Source: Crocinitomicaceae bacterium (GTDB lineage: Bacteria > Bacteroidota > Bacteroidia > Flavobacteriales_D > Crocinitomicaceae). Taken from it: a stretch of 51,087 nt of DNA. The DNA lies in assembly GCA_029252405.1 (NCBI GenBank), contig JAQXBM010000100.1, positions 1-51,087 on the forward strand, read 5' to 3'. Position 1 is the first letter of the stretch. Each line of letters starts with the position of its first letter. Of this stretch, positions 1 through 51,087 are shown in pieces. The notes beneath the pieces were generated by a model. It was given only the letters and a program-made list of their open reading frames with translations. It searched no databases and was not told the DNA's origin. Made by a program: the position numbers and the translations under genes.

Positions 1-102
1 GGAACAAATGAAATAACTGTCGCACCCGCCGATCGCACAATCGCTACGGACGCAGCTGCTTCACATACACTAATTTCTGTTTACACAAACGAAGAACTAT
101 GA
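1..102 (+). CDS. C-terminal end of an upstream protein (partial)
   Basis: Frame 1 is open from the first base of the window and stops at TGA (100-102), giving the last 33 residues of a protein that begins outside the window. The tail ends in the residues VYTNEEL. The stop overlaps the start of the next gene as ATGA, an arrangement typical of translationally coupled genes in one operon, which is the main support for calling it coding. No family can be assigned from so short a piece. Confidence 0.6.
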   Translation, partial: GTNEITVAPADRTIATDAAASHTLISVYTNEEL

Positions 103-1319
103 TCCGATCAAGCCTAATAATATTGTGCATGTTCTGCCAATTCGCAGCCTTCGCGCAAAAGAAAACGACTTTTACTTTGCGCCCGTCAGTTGGGTATGAA
201 ACGAATATTCTCAGATCGCCTGCTTCCTCCGTTACGAATGGAGAATCACTCTCGCGATCTGGACTCTGGAAAAATGCGCCTTATGCTTCGTTCAATTTCT
301 CAGTCGTTCGAACCATTTCTCCTTATCATCGATTCAAGGTCCGATCTGTTTTGAAGCGATCATTTTTCACTCAACAAATTGGGATTAAATCGAGCGATGC
401 ACAACTCCGTTTGAGTCATCAATATTCGGGTAAGAAATACAAAAACACGAGTGAGATTGGCGTTCGCAACTTGGTACAATCAGGTACCAACGACTTCCGA
501 GACATTCTGGGCGCTCCTCTAACCTACAAGCGACTTACCGCCTCAAACAAATCTGATTTCACTCTTTCAAAAGCGTGGCACCTAGTGGTTCAGCCATTTG
601 CGGAAATTAAACTCTACGATCGGGCAGACTTCGACCAATTCTCATACCGAGATTTTGGCGCACGAATTCAAGGAAACTATCGCTACAGTTACAAACATAA
701 AGTGGGAATTCGATTGCTGGGTGAATTTCATCAACGAAATTATTTCATCAGTCAACAATCAAATCAGTCCACTCAAGAAGAGGAATCAGAAGAAGGCGAA
801 AGTGAAGAAGCTGAAGGTGAATTTGAAGAAGAGAATGAAGAGGCGGGAGAATTCGATGAGATCACTCAACGCGAAAGAAAATGGAATTACCAGAAGATTG
901 GGATTGAAATGCGGTTTCCAAAAAAGAAACATGTAATCGTCACGGGGTTGGATTATACGCTTCGCTCAGATTTGACTGAAAACCGTTTTGGCTACCACCA
1001 ACTTCAATGGGGATTTGGGTATCAGCTCAAACTAAAGAAAACCAAATTGATTTTGAACAATTCCATTATTGCACGTTTGTATCCGAATTTAACAGCCACT
1101 TCAGGTGGAGCATCGTTGAAGTACATCTACTTCAAACCTGAGATATCGATTCGTCAGCAACTTTCTAAGCGAGTAGATTTCTTGATCACGGCTTCAATGA
1201 AATACCGGTTTTCATCATTGGATGATCCGTCACGAAGATCAATGCGAAGCTATTTGACAACACAAATCGGAGCGGGACTGATCTTTAAAATCGAACGGTT
1301 GGATAAACCAAAATACTAG
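99..1319 (+). CDS. Secreted, probable outer-membrane beta-barrel protein of unknown function
   Basis: 406 aa with a clear signal peptide (about residues 1-20, ending FAAFAQ). The mature part alternates polar and hydrophobic or aromatic residues in short strands (for example LRLLGEFHQRNYF, then KYIYFKPEISIRQQL) and closes with a strand-rich end, as in outer-membrane barrels; I do not recognise a named family. Residues about 227-254 form a strongly acidic Glu-rich, low-complexity insert between predicted strands, probably an exposed loop. The ATG overlaps the stop of the preceding gene (ATGA), so it is probably the distal gene of an operon starting outside the window. A bidirectional terminator follows. 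Coding status is firm; the barrel call is inference from composition. Confidence 0.75.
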   Translation: MIRSSLIILCMFCQFAAFAQKKTTFTLRPSVGYETNILRSPASSVTNGESLSRSGLWKNAPYASFNFSVVRTISPYHRFKVRSVLKRSFFTQQIGIKSSDAQLRLSHQYSGKKYKNTSEIGVRNLVQSGTNDFRDILGAPLTYKRLTASNKSDFTLSKAWHLVVQPFAEIKLYDRADFDQFSYRDFGARIQGNYRYSYKHKVGIRLLGEFHQRNYFISQQSNQSTQEEESEEGESEEAEGEFEEENEEAGEFDEITQRERKWNYQKIGIEMRFPKKKHVIVTGLDYTLRSDLTENRFGYHQLQWGFGYQLKLKKTKLILNNSIIARLYPNLTATSGGASLKYIYFKPEISIRQQLSKRVDFLITASMKYRFSSLDDPSRRSMRSYLTTQIGAGLIFKIERLDKPKY

Positions 1320-1346
1320 CTTGGGGAAGTTAGTTTGTTTAACAAC

Positions 1347-1380
1347 AAAAGGCTGTCAGGATTTATTCCGACAGCCTTTT
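1347..1380. terminator. Bidirectional intrinsic terminator
   Basis: Arms AAAAGGCTGTC and GACAGCCTTTT (1347-1357 / 1370-1380) flank a short loop that can add a further GG/CC pair. A-rich and T-rich flanks give a U-tract on either strand. It sits between convergent genes ending at 1319 (+) and 1402 (-), so it can serve both. Confidence 0.85.
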
Positions 1381-1401
1381 CTATTTTTCTTAATTTCTTT
1401 T

Positions 1402-2373
1402 CTAGCAAGCACCTCCACCATCGTAGTGGAAAGTAGATTCTGAAATGTATAAATCTTCCATGTTCAAAGCCTTAAACTGCGCTGCTGTTTTATCGCAAAT
1501 CGATAAAGGCTGATTTGGCGTCAAGGTATGGCCGTTACCGTCATCAAAATACTCCTTGTCTCCGTAATAAATTGCCGCTTTCCCTGTGAATACACATGGT
1601 CCATCTGCAGGCATTGGATCTTTAATCGCGCATACTTCAACGCTCTCCAAATAGATATTTTCAGGAGTATCGTAATGCTTTGTATCCAATACTCTGTATG
1701 GACGTTTTGCACGAATTTCGATTGTTGCGAAACCTGCGTCTGTCATCATTTTGATGTATTCATTCAAAGGCAATGATCCGCTGAGGCACAGTGCTCTCAA
1801 ACGATCGTCATCCTTCAATGATTCTGGCATTGGATCTTCCGTAACCGGATCAGAAAGAACCAATCGACCATTCGGTTTTAGCACGCGATACATTTCTGCC
1901 AAGGCTTTCTTCAAATCCTCTTTGTTGAAGATATTGAATAGGCAATTTTGAGCGGCAACATCGATAGATTCGTCTTCAACAGGCAAGTTCAATGCATCTC
2001 CTTTACGAACATCGACAAACTCAGATTTGAACCAAGGATTCGTTTCTTCAGCTGTTTTCAAGTTCTCGCGACATGAATCAAGCATTTCATCCACGACATC
2101 CACTCCAATTACTCCGTTCTTTTTTCTACTGAAATAGGAGAATTGGAACACTTCCATTCCACCTCCAACTCCAACATACAAAACAGTTGGTTCGTTCACC
2201 AAATCTCTTGGATTCACGGTACTTCCGCATCCGTAGTTCATTTCCAACATGATGCTTGGCATGTCCAATCCTGGCAAAGCCCAAATAGGTGTAGTTGTAC
2301 AACAAAGGCCAACATCTGGCGTCAAAGCTGCATCTCTATATACATTGACTGTTTCGTCTAAATATGATTTCAT
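1402..2373 (-). CDS. arsM: Arsenosugar-type arsenite methyltransferase ArsM
   Basis: 323-aa class I SAM-dependent methyltransferase. The SAM-binding glycine motif is VLYVGVGGGMEVF (residues about 64-76), with the acidic motif II at GVDVVDEM (about 90-97) and the later motif RVLKPNGRLVLSD (163-175). Cysteines at 24-25, 49, 144 and 196 are candidate As(III)-binding thiols; ArsM enzymes use conserved Cys for this. It would methylate arsenite stepwise to dimethylarsenic species in the cytoplasm. The assignment relies on the neighbours as well: it is the last gene of a cluster with a radical-SAM ArsS and the associated peroxidase-like protein, 31 bp downstream of ArsS. The C-terminal ~100 residues after the Rossmann domain are specific to this ArsM subtype. 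Substrate is inferred from family and context. Confidence 0.85.
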   Translation of the reverse strand: MKSYLDETVNVYRDAALTPDVGLCCTTTPIWALPGLDMPSIMLEMNYGCGSTVNPRDLVNEPTVLYVGVGGGMEVFQFSYFSRKKNGVIGVDVVDEMLDSCRENLKTAEETNPWFKSEFVDVRKGDALNLPVEDESIDVAAQNCLFNIFNKEDLKKALAEMYRVLKPNGRLVLSDPVTEDPMPESLKDDDRLRALCLSGSLPLNEYIKMMTDAGFATIEIRAKRPYRVLDTKHYDTPENIYLESVEVCAIKDPMPADGPCVFTGKAAIYYGDKEYFDDGNGHTLTPNQPLSICDKTAAQFKALNMEDLYISESTFHYDGGGAC

Positions 2374-2404
2374 TGTCTGATTATTGAGTGTTCTTTCTAG
2401 TTAA

Positions 2405-3451
2405 TTATGCTGTTGTTCCTCCACAACTTGATCCGGCACCTGCTGTACATCCGTAGCAGTGCTGGTTCACGATTATCTCTCTATTGTTGAGCCCTTCGAT
2501 ATCGAAATCTTTTAGATGCTGACCTTTGGCTGCTACTTTCAAATCCAACATTTGGTTAAAGTCACAATCGAAAATGAATCCATCCCAACCAATTGAAATG
2601 GTATTTCTACACATAACATTCGCTGCTGCACCCGGATTGTAGGTATCCACTAACTTATTCATGTAGCCTTCGTAATTTTCACTCGCCACTAAGTATTCTA
2701 AGTAACGACTGATTGGCAAATTGGTAATAGCGAATAACTCATTGAAAACAATATCGAATCGATCCTTTAGCTTCTTTTTGAAATCTGCCTGCAGCGATTC
2801 TTGTGCTGGTGGCAAAAACGCTCCAGATGGATTGTAAACTAAGTTCAATGTCAATCCAGATCCTTCTACACCATACCCGACTGCGTTGAGCATTTTCAGT
2901 GCTTCGATGCTTTTGTCAAAGACACCATCTCCGCGTTGCGCATCTGTTTTTGTTGATGTGAAATAAGGCAAGGATGAAACGACTTCAACATTGTGCTTTT
3001 TGAAGAACTCAGGAAGATCGTTGTATTTTTTGTTCGCTACGATAATCGTCAGGTTACATCGAACCAAGACCTTTACACCTTTCTCTGAGAGCTGCTCCAC
3101 GAACCAACGAAAATCAGGATTCATTTCGGGCGCTCCACCTGTTAAATCAACCGTTGAACATTCCGTTTTATCGATTGCATCAAGGCACAATTGCATCGTT
3201 TCACGCGTCATGATTTCCTTGCGATCAGGTCCAGCATCCACATGGCAGTGCTTGCACACTTGATTACACATTTTCCCAACATTGATTTGGAAGATATCCA
3301 GTTTCGTTGTCGTAAGGGGAAATAGGTCAGACTCAGCTAATTTATCTTGGAAAGGCGTCAAGTTTGCTTTTTTGAGCAACTCTAATTGACGATCAACTTC
3401 CGATAATTCATGGCTTTGTCCCGCCAGGGATTTGTGCGTTAATACTGCCAT
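2405..3451 (-). CDS. arsS: Radical SAM arsenosugar biosynthesis protein ArsS
   Basis: 348 aa. The radical-SAM [4Fe-4S] motif CxxxCxxC is at C62-C66-C69 (MCNQVCKHCHVD), followed by the TGGAPE motif near residue 105 that contributes to SAM binding. The C-terminus carries a second cysteine cluster (HCYGCTAGAGSSC) as in the DUF3641 region of this family. In characterised cyanobacterial systems ArsS joins a 5'-deoxyadenosyl group to dimethylarsenic, giving the arsenosugar precursor. It is coupled to the upstream peroxidase-like gene (TAATG, one base shared) and followed by arsM. Length and both cysteine clusters are complete, so the gene looks functional. Confidence 0.9.
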   Translation of the reverse strand: MAVLTHKSLAGQSHELSEVDRQLELLKKANLTPFQDKLAESDLFPLTTTKLDIFQINVGKMCNQVCKHCHVDAGPDRKEIMTRETMQLCLDAIDKTECSTVDLTGGAPEMNPDFRWFVEQLSEKGVKVLVRCNLTIIVANKKYNDLPEFFKKHNVEVVSSLPYFTSTKTDAQRGDGVFDKSIEALKMLNAVGYGVEGSGLTLNLVYNPSGAFLPPAQESLQADFKKKLKDRFDIVFNELFAITNLPISRYLEYLVASENYEGYMNKLVDTYNPGAAANVMCRNTISIGWDGFIFDCDFNQMLDLKVAAKGQHLKDFDIEGLNNREIIVNQHCYGCTAGAGSSCGGTTA

Positions 3452-3783
3452 TACATTGAAAGGTCTTTGTATTTATTCATCATTTGAACTCCATGAACGA
3501 GGCTTGCACCTCCTCTGATTGCTGCGGCTACGTGCACCGCTTCCATCATTTGTTCTTCATCGCATCCTTTCTCCATTGTATCTTCCGTGTATGCATCAAT
3601 ACAATAAGGACACTGAACAGCATGAGCAACAGCTAGTGCGATTAGTGATTTTTCTCGCGCAGTGAGCGCTCCTTCTGCGAACACTTCGCCGTAATAGTCG
3701 AAAAACTTTTTTCCTAATTCTGGCTGAAATTCTGAGATTTTTCCAAACTTCTTTAAATCATCTGGATCGTAATATGTCTTCAT
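3451..3783 (-). CDS. Arsenosugar-associated AhpD/carboxymuconolactone decarboxylase-like protein
   Basis: 110 aa, one small all-helical AhpD-like domain. The redox motif is CPYC (C58, C61) in QCPYCIDAYTEDTMEKG, followed by the typical EAVHVAAAIRGGASLVHG helix. The family member found next to ArsS/ArsM is annotated as an arsenosugar-biosynthesis-associated peroxidase-like protein; its biochemical role is not established, though the CxxC suggests thiol redox chemistry. In AhpD itself a His follows the CxxC; here Tyr (Y65) is nearby instead, so peroxidase activity should not be assumed. First gene of the three-gene unit; its TAA shares a base with the ArsS start. A weak -7-like element (minus-strand TAATTTTA, 3800-3807) lies just upstream. 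Confidence 0.85.
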   Translation of the reverse strand: MKTYYDPDDLKKFGKISEFQPELGKKFFDYYGEVFAEGALTAREKSLIALAVAHAVQCPYCIDAYTEDTMEKGCDEEQMMEAVHVAAAIRGGASLVHGVQMMNKYKDLSM

Positions 3784-3851
3784 AAATAAGATTGAGTAGT
3801 AAAATTACACTTTTCCTAGTTCTCTGCTAAGACGATGTGCAATATTATTCC

Positions 3852-4817
3852 TTACAGGTCGTCAATCACTTCGCTGTCGCCGGTGCGTGTCGATGGAGTG
3901 TTTGGTCCATCTTTATAGGATTTGAAGAGCTGCGATTTCCAATTTTTCCACTTGTAGATCTTCGCGAAAATCAGCAGGAATAAAGGTTGAATTATTGCTA
4001 AAGTTAGGATTGCATCCCATCCAAAACTTGGCGGAGCCGTATCGATAAACATCGCGTCGGTGTGAAAAGCCTGCCAATCGTTTGTTAAAATGACAGCGGC
4101 AAATATGTTGTTCGCTGCGTGGTAGCCCATTCCAAGCTCGAGACCATCATCCAAGTGCGCAATGATTCCAAGGAAAATTCCTGAAATAATGTAGTAGGCG
4201 AAAATACCGTATCCGATTTTTTCAATTTCGGGATTTGCGCCATGCATCAAACCAAAAATAATTCCAGTGATTACGATACTCCAGCCTGCGTGTTTCAATC
4301 GCTTCCCGATGCCTTGGAACAACCAACCTCTGAAAAAGGCCTCTTCGGCCGCTGTTTGAATGGGAAAAAGCACCAGTGAAATCGCTAAGAGCATTAAGAA
4401 GGTCGAGCCGTCTAAATTCCAAAACACTTGATCTTCGCTTGTCGCAACCAAAATTGCTAGCATGATCAAAAGAATGGTGAACCAAACACCAAATGCGAAA
4501 AAATAGCGCTTCCAATCGAATTTCGATCTTGCTGTGAACAACGTAAGCACCGGTCTTTTGTGCACATATCGGATACTCAACATCAATGCGTATAGCGCAA
4601 AGACGAAGGGCAACATAATTAGAATTAGCTGTGTATTTGTATCGAATTGAGCGAAGGGATTTCCATCAGGAGAAACATGTAGATTTGGGGCCAAACCATA
4701 GGCCAAGAGTAAAGTCGCAAAATTACCAATCAACAAACCTAGGAATACGAAGATTCCTGTTAGAATGTACGTACCAAAGTTCTCGGTACTTTTTAGGTAT
4801 TGCTGAATGAACTTCAA
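3852..4817 (-). CDS. CPBP family intramembrane metalloprotease (CAAX-like)
   Basis: 321 aa, with about seven to eight hydrophobic membrane segments. The family motifs are all present: EExxxR at E158-E159-R163 (AAEEAFFRGW), His in FGLMHGANPE (H192), and HxxxN at H233-N237. These residues are the proposed metal/catalytic site of type II CAAX prenyl endopeptidases and related CPBP proteins. The substrate is unknown; bacterial members are tied to peptide processing or immunity. The start lies 13 bp after the dnaJ stop, so it is probably the third gene of the grpE-dnaJ unit. The C-terminal ~40 residues are a hydrophilic tail. Family assignment is secure, function is not. Confidence 0.88.
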   Translation of the reverse strand: MKFIQQYLKSTENFGTYILTGIFVFLGLLIGNFATLLLAYGLAPNLHVSPDGNPFAQFDTNTQLILIMLPFVFALYALMLSIRYVHKRPVLTLFTARSKFDWKRYFFAFGVWFTILLIMLAILVATSEDQVFWNLDGSTFLMLLAISLVLFPIQTAAEEAFFRGWLFQGIGKRLKHAGWSIVITGIIFGLMHGANPEIEKIGYGIFAYYIISGIFLGIIAHLDDGLELGMGYHAANNIFAAVILTNDWQAFHTDAMFIDTAPPSFGWDAILTLAIIQPLFLLIFAKIYKWKNWKSQLFKSYKDGPNTPSTRTGDSEVIDDL

Positions 4818-4830
4818 GTCAGAGAAGGCC

Positions 4831-5946
4831 TTAGAACATGTCTTTCATGCGTTCAAAAAACCCTTTGTCTTGTTTGTCTGGATTCGGCTGGAAGTTTTCG
4901 CTTTCACCTAATTTCTCAAGCATTTCCTTCTCCTTTTTCGAAACTTTCTTCGGCGTCCAAACATTGATGTGTACGAACAAATCTCCTTTTCCGTAAGATT
5001 GAAGAGCGGGAATGCCTTTCCCTTTCAAACGCAGTACTTTTCCGCTTTGCGTCCCTGCCTCAACCTTGATTTTCGCTTTGCCAGAAATGGTTGGAATTTC
5101 AATTGAACTTCCGAGCACGGCATCAACGAAACTCACGTACGCATCGTAGTGCAAATTATCACCATCTCGACGCAATTTTTCGTCTGGAATTTCCTCAACC
5201 ACTACGATCAAATCTCCAGCTACACCATCGAATGGTCCAGCGTTTCCTTTGCCCGTAACGCTTAACTGCATTCCGTCCATTACACCTGCTGGAATTTCGA
5301 TCTCGATTACCTCTTCTTTGCGTTCCAATCCATTTGCATCGGCACCATCAGGCTTTTTATCGATCATTTTACCAGCTCCATGACACGTTGGACATGAAGA
5401 TTGTGTTTGCATCGCTCCTAGGAACGTCTGCGATACACGTGTAACGCGTCCTGAACCGTTACAATTCGAGCAGGTTTTGAAGGTCACGCCTTCCGCGTTG
5501 ACAAGCTTATTTACTTTGATTTTCTTAGTAACACCATCAGCTATTTCCTGAAGTGTCAATTTCATTTTTACACGAAGGTTTGTTCCTCGAACACGACGAG
5601 ATCCACCTCTACTTCCGCCGAAGCTTCCGCCTCCCCCGCCAAATGCACCTCCGAAGATATCTCCAAATTGAGAGAAGATATCATCCATGTTCATGCCACC
5701 GCCAAAGCCACCAGCTCCGCCCATTCCAGCATGACCAAATTGGTCGTAACGAGATTTCTTTTCAGCATTACTAAGCACCTCATACGCCTCGGCTGCCTCC
5801 TTGAATTTCTCTTCAGCTTCTTTATCATCCGGATTTTTATCTGGGTGATATTTCAACGCCAACTTTCGGTAAGCCTTTTTGATCTCAGCTTCAGTGGCAC
5901 CTTTGGATAGGCCTAATACTTCGTAATAATCTCTCTTCTCGCTCAT
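4831..5946 (-). CDS. dnaJ: Chaperone DnaJ (Hsp40) with a reduced zinc-binding domain
   Basis: 371 aa. The J domain (residues 1-70) has the HPD tripeptide at 34-36, which stimulates DnaK ATPase. A Gly/Phe-rich linker (about 70-118) follows, then the C-terminal substrate-binding beta domains and a dimerisation tail. The zinc region is unusual: only two of the four CxxCxGxG repeats are present, C159/C162 (CSNCNGSG) and C185/C188 (CPTCHGAG). Judged by position they are repeats 2 and 3, which build zinc site II; repeats 1 and 4 (site I) are replaced by [11 protein letters not shown] and [10 protein letters not shown]. The start is 17 bp after grpE and the CPBP gene follows, so it lies in a stress-chaperone operon. 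Confidence 0.95.
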
Positions 5947-5963
5947 ACTAACAATTTCTTCGC

Positions 5964-6515
5964 TTATTGTCCAACTACTACTTTCGCGTAGCGAATCACT
6001 TTGTCATTCAAATAATATCCTTTTTCAACCGCCTCAACGATCTTCCCTTTCAATTTTTTCTTTGGAGCAGGAATGTTGGCAATGGCTTCGTGGATTTCAG
6101 CATCAAATACTTCACCCTCTACTTCCATTGGTTTCAAACCTTTGTTTTCCAAAGTCATTTTGAATTTATTGAAGATCAACGAAACACCTTCTTTGATGCT
6201 TTGGGCGTCATCCACATTTACGTTGTTTGCAATTGCGCGCTCAAAATCATCCATCACCGGGAGCAAATCTTTCAATAAGTTGGCATTGGCCGATCCAATG
6301 ATGTCCAGTTTTTCCTTATTTGTACGCTTACGGTAGTTATCGAATTCAGCGTGAATTCTCAAGTACTTATCGTTTAACTCGTTGTATTTATCTTCGAATG
6401 TAGGTTCTTTTGGAGCCTCTGTTTCAACCGTCTCTTGCGAACCTTGTTCGTTCACCGTTCCTTCTTCCTGACTTTTCGCCTCAGCTTCTTGATTGTTTAC
6501 TTTTTCCTCGGACAT
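5964..6515 (-). CDS. grpE: Nucleotide exchange factor GrpE
   Basis: 183 aa from the ATG at 6515. The order is an acidic Gln/Glu-rich N-terminal tail, a long coiled-coil helix (about 40-85, [24 protein letters not shown] split by family-conserved positions), and the C-terminal beta domain ending in [17 protein letters not shown]. It releases ADP from DnaK. A longer in-frame reading from 6575 exists, but its first 20 residues are not GrpE-like and its start lies upstream of a good -7 element (6549-6556), so I choose 6515. It is followed by dnaJ after 17 bp; dnaK is not in the window. Confidence 0.95.
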
Positions 6516-6548
6516 AACCTCGTTCTTTTTATTTTGAAAATGCAATGA

Positions 6549-6556
6549 CAAAGATA
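6549..6556 (-). promoter_or_regulatory. -7 element of the grpE-dnaJ promoter
   Basis: Minus-strand TATCTTTG matches the Bacteroidota consensus TAnnTTTG exactly and lies 33 nt upstream of the chosen grpE ATG. I do not see a good -33 TTTG at the usual 19-21 nt spacing, so the call rests on the -7 match and position. Confidence 0.5.
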
Positions 6557-6663
6557 CTGCCATTCTGCAAAACAAGACATGATGTCATAGAATTTGACAG
6601 ATGTTGTGCAAAGATGTCAGAAATGTCGTGGATTTTCAGTCAATACGGATCATTTGGAAAGAT

Positions 6664-9600
6664 TCAATCAAGGGAAATTGGCGATCCATTTAGGTCGAAA
6701 TAGAAAATATCTCCCTCTTTTCTTCCTTGAATAATGTTATTTCTGAGAAAGTTGAGTTGTTGATATTCGGCAGGAATTAATTCGTTCCCGTGCCCGTCAA
6801 AAAGTCCATAAACGGGCTGCATTGTTGTTTCGAAAAGTGTAGATGAAAGTGGAGTGATTTTATCAAAATTCGGTAAGATTTGAAAATGTCCTTCGCCATC
6901 AATGATTGTCCAACCGTCTTTCTCTTTAACGGTCGCGTACTTACCAATAAACGGCATGGCATCTTTGAAGCTACGCTTAAATTGATTGATTCCTTTCACA
7001 TCCACGAATTCGAAATTGCCCATATACTGCAATAACAAAAAGCCGTTCTTGAAGGTTTCAATGGCTCTTGGGCCTTCTTTGAAAACTACTTTTACATCAC
7101 CTCCAAATAAAATTGTTCGACCCCGCGAACGAGATATCGCCAATCCTTCGCCAACAACTTTTGCTCTGGTTAAAGGACCGCCTACCGAGACTTCATTCCA
7201 TTCTGCATCGAAATAGTGTCCAATCTTATCGGAATCGATGATCAGTTGTCCGTTCTCTCCCATTGGATGAAATTCCTTCGGCTGAAAATCGAAGGTGAAC
7301 TCTTGATCTGGAGCTAAAACGCGCAGTGTCTTTCCAAATTCAATGAGATATCCGTTGTGAAAATGTTTGAATTTCGTCCCCTTGAATTTACCGATTTTTT
7401 CATTCGTTGAGGAATAGGTCGTTGCCTTTGTATCCTTGATTTCCGCATAACTCGCCGTAATAGAATCTACTAAAACTTTGTTAGATTTCAGGTTGTCAAT
7501 CTCGTTCAAGTTCCGATCAAAAAGCAAGTTATCGTTACCATCTTGCGCGAAAATGTAATCGCCAATTTTGGAAATTGTCTTGTATTTAAACGGAATGATT
7601 GTATCGTTTTCCATGGACAGAACACCTCTTTTTCCTCGTCCTTTTGTCAACACGTACTCCTCAAACCAAACTTCCTCAGGTTTTAGTTTCACACTTCCGA
7701 GTTGGTCGCCGTTGCTGTTGTAAACTGTGTATTCCTTTTTCTTTTTGCTGTAGAAAATATCGTTATCAAAGAGCTTTTGGAATTTAGTGTCTCCTGAAAT
7801 GATTGAGTAATCAGATTTAATCAACTTCTTTCTTCGATTAATTTCAATGTGTGTTAGATTTCCTTTTCGTTTCAAAAATCGGGTAATTCCATTTGTCAAA
7901 ACACGACCATTCGTGTCTAAGAACCGTTTGCCATTTACCTTCTTCTTAACGACTAAAAGTGTGTCGGAAATAGGGCTGCGATTGATCGATGCGTACATCG
8001 GCTCAAGGATGAAAGAATCTGCCCGAACCACACCCCATTTATCATTTTTTTGGACAATCGCGGTTTGGCTAGCGTATGGTTTCACGAAATCAAATGGCTC
8101 CTGGAACAGGTTTTTTCCGCTCAGAGTCAAAAAGTTCCATTTGGCATTTTCATACTTCACATATTCGTGGTTTTTCTTGGAAAGTGTTACCTCCAACCAA
8201 TTTTCAGGATCATTGTTGACATCCGTATCGTAAAACCTCAAAGCATCGAAGTCACCCTTTTCCGCAGCCTTCATTTCGGGTTGTTTCGACGTACAGTAGC
8301 GAATGTACTTAGCGTCACTTCCATCAATGTGGTTTACGCGCAAAATAGAATTATCACTTAGCAACACCCCATGACCTTTGGGAGAAAAGAAGCGCGCGTA
8401 GCTTCGAGATAGCAAATCGAGGGTATCAATGCTAATTATTACTTCCGGGATCAGCTGCTTTCCACTGCGATGGCTCAGCACGCGAGATTGAGAACATTGA
8501 TATTCCCCGAGCACCGGTAGCTTGATTCTCCGTGGCGCCATTTCGATCAAACTAAAATCGGCTTGATCAACAAATTTAGGCTGCCTGTATTGAGCTGGGC
8601 GCAAAATGCTGTCATTGGATGATTTGAGACCCCATCGCGGAATAACGCCGGTTTCAAACCCCGAAGAATCATATTGTGGAACGTATTCAAAAAACCACCC
8701 CAAGGGATACAAACGCTCATCAACAATGTAGTTTTCCGTCGCTTCGGTATTGACCAAACTCGTCACGTTCGATAAAATAATATCATTCGTAATTCGATGA
8801 TTCGAATCCAGTTCCATAATGCGTAGCATATCACTCGTAAATGCTCGAACAACCGAATCACTCAACATCAATCGTGAATAGTCGCAGGAGAGCAGATTTC
8901 TGCCTGTTTTACGAGATATCAACCCGACCATTGTCAGGTCGTTATGGATCTTAAAAAAATCGCTGTATGCGACAATGTAATTGTACTTGCAGGGAACCAA
9001 AACTTGCCCGTTTTCATCAATAATTCCCGCACCGGTTGATTTTCTAACGTAGTAAAGATCTCCAAGCATTGAAAATGACGCATACTCAGCAGGAAGAACT
9101 ACTTCGCCCGTTTTCTTTATTAAGCCGACCTTTCCTTTGCTTCGCACTTGAATCAAATCGTCGTTGTAATAGCTCACATCTTCAAAAGGAAGTTCAGAGA
9201 TGATATGTCCATCGTGAGAAGAAATAATGGTTGATTTCCCGCTTTGAACGTACATTATTTCATCCTGGCGAATTCGAACCTTGCTAGCATCAGAGGGAAT
9301 AGAAATTGTATGTGTGCGATACACCACGGACTTGTCTTCTTCGGTTAATATCAGAAGGTATTTCTCCGCAAAAAGTGGATAGCCTCGCTGGCACTTTATC
9401 GCGTTTCCCGATGGGTCGAAGAAGTAATTAGTACTGTCAATAAAACATTGGAGGTGATCAAAATCGCTCTCGTAAATTACATCACCTTTCTTAAGCTCCC
9501 ATTCTTTTTGACTTGGAAGGTTGACTAGAAAATTGCTCGAATTATAGGTGAAACGGTACCAACTTGGTTGAAGCTCAACATTGTAATCTATTGCTCGCAC

Positions 9601-9936
9601 TCGGAAATCTCCTTGATGCCAATCGCACAGAAAGTTTCTTCGCAAAGAGTCGAGAGCAAGGTAGTATCCACTTCCAAGTTGCTTGATACTGGTAAATCGC
9701 TCCTTAACGAGGATCTCACCTTTGTTGTTTACAATGCCGTACTTCTCGTGCCGCATGAAATAGCTGAGTCCAGCTTGATCGAAGTTTCCCAATTCATGAA
9801 TCGAGCGATCGAGCATGATTTTCTTTCCTTCGGAATGGATGGACCACTGCCCTTCGATGTTGTTGATGAGCGCTTGCTGACCGAAAAGTATGAACGACGT
9901 ACCAAAAATAAATAGTATGGTCGCTAATCGAATCAA
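6664..9936 (-). CDS. Large secreted WG-repeat protein
   Basis: 1090 aa. A signal peptide covers about residues 1-19 (LFIFGTSFILFGQ). The rest is built from many degenerate WG (KWG-type) repeats, in which a Gly-Ile/Val-Ile stretch, a small Gly turn and a hydrophobic end alternate: examples are GLIKKTGEVVLPAEY, GIIDENGQVLVPCKY and WGVVRADSFILEPMY. WG repeats are thought to form beta structures used for binding; no catalytic residues are visible. The start is TTG: it overlaps the stop of the preceding lipoprotein gene as TTGA, and no ATG precedes the signal peptide. This tight coupling implies the two proteins are made together, probably as an envelope pair. Function unknown. Confidence 0.85.
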   Translation of the reverse strand: MIRLATILFIFGTSFILFGQQALINNIEGQWSIHSEGKKIMLDRSIHELGNFDQAGLSYFMRHEKYGIVNNKGEILVKERFTSIKQLGSGYYLALDSLRRNFLCDWHQGDFRVRAIDYNVELQPSWYRFTYNSSNFLVNLPSQKEWELKKGDVIYESDFDHLQCFIDSTNYFFDPSGNAIKCQRGYPLFAEKYLLILTEEDKSVVYRTHTISIPSDASKVRIRQDEIMYVQSGKSTIISSHDGHIISELPFEDVSYYNDDLIQVRSKGKVGLIKKTGEVVLPAEYASFSMLGDLYYVRKSTGAGIIDENGQVLVPCKYNYIVAYSDFFKIHNDLTMVGLISRKTGRNLLSCDYSRLMLSDSVVRAFTSDMLRIMELDSNHRITNDIILSNVTSLVNTEATENYIVDERLYPLGWFFEYVPQYDSSGFETGVIPRWGLKSSNDSILRPAQYRQPKFVDQADFSLIEMAPRRIKLPVLGEYQCSQSRVLSHRSGKQLIPEVIISIDTLDLLSRSYARFFSPKGHGVLLSDNSILRVNHIDGSDAKYIRYCTSKQPEMKAAEKGDFDALRFYDTDVNNDPENWLEVTLSKKNHEYVKYENAKWNFLTLSGKNLFQEPFDFVKPYASQTAIVQKNDKWGVVRADSFILEPMYASINRSPISDTLLVVKKKVNGKRFLDTNGRVLTNGITRFLKRKGNLTHIEINRRKKLIKSDYSIISGDTKFQKLFDNDIFYSKKKKEYTVYNSNGDQLGSVKLKPEEVWFEEYVLTKGRGKRGVLSMENDTIIPFKYKTISKIGDYIFAQDGNDNLLFDRNLNEIDNLKSNKVLVDSITASYAEIKDTKATTYSSTNEKIGKFKGTKFKHFHNGYLIEFGKTLRVLAPDQEFTFDFQPKEFHPMGENGQLIIDSDKIGHYFDAEWNEVSVGGPLTRAKVVGEGLAISRSRGRTILFGGDVKVVFKEGPRAIETFKNGFLLLQYMGNFEFVDVKGINQFKRSFKDAMPFIGKYATVKEKDGWTIIDGEGHFQILPNFDKITPLSSTLFETTMQPVYGLFDGHGNELIPAEYQQLNFLRNNIIQGRKEGDIFYFDLNGSPISLD

Positions 9937-11228
9937 ATTAAGACGTTCATGTGATTCATGATATCATTCGCAGACGTCAGTTTGATTCCTGTTTCCCTGA
10001 AAGTAAATTCGCATACTTGACCTTTCTTCAGACCTCGTGCTGTGGTAAATCCTTCATTCGGAACAGAAACAACTTTGTTTCCTGGAAGAATCGCGATAAG
10101 ACAATTTTTCAAGTTTGGATCGAACGAAAACTTAGAGTCACCGGCAGGATTGTAGCTCACAATAACGTTTTCTTCAGGTGAGATCAGGAACAATGAAACC
10201 AATTGAGGATTCACACCTTTTGGGTAGTTGAACTTCGCAAAAAGCGGTAGAGAATTATCGCGTTTGTTGATAATGTCCCAGTTGTAGGTTCCAAAGTTAT
10301 CGATGCTAATCGATCGAATAACGCGCCCCGCAGCCATTTCTTTCTCGAATTGACGTGTTGCAGCGATCGATTTTTGCAGGTCTTGGCGATTCGCCTTCGA
10401 ATCCTTCATGGCTTGATCGAGTGTGTATGGCTCGACTGGATATCTTTCAGTGCGTTTAGCACTAAGTTTGACTTCAAGCGTTAACCCAAGCGAATCCGTT
10501 TCCACTAAACGTAGCCTAGTGGTTCTCGCCTTCAATTTACTTTTATCTGCGTCCGAAAGTTTTCGTTTTACCTGCCACCCAACAATGTCGAGTTTTGCCA
10601 AGTCTGGAAACTTTCTTGTACTGAGATTGACATCCAATAAGTCTGGTGGGCCTGCGCTCTGAGCAACTTCCGTTTTCTCTTCTTCGATTTTTTCTCCTAC
10701 TTTGGTCGTTTCGTATTTCCACTCCCCAGATTTCTCATCCATTTCGTAAAAATTGAAGCAAGGTGTATCTTGAATTGAAGCGACATTCACCCCAACTTCC
10801 TTCTTTGGAGCAATTTCTACTGGACTGCCGTTCTGAGAGGCATTTATGGTAAACATTCCACCAGAAACCAAATCAAATTGAACGCCAGCAGAATCGTATT
10901 TCATTGGAATTCCTGAGAGCATGATATCTCCCAAAGAATGGAATTCTTGCCATTCTACATCAACTTCACCACTTACTGGATTTCCATTTTTATCGACAAA
11001 TGCGTTTTCAGGAAATTCTAAACTCCCCCCGTTTCCAAGATCGATAGTATTTGACGATTGTGCACTCACTTTAAAAACTCGTGGAGCTTCCTCAGTTCCT
11101 TCGATAGGATCAATTACAGATAGGATTTCTGTGTTAGAAGTTTCAGTTTCGATAACTGCTTCGCTTTCTTTTGCTGTTTCACACGCAACTGCGATAACGA
11201 ATAGGGGAATAATGTACTTCCAATTCAT
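9933..11228 (-). CDS. Putative lipoprotein of unknown function, coupled to the WG-repeat protein
   Basis: 431 aa. The N-terminus is a lipoprotein signal (IIPLFVIAVACE), with Cys 16 as the likely lipidation site. A Glu/Thr-rich linker follows, then a beta-rich domain starting near residue 50 (TIDLGNGGSLEFPENAFVD, then NGNPVSGEVDVEWQEF). That pattern resembles the ZU5/carboxypeptidase-regulatory-like segments of many Bacteroidota surface lipoproteins, but I do not claim the family. The middle contains a Lys/Arg-rich helix (about 225-320). It is first in a two-gene unit whose stop overlaps the TTG of the WG-repeat gene. A TATAATTG -7-like element (minus strand, 11248-11255) lies 20 nt upstream. 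Confidence 0.75.
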   Translation of the reverse strand: MNWKYIIPLFVIAVACETAKESEAVIETETSNTEILSVIDPIEGTEEAPRVFKVSAQSSNTIDLGNGGSLEFPENAFVDKNGNPVSGEVDVEWQEFHSLGDIMLSGIPMKYDSAGVQFDLVSGGMFTINASQNGSPVEIAPKKEVGVNVASIQDTPCFNFYEMDEKSGEWKYETTKVGEKIEEEKTEVAQSAGPPDLLDVNLSTRKFPDLAKLDIVGWQVKRKLSDADKSKLKARTTRLRLVETDSLGLTLEVKLSAKRTERYPVEPYTLDQAMKDSKANRQDLQKSIAATRQFEKEMAAGRVIRSISIDNFGTYNWDIINKRDNSLPLFAKFNYPKGVNPQLVSLFLISPEENVIVSYNPAGDSKFSFDPNLKNCLIAILPGNKVVSVPNEGFTTARGLKKGQVCEFTFRETGIKLTSANDIMNHMNVLI

Positions 11229-11475
11229 GGTGTAGATTTTTAGGATTCAATTATATAATGTCTCGATTCGAAAAAAGTAACACAATAAGAATATGTAAAA
11301 TACGTTAGCGCCGTCTATTTCTTAATCGCTTTTCTCGAATTGGTGAGCTCGCTACCCCACCCTTTTTACGGATTTGGTGGTTCTTTATAATTCGTGTAAT
11401 CGCTACAAATACCTAGCCAGCACAGAGAATAATAAGCAGCCAGAATAATGTACCCATTTATGCGCGTTAGGTTGT

Positions 11476-11982
11476 CTACTTGAGCAATTTATCTAACTCG
11501 ATGTGGAGTTTCAATCCGCGAACTTCGCCCGCCGAAGCAATGATATTTCCTTTTCCATCGATGAGAAATGCGGTTGGAATGGAACTGACTCCATACTCTT
11601 TAGCGATGGCACCGTCCTTATCCCATCCATGGTTCTTCCATGCGAGCTTATCTGTTTTGATTGCTTGTTTCCAACGCTCCGCATCTCTATCCAAAGAAAC
11701 ACTGAACACTTCAAACCCTTTCGCTTTCTTGAATTTTTTCTTCTTGTATTTGTTGTATGCTTCTACAACATTTGGGTTCTCCTTACGGCATGGCCCACAC
11801 CAAGAAGCCCAGAAATCAATCAGGACAATTTTTCCCCGAAGCTTCGATAATTTCACCTTCTTTCCATTCGGAGAAAGCAATTCTATTTGAGGCGCTTCCG
11901 ATCCGTTTGCAATGCGCGCAGGGCTTGGAGATGTGCTTGTCATCGATAAAACAAGCGAGAAAAGAAAAATTAATCGAGTCAT
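11476..11982 (-). CDS. TlpA/ResA-like thioredoxin-fold protein
   Basis: 168 aa. A hydrophobic signal sequence (residues about 1-18) sends it to the periplasm. The thioredoxin fold starts at APQIELLSPNGK, and the active site is WCGPC (C62, C65) in DFWASWCGPCRKENP. The cis-Pro loop is SSIPTAFLID (about 135-144). TlpA/ResA proteins reduce disulfides, often in cytochrome c maturation, but many Bacteroidota paralogs have no known client and no cytochrome gene is nearby. The gene is 21 bp downstream of a small secreted protein gene on the same strand, so the two are probably co-transcribed. Confidence 0.9.
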   Translation of the reverse strand: MTRLIFLFSLVLSMTSTSPSPARIANGSEAPQIELLSPNGKKVKLSKLRGKIVLIDFWASWCGPCRKENPNVVEAYNKYKKKKFKKAKGFEVFSVSLDRDAERWKQAIKTDKLAWKNHGWDKDGAIAKEYGVSSIPTAFLIDGKGNIIASAGEVRGLKLHIELDKLLK

Positions 11983-12003
11983 CAGAAATAATTAAGTTTC
12001 AAG

Positions 12004-12441
12004 TTAAGTTGCCGGAATCAGTTCATAAGTTGTTCCGAAATCATTTGTCAACTTCAAATGGGTTTCACCATTCTCAACTTTGAAATACAGCTTGAATCCA
12101 AAGGGTTCATTTTCATGCTGCATGTAGTAGCCAAGAGAATTGCTTCCTGTCAATCGACAATCAAATATATTGGAATTGAGCGAGTAATCAAATTCCACGT
12201 CAATAGACGCTCCCCAATCTGGATCGATGTATGCCGAGAAGTACGATTTCTCATCATCAATAATTAACCATTTCCCTATTGGAGCGAACTCGTCTTCGAA
12301 CAGTTTGATTTCTGAACTATCAATGGTTATCCAAACCCCTTCAATATCTTCAATTGAATTTATCGGAGGATATCCTTCTAATTGAGCCAGACCAAAGCTG
12401 CTGATCACTAACGTAAGTATGAATACACTGTTCTTTATCAT
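12004..12441 (-). CDS. Small secreted protein of unknown function
   Basis: 145 aa from the ATG at 12441. This start places a standard signal peptide at the N-terminus (MIKNSVFILTLVISSFGLAQ); a longer reading from 12474 would put 11 extra residues in front of it. The mature part begins GYPPINSIEDIEGVWITIDSSEIKLFED. The GVW phrase followed by beta-strand patterns recalls small lipocalin-like secreted proteins in this phylum, but the similarity is weak. The TlpA-like gene follows after 21 bp. Confidence 0.7.
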   Translation of the reverse strand: MIKNSVFILTLVISSFGLAQLEGYPPINSIEDIEGVWITIDSSEIKLFEDEFAPIGKWLIIDDEKSYFSAYIDPDWGASIDVEFDYSLNSNIFDCRLTGSNSLGYYMQHENEPFGFKLYFKVENGETHLKLTNDFGTTYELIPAT

Positions 12442-12540
12442 CACAATTCTATTGAGCAAGTGAACCAATTTCAAGGGCGTTCTTGCAGACTATGTAAAAG
12501 ATTTATTCTGTAACACGAAAGTTAAGTAATAATGACGTAT

Positions 12541-13320
12541 TTACAAGTTCACCTCTGCCCAAGCCTCTTTAAATGTGCTGCCAACAATGAGTTCCTCACC
12601 ATTGATAACGGCTTTTTTGTTTAGTTTTTTGTCCACTTTATCTTTTCGAATGATCAGGGAGCGCCTAATTTGCATGTATTCAATTGGGTCTGGGACGACA
12701 TCCAAAAATTCACAGAGTTTCATTCTAACAACACTACTCCTATCGGATCGATGAATTTCAATGTAGTTTTTATGAGAACTAACGTAACATACTTCTGATG
12801 AATCGATTCGCTCTTGCTCTTTGCCGCTAACTACCACGAAGGTTTGATCAATGCTCTCTTCTTTCTTCTTCTTACGTTTTGATTTAAACAAAGTGTTGAT
12901 GCAGGAAGAAATGTATGCTCCCAAAATCAGGTAGATTGACACGACCAACGCAAATGCAATAACGACTAATAACCAAGGATTCAAATAAAATGGTTGTGGA
13001 AATACCGTTTTGTATGTACTAAATACTTCGATCCAGTCTCCATGAATTTTAGATTGGACGATAAACTGATATTTACCCGTTCCAAGAGACTCATAAGCTA
13101 TGTTCGAACCAGTGTTGTACCTCCAATTTGCATCGTACCCCTCGAGGCGGTACCTAAAATCCATCAACTTGCTTTCGCCAATTTTCACATCATCCAGAAA
13201 GAACTCAAAACTCGATTCGTCGGAATACAGCATTTGGAAAATCCCTAAGACAAGGAAAATAAATAGAAACAGAAGAAGCAGCAAGGCTTCAACGCGCTTA
13301 TGAACAGTGGTATTCTTCAT
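12541..13320 (-). CDS. Membrane-bound LytTR transcriptional regulator with triple-Tyr sensor domain
   Basis: 259 aa. Order: a first membrane segment (about 10-31); an extracytoplasmic beta domain (about 32-108) with the Y_Y_Y-type pattern LMDFRYRLEGYDANWRY ... LGTGKYQFIVQSK; a second membrane segment (about 115-138); a basic linker (KSKRKKKKEE); and a C-terminal LytTR DNA-binding domain (about 155-255: FVVVSGKEQERID, YVSSHKNYIEIH, MQIRRSLIIRKDKVDK). Y_Y_Y domains usually follow beta-propellers in hybrid two-component sensors; here there is neither propeller nor kinase, so it appears to be a one-component regulator carrying a periplasmic signal directly to DNA. It is divergent from the FG-GAP lipoprotein gene across 332 bp, making that gene a natural candidate target (inference). 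Confidence 0.85.
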   Translation of the reverse strand: MKNTTVHKRVEALLLLLFLFIFLVLGIFQMLYSDESSFEFFLDDVKIGESKLMDFRYRLEGYDANWRYNTGSNIAYESLGTGKYQFIVQSKIHGDWIEVFSTYKTVFPQPFYLNPWLLVVIAFALVVSIYLILGAYISSCINTLFKSKRKKKKEESIDQTFVVVSGKEQERIDSSEVCYVSSHKNYIEIHRSDRSSVVRMKLCEFLDVVPDPIEYMQIRRSLIIRKDKVDKKLNKKAVINGEELIVGSTFKEAWAEVNL

Positions 13321-13595
13321 TTAGTTAGGTAGTACAGGGCGAATATACTGTATTTGTCTCATTTTTCGAGGGGTAAATTTCATCCCAAAAAACAAGCACC
13401 TTATCCCTTTTCATACTTAAGCTACTCATAAGCAATGGTTTAAAAACTAAAAAATGATATTAAGGAAATATGAAATTCGGTAAAAAATAAACATTTCCTT
13501 ACGCTATTTGATGAACCAAAAATTGCACTGGGACGAATCAATTTTCTTCAATTCCATCCCAAAAAGAATTGCATTGAACCCTTTTTCGAGATTAG

Positions 13596-13628
13596 TTTGA
13601 GAGGAGAATAGATTCAGAATTACTTTCG
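13596..13628 (+). promoter_or_regulatory. Promoter of the FG-GAP lipoprotein gene, in the 332-bp divergent region
   Basis: TTTG (13596-13599), 21 nt, then TACTTTCG (13621-13628), one mismatch from TAnnTTTG. This predicts a transcript start about 20 nt before the ATG at 13653. The rest of 13321-13652 is AT-rich with no gene. It holds two copies of CATCCCAAAAA (13381 and 13555) and, for the divergent LytTR gene, a weak minus-strand TATATTCG (13340-13347). Confidence 0.5.
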
Positions 13629-13652
13629 ACGCATAACTAAATCTTAATTATT

Positions 13653-14855
13653 ATGAAAAGAACGATTTTAGGAATTGTTGGATTGTCTTTGACATTCGGG
13701 GTTCTCTATTCTTGTAACAAAAAGGATGTTTCACCGAACACCTCAAATGAATCTGCTGAGCGCGAACAACCGACGAATGTTGGTAAGGGAACTGTATTGA
13801 ACGAAGTTGATGCTGTTCACAAAAGTCTTCCGTTTGGTGCAACCGCGAGTGCTGTTAGCATTCATTATTTGAACCAAGTTGGAACGGGATACAGCACACA
13901 GAGTACTTACTGGTCCAAAGATTTCAATGGTGATGGGATCTCAGATTTGCTTGAAAGAGGTAAAAAAGGTAAGCTTTTTATGCGTTTTGCTACGACAACT
14001 CCTTCAAGTCCAGAGTATCAATATCCAGATAAAGTTGGCGACAACTTGAACGGTGTTACTTACAGCTTAGGAAACAGGTTTGAAGTTGGGCACGGATTCA
14101 ATTTCGTGACTTACCATTTGGCCGATTTCACGGGTGACGGAAAATGTGATTTGCTTTGTCAAGCCTCGAATGGTTACATGTACATGTACCATTTCAACGG
14201 ATCAAGTTTTACGACAAATGGAATCCAAGTTCGTTTTGGGCAGGCTCCATCATGGGGAACAAACAAAAAATTCTTCCCTGCGGACAAAAACGGCGACGGA
14301 ATTTATGAAATAGTTGAAATTGGAGACATCGGTACCAATGGTAGTTACCAGCAAACTTGGAAGCGCTGGAGTGCAACTAGTACCTCATGGCATTCTTACG
14401 GTTTCCAAATGTACAGCACGAAGGTATTTGACAAGAATGATGAATTCGTTCCTGTTAACATCGATGGTGATTTTGATGTAGATTTCTTTATCAGAAAGCC
14501 AAATGGAATTCTTCAATACTGTAAAGCGGTTGGCGTAACAAGCTCATTTACTACACCAATTCAATGTGGAACTGGATGGAATACTTTTACAAACATTTAT
14601 GGAAAGTACCACTGGAATTGCATTACAGCTAATGCTAGCTTGACAGGAAGAAAATCCAACGGAGATTTATACCTGTACAAATGGAACAGTTCTTCAAACT
14701 CTTTCTCTCCAGGAGTAAAAGTTGGTACAGGATGGAACTTCCAATTCTTATTTACTGGAAATTTCTGTCCAGATGTTTCAACTCGCGATGACTACATGGG
14801 ATTAAACTCAGATGGTAAACTTCACGCGTACACGACATTGGTTACCTTGAACTAA
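13653..14855 (+). CDS. FG-GAP/VCBS-repeat lipoprotein
   Basis: 400 aa. Lipoprotein signal: VLYSCNKK, with Cys 21 after a hydrophobic stretch. The mature part, after a Ser/Asn/Glu linker, contains repeated calcium-loop-like FG-GAP/VCBS motifs: KDFNGDGISDLL, ADFTGDGKCDLL, ADKNGDGIYEIV and NIDGDFDVDFFI, spaced roughly 55-70 residues apart. Such repeats form a beta-propeller used for adhesion or glycan binding at the surface. There is no T9SS C-terminal domain, consistent with lipid anchoring instead. The gene stands alone, with its own promoter and a strong bidirectional terminator, divergent from the LytTR regulator. Ligand unknown. Confidence 0.85.
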   Translation: MKRTILGIVGLSLTFGVLYSCNKKDVSPNTSNESAEREQPTNVGKGTVLNEVDAVHKSLPFGATASAVSIHYLNQVGTGYSTQSTYWSKDFNGDGISDLLERGKKGKLFMRFATTTPSSPEYQYPDKVGDNLNGVTYSLGNRFEVGHGFNFVTYHLADFTGDGKCDLLCQASNGYMYMYHFNGSSFTTNGIQVRFGQAPSWGTNKKFFPADKNGDGIYEIVEIGDIGTNGSYQQTWKRWSATSTSWHSYGFQMYSTKVFDKNDEFVPVNIDGDFDVDFFIRKPNGILQYCKAVGVTSSFTTPIQCGTGWNTFTNIYGKYHWNCITANASLTGRKSNGDLYLYKWNSSSNSFSPGVKVGTGWNFQFLFTGNFCPDVSTRDDYMGLNSDGKLHAYTTLVTLN

Positions 14856-14871
14856 GAGATATTCGTTCATT

Positions 14872-14915
14872 AAAAAAGGCCCGACTTCCGATAGATATTG
14901 GGAGTCGAGCCTTTC
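14872..14915. terminator. Bidirectional terminator between the FG-GAP gene and murA
   Basis: Arms around AAAAAGGC-C-CGACT and AGTCG-A-GCCTTT (one internal mismatch, extra CC/GG pair towards the loop) are followed by TCTTTTTAT on the plus strand and preceded by an A-run, so it can work both ways between the convergent genes. Confidence 0.8.
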
Positions 14916-14934
14916 TTTTTATCAATTATTTCTT

Positions 14935-16242
14935 CTATCCTATTCTTCGAATATCTGCTCCTAAATTACCCAATCGAATATCAATATCTTGGTATCCGCG
15001 GTCGATTTGTTCGATGTTATGAATTGTACTCTTTCCTTTTGCTGAAAGCGCTGCAATCAACAAAGAAACTCCAGCACGAATATCGGGAGAGGTCATTTGA
15101 ATTCCTCTGAGGTCGTACTTTCTATCCAATCCAATTACCGTCGCTCTGTGCGGATCACACAAAATGATTTGCGCTCCCATGTCGATCAATTTATCGGTAA
15201 AGAACAAACGCGATTCAAACATCTTCTGGTGAATCAACACACTTCCTTTTGCTTGTGTCGCCACGACCAATACAATCGATAATAAATCAGGAGTAAACCC
15301 AGGCCAAGGCGCATCGGCGATCGTCATGATTGAACCATCAATAAAGGTGTCAATTTCGTATGATTCCTGAGCAGGGATGTAAATATCATCTCCTCGGCGC
15401 TCCAATTTAATTCCCAATCGACGGAAAATTGTTGGAATGATTCCTAGGTTGTCCCAGCTAACGTCCTTGATAGTAATTTCAGATTGCGTCATTGCTGCTA
15501 ATCCGATAAACGAACCAATTTCAATCATATCAGGAAGTACTCTGTGGTAACACCCACCGAGTTTCTTCACTCCTTTAATCGTAAGTCTATTTGATCCAAT
15601 CCCAGTGATTTTCGCTCCCATTGAGTTCAGCATCTTACACAATTGCTGTAAGTATGGCTCGCAGGCCGCGTTGTAAATAACCGTTTCACCCTCTGCATGA
15701 ACAGCAGCCATTACGATATTCGCAGTACCCGTCACAGAGGCTTCATCCATGTGGATGTATGTTCCTTTCAATTTCTTTCCTTCCACAGCGTAGAAGTGTT
15801 CCCCTGCATCGTAGTTGAATTTAGCTCCGAGCATCATCATTCCTGAGAAGTGCGTATCCAATCTTCTACGACCAATTTTATCTCCTCCGGGCTTTGGAAG
15901 GTATCCAACACCGAACCGAGCGAGCATTGGTCCAACGATCATAACTGATCCACGAAGTGAACCTGCGCGATTCTTGAAATCTTCTGTTTGAAGGTAATCG
16001 AGATCAACATCTTTCGCTTGAAAAATGTACGTTCCCTTTTCTACTTTTTCGACTTTCACTCCCATCGCCTGCAGCAATCCGATCAGTTTGTTGACATCAA
16101 CAATGTCTGGAAGATTGGAGATCGTTACTTTTTCAGAAGTTAATAGAGGGGCACACAACACCTGTAGCGCCTCATTTTTTGCTCCTTGTGGGATTAATTC
16201 TCCCTTTAATGGTTTACCTCCGTGAATTTCAAATGATGCCAT
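14935..16242 (-). CDS. murA: UDP-N-acetylglucosamine 1-carboxyvinyltransferase MurA
   Basis: 435 aa, the usual size. It transfers enolpyruvate from PEP to UDP-GlcNAc, the first committed step of peptidoglycan synthesis. Two EPSP-synthase-type domains are recognisable: the N-terminal GGKPLKGELIPQGAKNEAL, with the essential Lys 22-Asn 23, and the active-site loop LPKPGGDKIGRRRLDTH. At the loop position where E. coli MurA has the fosfomycin-target Cys 115, this protein has Asp 121 (codon 15880-15882). Asp there supports catalysis and gives natural fosfomycin resistance in other bacteria. DUF4290 and a small secreted protein gene lie upstream on the same strand; a DUF4290-murA pairing is, from memory, common in Bacteroidota. 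Confidence 0.96.
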   Translation of the reverse strand: MASFEIHGGKPLKGELIPQGAKNEALQVLCAPLLTSEKVTISNLPDIVDVNKLIGLLQAMGVKVEKVEKGTYIFQAKDVDLDYLQTEDFKNRAGSLRGSVMIVGPMLARFGVGYLPKPGGDKIGRRRLDTHFSGMMMLGAKFNYDAGEHFYAVEGKKLKGTYIHMDEASVTGTANIVMAAVHAEGETVIYNAACEPYLQQLCKMLNSMGAKITGIGSNRLTIKGVKKLGGCYHRVLPDMIEIGSFIGLAAMTQSEITIKDVSWDNLGIIPTIFRRLGIKLERRGDDIYIPAQESYEIDTFIDGSIMTIADAPWPGFTPDLLSIVLVVATQAKGSVLIHQKMFESRLFFTDKLIDMGAQIILCDPHRATVIGLDRKYDLRGIQMTSPDIRAGVSLLIAALSAKGKSTIHNIEQIDRGYQDIDIRLGNLGADIRRIG

Positions 16243-16344
16243 GTTTCTGCGCTATTTTCTTTAGTTCATGTGAATCTAGAAAATGTTTACCGTCGACCGA
16301 TTTCAAGGATGAAAAGTTATCCACTGTATAGCGTTCATGGAACG

Positions 16345-16698
16345 CTAACCGCAATTGCAATAAGGAAGAAAAGTGAAATTAATGAAGTGTTCTTGCTCCT
16401 GCTTACCAGTCATCTTAATTCGCACTCGTCCGACATAGGCACCTTCAATCACCGTTTCTTTTTCAACCACCAGGATTTCTTCTAGTGCGAAGTCAAAATC
16501 TCTAGATGTTGCAATGAGCTCACCCCAACGATTGAAGAGTTCAAACTGAAAAGACTCGACTGAATCTAAGGAAAGAAAATAGAATGGTACTTCATGGTCA
16601 AAGCACAGGAGATTCGAGGTCTTAGGGAAAATCCAAGCATCCTGTCCAAATCCAAATGAACTAAGTGTTATACAAAAAACGGCCAGAAATCTTTTCAC
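16345..16698 (-). CDS. Small secreted protein with an RWG (CHU_C-like) motif
   Basis: 117 aa with a signal peptide (about 1-19, ending FGFGQ). The motif FQFELFNRWGELIATS (about 52-67) matches the core of gliding-motility-associated/CHU_C C-terminal domains, which act as type B T9SS sorting signals (typically FNRWG followed by a hydrophobic residue). Here this fold would be almost the whole mature protein rather than the tail of a large one. It ends FLPYCNCG. It lies between DUF4290 and murA on the same strand, 102 bp before murA. Coding is likely from the signal peptide and position; function unknown. Confidence 0.65.
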   Translation of the reverse strand: MKRFLAVFCITLSSFGFGQDAWIFPKTSNLLCFDHEVPFYFLSLDSVESFQFELFNRWGELIATSRDFDFALEEILVVEKETVIEGAYVGRVRIKMTGKQEQEHFINFTFLPYCNCG

Positions 16699-16766
16699 GA
16701 TATCAAGACGCCTCAGACCCCATGTGGTTGTCCGAAAATGCTGGGAAAATGAAAATGCTTAACCGT

Positions 16767-17423
16767 TTACTTTCGTGGGCTCGGCTTCTTCTTGCGCGAA
16801 TTCGAGCGACGACCTTGATTTTTGTTCTTCTGATTCTTTTGGTTCTTCGGTTTATTTTGAAGTCCAAGCGTTTTCAGAAGCAAGTTTGTGCTCACAAGAT
16901 CGTCTGGGTTCTCAATTTTCAAATCACCTTGAGACAGCTCCATGAGCTGATCAGCAATCACGTTATTCTCAACTGCATTGTTGTTATGAATGAGGTATTG
17001 CTTTTTCATGAAGTTCCCCATGGAGTTGGTCATGTATTCACGCTCACCTTCATCCGTCATCTCTCTTGATTCTTCAAGAATCTTTTGAGTGTATTGTCCG
17101 AAGTGGCCAAAACGAATTTTGCTTTTTGGATAAGGAACTGGCTCTGGTCTTTCTTGTAACGATTCCTCTTCTGGAATTTCAAACGGAGAATCGACATCTA
17201 ATTTAAAATCAGACATCACAAAAAGGTGTGTCCACAATTTGTGTCTGTAATCGTCCACATCGCGTAAATGCGGATTCAATTGTCCCATCACCTCAATGAT
17301 CGCTTGAGCAGCTCTATTGCGCTCCTCACGATCTTCAATCTCCATGGCATGTTGGATCATGTTTTGAACGTTTCTTCCATATTCAGGAAGCAACATTTTA
17401 CCTCTTGCCGTATTATATTCCAT
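16767..17423 (-). CDS. DUF4290 family protein
   Basis: 218 aa, cytoplasmic. The family core covers residues 1-165: EYNTARGKMLLPEYGRNVQ, then AIIEVMGQLNPHLRDVDDYRHKLWTHLF and the SKIRFGHFGQYTQKILE region. The tail (about 190-218) is very basic, rich in Lys, Asn and Arg (KNQKNQKNKNQGRRSNSRKK), which could bind nucleic acid (inference). The family is conserved across Bacteroidota with no known function. The neighbouring murA on the same strand is the best functional hint. The upstream gap 17424-17675 is AT-rich, with no gene or clear signal. Confidence 0.88.
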   Translation of the reverse strand: MEYNTARGKMLLPEYGRNVQNMIQHAMEIEDREERNRAAQAIIEVMGQLNPHLRDVDDYRHKLWTHLFVMSDFKLDVDSPFEIPEEESLQERPEPVPYPKSKIRFGHFGQYTQKILEESREMTDEGEREYMTNSMGNFMKKQYLIHNNNAVENNVIADQLMELSQGDLKIENPDDLVSTNLLLKTLGLQNKPKNQKNQKNKNQGRRSNSRKKKPSPRK

Positions 17424-17675
17424 TCAGTTTCTGTTATTATTCTCGGAAAATTAAACCTGAGTTAAAACCTCAATTTGAGTTCAGAATTTCGTTTAATCTA
17501 AAAGTTTTGAGCAACTCGATAATCCTTAAACGTAAAAGTCTGATATTATTTCAATTGTAAAAATGCGATTTTTTCCTCAAACTTCTTCCAAATAGCCTTT
17601 ATTCCTTCATCAACCTTCCTCTAACTCCCACTTTTACAAGCGATCTGAATCAAATTGATGCATGAATTCAGCTTA

Positions 17676-19922
17676 CTAATTCTCAAGGTGCTTCGCAAGT
17701 GCGTTATCGTATAATCCTTTTGCTTCTTGGATAAATCCGAAGTGTTCGTCGTCGATCATCATTTTCCCTTTCGTCACGTGACCGAGTAAAGTGAAGCTCA
17801 CATTCGATTCTGCCATTCTCTCAATGAACTCGTCTTCGCTGTCTTCGTTTACGGTTACCACTGCTCTACCTTGACCTTCTCCGAATAAGAAAGCATCTTC
17901 ACGAATTTCAGAATCAGTAACGATGTCGAAACCAAGTGCACGTGGCATTGCCATTTCTGTCATGGTTACGAACAATCCTCCATCAGAGATATCGTGCGCT
18001 GCATTCACCAATTGATCATCGATCAAGCTACGAATAACTTGGTGCATTGCGTATTCTTCTTGCAAATTGAAGTAAGGCGCTGGAGATTCTTTCATTCCGT
18101 GGTATGTTGCCAAGTATTCTGATGAGTTGATGTCGTTGTGAGATTGCCCAATGATAAAGATCAAATCTCCTTTTTGCTTGAAATCAAGCGTCATCATTTT
18201 GCTCTTGTCCTCTACCAATCCAATCATTCCGATTGTCGGTGTTGGGAATACTGGAATTTCCACTCCGTCCTTCACTGTTTGGTTGTAGAACGAAACGTTT
18301 CCTCCTGTTACTGGCGTTTCAAATTTCAAACATGCTGCTGACATTCCTTTAATCGCCCCAACAAATTGCCAGTATGATTCTGGATTGTATGGGTTACCAA
18401 AGTTCAAACAGTTGGTGATTGCGCTTGGCACACCTCCCGAACAAGCAATGTTACGAGCCGCTTCAGAAACAGCGATCATTGTTCCAATTTCAGGATCAGC
18501 ATTCACAAAACGTGAATTACAATCAACTGTCATGGCCAATGCACGATTTGTTCCTTTGATGTTCACAATTGCAGCATCAGAAGGAGCATTTGTTACCATA
18601 TTTCGCGTTCCTACCATTGAGTCGTACTGCTCGTAAACCCAACGCTTAGATGCGATGTTTGGATATTGAAGTAATTTGAAAGCTACTTCCTTCAAATCTT
18701 CAGGTTGACTGATTGAGTCAATGTTGAATTTCTTGTATTGCTGGTAGTATGCTGGCTCAGTGTATTCACGTTCGTAAACTGGAGCTCCACCACCAAGAAC
18801 CAATGAATCTGCAGGAACATCTCCTACCAATTCTCCGTCCATGTAGTAGCGAACTTGTGTTCCTTCTGTTACCACACCAATTTCCTCAGCATGCAAATCC
18901 CATTTATCGAAAATATCTTTTACGATTTGTTCTTTTCCTTTTTGAACGACGATCAACATTCGCTCTTGAGATTCTGACAACAAAATCTCGTATGGCTGCA
19001 TGTTATCTTGACGTGTTGGAACTTTGTCCAAATGAATGTCCATTCCGACATTGTCTCCAGCTGCACTCATCTCGCATGAAGAACACGTGATTCCCGCTGC
19101 CCCCATGTCTTGCATTCCAACAATGGCATCTGTGTGAGAAAGTTCCATTGTCGCCTCAAGTAGCAATTTCTCCATGAATGGATCTCCTACTTGAACTGAT
19201 GGCAAATCATCTGCTGATTCTTCTGTGATATCTTTTGAAGCGAATGCCGCTCCTGCAATTCCGTCTTTTCCTGTTGATGAACCAACGATGAAAACTGGGT
19301 TTCCAGGTCCAGCTGAAGTCGCTGAAATTACTTTCTTCGGATCCATGATTCCCGCAGAAAATGCGTTTACCAATGGATTCGTGTTGTATGATTCATCAAA
19401 GAATACTTCACCTCCAACGATTGGAATACCGAATGAGTTTCCGTAATCACCAATACCTTTTACAACACCTTTCACCAACCACTTCGTGCGGTCTTTTTCG
19501 ATGTTACCAAAACGCAATGAGTTCAATTGAGCAATTGGACGAGCTCCCATTGTGAAGATATCGCGGTTGATTCCTCCAACACCAGTTGCAGCACCTTGAT
19601 ACGGTTCCAATGCACTTGGGTGATTGTGTGATTCAATTTTGAATACACATCCCAGTCCTTCACCGATATCTACCAATCCAGCGTTCTCTTCACCTGCTTT
19701 TACCAACATGTGAGGTCCTTCTTTAGGCAATTGTTTCAACCAATAGATTGAGTTTTTATACGAGCAGTGCTCAGACCACATGACCGAATAAACGGCTGTC
19801 TCTGTGAAATTTGGAGTTCTCCCCAAGATTTCTTTGATCATTTCGAACTCGTCGGCTCTTAAACCTAGTTCAACTGCTTGCTCTACTGTTGCTGCTTGCG
19901 TCATTGTACTTTCCATAGTCAT
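17676..19922 (-). CDS. purL: Phosphoribosylformylglycinamidine synthase subunit PurL
   Basis: 748 aa, the length of the small PurL that works with separate PurS and PurQ. It makes FGAM from FGAR, ATP and glutamine-derived ammonia in purine synthesis. The expected family landmarks are present: YSVMWSEHCSYKNS near the N-terminus, IESHNHPSALEPYQGAATGVGG, GMQDMGAAGITCSSCEMS, the second-half NCLNFGNPYNPE and VTGGNVSFYNQ, and DISDGGL. Met codons 1, 3 and 7 are all possible starts; the upstream -7 element at 19933-19940 leaves room for the first. purQ and purS are not in the window. Confidence 0.96.
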   Translation of the reverse strand: MTMESTMTQAATVEQAVELGLRADEFEMIKEILGRTPNFTETAVYSVMWSEHCSYKNSIYWLKQLPKEGPHMLVKAGEENAGLVDIGEGLGCVFKIESHNHPSALEPYQGAATGVGGINRDIFTMGARPIAQLNSLRFGNIEKDRTKWLVKGVVKGIGDYGNSFGIPIVGGEVFFDESYNTNPLVNAFSAGIMDPKKVISATSAGPGNPVFIVGSSTGKDGIAGAAFASKDITEESADDLPSVQVGDPFMEKLLLEATMELSHTDAIVGMQDMGAAGITCSSCEMSAAGDNVGMDIHLDKVPTRQDNMQPYEILLSESQERMLIVVQKGKEQIVKDIFDKWDLHAEEIGVVTEGTQVRYYMDGELVGDVPADSLVLGGGAPVYEREYTEPAYYQQYKKFNIDSISQPEDLKEVAFKLLQYPNIASKRWVYEQYDSMVGTRNMVTNAPSDAAIVNIKGTNRALAMTVDCNSRFVNADPEIGTMIAVSEAARNIACSGGVPSAITNCLNFGNPYNPESYWQFVGAIKGMSAACLKFETPVTGGNVSFYNQTVKDGVEIPVFPTPTIGMIGLVEDKSKMMTLDFKQKGDLIFIIGQSHNDINSSEYLATYHGMKESPAPYFNLQEEYAMHQVIRSLIDDQLVNAAHDISDGGLFVTMTEMAMPRALGFDIVTDSEIREDAFLFGEGQGRAVVTVNEDSEDEFIERMAESNVSFTLLGHVTKGKMMIDDEHFGFIQEAKGLYDNALAKHLEN

Positions 19923-19932
19923 TTCTGAACTG

Positions 19933-19940
19933 CAAATTTA
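19933..19940 (-). promoter_or_regulatory. -7 element of the purL promoter
   Basis: Minus-strand TAAATTTG matches TAnnTTTG exactly and lies 10 nt before the purL ATG, predicting a very short leader. No clear -33 TTTG is seen. The element sits just beyond the terminator of the upstream LamG gene. Confidence 0.5.
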
Positions 19941-19953
19941 AGCATAAAAACAC

Positions 19954-19978
19954 AGTCATTCGACTAGAAAGAATGACT
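19954..19978 (-). terminator. Intrinsic terminator of the LamG/T9SS gene
   Basis: Perfect 8-bp arms AGTCATTC/GAATGACT (19954-19961, 19971-19978) with a 9-nt loop. On the minus strand the stem is followed by GTGTTTTTATG. It separates the LamG gene (ends 20008) from purL. Confidence 0.7.
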
Positions 19979-20007
19979 TTATTCACCAGTTTTTAACAAC
20001 GTAGGAT

Positions 20008-21270
20008 TTACAGATTCTGCACCAAAATCTTTTTAACGAGAACACCTGATTCAGTGTTGATTAACACTAGGTAGAATCCATTTTTCTCGGAAAGATCAAT
20101 CTGTAAATTAGCTGATCCATTCTGATTTACGACATCTATCAACTCGCCCGTAATCTTTCTGATCTCTACAGATTCTATTTCCAAAGAAGTTTCGATCGAA
20201 ATAAGACCATTCGAAGGATTCGGATAGATCAATACAAAGGATTCCAAATCAACCTCATCCATGGATAATACATCACCATTGGAATTGAAGCATCCTGAAG
20301 TATCCGAGCAATTTCCCTTTGTAGAAACAACAGCATAGAAATCATTTGTTCCTGTGTAGTTTGGATCTTCCGTTGGAGGATCAAATGATACGCCGGTTGC
20401 ACCTGGGACAGGCGTAAGATCAGAACAGTAAATCCATTGGTATTCATCCGCATTGATTGTTGATACAAGACCAAGCTGACCAACTAAAACTCCACTCACA
20501 TCTCCCCAAAATTGGTAAATATCCACAATTGAGGTCACCCAGTTTGAATTGTTCCCTGATAGTGTAAACCCCATGAGTGTTCCATCATTCCCTGCACTTG
20601 TTTGATCTTCTAATTCGTCAACTCCTGGGTTCGAGCCCTCGGCGATTCCTTGATCAAAATTGTAATACGTTACAAGGTTTGGTTCAGTCCCCTCCTTTTT
20701 ATCGTTCATTTCAAAGCTCACTTCGCATTCTGTTTTTGCAATACTCCAAATTGACAATTCATCAATATCTCCGGTAAAAACTTGTGAACCATCAGTCCTG
20801 GCTCCGATAGCCATTTTCCCGTCCGTGGCCGTGGAAGAAACATACACGCCAGTTGCATAGGCGGTTTCATTACCATTCACGAAAATTTTGGCTTCTTGAG
20901 TGGTTGCATTCCATGATCCAGCAATATGAACTAGCTCTAAAGAATTCACGACATCTGCAGATTGCAGACTCTGATTCAACCCATTCTGATTTACGTAAAA
21001 CACAACTTCTCCCGCATCTGTTAAACTAATAGACGCAAAATTGTCGATATCAAACTGGGCGAAGAATATCCTTTGAAAATTACCGATAGTTGGTGTTGCC
21101 CAAAACTCAATCGTAAAATCATTCGTTAGTATTGAATTGAAAACACTTGGCAGCGGGCAGTCAACGTAATCATCCGACCCATCGAAATCTAAACCACTCC
21201 CAGGGACCTGAGATTGAGCGTTGAATGAAAGGAGGAAAAATGCAGTTAAAATAGGTAGGAATTGTTTCAT
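20008..21270 (-). CDS. Secreted LamG-domain protein with T9SS type A sorting domain
   Basis: 420 aa. Signal peptide about 1-20 (FFLLSFNAQS). Residues about 24-205 are a concanavalin-like LamG/pentraxin domain (GSGLDFDGSDDYVDCP, then FTIEFWATPT, and GDIDELSIWSIAKTECEV). An Ig-like stretch follows (about 250-335), and the C-terminal ~75 residues are a type A T9SS sorting domain (FVLIYPNPSNGLISIETS ... GFYLVLINTESGVLVKKI). It is therefore exported by T9SS and probably displayed on or released from the cell, perhaps binding polysaccharide. A good promoter (21299-21330) and its own terminator make it monocistronic. Confidence 0.9.
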   Translation of the reverse strand: MKQFLPILTAFFLLSFNAQSQVPGSGLDFDGSDDYVDCPLPSVFNSILTNDFTIEFWATPTIGNFQRIFFAQFDIDNFASISLTDAGEVVFYVNQNGLNQSLQSADVVNSLELVHIAGSWNATTQEAKIFVNGNETAYATGVYVSSTATDGKMAIGARTDGSQVFTGDIDELSIWSIAKTECEVSFEMNDKKEGTEPNLVTYYNFDQGIAEGSNPGVDELEDQTSAGNDGTLMGFTLSGNNSNWVTSIVDIYQFWGDVSGVLVGQLGLVSTINADEYQWIYCSDLTPVPGATGVSFDPPTEDPNYTGTNDFYAVVSTKGNCSDTSGCFNSNGDVLSMDEVDLESFVLIYPNPSNGLISIETSLEIESVEIRKITGELIDVVNQNGSANLQIDLSEKNGFYLVLINTESGVLVKKILVQNL

Positions 21271-21298
21271 GTGAAGTGATTTCTGAGTTTAGTTTGAT

Positions 21299-21330
21299 CA
21301 AAAATAGCTAGAAATTCAGTCCATGTCAAA
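21299..21330 (-). promoter_or_regulatory. Promoter of the LamG/T9SS gene
   Basis: Minus strand: TTTG (21330-21327), exactly 20 nt, then TATTTTTG (21306-21299). This is a full match to the Bacteroidota TTTG-N19/21-TAnnTTTG promoter, placing the transcript start about 25 nt before the ATG. Confidence 0.75.
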
Positions 21331-21479
21331 TTCAGGTTTTGCGCAAAAGATACATCTCTAAAGCGCGCAACGCATTTAAAGGAATGAATGCACCAATTTT
21401 AAAGCATGCTATAAACTGATTTCACCACTCTAAAATTTCGAATAATTCATTAACTTCGCGCTATCAATTTTTGGAAATT

Positions 21480-22871
21480 ATGAGTTACGATATTATAGTA
21501 GTAGGAAGTGGACCTGGTGGATATGTTGCTGCGATTAGAGCATCTCAATTGGGATTAAAAACTGCGATTGTTGAGCGTTCAGAGCTCGGAGGAATCTGCC
21601 TTAACTGGGGATGTATTCCAACAAAAGCTCTTTTGAAGAGTGCGAATGTTTTTGAATACTTGACACATGCAGCTGATTATGGAATCAAGGTTGAAGGTGG
21701 TAAAGCTGACTTCGGTGCTATGGTAAGTCGTAGCCGTGGAGTTGCTGATGGTATGAGCAAAGGGATTCAATTCTTGATGAAAAAGAACAAGATTGACGTA
21801 ATCGCTGGTACTGGAACATTGAAAGCAGGAAAGAAAGTTTCTGTTGTCGATGCTGATGGTAAAACAGTTGAATACGCTGCTGATAAAGGAATCATTATTG
21901 CAACTGGTGCTCGCTCACGTGAGTTGCCAAATCTTCCTCAAGACGGAAAGAAAGTAATTGGATACCGTGAAGCGATGACATTACCAAAGCAACCTAAGAA
22001 ATTAGTGGTTGTAGGTTCTGGAGCAATTGGAGTTGAGTTCGCTTACTTCTACAATGCAATTGGAACTGAGGTAACAATTGTTGAGTACATGCCGAACATC
22101 GTTCCTGTTGAGGATAAAGATGTTTCGAAGCAGTTAGAGAAATCATTCAAAAAATCTGGAATTAAAGTAATGACTGGTTCATCTGTTGAGTCAGTTGATA
22201 CAAAAGGTTCTGGATGCAAGGTAAAAGTAAAAACGGCTAAAGGAGAGGAAACGATCGATTGTGACGTAGTTCTTTCTGCAGTTGGTATTGCTGCGAATGT
22301 TGAAAATATTGGATTGGAAGATTTGGGAATCGTTACCGATAAAGGACGTATCCTTGTCAACGATTACTACCAAACAAACATGCCAGGTTACTACGCGATT
22401 GGTGATGTAATTCCTGGTCCTGCGTTGGCGCACGTTGCGTCTGCAGAAGGAATCATTTGTGTTGAGAAAATTGCCGGTGAGAATCCAGATGTATTGGATT
22501 ACGGAAATATCCCAGGTTGTACGTACTGTTCTCCAGAAGTTTCATCTGTTGGAATGACTGAAGCTGCAGCGAAGGAAGCTGGAATTGATATTAAAGTTGG
22601 AAAATTCCCATTCTCTGCCTCAGGTAAAGCTAGTGCTGCTGGAGCAAAAGATGGATTTGTAAAATTGATTTTCGATGCGAAATACGGTGAGCTACTTGGT
22701 GGTCACATGATCGGCGCGAATGTTACAGAAATGATCGCTGAAATTGTTGCTGTTCGTAAGTTGGAAGTTACAGGACACGAATTGATTAAAACTGTTCACC
22801 CTCACCCTACGATGTCGGAAGCGGTGATGGAAGCTGCTGCGGCTGCTTATGATGAAGTAATTCATTTATAG
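21480..22871 (+). CDS. lpdA: Dihydrolipoyl dehydrogenase (E3)
   Basis: 463 aa from the ATG at 21480; a TTG at 21471 would add only three residues. FAD site: DIIVVGSGPGGYVAAI (4-19). Redox disulfide: GGICLNWGCIPTKAL (C40, C45). NAD site: KLVVVGSGAIGVEFA (about 180). C-terminal interface with catalytic His-Glu: HPHPTMSEAVMEAA. It reoxidises lipoamide in pyruvate and 2-oxoglutarate dehydrogenase and in the glycine cleavage system; the other subunits are not in the window. A TAACTTCG element (21451-21458), one mismatch from TAnnTTTG, may be its -7 box. A terminator follows at 22946-22978. Confidence 0.96.
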   Translation: MSYDIIVVGSGPGGYVAAIRASQLGLKTAIVERSELGGICLNWGCIPTKALLKSANVFEYLTHAADYGIKVEGGKADFGAMVSRSRGVADGMSKGIQFLMKKNKIDVIAGTGTLKAGKKVSVVDADGKTVEYAADKGIIIATGARSRELPNLPQDGKKVIGYREAMTLPKQPKKLVVVGSGAIGVEFAYFYNAIGTEVTIVEYMPNIVPVEDKDVSKQLEKSFKKSGIKVMTGSSVESVDTKGSGCKVKVKTAKGEETIDCDVVLSAVGIAANVENIGLEDLGIVTDKGRILVNDYYQTNMPGYYAIGDVIPGPALAHVASAEGIICVEKIAGENPDVLDYGNIPGCTYCSPEVSSVGMTEAAAKEAGIDIKVGKFPFSASGKASAAGAKDGFVKLIFDAKYGELLGGHMIGANVTEMIAEIVAVRKLEVTGHELIKTVHPHPTMSEAVMEAAAAAYDEVIHL

Positions 22872-22889
22872 ACGAGCTTGATTTGTTAG

Positions 22890-22923
22890 GATTTTCTGAT
22901 CATCCGATTTTCTGATTTTCCGA
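22890..22923 (+). repeat. 34-bp direct repeat, copy A
   Basis: 30 of 34 bases match copy B at 23549-23582 in the same orientation. Internally it is about four 8-9-nt units of the type TTTCYGAT. It lies between lpdA and its terminator. Confidence 0.7.
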
Positions 22924-22945
22924 CAAGTGCACTTATATAATATTG

Positions 22946-22978
22946 AAAACGCTGGTTCTTTGGATCGGCGTTTTTTTT
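22946..22978 (+). terminator. Intrinsic terminator of lpdA
   Basis: Arms AAAACGC and GCGTTTT (22946-22952 / 22968-22974) with a 15-nt loop, followed directly by a run of eight T (22971-22978). Confidence 0.7.
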
Positions 22979-22980
22979 GT

Positions 22981-23057
22981 GAGTTGGGCTTCGAGAGCCT
23001 CAGCCCGCCAGTTTGTTATCTTAATGATGAGGACTGAGGCTCTCGAAGTCCGAACTC
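22981..23057. repeat. Large inverted repeat (REP-like hairpin)
   Basis: Arms 22981-23003 and 23034-23057 are near-perfect reverse complements. The inner 14 bp, TTCGAGAGCCTCAG/CTGAGGCTCTCGAA, are perfect; the outer parts match GAGTT with one indel and mismatches. The loop is 30 nt. There is no U-tract, so it is not a simple terminator. It is more GC-rich than its surroundings and could be a dispersed palindromic element. Confidence 0.75.
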
Positions 23058-23113
23058 TGACGGAGCCATTGTCTCACAAAATCCATATCTTTAATCCACC
23101 AATAACAGACAAT

Positions 23114-23545
23114 ATGAACTACACAGTATCCAATACCATCAATGCATCTTTGGAGGATGTAGCCGCAAAATTCCTTGATCCAGACGGAGTGAAAAGCTGG
23201 ATGGAAGGCCTTGAAAGGATCGAACACATCTCCGGAACTCCAGGCGAGGTCGGAGCGAAAAGTGATTTCTATTTCATCAACAAAGGAAAGGAAATGAAGA
23301 TTTCTGAAACCATTTTAGAACGAGACATGCCGAACCAGATGAAGTTTGGTTACCAAAGTCCAATGGGATACAACGAGGTAGAAATGATGTTCGAAAAGGT
23401 TGATGATTCAACAGTAAAGCAGATCAACAACAGCTATTTTGAGCTGAAGGGGTTCATGAAGGTCTTTGGTTTTTTATTCAAAGGAATGTTTAAGAAGCAA
23501 TCGATGAAGTTTATGGTGGCGTTTAAGGCGTATGTTGAGGGGTGA
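23114..23545 (+). CDS. SRPBCC (START/Bet v1-like) family protein
   Basis: 143 aa from the ATG at 23114 (MNYTVSNTINASLEDVAAKF). The fold signature is a first strand with NASLEDVAAKFLDPDGVKSWMEG, a middle ISGTPGEVGAKSDFYF, and a C-terminal helix from FLFKGMFKKQSMKFMVAFKAYVEG. SRPBCC domains bind hydrophobic ligands or act as polyketide-cyclase-like proteins; the ligand here is unknown. An upstream in-frame extension to 22943 reads through the lpdA terminator and the inverted repeat, so I reject it. A TATCTTTA element (23086-23093), one base from consensus, supports the later start. The gene is flanked by the 34-bp direct repeats. Confidence 0.85.
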   Translation: MNYTVSNTINASLEDVAAKFLDPDGVKSWMEGLERIEHISGTPGEVGAKSDFYFINKGKEMKISETILERDMPNQMKFGYQSPMGYNEVEMMFEKVDDSTVKQINNSYFELKGFMKVFGFLFKGMFKKQSMKFMVAFKAYVEG

Positions 23546-23548
23546 TTG

Positions 23549-23582
23549 GATTTTCCGATTATCCGATCGTCTGATTTTCCGA
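23549..23582 (+). repeat. 34-bp direct repeat, copy B
   Basis: Matches copy A (22890-22923) at 30 of 34 positions. It begins 3 bp after the SRPBCC stop and ends 14 bp before the glycosyltransferase start, so the two copies bracket the SRPBCC gene. Confidence 0.7.
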
Positions 23583-23596
23583 TTGTCCAACAGTAA

Positions 23597-24580
23597 ATGA
23601 CTTTAATGATATCGATACTTCTTCCTTTTAGAAATGCCGCACGTTGGATTCAGGAAACTGTTCAATCCATTCAAGAACAAAGCTACGCGGACTGGGAACT
23701 GATCGCTGTGGATGATTTTTCAACCGACAGCTCAAATTCGATTCTCGAAGAACTGGCTAAAAAAGATGCTCGAATTCAAATTCACTCAAACACTGAAAAA
23801 GGAATAATTCCTGCCTTGCAAGTTGGACTGTCAAAAGCGAATGGTGAATTCCTAACGCGAATGGATGCGGACGACATCATGCCTGAAGATCGATTGCAAA
23901 TCATGGTAGATCGATTGAAATCACTTCCTGCAAAATCAATCGTCACGGGAAAAGTGAAACACTTCTCAAACAAACCTGTTTCTGATGGATATTTGAACTA
24001 CGACGCTTGGCTGAATAAGCGAGTTGAAAAGGAAGATTACTTCGACCACATGTATCGCGAGTGTGTTGTTGCCTCGCCTAATTGGTTGGCACGAACAGAT
24101 GACATAAAGAATTCTGCCATTTTCGAGAAGCTGGAGTACCCAGAGGATTATGACATGACCTTCCATTGGATGCAAAATGGATTTACTATTCAAGGGGTCA
24201 ATGAAACGACATTGCTTTGGCGAGAACACCCACATCGGACTTCTAAAAACTCGGATATCTATAACCAGAAAGCACTCTTTCAGTTAAAGCTGAATTGGTT
24301 CTGCAAACTCCACAACACGGATTCACTTGCTGTTCTTGGAGCCGGAACCAAAGGGAAAATCACCGCTGAATTCCTTTCCAAACGGAACATCGATTTCGGC
24401 TGGTATGATCTTGAATGGAAAAAATACGGAGCACCAATTTTCAATAAAGAAATCCAGGATTTTGAACTACTCGTGGGAGCGAAACTCCTCATTGCCATCT
24501 ATCCAAAAAACAAAAAGCCCTTGCTCGATTTTTTAACCGAGAAGGGCTTTGAAATAGGAAGAAACGCTTGGTTTCTTTAA
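23597..24580 (+). CDS. Family 2 glycosyltransferase with a C-terminal Rossmann-like extension
   Basis: 327 aa; no signal peptide or membrane segment. The GT-A catalytic domain (about 1-220) opens with ISILLPFRNAARWIQETVQSI; WELIAVDDFSTD gives the nucleotide-binding Asp residues and TRMDADD (about 94-100) the DXD metal site; CVVASPNWLAR lies further on. Residues about 245-327 add a separate segment, SLAVLGAGTKGKITAEFLSKR ... LLIAIYPKNKKPLLDFL, resembling an NAD-type Rossmann start or a PglD-like N-terminal domain. It probably adds a sugar to a surface glycan, acceptor unknown. Start: the ATG at 23597; the second Met (codon 4) is equally possible. Its last codons contain the terminator of the convergent operon. 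Confidence 0.88.
   Translation: MTLMISILLPFRNAARWIQETVQSIQEQSYADWELIAVDDFSTDSSNSILEELAKKDARIQIHSNTEKGIIPALQVGLSKANGEFLTRMDADDIMPEDRLQIMVDRLKSLPAKSIVTGKVKHFSNKPVSDGYLNYDAWLNKRVEKEDYFDHMYRECVVASPNWLARTDDIKNSAIFEKLEYPEDYDMTFHWMQNGFTIQGVNETTLLWREHPHRTSKNSDIYNQKALFQLKLNWFCKLHNTDSLAVLGAGTKGKITAEFLSKRNIDFGWYDLEWKKYGAPIFNKEIQDFELLVGAKLLIAIYPKNKKPLLDFLTEKGFEIGRNAWFL
24514..24550 (-). terminator. Terminator of the 33211-24587 operon, inside the glycosyltransferase coding sequence
   Basis: Arms AAAGCCCTT-g-CTCG and CGAG-AAGGGCTTT (24514-24527 / 24538-24550; 13 pairs with one bulge) enclose a 10-nt loop. On the minus strand the stem is followed by TTGTTTTTTGG. On the plus strand it is followed by GAAATAGG, with no U-tract. 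It therefore serves the minus-strand genes ending at 24587, although it lies 31 bp before the end of the plus-strand gene. Confidence 0.7.
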
Positions 24581-24586
24581 TGTCAT

Positions 24587-25318
24587 TTAGTTATTTCTGC
24601 CATGTCCAATTCCGACTTTTACACCGAAGTTGAATACGTATCTTGCTTGTGTGTATGAATTATCCAACCACTCTGTTTCGTAGGTGTTAGTATTTCCATT
24701 GTAAGTAGAAACCGCGTTGTACGTTTTCATTTGCTGATACCCAATCCCAAGTCCCGTAAAGAAATCCATACTGAATGATTTTGACATCCACAGTTGGTAA
24801 CCAATGTTAAAGGCGAAATTCATTCGAAGATCACTCCCATCTCTTGGATCGAGAATCTGTGATGCATCGTCAATTCCAAAGTTCATCAATTTAAATTTCA
24901 AGGTAGGCGAAAGATAAAAGCGATTCAGTGCTTCTGTTTCATCTAACGGGTAGAATCTATATCCTGCCTCAGCGAAGAAACCTAACTTACTCGTTTGGTA
25001 AGAATATGTTCCGTAAATAGGATCGACGTAGTGGTTTCCTCCACCATCTCCTAAAGAAATATTAGAAATTGTTGGTCCTGCACCGATCTCAAAACTGGTC
25101 TGCTTAGAGAGTTGTTTCTCAAATGAGAAATTGATCTCCCCCGCTAACAATTGTGTTGGTGTGAATTTAATTACTGACGTGTTATCGTTTAAACGAATCG
25201 GCTTTTTAGCACGTCTCGATCTGTTTGATTGCTCAATGACAACGATTTCTTGTTGAGCGATTCCCGAAGATACAACTACTAGCAGCGCTGTAATTGTTGT
25301 TAAGATTGTTTTTTTCAT
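24587..25318 (-). CDS. Outer-membrane beta-barrel protein, last gene of the nucleic-acid operon
   Basis: 243 aa with a signal peptide (about 1-21, ending SSGIAQ). The mature part is a small barrel: GEINFSFEKQLSKQTSFEIGAGPTISN and KLGFFAEAGYRFYPLDE are alternating strands with Gly/aromatic turns, and the last strand is YVFNFGVKVGIGHG. It resembles the generic outer-membrane beta-barrel/DUF3575-like proteins of Bacteroidota. It follows the metallophosphatase gene by 46 bp on the same strand and precedes the terminator at 24514-24550, so it is probably co-transcribed. The role is unknown; it may be a pore for small products (speculation). Confidence 0.8.
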   Translation of the reverse strand: MKKTILTTITALLVVVSSGIAQQEIVVIEQSNRSRRAKKPIRLNDNTSVIKFTPTQLLAGEINFSFEKQLSKQTSFEIGAGPTISNISLGDGGGNHYVDPIYGTYSYQTSKLGFFAEAGYRFYPLDETEALNRFYLSPTLKFKLMNFGIDDASQILDPRDGSDLRMNFAFNIGYQLWMSKSFSMDFFTGLGIGYQQMKTYNAVSTYNGNTNTYETEWLDNSYTQARYVFNFGVKVGIGHGRNN

Positions 25319-25364
25319 AATAGGTAGCTAATGCTGGTATAGGTATAACTAAGAAATAAATTAC

Positions 25365-26273
25365 TTATTGTACGATTAATACATCTTTTTTAGAAAAAAG
25401 ATGCGTATCAAATTCGAAGTCGATACGACCGAGTTGAACTCCAGCCCAACCCACTTGATTTATGAGTACCGTTTCCCCATTTGCATTCTTTGCTTCCGTT
25501 GGTTTTTCGAGAAAGGTGTGCGTATGTCCGCCAATAATTAAGTGAATTCCGCTTGTTTTCTGGGCTAGTACACGATCAGAAACCTTGTCTGTGTCGTACT
25601 CGTAACCTAGGTGCGACAGGCAGATGATTAAATCACAACCTTTCTTCTTGAGTTTGGCGGCAAGATCATTCGCAATTTCAATTGGATCATTGTAAACTGT
25701 TTCTCCGTATTTATTGTCGGGAACCAATCCTTTCAACTCAACACCGACTCCAAAAACTCCAATTTTTATTTTTCCTTTTTTGATGATTTTGTACTCTTCT
25801 GTATGACCATCAACTGGTGTATTTTTAAAAGCGTAGTTGGAACAAACGAACGGGAAGTCTGCGTATTCTTTCGCTTTCACGAAGCCATCCATTCCGCCAT
25901 CGAAATCGTGATTCCCCATGGTTGCGACATCGTATCCAAGTTTGGTCATGAGTTTCATTTCCAATACTCCACCGAACTTGTTAAAGTAAGGCGTCCCTTG
26001 AAAGATATCACCTGCATCGAGTAATAAAACGTTTTCCTCTTCTGATCGTATCTTTTGGATTATTTCGTAACGACGCGCTACTCCACCCTTCCCTGGATAC
26101 TTCGCATGGTTCTCAGGAAACGGATCGATGTTCGAGTGTGTGTCGTTCGTGTGAAGAATTGTCAATTTGTTATTTGGACTCACTTTGGATGAATCCTGTG
26201 CAATTGCACTTGGAGCTAGAATCAACCCACCAGAAACAACAACGGTATTTTGAATAAATTTCCTACGTTCCAT
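25365..26273 (-). CDS. 5'-nucleotidase metallophosphatase domain protein (UshA N-terminal half)
   Basis: 302 aa. The N-terminus ERRKFIQNTVVVSGGLILAPSAIAQ has a twin-arginine-like start and a hydrophobic stretch, so it is exported. The binuclear metallophosphatase motifs are all there: ILHTNDTHS, LLDAGDIFQGTPY, TMGNHDFDGG, ICLSHLGYE and IIGGHTHTF. It would remove the 5'-phosphate from nucleotides in the periplasm. The substrate-binding C-terminal domain that completes UshA-type enzymes is absent here and is encoded by the gene immediately upstream, whose stop overlaps this start (TGATG). The two probably assemble or act together. Confidence 0.92.
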   Translation of the reverse strand: MERRKFIQNTVVVSGGLILAPSAIAQDSSKVSPNNKLTILHTNDTHSNIDPFPENHAKYPGKGGVARRYEIIQKIRSEEENVLLLDAGDIFQGTPYFNKFGGVLEMKLMTKLGYDVATMGNHDFDGGMDGFVKAKEYADFPFVCSNYAFKNTPVDGHTEEYKIIKKGKIKIGVFGVGVELKGLVPDNKYGETVYNDPIEIANDLAAKLKKKGCDLIICLSHLGYEYDTDKVSDRVLAQKTSGIHLIIGGHTHTFLEKPTEAKNANGETVLINQVGWAGVQLGRIDFEFDTHLFSKKDVLIVQ

Positions 26274-26986
26274 CAGATCTTAATTCTTAGTTCGTCCGAC
26301 CAATTCAACAACTTTTGCTTCTTTGCAATTCGAATAAAAGCATCTCTCAACAATTCATTTGAATGCGTGACACTGACTTTCTTTTCGAAAAAAGTCATGT
26401 TATCTCCTCCATTCAACAAGTAATCTGAAGTGAGGATCCAAACCGTTTTTGTGTTAGCATTAACGCCATCCACTTCGAGCTTTCCATTTCGCAAGTATGC
26501 TCCACCAATTGGTTCTCCATTTCGAGAAGTCAAATACTCGGCGATCTCTGTCAATGTTTCCACGGGCATTTCCACCCAAACCACTTCATTATCGAAAGGC
26601 ATCACTTTCAACAAATCGCCAAGTGTCACATCTCCTTCATTGATGGTATTTCGCAATCCTCCAACATTTAATAAGCTGAAAGTTGGTCCAGATAATCGTG
26701 CATTTCCAATTTGAGACTCCAACAAGGCATCTGCTGCCCAATTGTTGAGTGCTCCGCCCGGCCTCCCTTTTTCGAAAGGACGCTCAGCGTATGCAATCAC
26801 TTCATTCATTTCATCCTCTAACTCATGCTTGTACGGATAAACCATACTATCAACAACGTTCGCTTCAGTTCCCTGAAACAATACGTCAGCGTTGCTTGAA
26901 TCGGATGAATTTAGCGTAATCGTATTAACAGAAGAGCAAGCCAAAAGGCCTGCTCCAACTGCAAATAATATGATGTACTTCAACAT
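26273..26986 (-). CDS. 5'-nucleotidase C-terminal domain lipoprotein
   Basis: 237 aa. The lipoprotein signal is AVGAGLLACSS, with Cys 17. The remainder matches the 5'-nucleotidase C-terminal (substrate-specificity) domain: NWAADALLES, LLNVGGLRNTINEGDVTLGDLLKVMPFDNEVV (given here in family-conserved pieces), and the late TSDYLLNGGDNMTFF. In UshA this domain binds the nucleoside. It has no phosphatase motifs of its own; those are in the next gene. Both ends are coupled: its ATG shares a base with the endonuclease stop (TAATG), and its stop shares a base with the metallophosphatase start. Confidence 0.9.
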   Translation of the reverse strand: MLKYIILFAVGAGLLACSSVNTITLNSSDSSNADVLFQGTEANVVDSMVYPYKHELEDEMNEVIAYAERPFEKGRPGGALNNWAADALLESQIGNARLSGPTFSLLNVGGLRNTINEGDVTLGDLLKVMPFDNEVVWVEMPVETLTEIAEYLTSRNGEPIGGAYLRNGKLEVDGVNANTKTVWILTSDYLLNGGDNMTFFEKKVSVTHSNELLRDAFIRIAKKQKLLNWSDELRIKI

Positions 26987-29268
26987 TATTGGATAACCAA
27001 TTTACGTTGAGTTGATCCAAGCGCCGTTTCCACGCGGATCATGTAAGTTCCAGTTCCAATCATGTCTTTCGACAATTGAACTACTGGAGAACTAATTTTG
27101 CTTTCTGTGCGAACGACACGACCGTTCATGTCGATTACTTCGTAAGCTGTGATATCCGTTCCGTTCACTTGAACATAAACAACATCGTTTGAAGGAACTG
27201 GGAACACAACAAAGTTTGCCTCCAATTTTTCTTCAATGTTAACAATACACCCATCTGGTTGATGAGCATTTGCATCAAAATCTACATAGCATGCGTAATC
27301 AACTGAATCGATGAATGGATTTCTGTTTCCTTGTAAGTCGAAAATGTATTCTTGACGAGCGATCTCGTAATTGTCAGGCAAATCTCCGAAGTGCCAGTTG
27401 CGCAAAGTTTCTTGATCTTGTTTGTCAGAATTTACGTTACCCGCCAAATCGAAGTTGTAAGTAACAACCATGTACATAATAGCACGAGCAGCGTTTCCTT
27501 TGTGACTTTCGCGTGGTTCATAAACCAATTGAGTTCCTTTGTATCCAACAGATCCTCCCAAGTAATTGAAAACTACGTTTCCATCGATATCATCTAAAGC
27601 TAGATTACTTCTTGGCGTATTTGCTTCGTCCAAGTTCGCAGGGTACAAAGCGTGTTGATCGCTGTACTCCGGCTCCTCTGGCATATCCGCTGGGAAAGAA
27701 GGCATCCATGAATGTGGGAATGTGTGCTCACGGCTGTATCCTGTTGCCGTCCAATCGAATGTTCCGTTGAACACTAGACGTTCTCCTGAAAGTGCACATG
27801 TTACGTAAGATTCGTTGTTCGTTGTATCTTTGATTTCGAACTCACTCATCATTGTCTGCTTGTATAAGAAGTATGAAAGTTGAGTATGAGGGTTAACCAA
27901 GTTGTAAAGATCCGTGTTGAATGTTGCTGCATTCTTGTCAATTGCACTGTAGTACGAACCGATGTTCTCACCTAAACTTGCAACGTTTCCTGTTAATGGA
28001 GATGTCGTCAAGAAGTTTTCAAATCCACCAGATCCATTAAACGCGTATACTGCGAAGTGGTAATCTTGATTAGCGATTACTCCACGTGGAGTGAATGATG
28101 TTCCAGGTCCCATGTAGGCAACTTTAGCATCACCAACAACATCACCACGAAGGTACGTTGTTCCGTCAGCAGGTACACCTGTAATTGCACTACCTTCCTT
28201 CCAAAGAACAAGGTAATTTGCAGCTCCTGATCCAGCAGCATATTGTCCGTTAACAGTATATGCTTCTGTAATAGGGAATGTCAATCCAGAAGGGTTTGCA
28301 GTTGGCTCAGTTGCCAAGTTATCCGTTCCTACACCTTCAAAGTTGATTATGTAAGGGTTCTCATCGGAATCATTGTTCCCAATAGTGATCGTTGCAAATT
28401 TAGATCCTCCCGTAGCAGGAGTAAATGAAATAGTGTATCCATTGTTTGACAAGGCACCGACAGAACCGGCAACAATATCAGATGAGAAATCTCCAGCATC
28501 TGGTCCTGAGAAAGAAGATCCTGTAATTGTCAAAGCATTTGACCCAGTGTTCTCAATTGTTACAGAAATACTCGCTGAGTTCCCTACAAAGTAAGATCCT
28601 CCGTCGAAAACTGTTGCCCCGTTCACCAATACATTAATTTCCTCTGAAGGAGCAACGTAAGGTATAATGTCATTCAAATCACGTGGAACGATTTGGTAGT
28701 TCGCATTGAACTGCCCCATCAAACCTACTAGTGAAACTGCTCCTGTTGGAATTGCTGTCCCTGCAATATTTGTACTTGCATTAACACGGATATCCAACGT
28801 GTTCGTTCCGTCAGTAACCTGAACAGTTGAGCTACCCCCTGCAAAGTTTCCTGTTTGCACAAACGTTACGTTATCTAACTGCACCAATTGTGATTCAATA
28901 GATTCGCCTGCCGCTGGAATAGAAATCAAAAGAGGGTTCGGCTGAACTACCGCTGGCCCATGATTAACTACTGCTCCTGCTGGAGAAACTTCCAACAGGC
29001 CTGCGAACTCGATAAGCGGTCCACTAACTGTAATAGAATCACCACGGTTTACACTATTTAAGGCATTTCCGTATGCTGCGAGTCCTGCAGTTCCATCCTG
29101 CATGTAACGGATAGGTCCAAGCTCAGAACCGTTTGTCACAACTCCTGAAATCGTAACCGTTGAATTAAGTGCATACGTACGAGCATCTGCGATGTCCGTC
29201 TGAGCGCTTGCACCCAGTCCGAGAGTTGCGCAAAGTGCTACTAGTAGAGATTTTTTCATCATTTTCAT
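26986..29268 (-). CDS. Secreted endonuclease I family nuclease with T9SS sorting domain
   Basis: 760 aa. Order: signal peptide (about 1-23, LGLGASAQ); an OB-fold-like domain (about 24-205, with TVTISGVVTNGSELGPIRYMQD); a choice-of-anchor/Ig-like domain (about 215-310, ENTGSNALTITGSSFSG); a fibronectin-like linker; the endonuclease I domain (about 435-665) with its key YSREHTFPHSWM motif (H515, H519); and a type A T9SS C-terminal domain (about 685-760, FVVFPVPSNDVVYVQVNG). Endonuclease I enzymes cut DNA, and often RNA, non-specifically outside the cell. T9SS export and the coupled 5'-nucleotidase genes point to use of extracellular nucleic acid. The size is large because of the accessory modules. 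Confidence 0.93.
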   Translation of the reverse strand: MKMMKKSLLVALCATLGLGASAQTDIADARTYALNSTVTISGVVTNGSELGPIRYMQDGTAGLAAYGNALNSVNRGDSITVSGPLIEFAGLLEVSPAGAVVNHGPAVVQPNPLLISIPAAGESIESQLVQLDNVTFVQTGNFAGGSSTVQVTDGTNTLDIRVNASTNIAGTAIPTGAVSLVGLMGQFNANYQIVPRDLNDIIPYVAPSEEINVLVNGATVFDGGSYFVGNSASISVTIENTGSNALTITGSSFSGPDAGDFSSDIVAGSVGALSNNGYTISFTPATGGSKFATITIGNNDSDENPYIINFEGVGTDNLATEPTANPSGLTFPITEAYTVNGQYAAGSGAANYLVLWKEGSAITGVPADGTTYLRGDVVGDAKVAYMGPGTSFTPRGVIANQDYHFAVYAFNGSGGFENFLTTSPLTGNVASLGENIGSYYSAIDKNAATFNTDLYNLVNPHTQLSYFLYKQTMMSEFEIKDTTNNESYVTCALSGERLVFNGTFDWTATGYSREHTFPHSWMPSFPADMPEEPEYSDQHALYPANLDEANTPRSNLALDDIDGNVVFNYLGGSVGYKGTQLVYEPRESHKGNAARAIMYMVVTYNFDLAGNVNSDKQDQETLRNWHFGDLPDNYEIARQEYIFDLQGNRNPFIDSVDYACYVDFDANAHQPDGCIVNIEEKLEANFVVFPVPSNDVVYVQVNGTDITAYEVIDMNGRVVRTESKISSPVVQLSKDMIGTGTYMIRVETALGSTQRKLVIQ

Positions 29269-29374
29269 TTTTTTGTTAAGGTCGAAATTGTTGTTTCGAT
29301 GTCTTGATCAGTTTGTTAAGTGATCGGCTTATTTATCATTTTCACTTTTGGTGTTTTACACCAGATAGTTTATT

Positions 29375-32194
29375 TTAAAATTCGAATCCAACGGAAACGT
29401 TAAAACGGATTCCTTGTCCAACAAACACTGCTGCCGAACCTGCGTCAAAATTACTTCCAACGAAGTTGTTACGCGCATCAGATATGTAAAGAGTATTCAA
29501 TACATTAAAGACATTTGCTCTAAAATTCAAAGCGCTGTTCTTCATTCTCAATCGATATCCTGCGTGAATACTCATTAAACCATAGCCTGGGACTTTCCAG
29601 GAGTCCTTTCCTGACAATTGATCAAAAGGAACAATGTTTCCATCATTATCCAAGTATTGCGTGTTCGGATCAGTTGCATCAACAGGAGTAAATAGACCAT
29701 CATCAGGAACAGAAAGACTGTTTGGCTCAAAGTTACTGTAGTAACGATCGAAGAACGTGTACTTCACTTTGATGTATCCCGTTTTCAAGAATCCCCATCT
29801 TAAACTAGCAGCATACGTCGATTGCGCCGAGTTTCCAACGTGTACCCCTCTTGCATAGAATGTAACTGAGTCACCTCCAGGAATAAGAACTGTTTCACTA
29901 GACTGCCATTTCCAATCTCCAATACTCACCATTCCTTCGAATGTAAGCTGTTTAGACATTCTATAGGCAAAATCAAGCTCTCCACCCATGTGCAACGCAT
30001 CCATTCCAGGTACGTTAACCGATACTGTTTCCAATGGATCATTTGGATCTGGAACTGTAAGACCAAACGGTAACGGACGGTTTTCCCATCGCGTGTAGTA
30101 ACCATTTAGGTTCGCACTAAATTTCTTTGTTGTGAAACCATATCCTAATTCGAACGCGATAATATTCTCGTTCAAAATTGTATCAAAATGACGGTTTCTC
30201 GTGTTGTCGACAACATTCGAGAATTGTGGTGTTCTGCTCAAATAACCAACGTTGGCAAATACATTCATTTGCTCGTTAATATTGTAGTTCGCCCCCGTTT
30301 TAAACGTTGCGCCTACTTTTGAAGCCCAATCCGTTTGGTTTACTCGAACACCATCTGAGTTATGATCATACGTTTGACCGTTGTACGTGATTGTATCACC
30401 ATACCCCATTTCTAAGGTCGTATCCGCAAGAACTAACTGTCTTTTTGCCATGCGATCCACTCCTTTATAGAAATTCGCAACGGTAGAAATGTTTAAGAAT
30501 GTTGACCAGCGTCCTTTTGAGAATTCAGCTTGACCGAAACCTCCAGCCCACTGTACAATTCCATCTCTGTCGTTGTGATAAGGCTGACGTCCGATTCTAT
30601 CTCCGACAACTTTCATCGGAGACTCAGCATTCAAGTCCTGGTTGTTCACGAAGTATTCTCCTCCGAGCAAGTCAGTAACTTCGTAGTAGTGCGTTCCTTT
30701 GTAGAATCTGTAATCGAGACCTCCTGCGAAGTTCCAATTAGGATTCGGTTTGTAATCAAATTGAGAAAGACCACCAATCCAGAAGTGATTGTTCACTGCT
30801 GCAGCCAAAACCTGAGATGATTTTAATTGTGTTGGGTGGTAAGCGGCATCCGCTGTGGAGTAAGTCGTACCAAATAATGTTTTGTATTGATTGTTGTAAA
30901 CAATCGTGTCCCAGTCTATTTGTCCATTCTCATCGTAAATGATTGACGAACCTGAATTGAAGTAACGCTCTCCTCCACCTCTACCGATAGATACATACGC
31001 CATATTCGACCAAGACAACTTCTTATTTACCTTCCAGAAATCTTTAAGTGTGATTTGCGGTTTGTGGTAAAAGTTACGTCGCTCATTTTGGATTGTTTGT
31101 TTTCCATCTACCGTTCTGTATCCCCAGTGTTGGTTGAATTGCAATCCGCGATCACGAACAGTTCCAAATGTTGAATCTGGAATTCCGAGGCTTCTTGCAT
31201 AATCCGAGTCCCAGTACTCCACTGCTTGGCTGTATGAGCGCTGACCGTGTTGTTGAGGAGCACCAAATCCGCTCAATGAAACAACGTGATTTTTGATACG
31301 TTTTTGAACTTTCAAGTAGTAAAACCCTCCTTGAGTCATTAGTCCATCAACCCATCCATCTCCTTGCTTGTATGATGCTGATGCTAACACACCCCATCCA
31401 TTTTTCAAGGCTCCTGATTTATACGACAATGAAGTTCTGAGGAAATTCCCCGCTCCATATTCTTGTCGAACTTTGATCTGGCGTTTTCCACCAGTAGACA
31501 TCGTGATGATGTTCATCGTCCCCCCAACTGAAGGCATGGCCAATTTCGTAGCCCCTAAACCACGTTGCAATTGAATTTGAGAAGTAATTTGATCCAAACC
31601 GAACCAGTTTGACCAATATACTGCGCCGTTTTCCATGTCGTTCACTGGAACCCCATCGATCATTACTCCAACATTACGTTGGTCGAATCCACGGATTGTG
31701 ATACGAGCATCTCCATCTCCTCCACCTTGCTGTGTGGCGTGCACACCAGGCTTGGAGTTCAAGATCATTGGAAGATCTTGCGACCCCAATTCCTCATTAA
31801 TTTCTTTTGTTCCGATATTGGATACCGCAACTGGTGTTTTTCTATCCTTCACCAATTGTGCAATTACCTCAACCTCTTCCTGATCCAATGTTTTACCATG
31901 GAATACGTCGTAAACGAAAGGGCTTTCATTCACATCAACCTCAACGATCATTGAATCAACATTCAATCCTGTGATAACCATATTGTATACTCCAAAAGGG
32001 ACATTGTCAATGGTGTACAAACCATCCATGTCCGTTTTTGCTCTTAATGGAGTTTCAGAAGGTTTTAGTTCGATTTTCATTCCTGGCATTGGTAGCCCAT
32101 CCAAATTTGATTTTAGGACTCCAGATACTTGAGAATTTTGCGCACCTGCCGATAAGGCAACTAAAAACGCGAAAATTGATACAATTGATTTCAT
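29375..32194 (-). CDS. TonB-dependent outer-membrane receptor
   Basis: 939 aa. Signal peptide about 1-19 (FLVALSAGAQ). A carboxypeptidase-regulatory-like domain (about 22-100: SGVLKSNLDGLPMPGMKIEL ... MDGLYTIDNVPFGVYNMVI) precedes the plug (about 118-235: NSKPGVHATQQGGGDGDARI, RGFDQRNVGVMIDGVPVNDM). The rest is a 22-strand-type barrel ending in FNVSVGFEF with the terminal Phe. It imports a ligand using TonB energy. No SusD partner is adjacent, so it is not a standard SusCD pair. The operon context (secreted nuclease, 5'-nucleotidase) suggests a nucleic-acid-derived ligand or the metal these enzymes need; the ligand is inferred. 106 bp precede the nuclease gene. Confidence 0.93.
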   Translation of the reverse strand: MKSIVSIFAFLVALSAGAQNSQVSGVLKSNLDGLPMPGMKIELKPSETPLRAKTDMDGLYTIDNVPFGVYNMVITGLNVDSMIVEVDVNESPFVYDVFHGKTLDQEEVEVIAQLVKDRKTPVAVSNIGTKEINEELGSQDLPMILNSKPGVHATQQGGGDGDARITIRGFDQRNVGVMIDGVPVNDMENGAVYWSNWFGLDQITSQIQLQRGLGATKLAMPSVGGTMNIITMSTGGKRQIKVRQEYGAGNFLRTSLSYKSGALKNGWGVLASASYKQGDGWVDGLMTQGGFYYLKVQKRIKNHVVSLSGFGAPQQHGQRSYSQAVEYWDSDYARSLGIPDSTFGTVRDRGLQFNQHWGYRTVDGKQTIQNERRNFYHKPQITLKDFWKVNKKLSWSNMAYVSIGRGGGERYFNSGSSIIYDENGQIDWDTIVYNNQYKTLFGTTYSTADAAYHPTQLKSSQVLAAAVNNHFWIGGLSQFDYKPNPNWNFAGGLDYRFYKGTHYYEVTDLLGGEYFVNNQDLNAESPMKVVGDRIGRQPYHNDRDGIVQWAGGFGQAEFSKGRWSTFLNISTVANFYKGVDRMAKRQLVLADTTLEMGYGDTITYNGQTYDHNSDGVRVNQTDWASKVGATFKTGANYNINEQMNVFANVGYLSRTPQFSNVVDNTRNRHFDTILNENIIAFELGYGFTTKKFSANLNGYYTRWENRPLPFGLTVPDPNDPLETVSVNVPGMDALHMGGELDFAYRMSKQLTFEGMVSIGDWKWQSSETVLIPGGDSVTFYARGVHVGNSAQSTYAASLRWGFLKTGYIKVKYTFFDRYYSNFEPNSLSVPDDGLFTPVDATDPNTQYLDNDGNIVPFDQLSGKDSWKVPGYGLMSIHAGYRLRMKNSALNFRANVFNVLNTLYISDARNNFVGSNFDAGSAAVFVGQGIRFNVSVGFEF

Positions 32195-32215
32195 ACAAAA
32201 ACTTGCTTTTCATGA

Positions 32216-32242
32216 AAAGAGGTCGAAAATTTCGACCTCTTT
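32216..32242 (-). promoter_or_regulatory. Intercistronic hairpin before the TonB-receptor gene
   Basis: A perfect palindrome with 13-bp arms (32216-32228, 32230-32242) fills most of the 66-bp gap between the lamin-tail gene and the receptor gene. On the minus strand the stem ends CCTCTTTTCATG, a weak U-tract. It may act as an attenuator or mRNA-stability element that sets different levels for the two genes. Confidence 0.55.
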
Positions 32243-32260
32243 CATTGTTTTATTTTGTAA

Positions 32261-33211
32261 TTATTTAACGATTACTCGTTTTGTAATATCGTTTCCTAAA
32301 GAGTCTTTCATTTTCACGAAGTAGACACCTCTTTTAGTTTCCAAATCGAAAGAAAGAACTGCATTCGAGTTATTCTTTACTGTTGAAATAGTTTGTCCTA
32401 AAGCGTTTACTACAACTACGTCACCGTAAGCACCTTTAACGTAGAACTCTCCGCTTGTTGGATTTGGGAATACTGAAACTTTCTCAGCAGCTAACTCTTC
32501 TGTTGAAGCTGGCTCACATCCACAATCGTGTTCACCAAGGCTAGACCAGTTTCCGTATTCTTGTCCTCCGATATCAATTAAAGCAGGAATTGAGTCATAC
32601 TCTGCAAGTGCATCAAAGAAAGCAATTGCTGGGTTAGTTTCTCCTGTCATTACAGTTGATTTACGGATCAACGAATGATCTTTCGTTACAACAGTTCCTG
32701 CACCTGTGTACGGGAAATCAGTTGACCATCCATCACCTGGATCTTCACCAATTTTCCCAAAAATATCTACTACAACTGCAGTTCCTGGGTTTGCTGCATC
32801 ACCTTTTGCCAAAGCTACAGCATCGTTTCCGTTCCAGTAGAATGTATTAGATACTGCATATACTGGGCTATAGAATGCATCAGCACGAGCTTGTAAAGAA
32901 TCCCAAACTGGAATATCTTGAGCTGTTCCGTTTGGATCTAATTTCTCAAGTACTCCAACATGTACATCGTAAGCTCCAATTGTTCCTGTTAATTGCACCG
33001 CGTTTTGCGCAGTTGCAGAAGTAGCACCATTTCCGTAACGAATAACAATGTATTCGCTTAAATCTATTGAAGCGGCAGTAGGATTATAAATTTCAAGTGC
33101 TTTATTGTTTCCAACACCTTCAACATACTCTGAAATGAATAAATCCGAGCAATCCTGCGCATATGACATTGTCGCCATGATTGTTCCGATAAATAGTAAT
33201 GTTCTTTTCAT
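32261..33211 (-). CDS. Secreted lamin-tail-domain protein with T9SS sorting domain
   Basis: 316 aa. Signal peptide about 1-18 (ATMSYAQ). Residues about 20-170 form a lamin-tail (LTD) domain: CSDLFISEYVEGVGNNKALE, then IYNPTAASIDLSEYIVIRYG and the late FYWNGNDAVALAKGD. The C-terminal ~75 residues are a type A T9SS sorting domain (VSVFPNPTSGEFYVKGAYGD ... RGVYFVKMKDSLGND). LTD domains are often found in secreted bacterial nucleases and phosphatases, where they are thought to bind nucleic acid or the cell surface. Here the domain is free-standing, first in the operon with the TonB receptor and endonuclease. It could capture extracellular DNA (inference). Confidence 0.9.
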   Translation of the reverse strand: MKRTLLFIGTIMATMSYAQDCSDLFISEYVEGVGNNKALEIYNPTAASIDLSEYIVIRYGNGATSATAQNAVQLTGTIGAYDVHVGVLEKLDPNGTAQDIPVWDSLQARADAFYSPVYAVSNTFYWNGNDAVALAKGDAANPGTAVVVDIFGKIGEDPGDGWSTDFPYTGAGTVVTKDHSLIRKSTVMTGETNPAIAFFDALAEYDSIPALIDIGGQEYGNWSSLGEHDCGCEPASTEELAAEKVSVFPNPTSGEFYVKGAYGDVVVVNALGQTISTVKNNSNAVLSFDLETKRGVYFVKMKDSLGNDITKRVIVK

Positions 33212-33547
33212 AGGGATTATATTATATAATTGTTATTTACTGATTAAGAGACGATAGCGTAATTCAATTCGTTGGGTCGAATTTTCTCTTGGGAATCTTA
33301 CAACTAACTGTTCTATTCTACGCGTTTGAATCGTTAAAATACTTTTATGGTTTCCGCACATGTTTGCTTCTAGGATGACATAACCGTATTCGAGTACAAA
33401 AATAGGTCATTTTGCCTATGTGTACATAATTTAATTATTAACAAATCGTAATCTTTATTCATGGTTAATCGGTTAAGTAACATTCATATCCCCATACTAT
33501 TCGAAATACAATTCCTATTTTTAGCATTCTCAATTTAAAACAAACAC
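33212..33547. other. 336-bp divergent intergenic region
   Basis: AT-rich, with no open frame or RNA gene that I can support. Towards the S9 peptidase there is TATTTTTA (33516-33523), one base from the -7 consensus and 24 nt before its ATG. I find no clear Bacteroidota promoter for the leftward lamin-tail operon, which may mean a regulated or non-housekeeping promoter. Confidence 0.5.
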
Positions 33548-35701
33548 ATGAAGTTTTCAGGACGGAGTCTATTTCTCCTTTTTATCACAATTACCTCTTT
33601 TTCTTGGGCACAGGAGATTACAGTTCAAGACATTTGGAAGAAGTATTCATTCTTCGGAAGTTCCGTTGAAGGATTCCGTTCGATGCAGGACGGTAATTAT
33701 TTCTCGAAAATTTCGAAAGGGGGAATTACAAAGTATTCTTTTGCTGATCCTGAAGGTAGCGGTGAAGTGCTAATCCCTGGAAGTGCCTTGTCTTCAATCC
33801 GAATGGATGATTACGAATTCAACAGTGACGAAACAAAGGCGTTAATCACAACGAGCACTCGCTCTATATACAGACGAAGCTATTCTGCGGTTTACTATTT
33901 ATATAATCTCGAAACGAAAGAACTTCAACCTTTAGATAATACACGAACCCCTCAGACCTTGGCTGAATACTCGCCAAATGGAAAAAAGGTCTCGTTCATT
34001 TATCAAAATGACTTATACGTAAAAGACATTGCTTCGGGAACAGTAAAGCGTTTGACAAAAGACGGAAAGCGCAACGAAGTGATCAACGGAACAACGGATT
34101 GGGTCTATGAGGAAGAATTCAGTTTAACCAAAGGTTATGCTTGGTCTCCAGATAGCAAATACATTTCTTTCTTGAAATTCAACGAAAGTGAAGTGCGTGA
34201 ATTTACAATGACTTACTTCAATGAATTGTACCCAGATTTGTACACATTCAAATACCCTAAAGCTGGTGAAGACAACTCGTGTGTTACAGCTTACATGATT
34301 GCTGCGAATGGAGGGAAACCAATGGAAATTGATTTAGGCGGATACGAATACATCCCACGAATGAAATGGTCGACGACAGCAAATCAGTTGGTGATCCAAA
34401 CAATGAACCGTCATCAAAGCTCATTAAAATACCACTTAGTGGATATGAGCTCCAAGAAAATGAAAGTCTCAGAGTTTTTCGAAGAGAAGTCGGATACTTA
34501 TATTGACGTAGACAACAACTTACTCATTTTGAAAGATGGGAAATCGATTTTGCGAGCAAGTGAATCCAACGGATACAATCACCTTTATATATTAGGGTTT
34601 GATGGGAAATCAAAACAAATCACTTCTGGGAACTGGGATGTAATCGAGTTTTTGGGGATTGATCAAGAATCGAATACGGTGTATTATTCATCAGCAGAAA
34701 AAGGTGCTATCCACAAAGGGATTTACAAAATTGGATTAGACGGTTCGAAGAAAACAAGCATCAGTTCTGAAGAAGGACACAACGACGCTGAGTTCTCGAA
34801 TGGCATGAGCTACTTCATCAAAACGTATTCGAATGCCAACACACCACCTGTTTTCTCTTTGTGCGACAATACGGGGAAAGAAATCTCAGTGCTCGAAAAC
34901 AATAGAGCGCTCAACGAAACATTGGAAAACTACACGATTTCGAAAAAAGAATTTGTGAAGTTCAAAGGACACAGCGAAGAATTGAATGGTTGGATGATCA
35001 AACCAGCAGACTTCGATCCATCGAAAAAGTACCCAGTTTACATCAATATTTACTGTGGACCAGGGCACAATACGGTTTCTGATAGCTGGGACAATGGAGG
35101 TTTTGCTTATCACCAACTTCTTGCTCAAAAAGGTTATATCGTAATTTCTGTTGATCCTCGAGGAACGATGTATCGCGGAGCAGCTTTCAAGAAATCGACC
35201 TACTTGGAGCTTGGAAAATTGGAAACTGAAGATTTGATTGCCGTTGCAAAAGAACTTCAAACTTACGACTACGTAGCTGGTGATCGCATTGGAATTATGG
35301 GATGGAGTTACGGTGGATTCATGACTTCACTGGCCATGACAAAGGGCGCAGATTACTTCAAAATGGGAATCGCAGTTGCTCCAGTAACGAATTGGAGATA
35401 CTACGACAACATCTACACAGAACGTTTCATGCGTACTCCCGCCGAAAACGAAAATGGATATGATCAAAACTCACCGATCAATTTTGTAGATGAACTCAAA
35501 GGAAAATATTTATTGATTCACGGTTCTGGGGATGACAACGTGCACTATCAAAACACAATGGAGATGATTAATGCGATGGTGAGAGCCGACAAGCAATTCG
35601 ATTTGTTCATCTACCCAAATAAAAATCATGGAATTTATGGTGGAAATACAAGAAACCACCTTTACAATATGATGCTGGACTACACATTGAAAAACTTGTA
35701 A
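33548..35701 (+). CDS. S9B dipeptidyl peptidase IV-like serine peptidase
   Basis: 717 aa. Signal peptide about 1-21 (ITITSFSWAQ). An N-terminal beta-propeller (about 45-470) contains the double-Glu substrate-N-terminus motif in DWVYEEEF. The C-terminal alpha/beta-hydrolase domain has Ser 587 in GWSYGG, the catalytic Asp in GSGDDNVHY (662/663) and His 694 in NKNHGIYGG. Such enzymes cleave X-Pro or similar dipeptides from peptide N-termini in the periplasm, helping peptide utilisation. All catalytic elements are intact and the length is typical. It stands alone; citrate synthase follows after a separate promoter. Confidence 0.94.
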   Translation: MKFSGRSLFLLFITITSFSWAQEITVQDIWKKYSFFGSSVEGFRSMQDGNYFSKISKGGITKYSFADPEGSGEVLIPGSALSSIRMDDYEFNSDETKALITTSTRSIYRRSYSAVYYLYNLETKELQPLDNTRTPQTLAEYSPNGKKVSFIYQNDLYVKDIASGTVKRLTKDGKRNEVINGTTDWVYEEEFSLTKGYAWSPDSKYISFLKFNESEVREFTMTYFNELYPDLYTFKYPKAGEDNSCVTAYMIAANGGKPMEIDLGGYEYIPRMKWSTTANQLVIQTMNRHQSSLKYHLVDMSSKKMKVSEFFEEKSDTYIDVDNNLLILKDGKSILRASESNGYNHLYILGFDGKSKQITSGNWDVIEFLGIDQESNTVYYSSAEKGAIHKGIYKIGLDGSKKTSISSEEGHNDAEFSNGMSYFIKTYSNANTPPVFSLCDNTGKEISVLENNRALNETLENYTISKKEFVKFKGHSEELNGWMIKPADFDPSKKYPVYINIYCGPGHNTVSDSWDNGGFAYHQLLAQKGYIVISVDPRGTMYRGAAFKKSTYLELGKLETEDLIAVAKELQTYDYVAGDRIGIMGWSYGGFMTSLAMTKGADYFKMGIAVAPVTNWRYYDNIYTERFMRTPAENENGYDQNSPINFVDELKGKYLLIHGSGDDNVHYQNTMEMINAMVRADKQFDLFIYPNKNHGIYGGNTRNHLYNMMLDYTLKNL

Positions 35702-35730
35702 AACAAGCCTAAATTAAATATCCATTTCCG

Positions 35731-35762
35731 TTTGATAGAATCAAAATGAAGTGTTAATTTAG
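35731..35762 (+). promoter_or_regulatory. Promoter of citrate synthase gene
   Basis: TTTG (35731-35734), 20 nt, TAATTTAG (35755-35762; one mismatch to TAnnTTTG). The predicted transcript start is about 36 nt before the ATG at 35802. Confidence 0.55.
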
Positions 35763-35801
35763 GCGATTGAAGAAAATTAACATAAATCACCGTCGATAAG
35801 A

Positions 35802-37091
35802 ATGAGCGAAATTGCGAAATTAGAGTTAGATGGTAACACATACGAGTTACCAATCATAGAAGGAACAGAAAACGAAAAAGGGATAGACATCAGCAAATTG
35901 CGTGGTGGAACTGGAGGATACATTACTCTTGACCCGGGATATAAGAACACAGGTAGTACGAAAAGTGCCATCACATTTTTAGATGGTGAGAAAGGTATTT
36001 TACGTTACCGTGGTTATCCAATTGAACAATTAGCGGATAAAGCATCGTTTTTAGAAGTCGCTTACCTTTTAATTGAAGGTGAACTTCCAACTCAAGCGCA
36101 ATTAGAAGAGTTCAAGCAAAGCATTACGAACCATACTTTGGTACACGAGGACATGAAACAGTTCTTCGAAGCGTACCCAGCGAAAGCACACCCAATGGGA
36201 GTTCTTGCATCGATGGTTTGTTCACTTTCTACTTTCTACCCAGAATCATTGGATCCAAACCGTGATGCTGGAGCGAGAGATTTGACTATGCACAGATTGA
36301 TCGCCAAATTGCCAACATTGGCAGCTTGGAGTCACAAAAATGCAATGCGTCATCCATTCATGTATCCAAAAAATGATTTGGATTACGGTGCGAACTTCTT
36401 GCACATGATGTTTGCGATGCCAACTGAAGATTACAAACCAGATCCAGTTGTTGTTAGCGCATTGAATACTTTATTGATCCTTCACGCTGATCACGAGCAA
36501 AACTGTTCTGCATCTACGGTAAGAATTGTTGGATCGTCTCACGCAAACTTATATGCATCGATTTCAGCAGGTATTGCTGCACTTTGGGGACCACTTCACG
36601 GTGGAGCGAACCAAGCAGTAATCGAAATGTTGGAGCAAATCCAGAATGATGGTGGAGACGTTGACAAATGGGTTGCTAAAGCAAAAGACAAAACTGATTC
36701 GTTCCGTTTGATGGGATTCGGACACCGTGTTTACAAAAACTTCGATCCACGTGCGACTATCATTAAGAAAGCATGTGATGATGTATTGGCGAAAATGGGA
36801 GTTAACGATCCTATGCTTGACATCGCGAAGCGTTTGGAGCAAGTAGCATTGGAAGATGAATACTTCAAAGCACGTAACTTGTATCCAAATGTTGATTTCT
36901 ACTCAGGAATCATCTACCGTGCAATCGGAATTCCAACTGAGATGTTTACTGTAATGTTCGCATTAGGGCGTCTTCCAGGATGGATCGCGCAATGGAAAGA
37001 AATGATGGATAATGGAGAACCAATTGGTCGTCCACGTCAGATTTATACAGGAGAAAACGAACGTGATTATGTAAATATCGCGAATCGTTAA
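35802..37091 (+). CDS. gltA: Citrate synthase
   Basis: 429 aa, the type II (hexameric, E. coli-like) size. It condenses acetyl-CoA and oxaloacetate in the TCA cycle. Landmarks: the N-terminal small beta domain with LDPGYKNTGSTKSAITFLDG, the active-site segment LLILHADHEQNCSASTVR, LWGPLHGGANQAVIEML, and the signature GFGHRVYKNFDPRA carrying a catalytic His. The C-terminal GRPRQIYTGENERDYV is also typical. It has its own promoter and a strong terminator, so it is probably transcribed alone. Confidence 0.97.
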   Translation: MSEIAKLELDGNTYELPIIEGTENEKGIDISKLRGGTGGYITLDPGYKNTGSTKSAITFLDGEKGILRYRGYPIEQLADKASFLEVAYLLIEGELPTQAQLEEFKQSITNHTLVHEDMKQFFEAYPAKAHPMGVLASMVCSLSTFYPESLDPNRDAGARDLTMHRLIAKLPTLAAWSHKNAMRHPFMYPKNDLDYGANFLHMMFAMPTEDYKPDPVVVSALNTLLILHADHEQNCSASTVRIVGSSHANLYASISAGIAALWGPLHGGANQAVIEMLEQIQNDGGDVDKWVAKAKDKTDSFRLMGFGHRVYKNFDPRATIIKKACDDVLAKMGVNDPMLDIAKRLEQVALEDEYFKARNLYPNVDFYSGIIYRAIGIPTEMFTVMFALGRLPGWIAQWKEMMDNGEPIGRPRQIYTGENERDYVNIANR

Positions 37092-37114
37092 TTCTGATTG
37101 AAAAATTTAAAGAT

Positions 37115-37148
37115 GATCCCGGTTCTAGTTAGAATCGGGATTTTTTTT
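37115..37148 (+). terminator. Intrinsic terminator of gltA
   Basis: Arms ATCCCGgTTCT and AGAAtCGGGAT (37116-37126, 37131-37141, one mismatched pair) are followed by a run of eight T (37141-37148). It lies between the convergent genes ending at 37091 and 37202. Confidence 0.88.
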
Positions 37149-37201
37149 GATTGAATTAATCGTGAAATGCAGTTGAAAACATTGCTATTAGTACTTCCGT
37201 G

Positions 37202-37744
37202 TCAATTAACTCTAAACACTTTTTTTCTGGTCCCATCACTATAGATGTAAATCAGCAAAACATTTGACTCGTCCTCCGTTTCATCCCCCATAAGGTTGAC
37301 GATCTGTACGATCTGTTTCTCTTCAAGCTCAAGTTCGTCCATATCGGCGATACCATTCGGCATGTCATAATACAACAAGAACTCAATGCTATCGTGAAGT
37401 GTGCAACTAACGTTGGTATTAGTATCCTTGAATGAGTTGATTCTAAGATCAAAAGTGGAAGGCGTATTGAAGTCGAGCGTTAAAGTAGTATCGAAAGGAA
37501 CGAATCCGTTAAAAGCTGGCAGACAATCTTTCCAGTATATATCGATCATGACGCTATCCAAACCATTTGTCGATTTCGCTACTCTGGAAATGTGAGTATT
37601 TGAACTATAAGCTTGCCCTTCAACCTCTACGATGAAAGGCTGCGTTGAATTCAAGAAATAAGCTGTATCAATGCCCTGCGAGATACTAAATTGAGAAACA
37701 CTAGTAAGAATGAAGCTTACCAATAACAAGATTTGAGAATTCAT
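37202..37744 (-). CDS. Small secreted protein of unknown function
   Basis: 180 aa with a signal peptide (about 1-22, ending SQFSISQG). The mature part is predicted beta-rich, with KSTNGLDSVMIDIYWKDCLP and an acidic Asp/Glu-rich segment near the C-terminus (MDELELEEKQ), ending YSDGTRKKVFRVN. No family recognised. It stands alone between gltA (convergent) and the methyltransferase gene, which is on the same strand but 140 bp away. Coding is supported by the signal peptide and the full use of the gap. Confidence 0.65.
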   Translation of the reverse strand: MNSQILLLVSFILTSVSQFSISQGIDTAYFLNSTQPFIVEVEGQAYSSNTHISRVAKSTNGLDSVMIDIYWKDCLPAFNGFVPFDTTLTLDFNTPSTFDLRINSFKDTNTNVSCTLHDSIEFLLYYDMPNGIADMDELELEEKQIVQIVNLMGDETEDESNVLLIYIYSDGTRKKVFRVN

Positions 37745-37884
37745 ACTTCAATCTTTAAAGCTTCAATGTAGTAAAATGAACTTGGTTTAAGAGAACATTC
37801 ATACGTCGATTGTCTCAACTGTTAAAGAGATTGAGCAAAGAGGAGATCTCAACAGCTTGAGGTGCCAAATTGACTCCTCAAGAT

Positions 37885-39684
37885 TCAGTCTTTCTTCCCG
37901 TACTTATCCTTCGCACTTCTATTCTTATACGAACTAATCGGCTTTACCTCTTTTGATTCAGGTTTCGATTCTTTCTCAGGACTAGACGTTTTCGGCTTCT
38001 CCGTCTTCTCCACTTCAGGCTTTTCGTCGGATTCAGGCTTAGAGTATTTATTTTCCTTCTTCGTGTATTTATCAGAAGCTGGACGTTTTCTTACTTCCGG
38101 CTCGATAACCACTTTCTTCTTAGGTTCTTCCGAACTTCGCTCTTCACTTTTGATAGTTGGAGCGGACTTTCTTGGAGCTTCTGTTCTCTCAGGTCGCTCA
38201 GTTCTGGGCTTGGATTCTTCGAACCTTGGTTTTCTTTCTGGCCTTGAGTCTTCCGAACGATCGTATTTACTCCCACGATCATCTCTTCTGGGTTTTGATC
38301 CTCCTTGACGCGCTTCTTCGTTTCTGCGCTCGTATGGCTTCTTTTCAAACTTCTTCTTTTCGAAGGGCTTTTTCTCGAATGAACGTTTTTCAGAGCGCTT
38401 CTTTTCAATCGTCGATTTAACCCAATCTTCCTTGGGATGTTCTTTCCCTTGGAATTCTTCTTCTGGTTCACCTTTCGATTCAACTGGTTTTGGCGATTCG
38501 CCATCTTGGTTCATGTATTTCCCTTTCTTCGATCCTTCATAAATCGAATACTTGCGGAATGAACACTCCAAATCTCCATTGAAGACCTTGATTTTTCGAT
38601 CTGGGCGCAATCCAACATGCTTCAGTGCATCTTTATTCGAAGAAAGCACCCAACAGTTGAATCCTTTCATTTCGCCTTTCATCCAATCGCCGAGTTCCTC
38701 GTACATCTGATCGATCTCTTCTCCCATTCTTTCTCCGTATGGCGGATTCGAAATCATGACTCCAGGTCCTTCTGCTTGAGTAAGTTCTTGGAATGAGTTC
38801 ACGCTCGTCTCAACAAAGCGACCAATGGATAAACCTCGCAAGTTTCTGCGCGTTTTTGTCACCATTTCAGCACTGATATCTGAACCAATGATTTTACATG
38901 GAAGCTCAGTCACTCTTCTTGGGATTTCAGCTAAAATTGCTTCCCAAACTTCTGAATCAAAATTCGCGAAGTTCTTAAATGCAAAGTGCGTTCGTTCAAT
39001 TTGAGGGGGAAGTCCAGCGGCCATCAATGCTGCTTCAATCAACAAAGTTCCTGAACCACAAAATGGATCAACGAACGTCGTTTTCTTATCCCAACCTGAC
39101 ATGCGAATCAAACCAGCTGCTACAACTTCGTTCAACGGCGCAATTCCAACTGCCTCTCTGTACCCTCGTTGGAACAAAGGAAGACCACTTGTGTTTAAGG
39201 AAATCGTTACGTCTTTGTTTCTGATGTACACATCAAACATCACCTGCGGCGCCTTGATATTTACATCTGGACGCTCATCAAATTCTTTTCTGAAAGAATC
39301 AGCAATAGCATCTTTCACTACCAAAAATGGGTACTGCGAATGACGGAACAACTCAGAAAAAACGGCGCCTTTCACGGCAAATGTTTTGTCCTTCGTGAAA
39401 TAGCTCGTCCATTTGATTTTCATGCAACGCTCGTACAATTCCTCTTCATTTCGAATTCGGAATTTCTTAATCTCCACCAAAACAGAGATCGCACATCGCA
39501 CGTGCAAATTCAAATAATAAACATCTTTCCACGTTCCTTCTACGCGGACCGCACGATTCAAAATTTCAACATGATCAAAGCCAAGCTCCTTCAACTCTTC
39601 CGAAAGCACTTCTTCCAAACCGAAAATGGTTTTCAGTGTGATCCACATCTTTCCTTCTTTCTGATTAACTCCGAGCATGTCCAT
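37885..39684 (-). CDS. THUMP-domain rRNA (guanine-N2) methyltransferase, RlmL-like, with long charged tail
   Basis: About 599 aa from the ATG at 39684 (MDMLGVNQ); ATG 39648 (MWITLKTIFGLEEV) fits family N-termini equally well. The order is an N-terminal ferredoxin-like/THUMP RNA-binding region (about 13-165), then a Rossmann methyltransferase with VDPFCGSGTLLIEAALMA and the catalytic NPPYGERMG motif typical of N2-guanine methylation. From about residue 400 to the end there is a ~190-residue Lys/Glu/Arg/Ser/Pro-rich tail with short tandem units of the FEKKPFEKK type. RlmL modifies 23S rRNA; the exact target base is inferred. An extension to 39822 would run into the divergent patatin gene, so I reject it. 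Confidence 0.9.
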   Translation of the reverse strand: MDMLGVNQKEGKMWITLKTIFGLEEVLSEELKELGFDHVEILNRAVRVEGTWKDVYYLNLHVRCAISVLVEIKKFRIRNEEELYERCMKIKWTSYFTKDKTFAVKGAVFSELFRHSQYPFLVVKDAIADSFRKEFDERPDVNIKAPQVMFDVYIRNKDVTISLNTSGLPLFQRGYREAVGIAPLNEVVAAGLIRMSGWDKKTTFVDPFCGSGTLLIEAALMAAGLPPQIERTHFAFKNFANFDSEVWEAILAEIPRRVTELPCKIIGSDISAEMVTKTRRNLRGLSIGRFVETSVNSFQELTQAEGPGVMISNPPYGERMGEEIDQMYEELGDWMKGEMKGFNCWVLSSNKDALKHVGLRPDRKIKVFNGDLECSFRKYSIYEGSKKGKYMNQDGESPKPVESKGEPEEEFQGKEHPKEDWVKSTIEKKRSEKRSFEKKPFEKKKFEKKPYERRNEEARQGGSKPRRDDRGSKYDRSEDSRPERKPRFEESKPRTERPERTEAPRKSAPTIKSEERSSEEPKKKVVIEPEVRKRPASDKYTKKENKYSKPESDEKPEVEKTEKPKTSSPEKESKPESKEVKPISSYKNRSAKDKYGKKD

Positions 39685-39693
39685 TTTTCCTCT

Positions 39694-39701
39694 TATTTTT
39701 G
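39694..39701 (+). promoter_or_regulatory. -7 element upstream of the patatin gene
   Basis: TATTTTTG matches TAnnTTTG exactly. Transcription would start near 39705, after the TTG at 39699 and 12 nt before the TTG at 39717, which favours the later start codon. No -33 TTTG is seen. Confidence 0.45.
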
Positions 39702-39716
39702 TACAAAAGAACGAAT

Positions 39717-42002
39717 TTGATACCAAACCCTCGATACTTGCTTGCCTTTTGTTTACTGTTCGCGCAGTTGAGCTTTGGGCAAGAACAGAAAATCGGACTC
39801 GTTTTGAGTGGTGGTGGAGCAACTGGTTTGGCGCATATTGGCGTGATCAAAGCTCTGGAAGAAAACAACATTCCAATTGATTTCGTGACTGGAACCTCAG
39901 CAGGAGCGCTCGTTGGCAGTATGTACGCAATTGGATTCAGCCCTGAACAAATGGAGGCGTATGTCTTAAGTGAAGACTTCCAGCGCATGTCAAATGGACA
40001 ACTGCGAGCCGATCAGCATTTTCTTTTTCGTGAAGAAGCGCCAAATGGCAGCATGTTCAGTTTTTCTTTCTCAAAAGACAGTATTTTAAAGAAATTCCTG
40101 CCCACCAATTTCAACTCATCCTCCTTTTTGGATTTTGAAATGATGAAGAATCTGGGAACGATTAGCGCTTCCGTAGATGATTTTGATAGTCTTTTTGTGC
40201 CATTTAGATGTGTGGCTTCGGATATTGTAAACGAGGAAAGTATTGTGTTCGAAGATGGACACCTCAACGCAGCAGTTCGTGCATCAATGACCTTTCCTTT
40301 CTACATCAAGCCTATTCGAGTGAACGGCGTGTTGCTTTTTGATGGAGGCTTGTACAACAACTTCCCAAGTAATGTGATGTACACCGATTTCAATCCTGAT
40401 TACATCATTGGTTCCAACGTATCATTCAACGAACCACCTCCAGGTCAAGATGATTTAATTGGACAGCTGACACACATGTTGGTGACCGATTCTGATTTTA
40501 CCTTACCGTGTGAAGAAGGAACAATCATCACACCTGACACAGATGTTTCAACCTTTGATTTTGCAGGAGTTGAACAAGCAATTTTGGATGGATACAATTC
40601 AACAATGGCGAGTATAGACAGCTTGAAAATGCAAATTACTCGGAGAACGACGCCCGAAGAAATTGCCGCTCGTCGCGCTGCCTTCCGTAAAAAGATAAAT
40701 CCAATTAATGTAACATCCGTTTCAACGAGAACTGGAAACAAGGAGCTGCGCTACACACGATTGTCGATGATTAAATCAAAGAAAACCGAAAACCTTGACA
40801 TCCATGAGTTAGAGAAGCGCTATTTCCGACTTTACGCCACTCCTCAAGTCAGCTTCATTTTTCCGAGATTAGAAAAGAAGGAAGATGGAACACAAAACTT
40901 GGCGCTGGAAATTCAGAAATCAAAAGATTTTAAAATTGATGTTGGAGGGCATCTTTCATCCCGTCCTGTGAATACGGGTTACTTCGGATTGACATATCAG
41001 ACAATTGGGAAAATCATTACAAAATCTCACGTAGAATCGTATTTCGGAAAATTCTATGGTTCTGCCAAAGCTGATTTAACCGTTGAGTTTCCTGCTATTC
41101 TTCCGATTTCGGCAACAGGTTATTTCACCTTGAATCGTTGGGATTACTTTAGAAGCTTCGCTACCTTTTTTGAAGACGTTCGCCCCTCTTTCTTGGTTCA
41201 AAACGAAATCTACGGAGGACTGACACTCGATATGCCAGTCGGAAACACCATCAAAACTTCGATTGACGCTCGTTTCTTTGCTTTGGAAGATGAGTACTAT
41301 CAAACGGACAAGTTCACAGCGACAGACACCGCCGACATTACCAATTTTGATGGATTCTCAACGAGCTTTAGTATTCTCAAGAACTCGCTCAATAGGAAAC
41401 AATTCGCTTCAAGTGGGCATTTATTTCAATTACAATTTCGATACAATTACGGAGAGGAACACAGCATCCCAGGAACAACCTCTTTCCAAAACTTCGATGT
41501 GATTCAGAATCAATCTTGGATCAACATTGACCTAAAATATCAGGGATTTGTTATTGACAAACCGCATTTTCATCTAGGTATAAATGGACGCTTGGTCTAC
41601 AACACGAAAAGTCTTTTTTCCAATCTAACTGCGAGCACACTCGTTCTCACCGAATACTCGCCCATTCCTGATGCGCAAACGTTCTTTTTACCAGAGTATC
41701 GATCGCTTCAGTTTGGAGGACTTGGAATCAACCTCATTGGAACCATTCGTAAAAACCTCGATGTCCGTTTAGATGGATATTTCTATCAACCAATAATACG
41801 CGTAATTCAAACCGACAACGGTTCCCTCGGCTATTCGGGCTATTTCCGAGGACGATCGTTCATGGCATCTGCCTCGTTGATTTATCATAGTGTACTCGGA
41901 CCGATTCGAACGACGCTCAATTACTTCCCACAACAAGTTGATCCGCTCTCTTTTCAAATTTCCTTCGGATACGTGTTATTTAACGAACGCGCCATTCGTT
42001 AG
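39717..42002 (+). CDS. Patatin-like phospholipase fused to an Omp85-type barrel (type Vd-like)
   Basis: 761 aa from a TTG at 39717; another TTG at 39699 adds six residues, and no ATG is available. The signal peptide is LLAFCLLFAQLSFGQ. The patatin domain (about 22-270) has the oxyanion loop LSGGGATGLAHIG, the nucleophile GTSAG and the Asp of FDGGLYNNFP, so the Ser-Asp dyad is complete. A POTRA-like linker (about 310-390) and a C-terminal Omp85/BamA-like barrel follow, ending FQISFGYVLFNERAIR. This is the architecture of PlpD-type (type Vd) autotransporters, in which the barrel places the lipase outside. Lipid substrate unknown. Confidence 0.88.
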   Translation: MIPNPRYLLAFCLLFAQLSFGQEQKIGLVLSGGGATGLAHIGVIKALEENNIPIDFVTGTSAGALVGSMYAIGFSPEQMEAYVLSEDFQRMSNGQLRADQHFLFREEAPNGSMFSFSFSKDSILKKFLPTNFNSSSFLDFEMMKNLGTISASVDDFDSLFVPFRCVASDIVNEESIVFEDGHLNAAVRASMTFPFYIKPIRVNGVLLFDGGLYNNFPSNVMYTDFNPDYIIGSNVSFNEPPPGQDDLIGQLTHMLVTDSDFTLPCEEGTIITPDTDVSTFDFAGVEQAILDGYNSTMASIDSLKMQITRRTTPEEIAARRAAFRKKINPINVTSVSTRTGNKELRYTRLSMIKSKKTENLDIHELEKRYFRLYATPQVSFIFPRLEKKEDGTQNLALEIQKSKDFKIDVGGHLSSRPVNTGYFGLTYQTIGKIITKSHVESYFGKFYGSAKADLTVEFPAILPISATGYFTLNRWDYFRSFATFFEDVRPSFLVQNEIYGGLTLDMPVGNTIKTSIDARFFALEDEYYQTDKFTATDTADITNFDGFSTSFSILKNSLNRKQFASSGHLFQLQFRYNYGEEHSIPGTTSFQNFDVIQNQSWINIDLKYQGFVIDKPHFHLGINGRLVYNTKSLFSNLTASTLVLTEYSPIPDAQTFFLPEYRSLQFGGLGINLIGTIRKNLDVRLDGYFYQPIIRVIQTDNGSLGYSGYFRGRSFMASASLIYHSVLGPIRTTLNYFPQQVDPLSFQISFGYVLFNERAIR

Positions 42003-42036
42003 AATCGAACTCAGGATATCAAGCGATCTGAGTACA

Positions 42037-42067
42037 TTTTAAAATCGAATTCAGGTTGTTATATTTG
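42037..42067 (+). promoter_or_regulatory. Promoter of the double-VOC gene
   Basis: TTTT (42037-42040), 19 nt, then TATATTTG (42060-42067), a full TAnnTTTG match with a near-consensus -33. The transcript start would be about 14 nt before the ATG at 42085. Confidence 0.55.
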
Positions 42068-42084
42068 CGGTCAATTATTTGACT

Positions 42085-43152
42085 ATGGAAAAAATCATCT
42101 GTGGAATTCAGCAAATGGGGATTGGTGTTCCCGACGTTCAAGAAGTTTGGAAGTGGTACCGCAAATTTTTCGGTGCAAATGTGCGCGTCTTTGAAGAGGC
42201 AGCGGACGCTCCACTGATGACAAGATACACAGGAGGGAAGGTTCATTCACGAACTGCTACTCTCGCCCTGAGCATGGACGGTGGTGGTGGATTTGAAATC
42301 TGGCAGTTTACCTCAAGAAACACCGAGAAATCAAAATTTGATATTCAATTGGGAGATTTTGGTCTGTACTCGTGTCGTATCAAATCAAGAGATGTCCAGG
42401 CATCTTACACGTATTTCAAAGAAAACGGAGCCGATGTCCAAGGAGAATTATCCAACGGTCCAGATGGTAAACCAAGCTTCTTCGTAAAAGATCCAAACGG
42501 AAATATTTTTCACGTCGTAGATGGTTCAGGTTGGTTCCGAGACACAAAACACCCTTCGAAATGTGGAACTGTCGCCGGTTCGATGGTAGGAGTGAGCGAC
42601 ATTGAAAAGTCGTTGATTCTTTACCGTGATATTTTGGGTTACGAAACAGTGGAATACGATGAAACGGGAACGTTCGACGACCTTGCTGGACTTCCTGCTG
42701 GGAAAGGGAAATTCCGCAGAGTTCTGCTTACTCACAAAGAATTAAGAAAAGGACCATTCGCGAAGCTTTTGGGTCCCACGAAAATAGAATTGATTCAATC
42801 CTTGGATCGCACCGACACTCAACGCATCTTTGAAAACCGTTTTTGGGGAGATTGGGGATTCATCCACCTATGTTTTGATATTCAGGGAATGGACGCACTT
42901 CAGAAGGAATGCGAAGAAAAAGAATTTCCTTTTACTGTCGATAGTGCAGATACTTTTGACATGGGTGAAGCGGGAGGTCGATTCTCTTACATCGAAGATC
43001 CTGATGGGGCCTGGATTGAATTTGTGGAGACGCACAAAGTTCCAATCATGAAAAAATTGGGATGGTACATTCACTTAAAAGATCGCAAACCTGGTAAGCA
43101 TTTACCCAACTGGATGCTCCGTGCAATGGGCATGAATAAAGTGAAGGACTAA
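42085..43152 (+). CDS. VOC (glyoxalase/dioxygenase) superfamily protein with two modules
   Basis: 355 aa from the ATG at 42085; the TTG at 42079 would add two residues and lies closer to the promoter. Two tandem vicinal-oxygen-chelate modules: residues about 5-150 (QQMGIGVPDVQEVWKWYRKFFGA, DPNGNIFHVVD) and 165-330 (SMVGVSDIEKSLILYRDILGY ... FSYIEDPDGAWIEFVETH). His and Glu residues at module ends (HVVD, IEFVE) are in positions VOC proteins use for metal. The arrangement resembles 4-hydroxyphenylpyruvate dioxygenase or glyoxalase-like enzymes, but I see no substrate-specific signature. Cytoplasmic, monocistronic, function unknown. Confidence 0.82.
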   Translation: MEKIICGIQQMGIGVPDVQEVWKWYRKFFGANVRVFEEAADAPLMTRYTGGKVHSRTATLALSMDGGGGFEIWQFTSRNTEKSKFDIQLGDFGLYSCRIKSRDVQASYTYFKENGADVQGELSNGPDGKPSFFVKDPNGNIFHVVDGSGWFRDTKHPSKCGTVAGSMVGVSDIEKSLILYRDILGYETVEYDETGTFDDLAGLPAGKGKFRRVLLTHKELRKGPFAKLLGPTKIELIQSLDRTDTQRIFENRFWGDWGFIHLCFDIQGMDALQKECEEKEFPFTVDSADTFDMGEAGGRFSYIEDPDGAWIEFVETHKVPIMKKLGWYIHLKDRKPGKHLPNWMLRAMGMNKVKD

Positions 43153-43224
43153 GCGATTATTTGATCGATCCATTTAATCTGCGCGTTTTACTGTTTTAAC
43201 TGATCATTTCAGCGATTTAAAAAG

Positions 43225-43255
43225 TTTGCGCATCAACCTTTAATTCATATCTTTG
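43225..43255 (+). promoter_or_regulatory. Consensus promoter of the DUF4249 gene
   Basis: TTTG (43225-43228), 19 nt, TATCTTTG (43248-43255): a full match to the Bacteroidota promoter at standard spacing. The predicted transcript start near 43259 lies after the ATG at 43256, so it decides in favour of the ATG at 43274. Confidence 0.8.
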
Positions 43256-43273
43256 ATGGATACAAACTTGAAC

Positions 43274-44374
43274 ATGAAAAAATACTTCTCTGGACTTCTC
43301 CTCCTCGTTTCAATTCTTGCTTTTCAATCGTGTAAAGAAGAAGTTGACCTCATCGGTAATTTTGAGGAAACGGCTATTGTTTACGGACTTCTTGATAAAG
43401 CCGATTCTGTTCACATGGTGAAAATTAACCGTGCGTTTATCGGACCTGGAAACTCAATCGAAATTGCTGCCATTCCAGATTCTAATTATTTTGACGAGCT
43501 CGTTGTTACAGTTGAAGAATATGTCGCTAATAGCTTACAAAGAACTTGGACATTAGGAGATACTTTGGTAGATGACAAAGACGAAAACGGAATTTTCTTT
43601 GCTCCTCAGCAAAAATTATACTTTTTTGAAACACCACCATCTGCTCCACTTCTCGACGATGCGATTTACAAATTGCACATTGACGTAAACAATGGTGAGT
43701 TTGAAGTTACAGCGGAAACAGAGATCGTTTCAGGAATGATTGTGGATGCATCAAGCCAAAATTACACGATGCGTTTTGCTCAAAATCCGGGTGAATACAA
43801 CACGACTAATTTGGGTGTAGGTTCTGGAAATGCCTTCCAAATCAACACAACATTGACAACAAATTACCGCGAATGGACAGGTAGTACTTTCGTAGATCGT
43901 TCGTTTAGCTGGAACTTGGGTGAAAAAGAAACAAGTCCTGGTGAAAACTTAAATTTCGCAGCAACTGGTGAAACTTTCTACAACCTCATGAAAACATCAT
44001 GTGAAGGAGGTGATCCTTTAGCTGACAGACGAACTTTCGTTTCATTCGATGTTGTTGTGACTGGAGGTGCTGAAGAATTGTACAACTACATTTTGGTAAA
44101 CAAACCGAGTAGCAGCTTAGCGCAAAGCAAGCCGACTTACACAAACTTGTCTGCAACAAATGATCATCCAGTAATTGGAATCTTCTCTTCAAGACAAACC
44201 TTGAGAGTCAACAAACCATTCTACTTATCAACCGGTCAAGCGTTTATTCGCGCACTGGATCAGAAAAGCACGCAAGAGCTTTGTATTGGTGGAATCACGG
44301 GGCCGTTCCTATTCTGTAGCGATCACCCTGGAGACAATGTTGCAACGAATCCGCAGCCTTATGCCTGTCCTTGA
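43274..44374 (+). CDS. DUF4249 family lipoprotein
   Basis: 366 aa from the ATG at 43274, which begins a proper lipoprotein signal (KKYFSGLLLLVSILAFQSCK, Cys 20). Earlier in-frame starts at 43253/43256 overlap the promoter. The DUF4249 pattern is visible: NFEETAIVYGLLDKADSVHMVKI near the start, NRAFIGPGNS, a mid-region Cys pair and a late LCIGGITGPFLFC. In Bacteroidota, DUF4249 lipoproteins usually sit beside a TonB-dependent receptor and are probably outer-membrane accessory proteins; here no receptor is adjacent. A Pro/Cys-rich end (NPQPYACP) closes the protein. Confidence 0.85.
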   Translation: MKKYFSGLLLLVSILAFQSCKEEVDLIGNFEETAIVYGLLDKADSVHMVKINRAFIGPGNSIEIAAIPDSNYFDELVVTVEEYVANSLQRTWTLGDTLVDDKDENGIFFAPQQKLYFFETPPSAPLLDDAIYKLHIDVNNGEFEVTAETEIVSGMIVDASSQNYTMRFAQNPGEYNTTNLGVGSGNAFQINTTLTTNYREWTGSTFVDRSFSWNLGEKETSPGENLNFAATGETFYNLMKTSCEGGDPLADRRTFVSFDVVVTGGAEELYNYILVNKPSSSLAQSKPTYTNLSATNDHPVIGIFSSRQTLRVNKPFYLSTGQAFIRALDQKSTQELCIGGITGPFLFCSDHPGDNVATNPQPYACP

Positions 44375-44395
44375 TCTCAGTTGAGGGAAAGTTGT

Positions 44396-44403
44396 TAACT
44401 TTG
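44396..44403 (+). promoter_or_regulatory. -7 element immediately before priA
   Basis: TAACTTTG, a full TAnnTTTG match, ends exactly 4 nt before the priA ATG (44408), predicting transcription at or next to the start codon (leaderless). The -33 candidate (cTTG, 44370-44373) is at a slightly long 22-nt spacing. Confidence 0.5.
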
Positions 44404-44407
44404 GTTT

Positions 44408-46891
44408 ATGGCCGAAAGAAAGACACTCTTTGTCGATGTCATTTTACCAGTTCCGATCAGAAATGAATTCACTTATCGTGTTCCTTTTGAACTGAATGAT
44501 GCCGTATTTAATGGTGCCAGAGTCGTTGTCCCTTTCGGAAGAAATAAGCTCAACACGGGCATTATTACTCGCATTCATGAGACTATTCCAACGGCTTATC
44601 AATCCAAGTACATTGAATATTTATTGGATGATCGTCCGATAATTACACCCAAGCAATACTCATTTTGGAAGTGGATTTCAAACTATTACATGGCACCAAT
44701 TGGCGATGTAATGAACGCTGCGCTTCCCTCGAATTTCAAATTGGCGAGTGAAACGCAAGTAGCACTCCACCCCGATTACACCATCGATCCTAAATTTCTC
44801 ACAGAACGTGAGCACGATATAGTGTTGGCCTTGGAGATTCGAGAAAAAATGGATCTGAAAGAAATCGCTGAACTTGTCGGCATCAAAACGATTCAGCCGA
44901 TTATCAAGGCATTGATCGACAAGAAAGCGGTGATTTCCATTGAAGAATTGAATGATAAATTCGTTCCCAAAACAGCGATGTTTGTTCGATTCAGCGAGCA
45001 CTACCGTCAGGAAGATGCACTTTCCAATCACATTCAAGAACTCGAAAATAGTAAAGGCAAAGCCAAGCGTTTGGAAGCAATTTTATCCATGCTGCACCAC
45101 GGTGATTTGAGAGAGGGGGAAATGACTCCGATCCTTCGTAAAACCTTGCTAAACGACGGCGTATCGCCTTCATCTTTGAACACATTGGAACAGCACGGAA
45201 TTATTCTTCAAGAACGGTACGAGATTTCCCGTTTTCAATCATCATATGATGAAGGAGATGCCTTCAAACCTTTGTCCGAATCACAGAGCGTTGCTCTAAA
45301 GGAAATCCATGAAGGATTCGAAGAGGATAAGGTAGTATTGCTACACGGCGTAACTGGATCAGGGAAAACCGAAGTATATGTTCAACTCATTCAAGAACAA
45401 CTCGACCTTGGCAAACAAGTATTGTTTTTACTTCCGGAAATTGCACTGACTACTCAGCTCATCCAGCGGCTTTCAGCTTATTTCGGAGAACAAGTTGGCG
45501 TCTACCATTCGAAATTCAATCAAAATGAACGAGTGGAGATTTGGAATCATGTTTTGAACAATGATCCCAATCGATTCAGAATTATATTGGGAGCGCGATC
45601 TTCCATCTTCCTTCCATTTCAAGATTTAGGATTGATTGTGGTCGATGAGGAGCATGAATCTAGTTTCAAGCAATACGATCCTTCACCGCGATACAACGCA
45701 CGTGACTGCTCTATTGTACTTGGAAATTTGCATAAAGCGAATATTGTTCTCGGATCGGCAACGCCAGCTATCGAAAGTTACTACAACGCTCAAACAGAGA
45801 AATACAAGCTAGTTGAATTAATGGATCGATTTGGTGATATTCAGTTACCCGAAATCCAATGTGCAAACCTTCGAAAGGAGCGCAAGCAAAAAAGCATGCA
45901 GTCGGATTTTAGTTCGTTCTTGATAGAACATATTCGGGAAGCCCTGGCGTTGGGCGAACAAGTAATTTTATTCCAAAACCGCAGAGGATATACCCCACTT
46001 TGGATGTGCGAAGTCTGCAACTGGACTCCGAATTGTACGAATTGTGATGTTTCGTTGACCTATCACAAACAAAGTAACCAGTTGAAATGTCACTATTGCG
46101 GATACAGCACGCCACCAGTTGGTTCTTGTTCTTCTTGTGGAAGTAATCGACTGAAAATGCTCGGCTTCGGAACAGAAAAGATTGAAGATGAATTGGGCGT
46201 TTTCTTCCCAGATAAAATCATCAAACGCTTGGATTTAGACACCACTCGATCCAAAAATGCCTATGCAACAATTCTCAATGAATTCGGAGGAGGTGGGATT
46301 GACATTCTCATTGGAACGCAAATGGTTTCCAAAGGCTTGGATTTCGAAAACGTGAATCTTGTTGGAATCCTGGATGCGGATATGCTCTTGAATCGTTCAG
46401 ATTTCAGGGCCTTTGAGCGCTCTTTCCAATTAATGACCCAAGTTGCGGGTCGTGCGGGTCGACGCAAGAAACGAGGAAAAGTAATTGTGCAAACCGGAGA
46501 TCCCGATCACTGGGTGATTCAAAAAGTGATGGAACACGATTTTATTGGATTCTATAACAGTGAGATCATGGAACGGAAGAATTACTTCTATCCACCTTAC
46601 TATAAAATCATTGAGTTGACCTTGAAACACAGAGATGAGAACAAACTGAATCTCGCGTCAATTGAATTGGCCAACAGTATGAAATCGTTGTTCAAGGAAC
46701 GTGTTTTAGGACCAGAGTACCCAGTTGTGAGGCGGGTGAAAAACATGTACTTAAAACGCATCACCCTGAAAATTGAACGCTCAGCGAACGATAAAAAGGT
46801 AAAAACACGGTTGCAGGAAATGATAGACGAGTTCTATGCTACGCCTTCAAATAAGTCGATACGGGTAATTGTAAATGTTGATCCGAGTTGA
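44408..46891 (+). CDS. priA: Primosomal protein N' (replication restart helicase PriA)
   Basis: 827 aa, typical of Bacteroidota PriA and longer than E. coli (732). It reloads the replisome at stalled forks. The N-terminal 3'BD is LFVDVILPVPIRNEFTYRVP; Walker A is GVTGSGKTEVY (about residues 316-326); the DEAH-type box is VVDEEHESSFKQYDPSPRYN; the zinc module has eight Cys in four CxxC pairs (CEVCNW, CTNC, CHYC, CSSC); motifs V-VI are GTQMVSKGLDFENV and TQVAGRAGRR. All parts are intact. Its stop codon directly abuts that of the convergent rpoD with no bases between. Confidence 0.96.
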   Translation: MAERKTLFVDVILPVPIRNEFTYRVPFELNDAVFNGARVVVPFGRNKLNTGIITRIHETIPTAYQSKYIEYLLDDRPIITPKQYSFWKWISNYYMAPIGDVMNAALPSNFKLASETQVALHPDYTIDPKFLTEREHDIVLALEIREKMDLKEIAELVGIKTIQPIIKALIDKKAVISIEELNDKFVPKTAMFVRFSEHYRQEDALSNHIQELENSKGKAKRLEAILSMLHHGDLREGEMTPILRKTLLNDGVSPSSLNTLEQHGIILQERYEISRFQSSYDEGDAFKPLSESQSVALKEIHEGFEEDKVVLLHGVTGSGKTEVYVQLIQEQLDLGKQVLFLLPEIALTTQLIQRLSAYFGEQVGVYHSKFNQNERVEIWNHVLNNDPNRFRIILGARSSIFLPFQDLGLIVVDEEHESSFKQYDPSPRYNARDCSIVLGNLHKANIVLGSATPAIESYYNAQTEKYKLVELMDRFGDIQLPEIQCANLRKERKQKSMQSDFSSFLIEHIREALALGEQVILFQNRRGYTPLWMCEVCNWTPNCTNCDVSLTYHKQSNQLKCHYCGYSTPPVGSCSSCGSNRLKMLGFGTEKIEDELGVFFPDKIIKRLDLDTTRSKNAYATILNEFGGGGIDILIGTQMVSKGLDFENVNLVGILDADMLLNRSDFRAFERSFQLMTQVAGRAGRRKKRGKVIVQTGDPDHWVIQKVMEHDFIGFYNSEIMERKNYFYPPYYKIIELTLKHRDENKLNLASIELANSMKSLFKERVLGPEYPVVRRVKNMYLKRITLKIERSANDKKVKTRLQEMIDEFYATPSNKSIRVIVNVDPS

Positions 46892-47761
46892 TTAACCCAA
46901 GTACATCTGCAAGGTTCTGCTTCGAGCCGTATGCTTCAATCTTCGAATCGCTTTTTCTTTGATCTGACGAACACGCTCACGTGTCAATTCAAATCGCTCA
47001 CCGATTTCCTCCAGTGACAATGGGCTTTTCCCATTCAATCCGAAGTATAAACGAACCACTTCGCCTTCACGCATTGTCAAGGTAGATAAAGAACGCTCAA
47101 TATCACGTTGCAAGGACTCGATTACCAAATTTTTCTCTGGTCCAGGAAGCGCATCGTTTGGTAATACATCATACATCGAAGAAGATGAATCATCTCCGTT
47201 CACAAGTGGAGCATCCATTGAAACGTGACGTCCAGTATTTCCAATTGATTGTCGCACATCTGCCACAGAACAATCTAAGAACTCTGCCATTTCCTCTGCC
47301 GAAGGTGGACGCTCAAGGCGCTGCTCCAATTCAGAGAAAGCACGGTTAATTTTATTAATTGTTCCAATTTTATTGAGGGGCAATCTAACAATTCTCGCTT
47401 GATCAGCCAATGCTTGTAAAATAGATTGACGAATCCACCAAACGGCGTAAGAGATAAATTTAAACCCACGGGTTTCGTCAAAACGTTCGGCTGCTTTGAT
47501 TAATCCAACATTACCTTCATTGATTAAATCGGGAAGTGACATCCCTTGATTTTGATATTGCTTTGCAACAGAAACCACAAAACGCAAATTCGCTTTCGTT
47601 AATTTCTCTAGTGCTCGTTTATCTCCTGCCTTAATTTTTCGTGCTAATTCAACTTCTTCTTGCGCCGTAATAAGATCTACACGACCTATTTCTTGCAAAT
47701 ATTTATCCAATGATGCGGTTTCACGATTCGTGACCTGCTTGGTAATTTTTAGTTGTCTCAT
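46892..47761 (-). CDS. rpoD: Primary RNA polymerase sigma factor RpoD/SigA
   Basis: 289 aa from the ATG at 47761 ([14 protein letters not shown]), the standard Bacteroidota start and length; an extension to 47830 adds 23 unrelated residues. It lacks region 1.1 and the large non-conserved insert of E. coli sigma-70. Regions seen: 1.2 ([20 protein letters not shown]), 2.1-2.4 ([20 protein letters not shown], then [20 protein letters not shown]), 3 ([20 protein letters not shown]) and the 4.2 helix-turn-helix ([20 protein letters not shown]). It directs RNA polymerase to TTTG/TAnnTTTG promoters such as those marked here. Confidence 0.97.
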
Positions 47762-47893
47762 ACTCAAAATAAATTGGTTCTTATGTATAAAACGTTGACA
47801 ATACCCTTTTGGTTGGAACAGTTCACTCAATGATTGCTACAGAATGAACATTGATAGAGCTTTTTTCGAGCAAATCGCGAATTTCAGCGAATA

Positions 47894-47926
47894 TTTACCT
47901 TGTTAAGCATTCGATGTGTATTTTTG
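47894..47926 (+). promoter_or_regulatory. Promoter of the low-molecular-weight phosphatase gene
   Basis: TATTTTTG (47919-47926), a full TAnnTTTG match, with TTTA (47894-47897) 21 nt before it as a weak -33. The -7 box ends exactly 4 nt before the ATG at 47931, as at priA, again predicting a leaderless transcript. Confidence 0.5.
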
Positions 47927-47930
47927 TCCC

Positions 47931-48389
47931 ATGAAAATTGTAATGGTTTGTCTTGGAAACATTTGCCGATCGCCTTTAGCGGATGGTTTACTGCGTAAAA
48001 AAGTAGCTGAAGCTGGCTTGGATATTGAAGTTGATTCTGCAGGAACAGCTGCGTATCACATAGGGGATCCACCGGATGTTCGGATGCGTGCAACAGCCAA
48101 ATCGAAAGATTGTCCCATTGATGATTTACGAGCTCGCCAATTCGTTGTGGAAGATTATGATCGTTTTGATCGCATTTATGTGATGGATGAAAGCAACAAG
48201 AACAATGTTTTGTCGCTAGCAAGAACTGCTGAAGACGAAGCGAAAGTTGAAATGATCTTGAATTTGAGTCATCCAAGCATGGATTTAGAAGTTCCCGATC
48301 CTTACTTCGGAGGAGAAGAAGGATTTTTGGAAGTGTATCAGCTCTTGGATGAAGCGACCGATATTCTCATGAACGATTTAAAAAATTAG
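47931..48389 (+). CDS. Low-molecular-weight protein-tyrosine phosphatase
   Basis: 152 aa from the ATG at 47931. The earlier in-frame start at 47916 overlaps the -7 box, so I reject it. The N-terminal active-site loop is VCLGNICRSP (nucleophile Cys 7, Arg 13). The general-acid Asp is in VPDPYFGGEEGF near residue 125. Such enzymes dephosphorylate tyrosine or act on small phosphoesters; in bacteria they often regulate capsule synthesis, but no capsule genes are near. The stop is one base from the start of the RsmI-like gene, so the two are co-transcribed. Confidence 0.94.
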   Translation: MKIVMVCLGNICRSPLADGLLRKKVAEAGLDIEVDSAGTAAYHIGDPPDVRMRATAKSKDCPIDDLRARQFVVEDYDRFDRIYVMDESNKNNVLSLARTAEDEAKVEMILNLSHPSMDLEVPDPYFGGEEGFLEVYQLLDEATDILMNDLKN

Positions 48390-48390
48390 C

Positions 48391-49104
48391 ATGGAAAAAG
48401 GAATGATATATATGATCCCAGTGACTCTGGGAGGTGAAGTTGTAAATGATGTCATTCCTGCGAATGTTCAATCCATTGCGACAGATTTGCGCTATTTCAT
48501 TGTAGAAAATGTGAAATCTGCTCGACGTTTTTTGCGTAAAATTGATCGTGAATTTCCAATTGACGATTGTCAGTTTTTTGAAATCAACCGCAAGACAGAA
48601 GCTTCAGAGATTTATCGCTATTTGAAACCAGCGAAGGAAGGACACAACATTGGTGTAATGTCTGATGCAGGTTGTCCAGGCGTTGCCGATCCAGGAGCAA
48701 TCATCATGACAATGGCACACGAAAAGAACATCAAAGTTCAACCTTTGGTTGGTCCATCTTCTATCTTATTAACATTGATGGGAAGTGGATTTAACGGACA
48801 GAATTTCTCATTCTCAGGTTACTTACCGAAGGAAAGAAAAGATCGAATTCGCGCCATGAAGAACTTCGAAGCGGACACTTATCGCAATGGAACGACTCAC
48901 TTGTTTATGGATACTCCGTTCCGAAATATGAACGTGTTGGAGGATTTGCTGAATGAGCTAGCGGATACTACGATGATTTGTATTGCAAGCAACTTGACAT
49001 TGGTTGGTGAGAACATTCGAACGATGTCGGCGAAGGATTGGCGAGAACACGCGTATGATTTAGCGAAGAAGCCGACGATGTTTGCTATTGGGAAGAAACA
49101 ATGA
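48391..49104 (+). CDS. RsmI-like tetrapyrrole-methylase family SAM methyltransferase
   Basis: 237 aa. The tetrapyrrole/corrin methylase fold is clear from NIGVMSDAGCPGVADPGA (about 88-105) and VQPLVGPSSILLTLMGSGF followed by FSFSGYLPKERKDR. The same motifs occur in RsmI, which 2'-O-methylates C1402 of 16S rRNA, but the N-terminus differs (MIYMIPVTLGGEVVNDVIP rather than the usual ATPIGNL start) and it lacks the C-terminal ~45 residues of E. coli RsmI. It may be a second, divergent paralog as is common in Bacteroidota. It is transcribed with the phosphatase (1 bp apart). Confidence 0.85.
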   Translation: MEKGMIYMIPVTLGGEVVNDVIPANVQSIATDLRYFIVENVKSARRFLRKIDREFPIDDCQFFEINRKTEASEIYRYLKPAKEGHNIGVMSDAGCPGVADPGAIIMTMAHEKNIKVQPLVGPSSILLTLMGSGFNGQNFSFSGYLPKERKDRIRAMKNFEADTYRNGTTHLFMDTPFRNMNVLEDLLNELADTTMICIASNLTLVGENIRTMSAKDWREHAYDLAKKPTMFAIGKKQ

Positions 49105-49144
49105 GTTACTCTGAAAACCTTGAGAATTCTACAGAAGTAGTTAG

Positions 49145-49930
49145 CTACTTCATCCCACGTCGCTTCTTAATCGCTTCGTACGATTCCTGAATTTTCTGGA
49201 ATTTCTCTTTTGCTCCTTTTTGATACTCCTCACCCATTTGAGCCACTTTGTCAGGGTGGAATTTGATCGCCATTTTACGGTAGGCTTTCTTTACTTCTTC
49301 GTCGGTTGCGTTTGCATCAACTCCTAGAACTTTGTAATCTGAATCTACATTTCGGTAGAACATGTTCTTCACACTCTCGAAATCGACGTTGGAAACGCCC
49401 ATCATTCCTGAGATTTGTTGAATCACATCGATTTCTGAAGGAGAAACATCACCATCCGCTTTTGCTATTCCGAAGAGGTAATGAAGCAATTGAACTCGAA
49501 CTTCAGGCTGCATTCTCACGCGGATATCCTGACAAATTCGTTGCAACGGAATGTTCCCTGAATCGAGGTATTTCTTGAGAGTTTGTAGGTGTTGGCTGTT
49601 GAATTGAGGCCCGAATTGCTGCGCAAAAAACGCTTTTACGTAATCCAACTCAGATCTTAACACCTTACCATCTGCCTTCATTACGGCTGCCGAGAGCGCA
49701 ATCAACATATTTGGAACGTCGCTCGATGCCGTTGAGCGTTGTTGGTACATATTGAACAACTCTTCGGCCGTGAATTGACCTCCGCCAGTTCGTCCTCCTT
49801 GCGAACGCAATTGCTTCATCAGGTTCTGGTAATTGTCTATTCCAGTCCCGATGATAAACCCTAAAAGGCCTCCCCAAATGCTTCTTCCAAAAAGGAAAAA
49901 TCCGCCTACAGCTAAAATGTATTTAAACAA
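49145..49930 (-). CDS. DjlA-like membrane J-domain protein with TerB domain
   Basis: 261 aa from a TTG at 49930 (reading [20 protein letters not shown]). Another TTG at 49948 adds six residues but lies inside the hairpin of the htpG terminator. There is no ATG. Order: N-terminal membrane segment (about 3-28), a Gln/Gly-rich linker, a TerB-like all-helical domain (about 75-185: [20 protein letters not shown] ... [20 protein letters not shown]), and a C-terminal J domain (about 190-255, [19 protein letters not shown]) with HPD in IKFHPDKV. DjlA proteins recruit DnaK to the inner membrane. The htpG gene lies just upstream on the same strand. Confidence 0.9.
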
Positions 49931-49946
49931 ATCTCTAGTTTTATGC

Positions 49947-49976
49947 AAAAGCGGACAAGTTACCCTGTCCGCTTTT
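49947..49976 (-). terminator. Terminator downstream of htpG
   Basis: Perfect 11-bp arms AAAAGCGGACA and TGTCCGCTTTT (49947-49957, 49966-49976) with an 8-nt loop, A/T-rich on both sides. It lies between htpG and the DjlA-like gene on the minus strand, implying the latter depends on read-through or its own promoter. Confidence 0.8.
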
Positions 49977-49987
49977 TATTTCTTAAT

Positions 49988-51087
49988 TTATACCAACTCG
50001 ATACTGCGCTGGATAAATGCATTCAGGGCCTCCCCTTTCAACATTCCTTGCGATAACAGAGCGATATCTGTCAATTGTTTCACCTTTCGATCTTTCGATT
50101 TCTTCGTCTTTGTATTTAAGACATCGCTGATCTTTTCATGATTCGCGTTGACAACAACATTGTACGTTTCTGGGAAAGCTCCGTAGAAACCTCCGCCACC
50201 ACCCATGGCCTGTTGTTCTTTCATTCGACGAATGAACTCAGGTTGCGTAATGATGATTGGTGCATCGCTCGAATCCATGCTCTCGAAGTTGACATTGAAC
50301 TTCTGCTTATCCAATACCTCTTCAAACAATGGCTTCAACTCAGCTTCCTCTTCTTGTGATAACTTCGATGGGATCTCTTCATCTTTCTGAATCAATTTAT
50401 CCAAGGTGTCAGCATCGACACGCGCGAATGAAACACCCTCATTTGCTTGTTCCATCTTGCTAATCCAGTGTGGCGCAAGTGGTCCGTCAACATGTAAAAC
50501 GTCATATCCACGACCTTTCGCATTCTGAACAAATCCGTACTGCTCCTCTGGTGCGTTTGAGTAAAGGATTACTTTTTTGTCATCTTTGTTCGTCTGAAGC
50601 GTCGCGATTTTTTCTTCGTACTCCTCCATTGTGAAATGCTCGCCTTCTGTGTTTTTCAACAAGGCGAATTTCTTTGATTTCTCAGCAAATTTGTCATCTG
50701 ACAACATTCCGTATTGAACGAACAAGCTTAAATCATCCCATTTTTCTTCAAAATCTTTTCGATCTTTTCGGAACATCTCGCCCAATTTATCCGCTACTTT
50801 CTTCGTGATATGCGAAGAAATTTTCTTCACGTTTCCATCACTTTGTAGGTACGAACGAGATACGTTCAATGGAATATCTGGAGAATCAATCACGCCGTGA
50901 AGCAAAGTCAAGAATTCTGGAACGATTTCCTCTACACTGTCCGTAATGAATACTTGATTTGAGTATAGATTGATCTTGTTTCTCTGGACCTCTACATTCT
51001 CCTTGATTTTTGGGAAATATAAAATTCCTGTCAAGTTGAATGGGTAATCAACATTTAAGTGGATGTGAAACAACGGATAAATTGGGC
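49988..51087 (-). CDS. htpG: Chaperone HtpG (Hsp90), C-terminal part, cut by the window edge
   Basis: The frame is open to the last base of the window; the visible 366 residues are the middle and C-terminal domains. Landmarks: PLFHIHLNVDYPFNLTGILY, then the middle-domain ITDSVEEIVPEFLTLLHGVIDSPDIPLNVSRSYLQ (in family-typical pieces: DSPDIPLNVSR), LHVDGPLAPHWISKME, and the C-terminal dimerisation region ending LNAFIQRSIELV. The N-terminal ATPase domain lies outside the window. A Met-like start at 51073 is actually an internal TTG codon. A strong terminator follows at 49947-49976. Confidence 0.96.
   Translation of the reverse strand, partial: PIYPLFHIHLNVDYPFNLTGILYFPKIKENVEVQRNKINLYSNQVFITDSVEEIVPEFLTLLHGVIDSPDIPLNVSRSYLQSDGNVKKISSHITKKVADKLGEMFRKDRKDFEEKWDDLSLFVQYGMLSDDKFAEKSKKFALLKNTEGEHFTMEEYEEKIATLQTNKDDKKVILYSNAPEEQYGFVQNAKGRGYDVLHVDGPLAPHWISKMEQANEGVSFARVDADTLDKLIQKDEEIPSKLSQEEEAELKPLFEEVLDKQKFNVNFESMDSSDAPIIITQPEFIRRMKEQQAMGGGGGFYGAFPETYNVVVNANHEKISDVLNTKTKKSKDRKVKQLTDIALLSQGMLKGEALNAFIQRSIELV

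What the first reader, a model, noticed from the sequence alone, without database searches (positions are those of the whole stretch)
24514..33211. A possible nucleic-acid scavenging operon: lamin-tail protein, TonB receptor, secreted nuclease, split 5'-nucleotidase, barrel
Six same-strand genes with short gaps or overlaps run in the order LTD/T9SS protein, TonB-dependent receptor, endonuclease I/T9SS, 5'-nucleotidase C-domain lipoprotein, 5'-nucleotidase metallophosphatase, barrel, then a terminator. Each family is seen in the sequence; its general activity is known. Inference: DNA is bound and cut outside the cell, the products are dephosphorylated, and a product (nucleoside, oligonucleotide, phosphate) or required metal enters by the TonB receptor. 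It is organised like a polysaccharide utilisation locus but lacks SusD and targets nucleic acid.
Basis: partly seen in the sequence, partly recalled or inferred. Interest (0 to 1): 0.72.

Follow-up and report, generated by a model that had tools for sequence, protein, structure and literature searches.

The report
DNA-scavenging operon with new leader RNA
A row of bacterial genes looks like a kit for cutting up DNA outside the cell and taking in the pieces, and its messenger RNA appears to start with a small folded RNA, not found in the RNA family library searched, that in related bacteria also sits in front of certain large secreted proteins.

Summary
In detail: six co-directional genes (LTD/T9SS, TonB-dependent receptor, endonuclease I/T9SS, 5'-nucleotidase C-domain lipoprotein, metallophosphatase, barrel). 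Corrections: a conserved terminator-like hairpin follows gene 1, and the barrel is variable (13 of 40 loci). Order is not chance: the first five genes keep it in 36 of 40 family loci (family Crocinitomicaceae, by named relatives), and LTD-receptor-secreted protein in 17 of 19 loci elsewhere in the order. Of 14 such third genes scanned, 7 carry endonuclease I and 7 the unrelated PLD fold, all with a T9SS tail. This swap favours a nucleic-acid substrate. The operon holds the genome's only 5'-nucleotidase C-domain match; the two halves carry different export signals. New: right after the promoter box lies a ~64-nt structured RNA (11-bp covarying stem, nearly invariant CCU(U/A)GA/GAAACC loop), unmatched in Rfam, in 96 of 150 family genomes. 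Further copies precede other genes, mostly large T9SS proteins (CHU_C tail 25, SprB repeats 21 of 35). Best reading: a DNA-scavenging, PUL-like locus without SusD, under a new cis-regulatory RNA. Substrate, transported product and RNA signal are inferred, not shown.

The parts
33397..33404 (-). promoter box TATTTTTG (Bacteroidota TAnnTTTG)
   Evidence: sequence; such a box lies 3-13 nt before the RNA stem in 65 of 77 elements against 52 of 1540 random windows; consensus TAnnTTTG from PMC9723704 (passage)
33333..33396 (-). structured leader RNA next to the promoter (P1 33379-33389 with 33339-33349; internal loop CCUAGA / GAAACC)
   Evidence: model R1 51.5 bits, the only match at E <= 10 in the own genome; the window's element is one of the 36 the model was built from; covariation
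32261..33211 (-). lamin-tail-domain protein with T9SS tail (LTD)
   Evidence: Pfam LTD 2.5e-9, Por_Secre_tail 9.9e-9; matches the N-terminus of the ExeM exonuclease model NF033680 at 1.7e-19, far below its whole-protein cut-off
32216..32242 (-). terminator-like perfect hairpin between LTD and receptor
   Evidence: such hairpins in 23 of 40 loci, background 111 of 2000
29375..32194 (-). TonB-dependent receptor without SusD partner
   Evidence: Plug 8.2e-15; CarboxypepD_reg 4e-6, below its cut-off
26986..29268 (-). endonuclease I with DUF5689 and T9SS tail
   Evidence: Endonuclease_1 7.7e-23, DUF5689 9.2e-14, Por_Secre_tail 5.8e-8; PDB 1oup 1.1e-6; SREHTFP and HALYPANLDEANTPRSN motifs
26273..26986 (-). 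5'-nucleotidase C-domain as separate lipoprotein
   Evidence: 5_nucleotid_C 1.4e-12; PDB 3ivd, UshA; lipobox pattern in 35 of 37; only such match in the genome
25365..26273 (-). 5'-nucleotidase metallophosphatase half with twin-arginine signal
   Evidence: Metallophos 4.1e-21; PDB 5'-nucleotidases 2.1e-36; RR near the start in 35 of 37; TatC in the genome
24587..25318 (-). barrel-like DUF3575 protein, variably present in relatives
   Evidence: DUF3575 8.4e-6; matched in 13 of 40 family loci
24505..24550 (-). intrinsic terminator after the operon
   Evidence: inverted repeat AAAGCCCTT...AAGGGCTTT plus T run, by eye

Best explanation
A nucleic-acid scavenging locus, organised like a polysaccharide utilisation locus but without SusD. 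The LTD protein and the endonuclease I are carried out by the type IX system and bind and cut extracellular nucleic acid, most likely DNA, at the cell surface. The TonB-dependent receptor brings oligonucleotides or nucleotides into the periplasm. There a two-piece 5'-nucleotidase (catalytic half through Tat, substrate-binding half as a lipoprotein) removes phosphate, so that nucleoside and phosphate can enter the cell. The transcript starts with a small structured cis-regulatory RNA that tunes the operon together with, in related genomes, a few T9SS proteins; an internal terminator lets the LTD protein be made in excess. Shown by sequence: the genes, domains, conserved order, exchange of the third gene's catalytic domain, the RNA, its covariation and its place beside the promoter box. 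Inferred: secretion and export routes, DNA as substrate, what the receptor carries, assembly of the split enzyme, excess of LTD, and what the RNA does and responds to.
For: Domains. Five genes in order on one strand in 36 of 40 family loci; core three in 17 of 19 loci outside the family and in one second-copy locus inside it, the two failures lying where contigs end. Third genes scanned: Endonuclease_1 in 7 and PLDc_2 in 7 of 14, all 14 with a T9SS tail, one of them below the curated cut-off. L079 carries two further nuclease-family genes downstream. Five of 20 phylum-level receptor relatives lie beside a type I phosphodiesterase/nucleotide pyrophosphatase gene. One 5_nucleotid_C match in the genome; TatC present. 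RNA: 10 of 11 stem pairs with compensatory change; covariation score 0.775 against 0.208 in shuffles on 77 sequences; 96 of 150 family genomes; no Rfam match. LTD + Endonuclease_1 proteins induced by phosphate depletion: PMC8115612.
Against: No experiment. PLD-fold enzymes include phospholipases as well as nucleases (recalled). Only 2 of 20 phylum-level receptor loci show a match to the window's nuclease. The RNA's other targets are adhesin-like proteins with no visible nuclease role, so its signal need not concern nucleic acid. The RNA was not found in the order-level operon loci, in 4 of 39 family operons, or in 9 of 97 family genomes with the receptor, and 8 genomes have it without the receptor. 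The genome has a second endonuclease I homologue elsewhere, so the operon is not its only one. No Pho-box or purine motif was tested. Part of the family synteny could be inherited neighbourhood: DPP4 is beside it in 36 and citrate synthase in 34 of 40 loci.
Confidence: 0.6

Rival explanations
1. The secreted nuclease remodels extracellular DNA (biofilm, attachment, competitors' DNA) and the receptor imports something else, such as a metal or cofactor; nucleotide salvage is a by-product. The shared RNA then marks a surface-lifestyle regulon of adhesins plus nuclease.
For: The RNA's other targets are mostly T9SS proteins, CHU_C in 25 and SprB repeats in 21 of 35. The best NCBIfam match of the receptor is a vitamin B12 receptor model over the plug region, far below cut-off.
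Against: A 5'-nucleotidase in the same tight operon and the fixed receptor-nuclease pairing through domain exchange fit feeding better.
Confidence: 0.25
2. The core is a DNA-uptake device for natural transformation.
For: A nuclease and an LTD protein beside an outer-membrane channel.
Against: No competence family among the matches of the six; nucleotidase genes point to full breakdown; TonB-dependent receptors are not known to me as DNA translocators (recalled).
Confidence: 0.05
3. The leader element is not a metabolite sensor but a 5'-terminal stabilising hairpin or a binding site for an RNA-binding protein.
For: It lies next to the promoter box (3-13 nt downstream in 65 of 77), so near the 5' end; the leaders of the other genes are too short for a terminator platform (median 15 nt to the start codon in the 26 of 39 where an ATG start could be set).
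Against: CCU.GA and AAACC are unchanged over 76 rows but for one C-to-T, more than a plain stabiliser needs; a protein site remains possible.
Confidence: 0.45
4. The gene row is inherited neighbourhood without joint function.
For: DPP4 and citrate synthase genes stay beside it in 36 and 34 of 40 family loci.
Against: Outside the family those neighbours were not matched in any of the 19 loci while LTD-receptor-third gene remains in 17; genes 3-5 overlap or touch.
Confidence: 0.05

Closest known systems
F. johnsoniae extracellular nucleases EndA1/EndA2 and Pus phosphate utilisation systems (PMC8115612, abstract, passages and table row seen)
   Same: LTD and Endonuclease_1 domains together; TonB-dependent transporters and SusCD-like complexes induced with phosphoesterases on phosphate depletion; PUL-like clusters
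   Different: There LTD and nuclease are in one protein listed as orphan, and PusCD pairs are described; here LTD and nuclease are separate genes flanking a receptor, with no SusD and with a split nucleotidase
Extracellular DNA degraders of marine sediment incl. Lutibacter (PMC8289736, passages seen)
   Same: Bacteroidota with secreted nucleases plus periplasmic nucleotidases; LTD named in a pathway figure legend
   Different: 'tonb' does not occur in its main text; no such locus was among the passages seen
SusCD polysaccharide utilisation loci
   Same: Plan of surface protein, secreted depolymerase, TonB-dependent importer, finishing enzymes (plan recalled)
   Different: No SusD; target appears to be nucleic acid
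UshA/NadN-type 5'-nucleotidases
   Same: Both domains, with metal-site motifs and GG.R, PF.N, NGGD motifs
   Different: Two genes, the C-domain gene first, with different export signals
Riboswitch-like leader RNAs in Rfam 15
   Same: 5' leader, stem with conserved internal loop and compensatory changes
   Different: No Rfam family matched; ligand unknown

Membership tests
SusCD polysaccharide utilisation locus | SusD-like lipoprotein beside SusC | tested here: not met
   no SusD family among the matches of the six proteins
SusCD polysaccharide utilisation locus | TonB-dependent receptor | tested here: met
   Plug and CarboxypepD_reg; match of the first 181 profile positions to a SusC homologue in PDB, 3e-11
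Phosphate utilisation system (Pus) | induction by phosphate depletion | not testable with these tools
   no expression data held
Endonuclease I | family profile and REH / RSN motifs | tested here: met
   Pfam 7.7e-23; SREHTFP...RSN in the window. Pattern counts depend on the pattern: a narrow one gave 5 and 6 of 59, a looser one 41 of 59, the 18 without including PLD-type loci and, by one letter, the window itself
Type IX secretion cargo | C-terminal sorting domain | tested here: met
   LTD and nuclease proteins, Pfam and TIGR04183 over cut-off
5'-nucleotidase (UshA type) | metallophosphatase and C-domain present with motifs | tested here: met
5'-nucleotidase (UshA type) | both domains in one polypeptide | tested here: not met
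   two separate genes
Rfam RNA family | match to a curated model | tested here: not met
   no match to the element in window 24-34 kb; chance-level matches only in one relative's leader; in ten other-copy loci only tmRNA, tRNAs and one chance match away from the element
Riboswitch | conserved covarying structure in 5' leaders of several genes | tested here: met
Riboswitch | binds a metabolite and changes expression | not testable with these tools
   needs probing and reporters

The most novel reading that the evidence does not exclude
The leader RNA is a new riboswitch class of Crocinitomicaceae and a neighbouring family. It senses a small molecule, perhaps a nucleotide-type signal or a nucleic-acid breakdown product, and switches a regulon made of the DNA-scavenging operon and SprB-repeat T9SS proteins.
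Probability: 0.3. Interest if true: 0.85.

Novelty: new variant of a known kind. Interest (0 to 1): 0.62.

Why it matters
[quoted passage not shown] It also supplies a compact, strongly covarying leader RNA outside Rfam with a defined set of target genes in named genera (Fluviicola, Brumimicrobium), so both the transport question and the RNA's signal can be tested directly.

Tried and rejected
Natural-transformation reading: rejected as main reading, no competence family among the matches of the six. A general leader for all T9SS cargo: rejected, the own genome has one RNA match although the nuclease's T9SS tail region alone matches eight other places. LTD as the common feature of all RNA-led proteins: by eye the INEVSQG domain looks LTD-like, but Pfam finds LTD in 3 of 35 and profile comparison gave 18% probability over 54 columns, so not claimed. 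DNA operator: disfavoured because the arms vary with compensation while the loop is fixed. AlphaFold models of receptor and LTD protein came out weak (mean pLDDT 58.5 and 52.1), so no fold search was made. The model hit at window 12636-12716 (E 2.3) is taken as chance. The sigma-70 and terminator scans found fewer sites than shuffles and carry no weight alone. A Pho-box search was not done: I had no trusted consensus for this family. One covariation measure is uninformative: the number of pairs with a change on both sides was reached by 18, 323 and 31 of 500 shuffles on the three alignments. Loci kept in the counts although odd: L070 (second receptor paralogue), L073, L083, L095 (contig ends), L096 (second copy in the family). 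Left out of the 35-protein scan: L153 (116-aa frame), L167 (the LTD operon itself), L170 (no large gene close by), L181 (receptor-like gene, scanned apart), L188 (contig end). The RNA pattern scan of the named collection gave 106 stretches, 80 listed; 29 passed the model at E <= 1.6e-4, one more had E 0.96, and the rest are taken as chance.
Full report
What is there. Six minus-strand genes run from 33211 to 24587 as described. Domain scans give LTD plus a type IX tail, a TonB-dependent receptor (Plug; CarboxypepD_reg below its cut-off), endonuclease I with DUF5689 and a type IX tail, a 5'-nucleotidase C-domain, a 5'-nucleotidase metallophosphatase, and a DUF3575 barrel. The nuclease aligns to solved endonuclease I (1oup, 1.1e-6), the metallophosphatase to 5'-nucleotidases (2.1e-36) and the C-domain to 3ivd and UshA. 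No SusD family is among the matches of the six proteins. The genome has one other endonuclease I homologue (C62, 29% over the nuclease and tail regions).

Operon layout. Nuclease, C-domain and metallophosphatase genes overlap or touch, with median gaps of -1 and 1 nt over 36 and 37 loci. Between LTD and receptor there is a perfect hairpin with a T run at 32216-32242. Terminator-like hairpins occur at that place in 23 of 40 loci (39 family loci and the window), against 111 of 2000 random windows of the same loci; none was found in the three later gaps. So LTD may be made in excess over the rest. A terminator follows the barrel at about 24505-24550 (by eye).

Conservation inside the family. The receptor has a match at E <= 1e-60 in 97 of 150 family genomes. 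I fetched 40 family loci around receptor matches. LTD-receptor-nuclease-C-domain-metallophosphatase stand in order on one strand in 36 of the 40. The four others are a second receptor paralogue (L070) and three loci without a match to the two nucleotidase genes in the stretch held (L062, L073, L074; L073 is a contig of 9668 bases). Apart from L070, LTD falls to 36% and the receptor to 38% identity. The barrel is matched in 13 of 40. DPP4 is matched in 36 and citrate synthase in 34 of 40, so some of this is shared neighbourhood.

Conservation outside the family. The receptor matches at E <= 1e-80 in 204 of 299 order genomes and 61 of 296 phylum genomes. I fetched 20 more loci from the listed, better order-level hits: 19 in other families and one second copy in the own family (L096). 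LTD-receptor-third gene is kept in 17 of the 19 and in L096; the two failures (L083, L095) lie where contigs end. The nucleotidase pair and the DPP4 and citrate synthase neighbours had no match in these loci. I scanned 14 of the third genes, all outside the family: 7 carry Endonuclease_1 and 7 carry PLDc_2, all with a type IX tail, one below the curated cut-off. All 7 PLD-type proteins keep a BLAST match to the window nuclease's N-terminal part, and Pfam finds DUF5689 in 5 of them. L079 adds an Exo_endo_phos_3 gene and a type IX-tailed Exo_endo_phos gene downstream. Exchange of one catalytic fold for another beside the same LTD and receptor argues for a nucleic-acid substrate; the PLD fold also serves phospholipases (recalled), so this is strong but not proof.

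Phylum level. I fetched 20 receptor relatives outside the order (30-34% identity by BLAST) and scanned at least one neighbour in 16 of them. Five lie beside a type I phosphodiesterase/nucleotide pyrophosphatase gene (L100, L101, L111, L114, L116). L110 has an endonuclease I gene as second gene downstream. L099 has a DUF5689/Exo_endo_phos gene upstream with an arginine decarboxylase gene between. The other neighbours scanned showed no link to nucleic acid that I can see; L104, L105, L107 and L108 were not scanned. So the wider receptor group is mixed.

Split nucleotidase. The catalytic half carries a twin arginine near its start in 35 of 37 and the C-domain half a lipobox pattern in 35 of 37 (36 relatives and the window); the genome has TatC. 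The metal-site motifs D.H and GNH are found in 37 of 37, the other three patterns in 31, 35 and 35 of 37; of the C-domain patterns PF.N in 37, GG.R in 36 and NGGD in 34 of 37. The window's C-domain gene is the only 5_nucleotid_C match in the genome. If the halves form one enzyme they must meet after export by two routes; this is inferred.

The leader RNA. Listing the region upstream of LTD showed a conserved element next to the promoter box, which I aligned from 36 sequences. RNAalifold predicts an 11-bp stem of which 10 pairs show compensatory change. With an inner helix P2 added, 83.7% of cells are paired against 63.9% in shuffles, none of 500 reaching it; the outer stem is 93.2% paired, P2 only 62.8%. 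A covariance model finds one match at E <= 10 in the own genome, 33333-33396, and matches at E <= 0.1 in 96 of 150 family genomes and in 80 of 299 order genomes, all in the family or in one other family, f3. In the family sample 88 genomes have both receptor and RNA, 9 only the receptor, 8 only the RNA (from the lists). A wider model finds 4 of 296 phylum genomes; two are the window's genome and a family member, two are marginal hits. Among the 39 fetched family loci with the LTD gene, 35 carry it; L062, L071, L076 and L077 do not. It was not found in the order- and phylum-level loci L079-L118. No Rfam family matches it.

The other copies. Forty further places, chosen from the lists, were fetched, and the model finds all again. 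L167 is the LTD operon itself in a fragmented genome. Of 35 proteins scanned, 25 have the CHU_C type IX tail, one Por_Secre_tail, 21 SprB repeats, 3 LTD; some of the frames run off their contigs or stretches. L181 precedes a receptor-like gene. The stem of these copies covaries as strongly (92.5% paired against 58.5%, on an alignment fitted to the model). On all 77 elements the covariation score is 0.775 against 0.208 in shuffles and at most 0.201 when slid; P2 is 75.8% paired (same caution). In 76 rows CCU.GA and AAACC change only once, the U before GA is A in six, and the G of GAAACC is A in five. A TAnnTTTG box ends 3-13 nt before the stem in 65 of 77, against 52 of 1540 random windows. The start codon is a median 144.5 nt after the element in 38 LTD operons and 15 nt in the 26 of 39 other genes for which an ATG start could be set. 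The element is thus probably the 5' end of the transcript, and for many of the other genes it lies close enough to the start codon to act on translation.

Names. A pattern scan of the named genome collection gave 106 stretches, 80 listed; 29 pass the model, among them Brumimicrobium aurantiacum, B. mesophilum, B. salinarum and Fluviicola chungangensis, two genera of Crocinitomicaceae. The contig lengths of B. aurantiacum and F. chungangensis equal those of family genomes G006 and G104, which names the family. In 22 of the 29 the LTD gene is matched beside the RNA; in L234 the stretch ends at the RNA; six show no operon gene.

What is known. F. johnsoniae nucleases listed with fn3, LTD and Endonuclease_1 families are induced at low phosphate and marked orphan (PMC8115612, table row). 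Marine Bacteroidota with secreted nucleases and nucleotidases are described as DNA degraders (PMC8289736, passages). Structured leaders without Rfam match are reported for F. psychrophilum; the genes named in the section read are not those found here (PMC9723704, section 19). The listings showed me no paper on this locus or RNA; the library holds open-licence papers only.

Verdict. The nucleic-acid reading is the best one at about 0.6. The new element is the leader RNA, whose structure is well supported and whose function is open.

Noticed in passing
L079 13383-15716: In the other order family f3, the LTD-receptor-nuclease row is followed by two more nuclease-family genes (Exo_endo_phos_3, and Exo_endo_phos with a type IX tail).
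   Followed up: partly
G000:C62:342931-343875 (L002): The window's genome has a second endonuclease I homologue outside the window, 29% identical over the nuclease and tail regions.
   Followed up: no
L181 6294-6358 and 3643-6162: In one f3 genome the leader RNA precedes a gene with a weak TonB Plug match rather than an adhesin-like gene.
   Followed up: partly
L150, L152, L164: The RNA precedes a large protein followed by genes of similar size in all three (about 327 and 300 aa), a second possible operon type; not identified.
   Followed up: no
L070: A second receptor paralogue in a family genome without LTD, nuclease or nucleotidase matches beside it.
   Followed up: no
G126:C7: The receptor of one same-genus genome has stops inside its frame and may be a pseudogene although the leader RNA is present on the same contig.
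   Followed up: no
L208: The record named Glaciecola amylolytica CP034120.1 carries this operon and RNA, and its length equals that of a contig of family genome G096, so the name looks wrong.
   Followed up: no
window 24505-24580: The operon's terminator overlaps the 3' end of the convergent glycosyltransferase gene.
   Followed up: no
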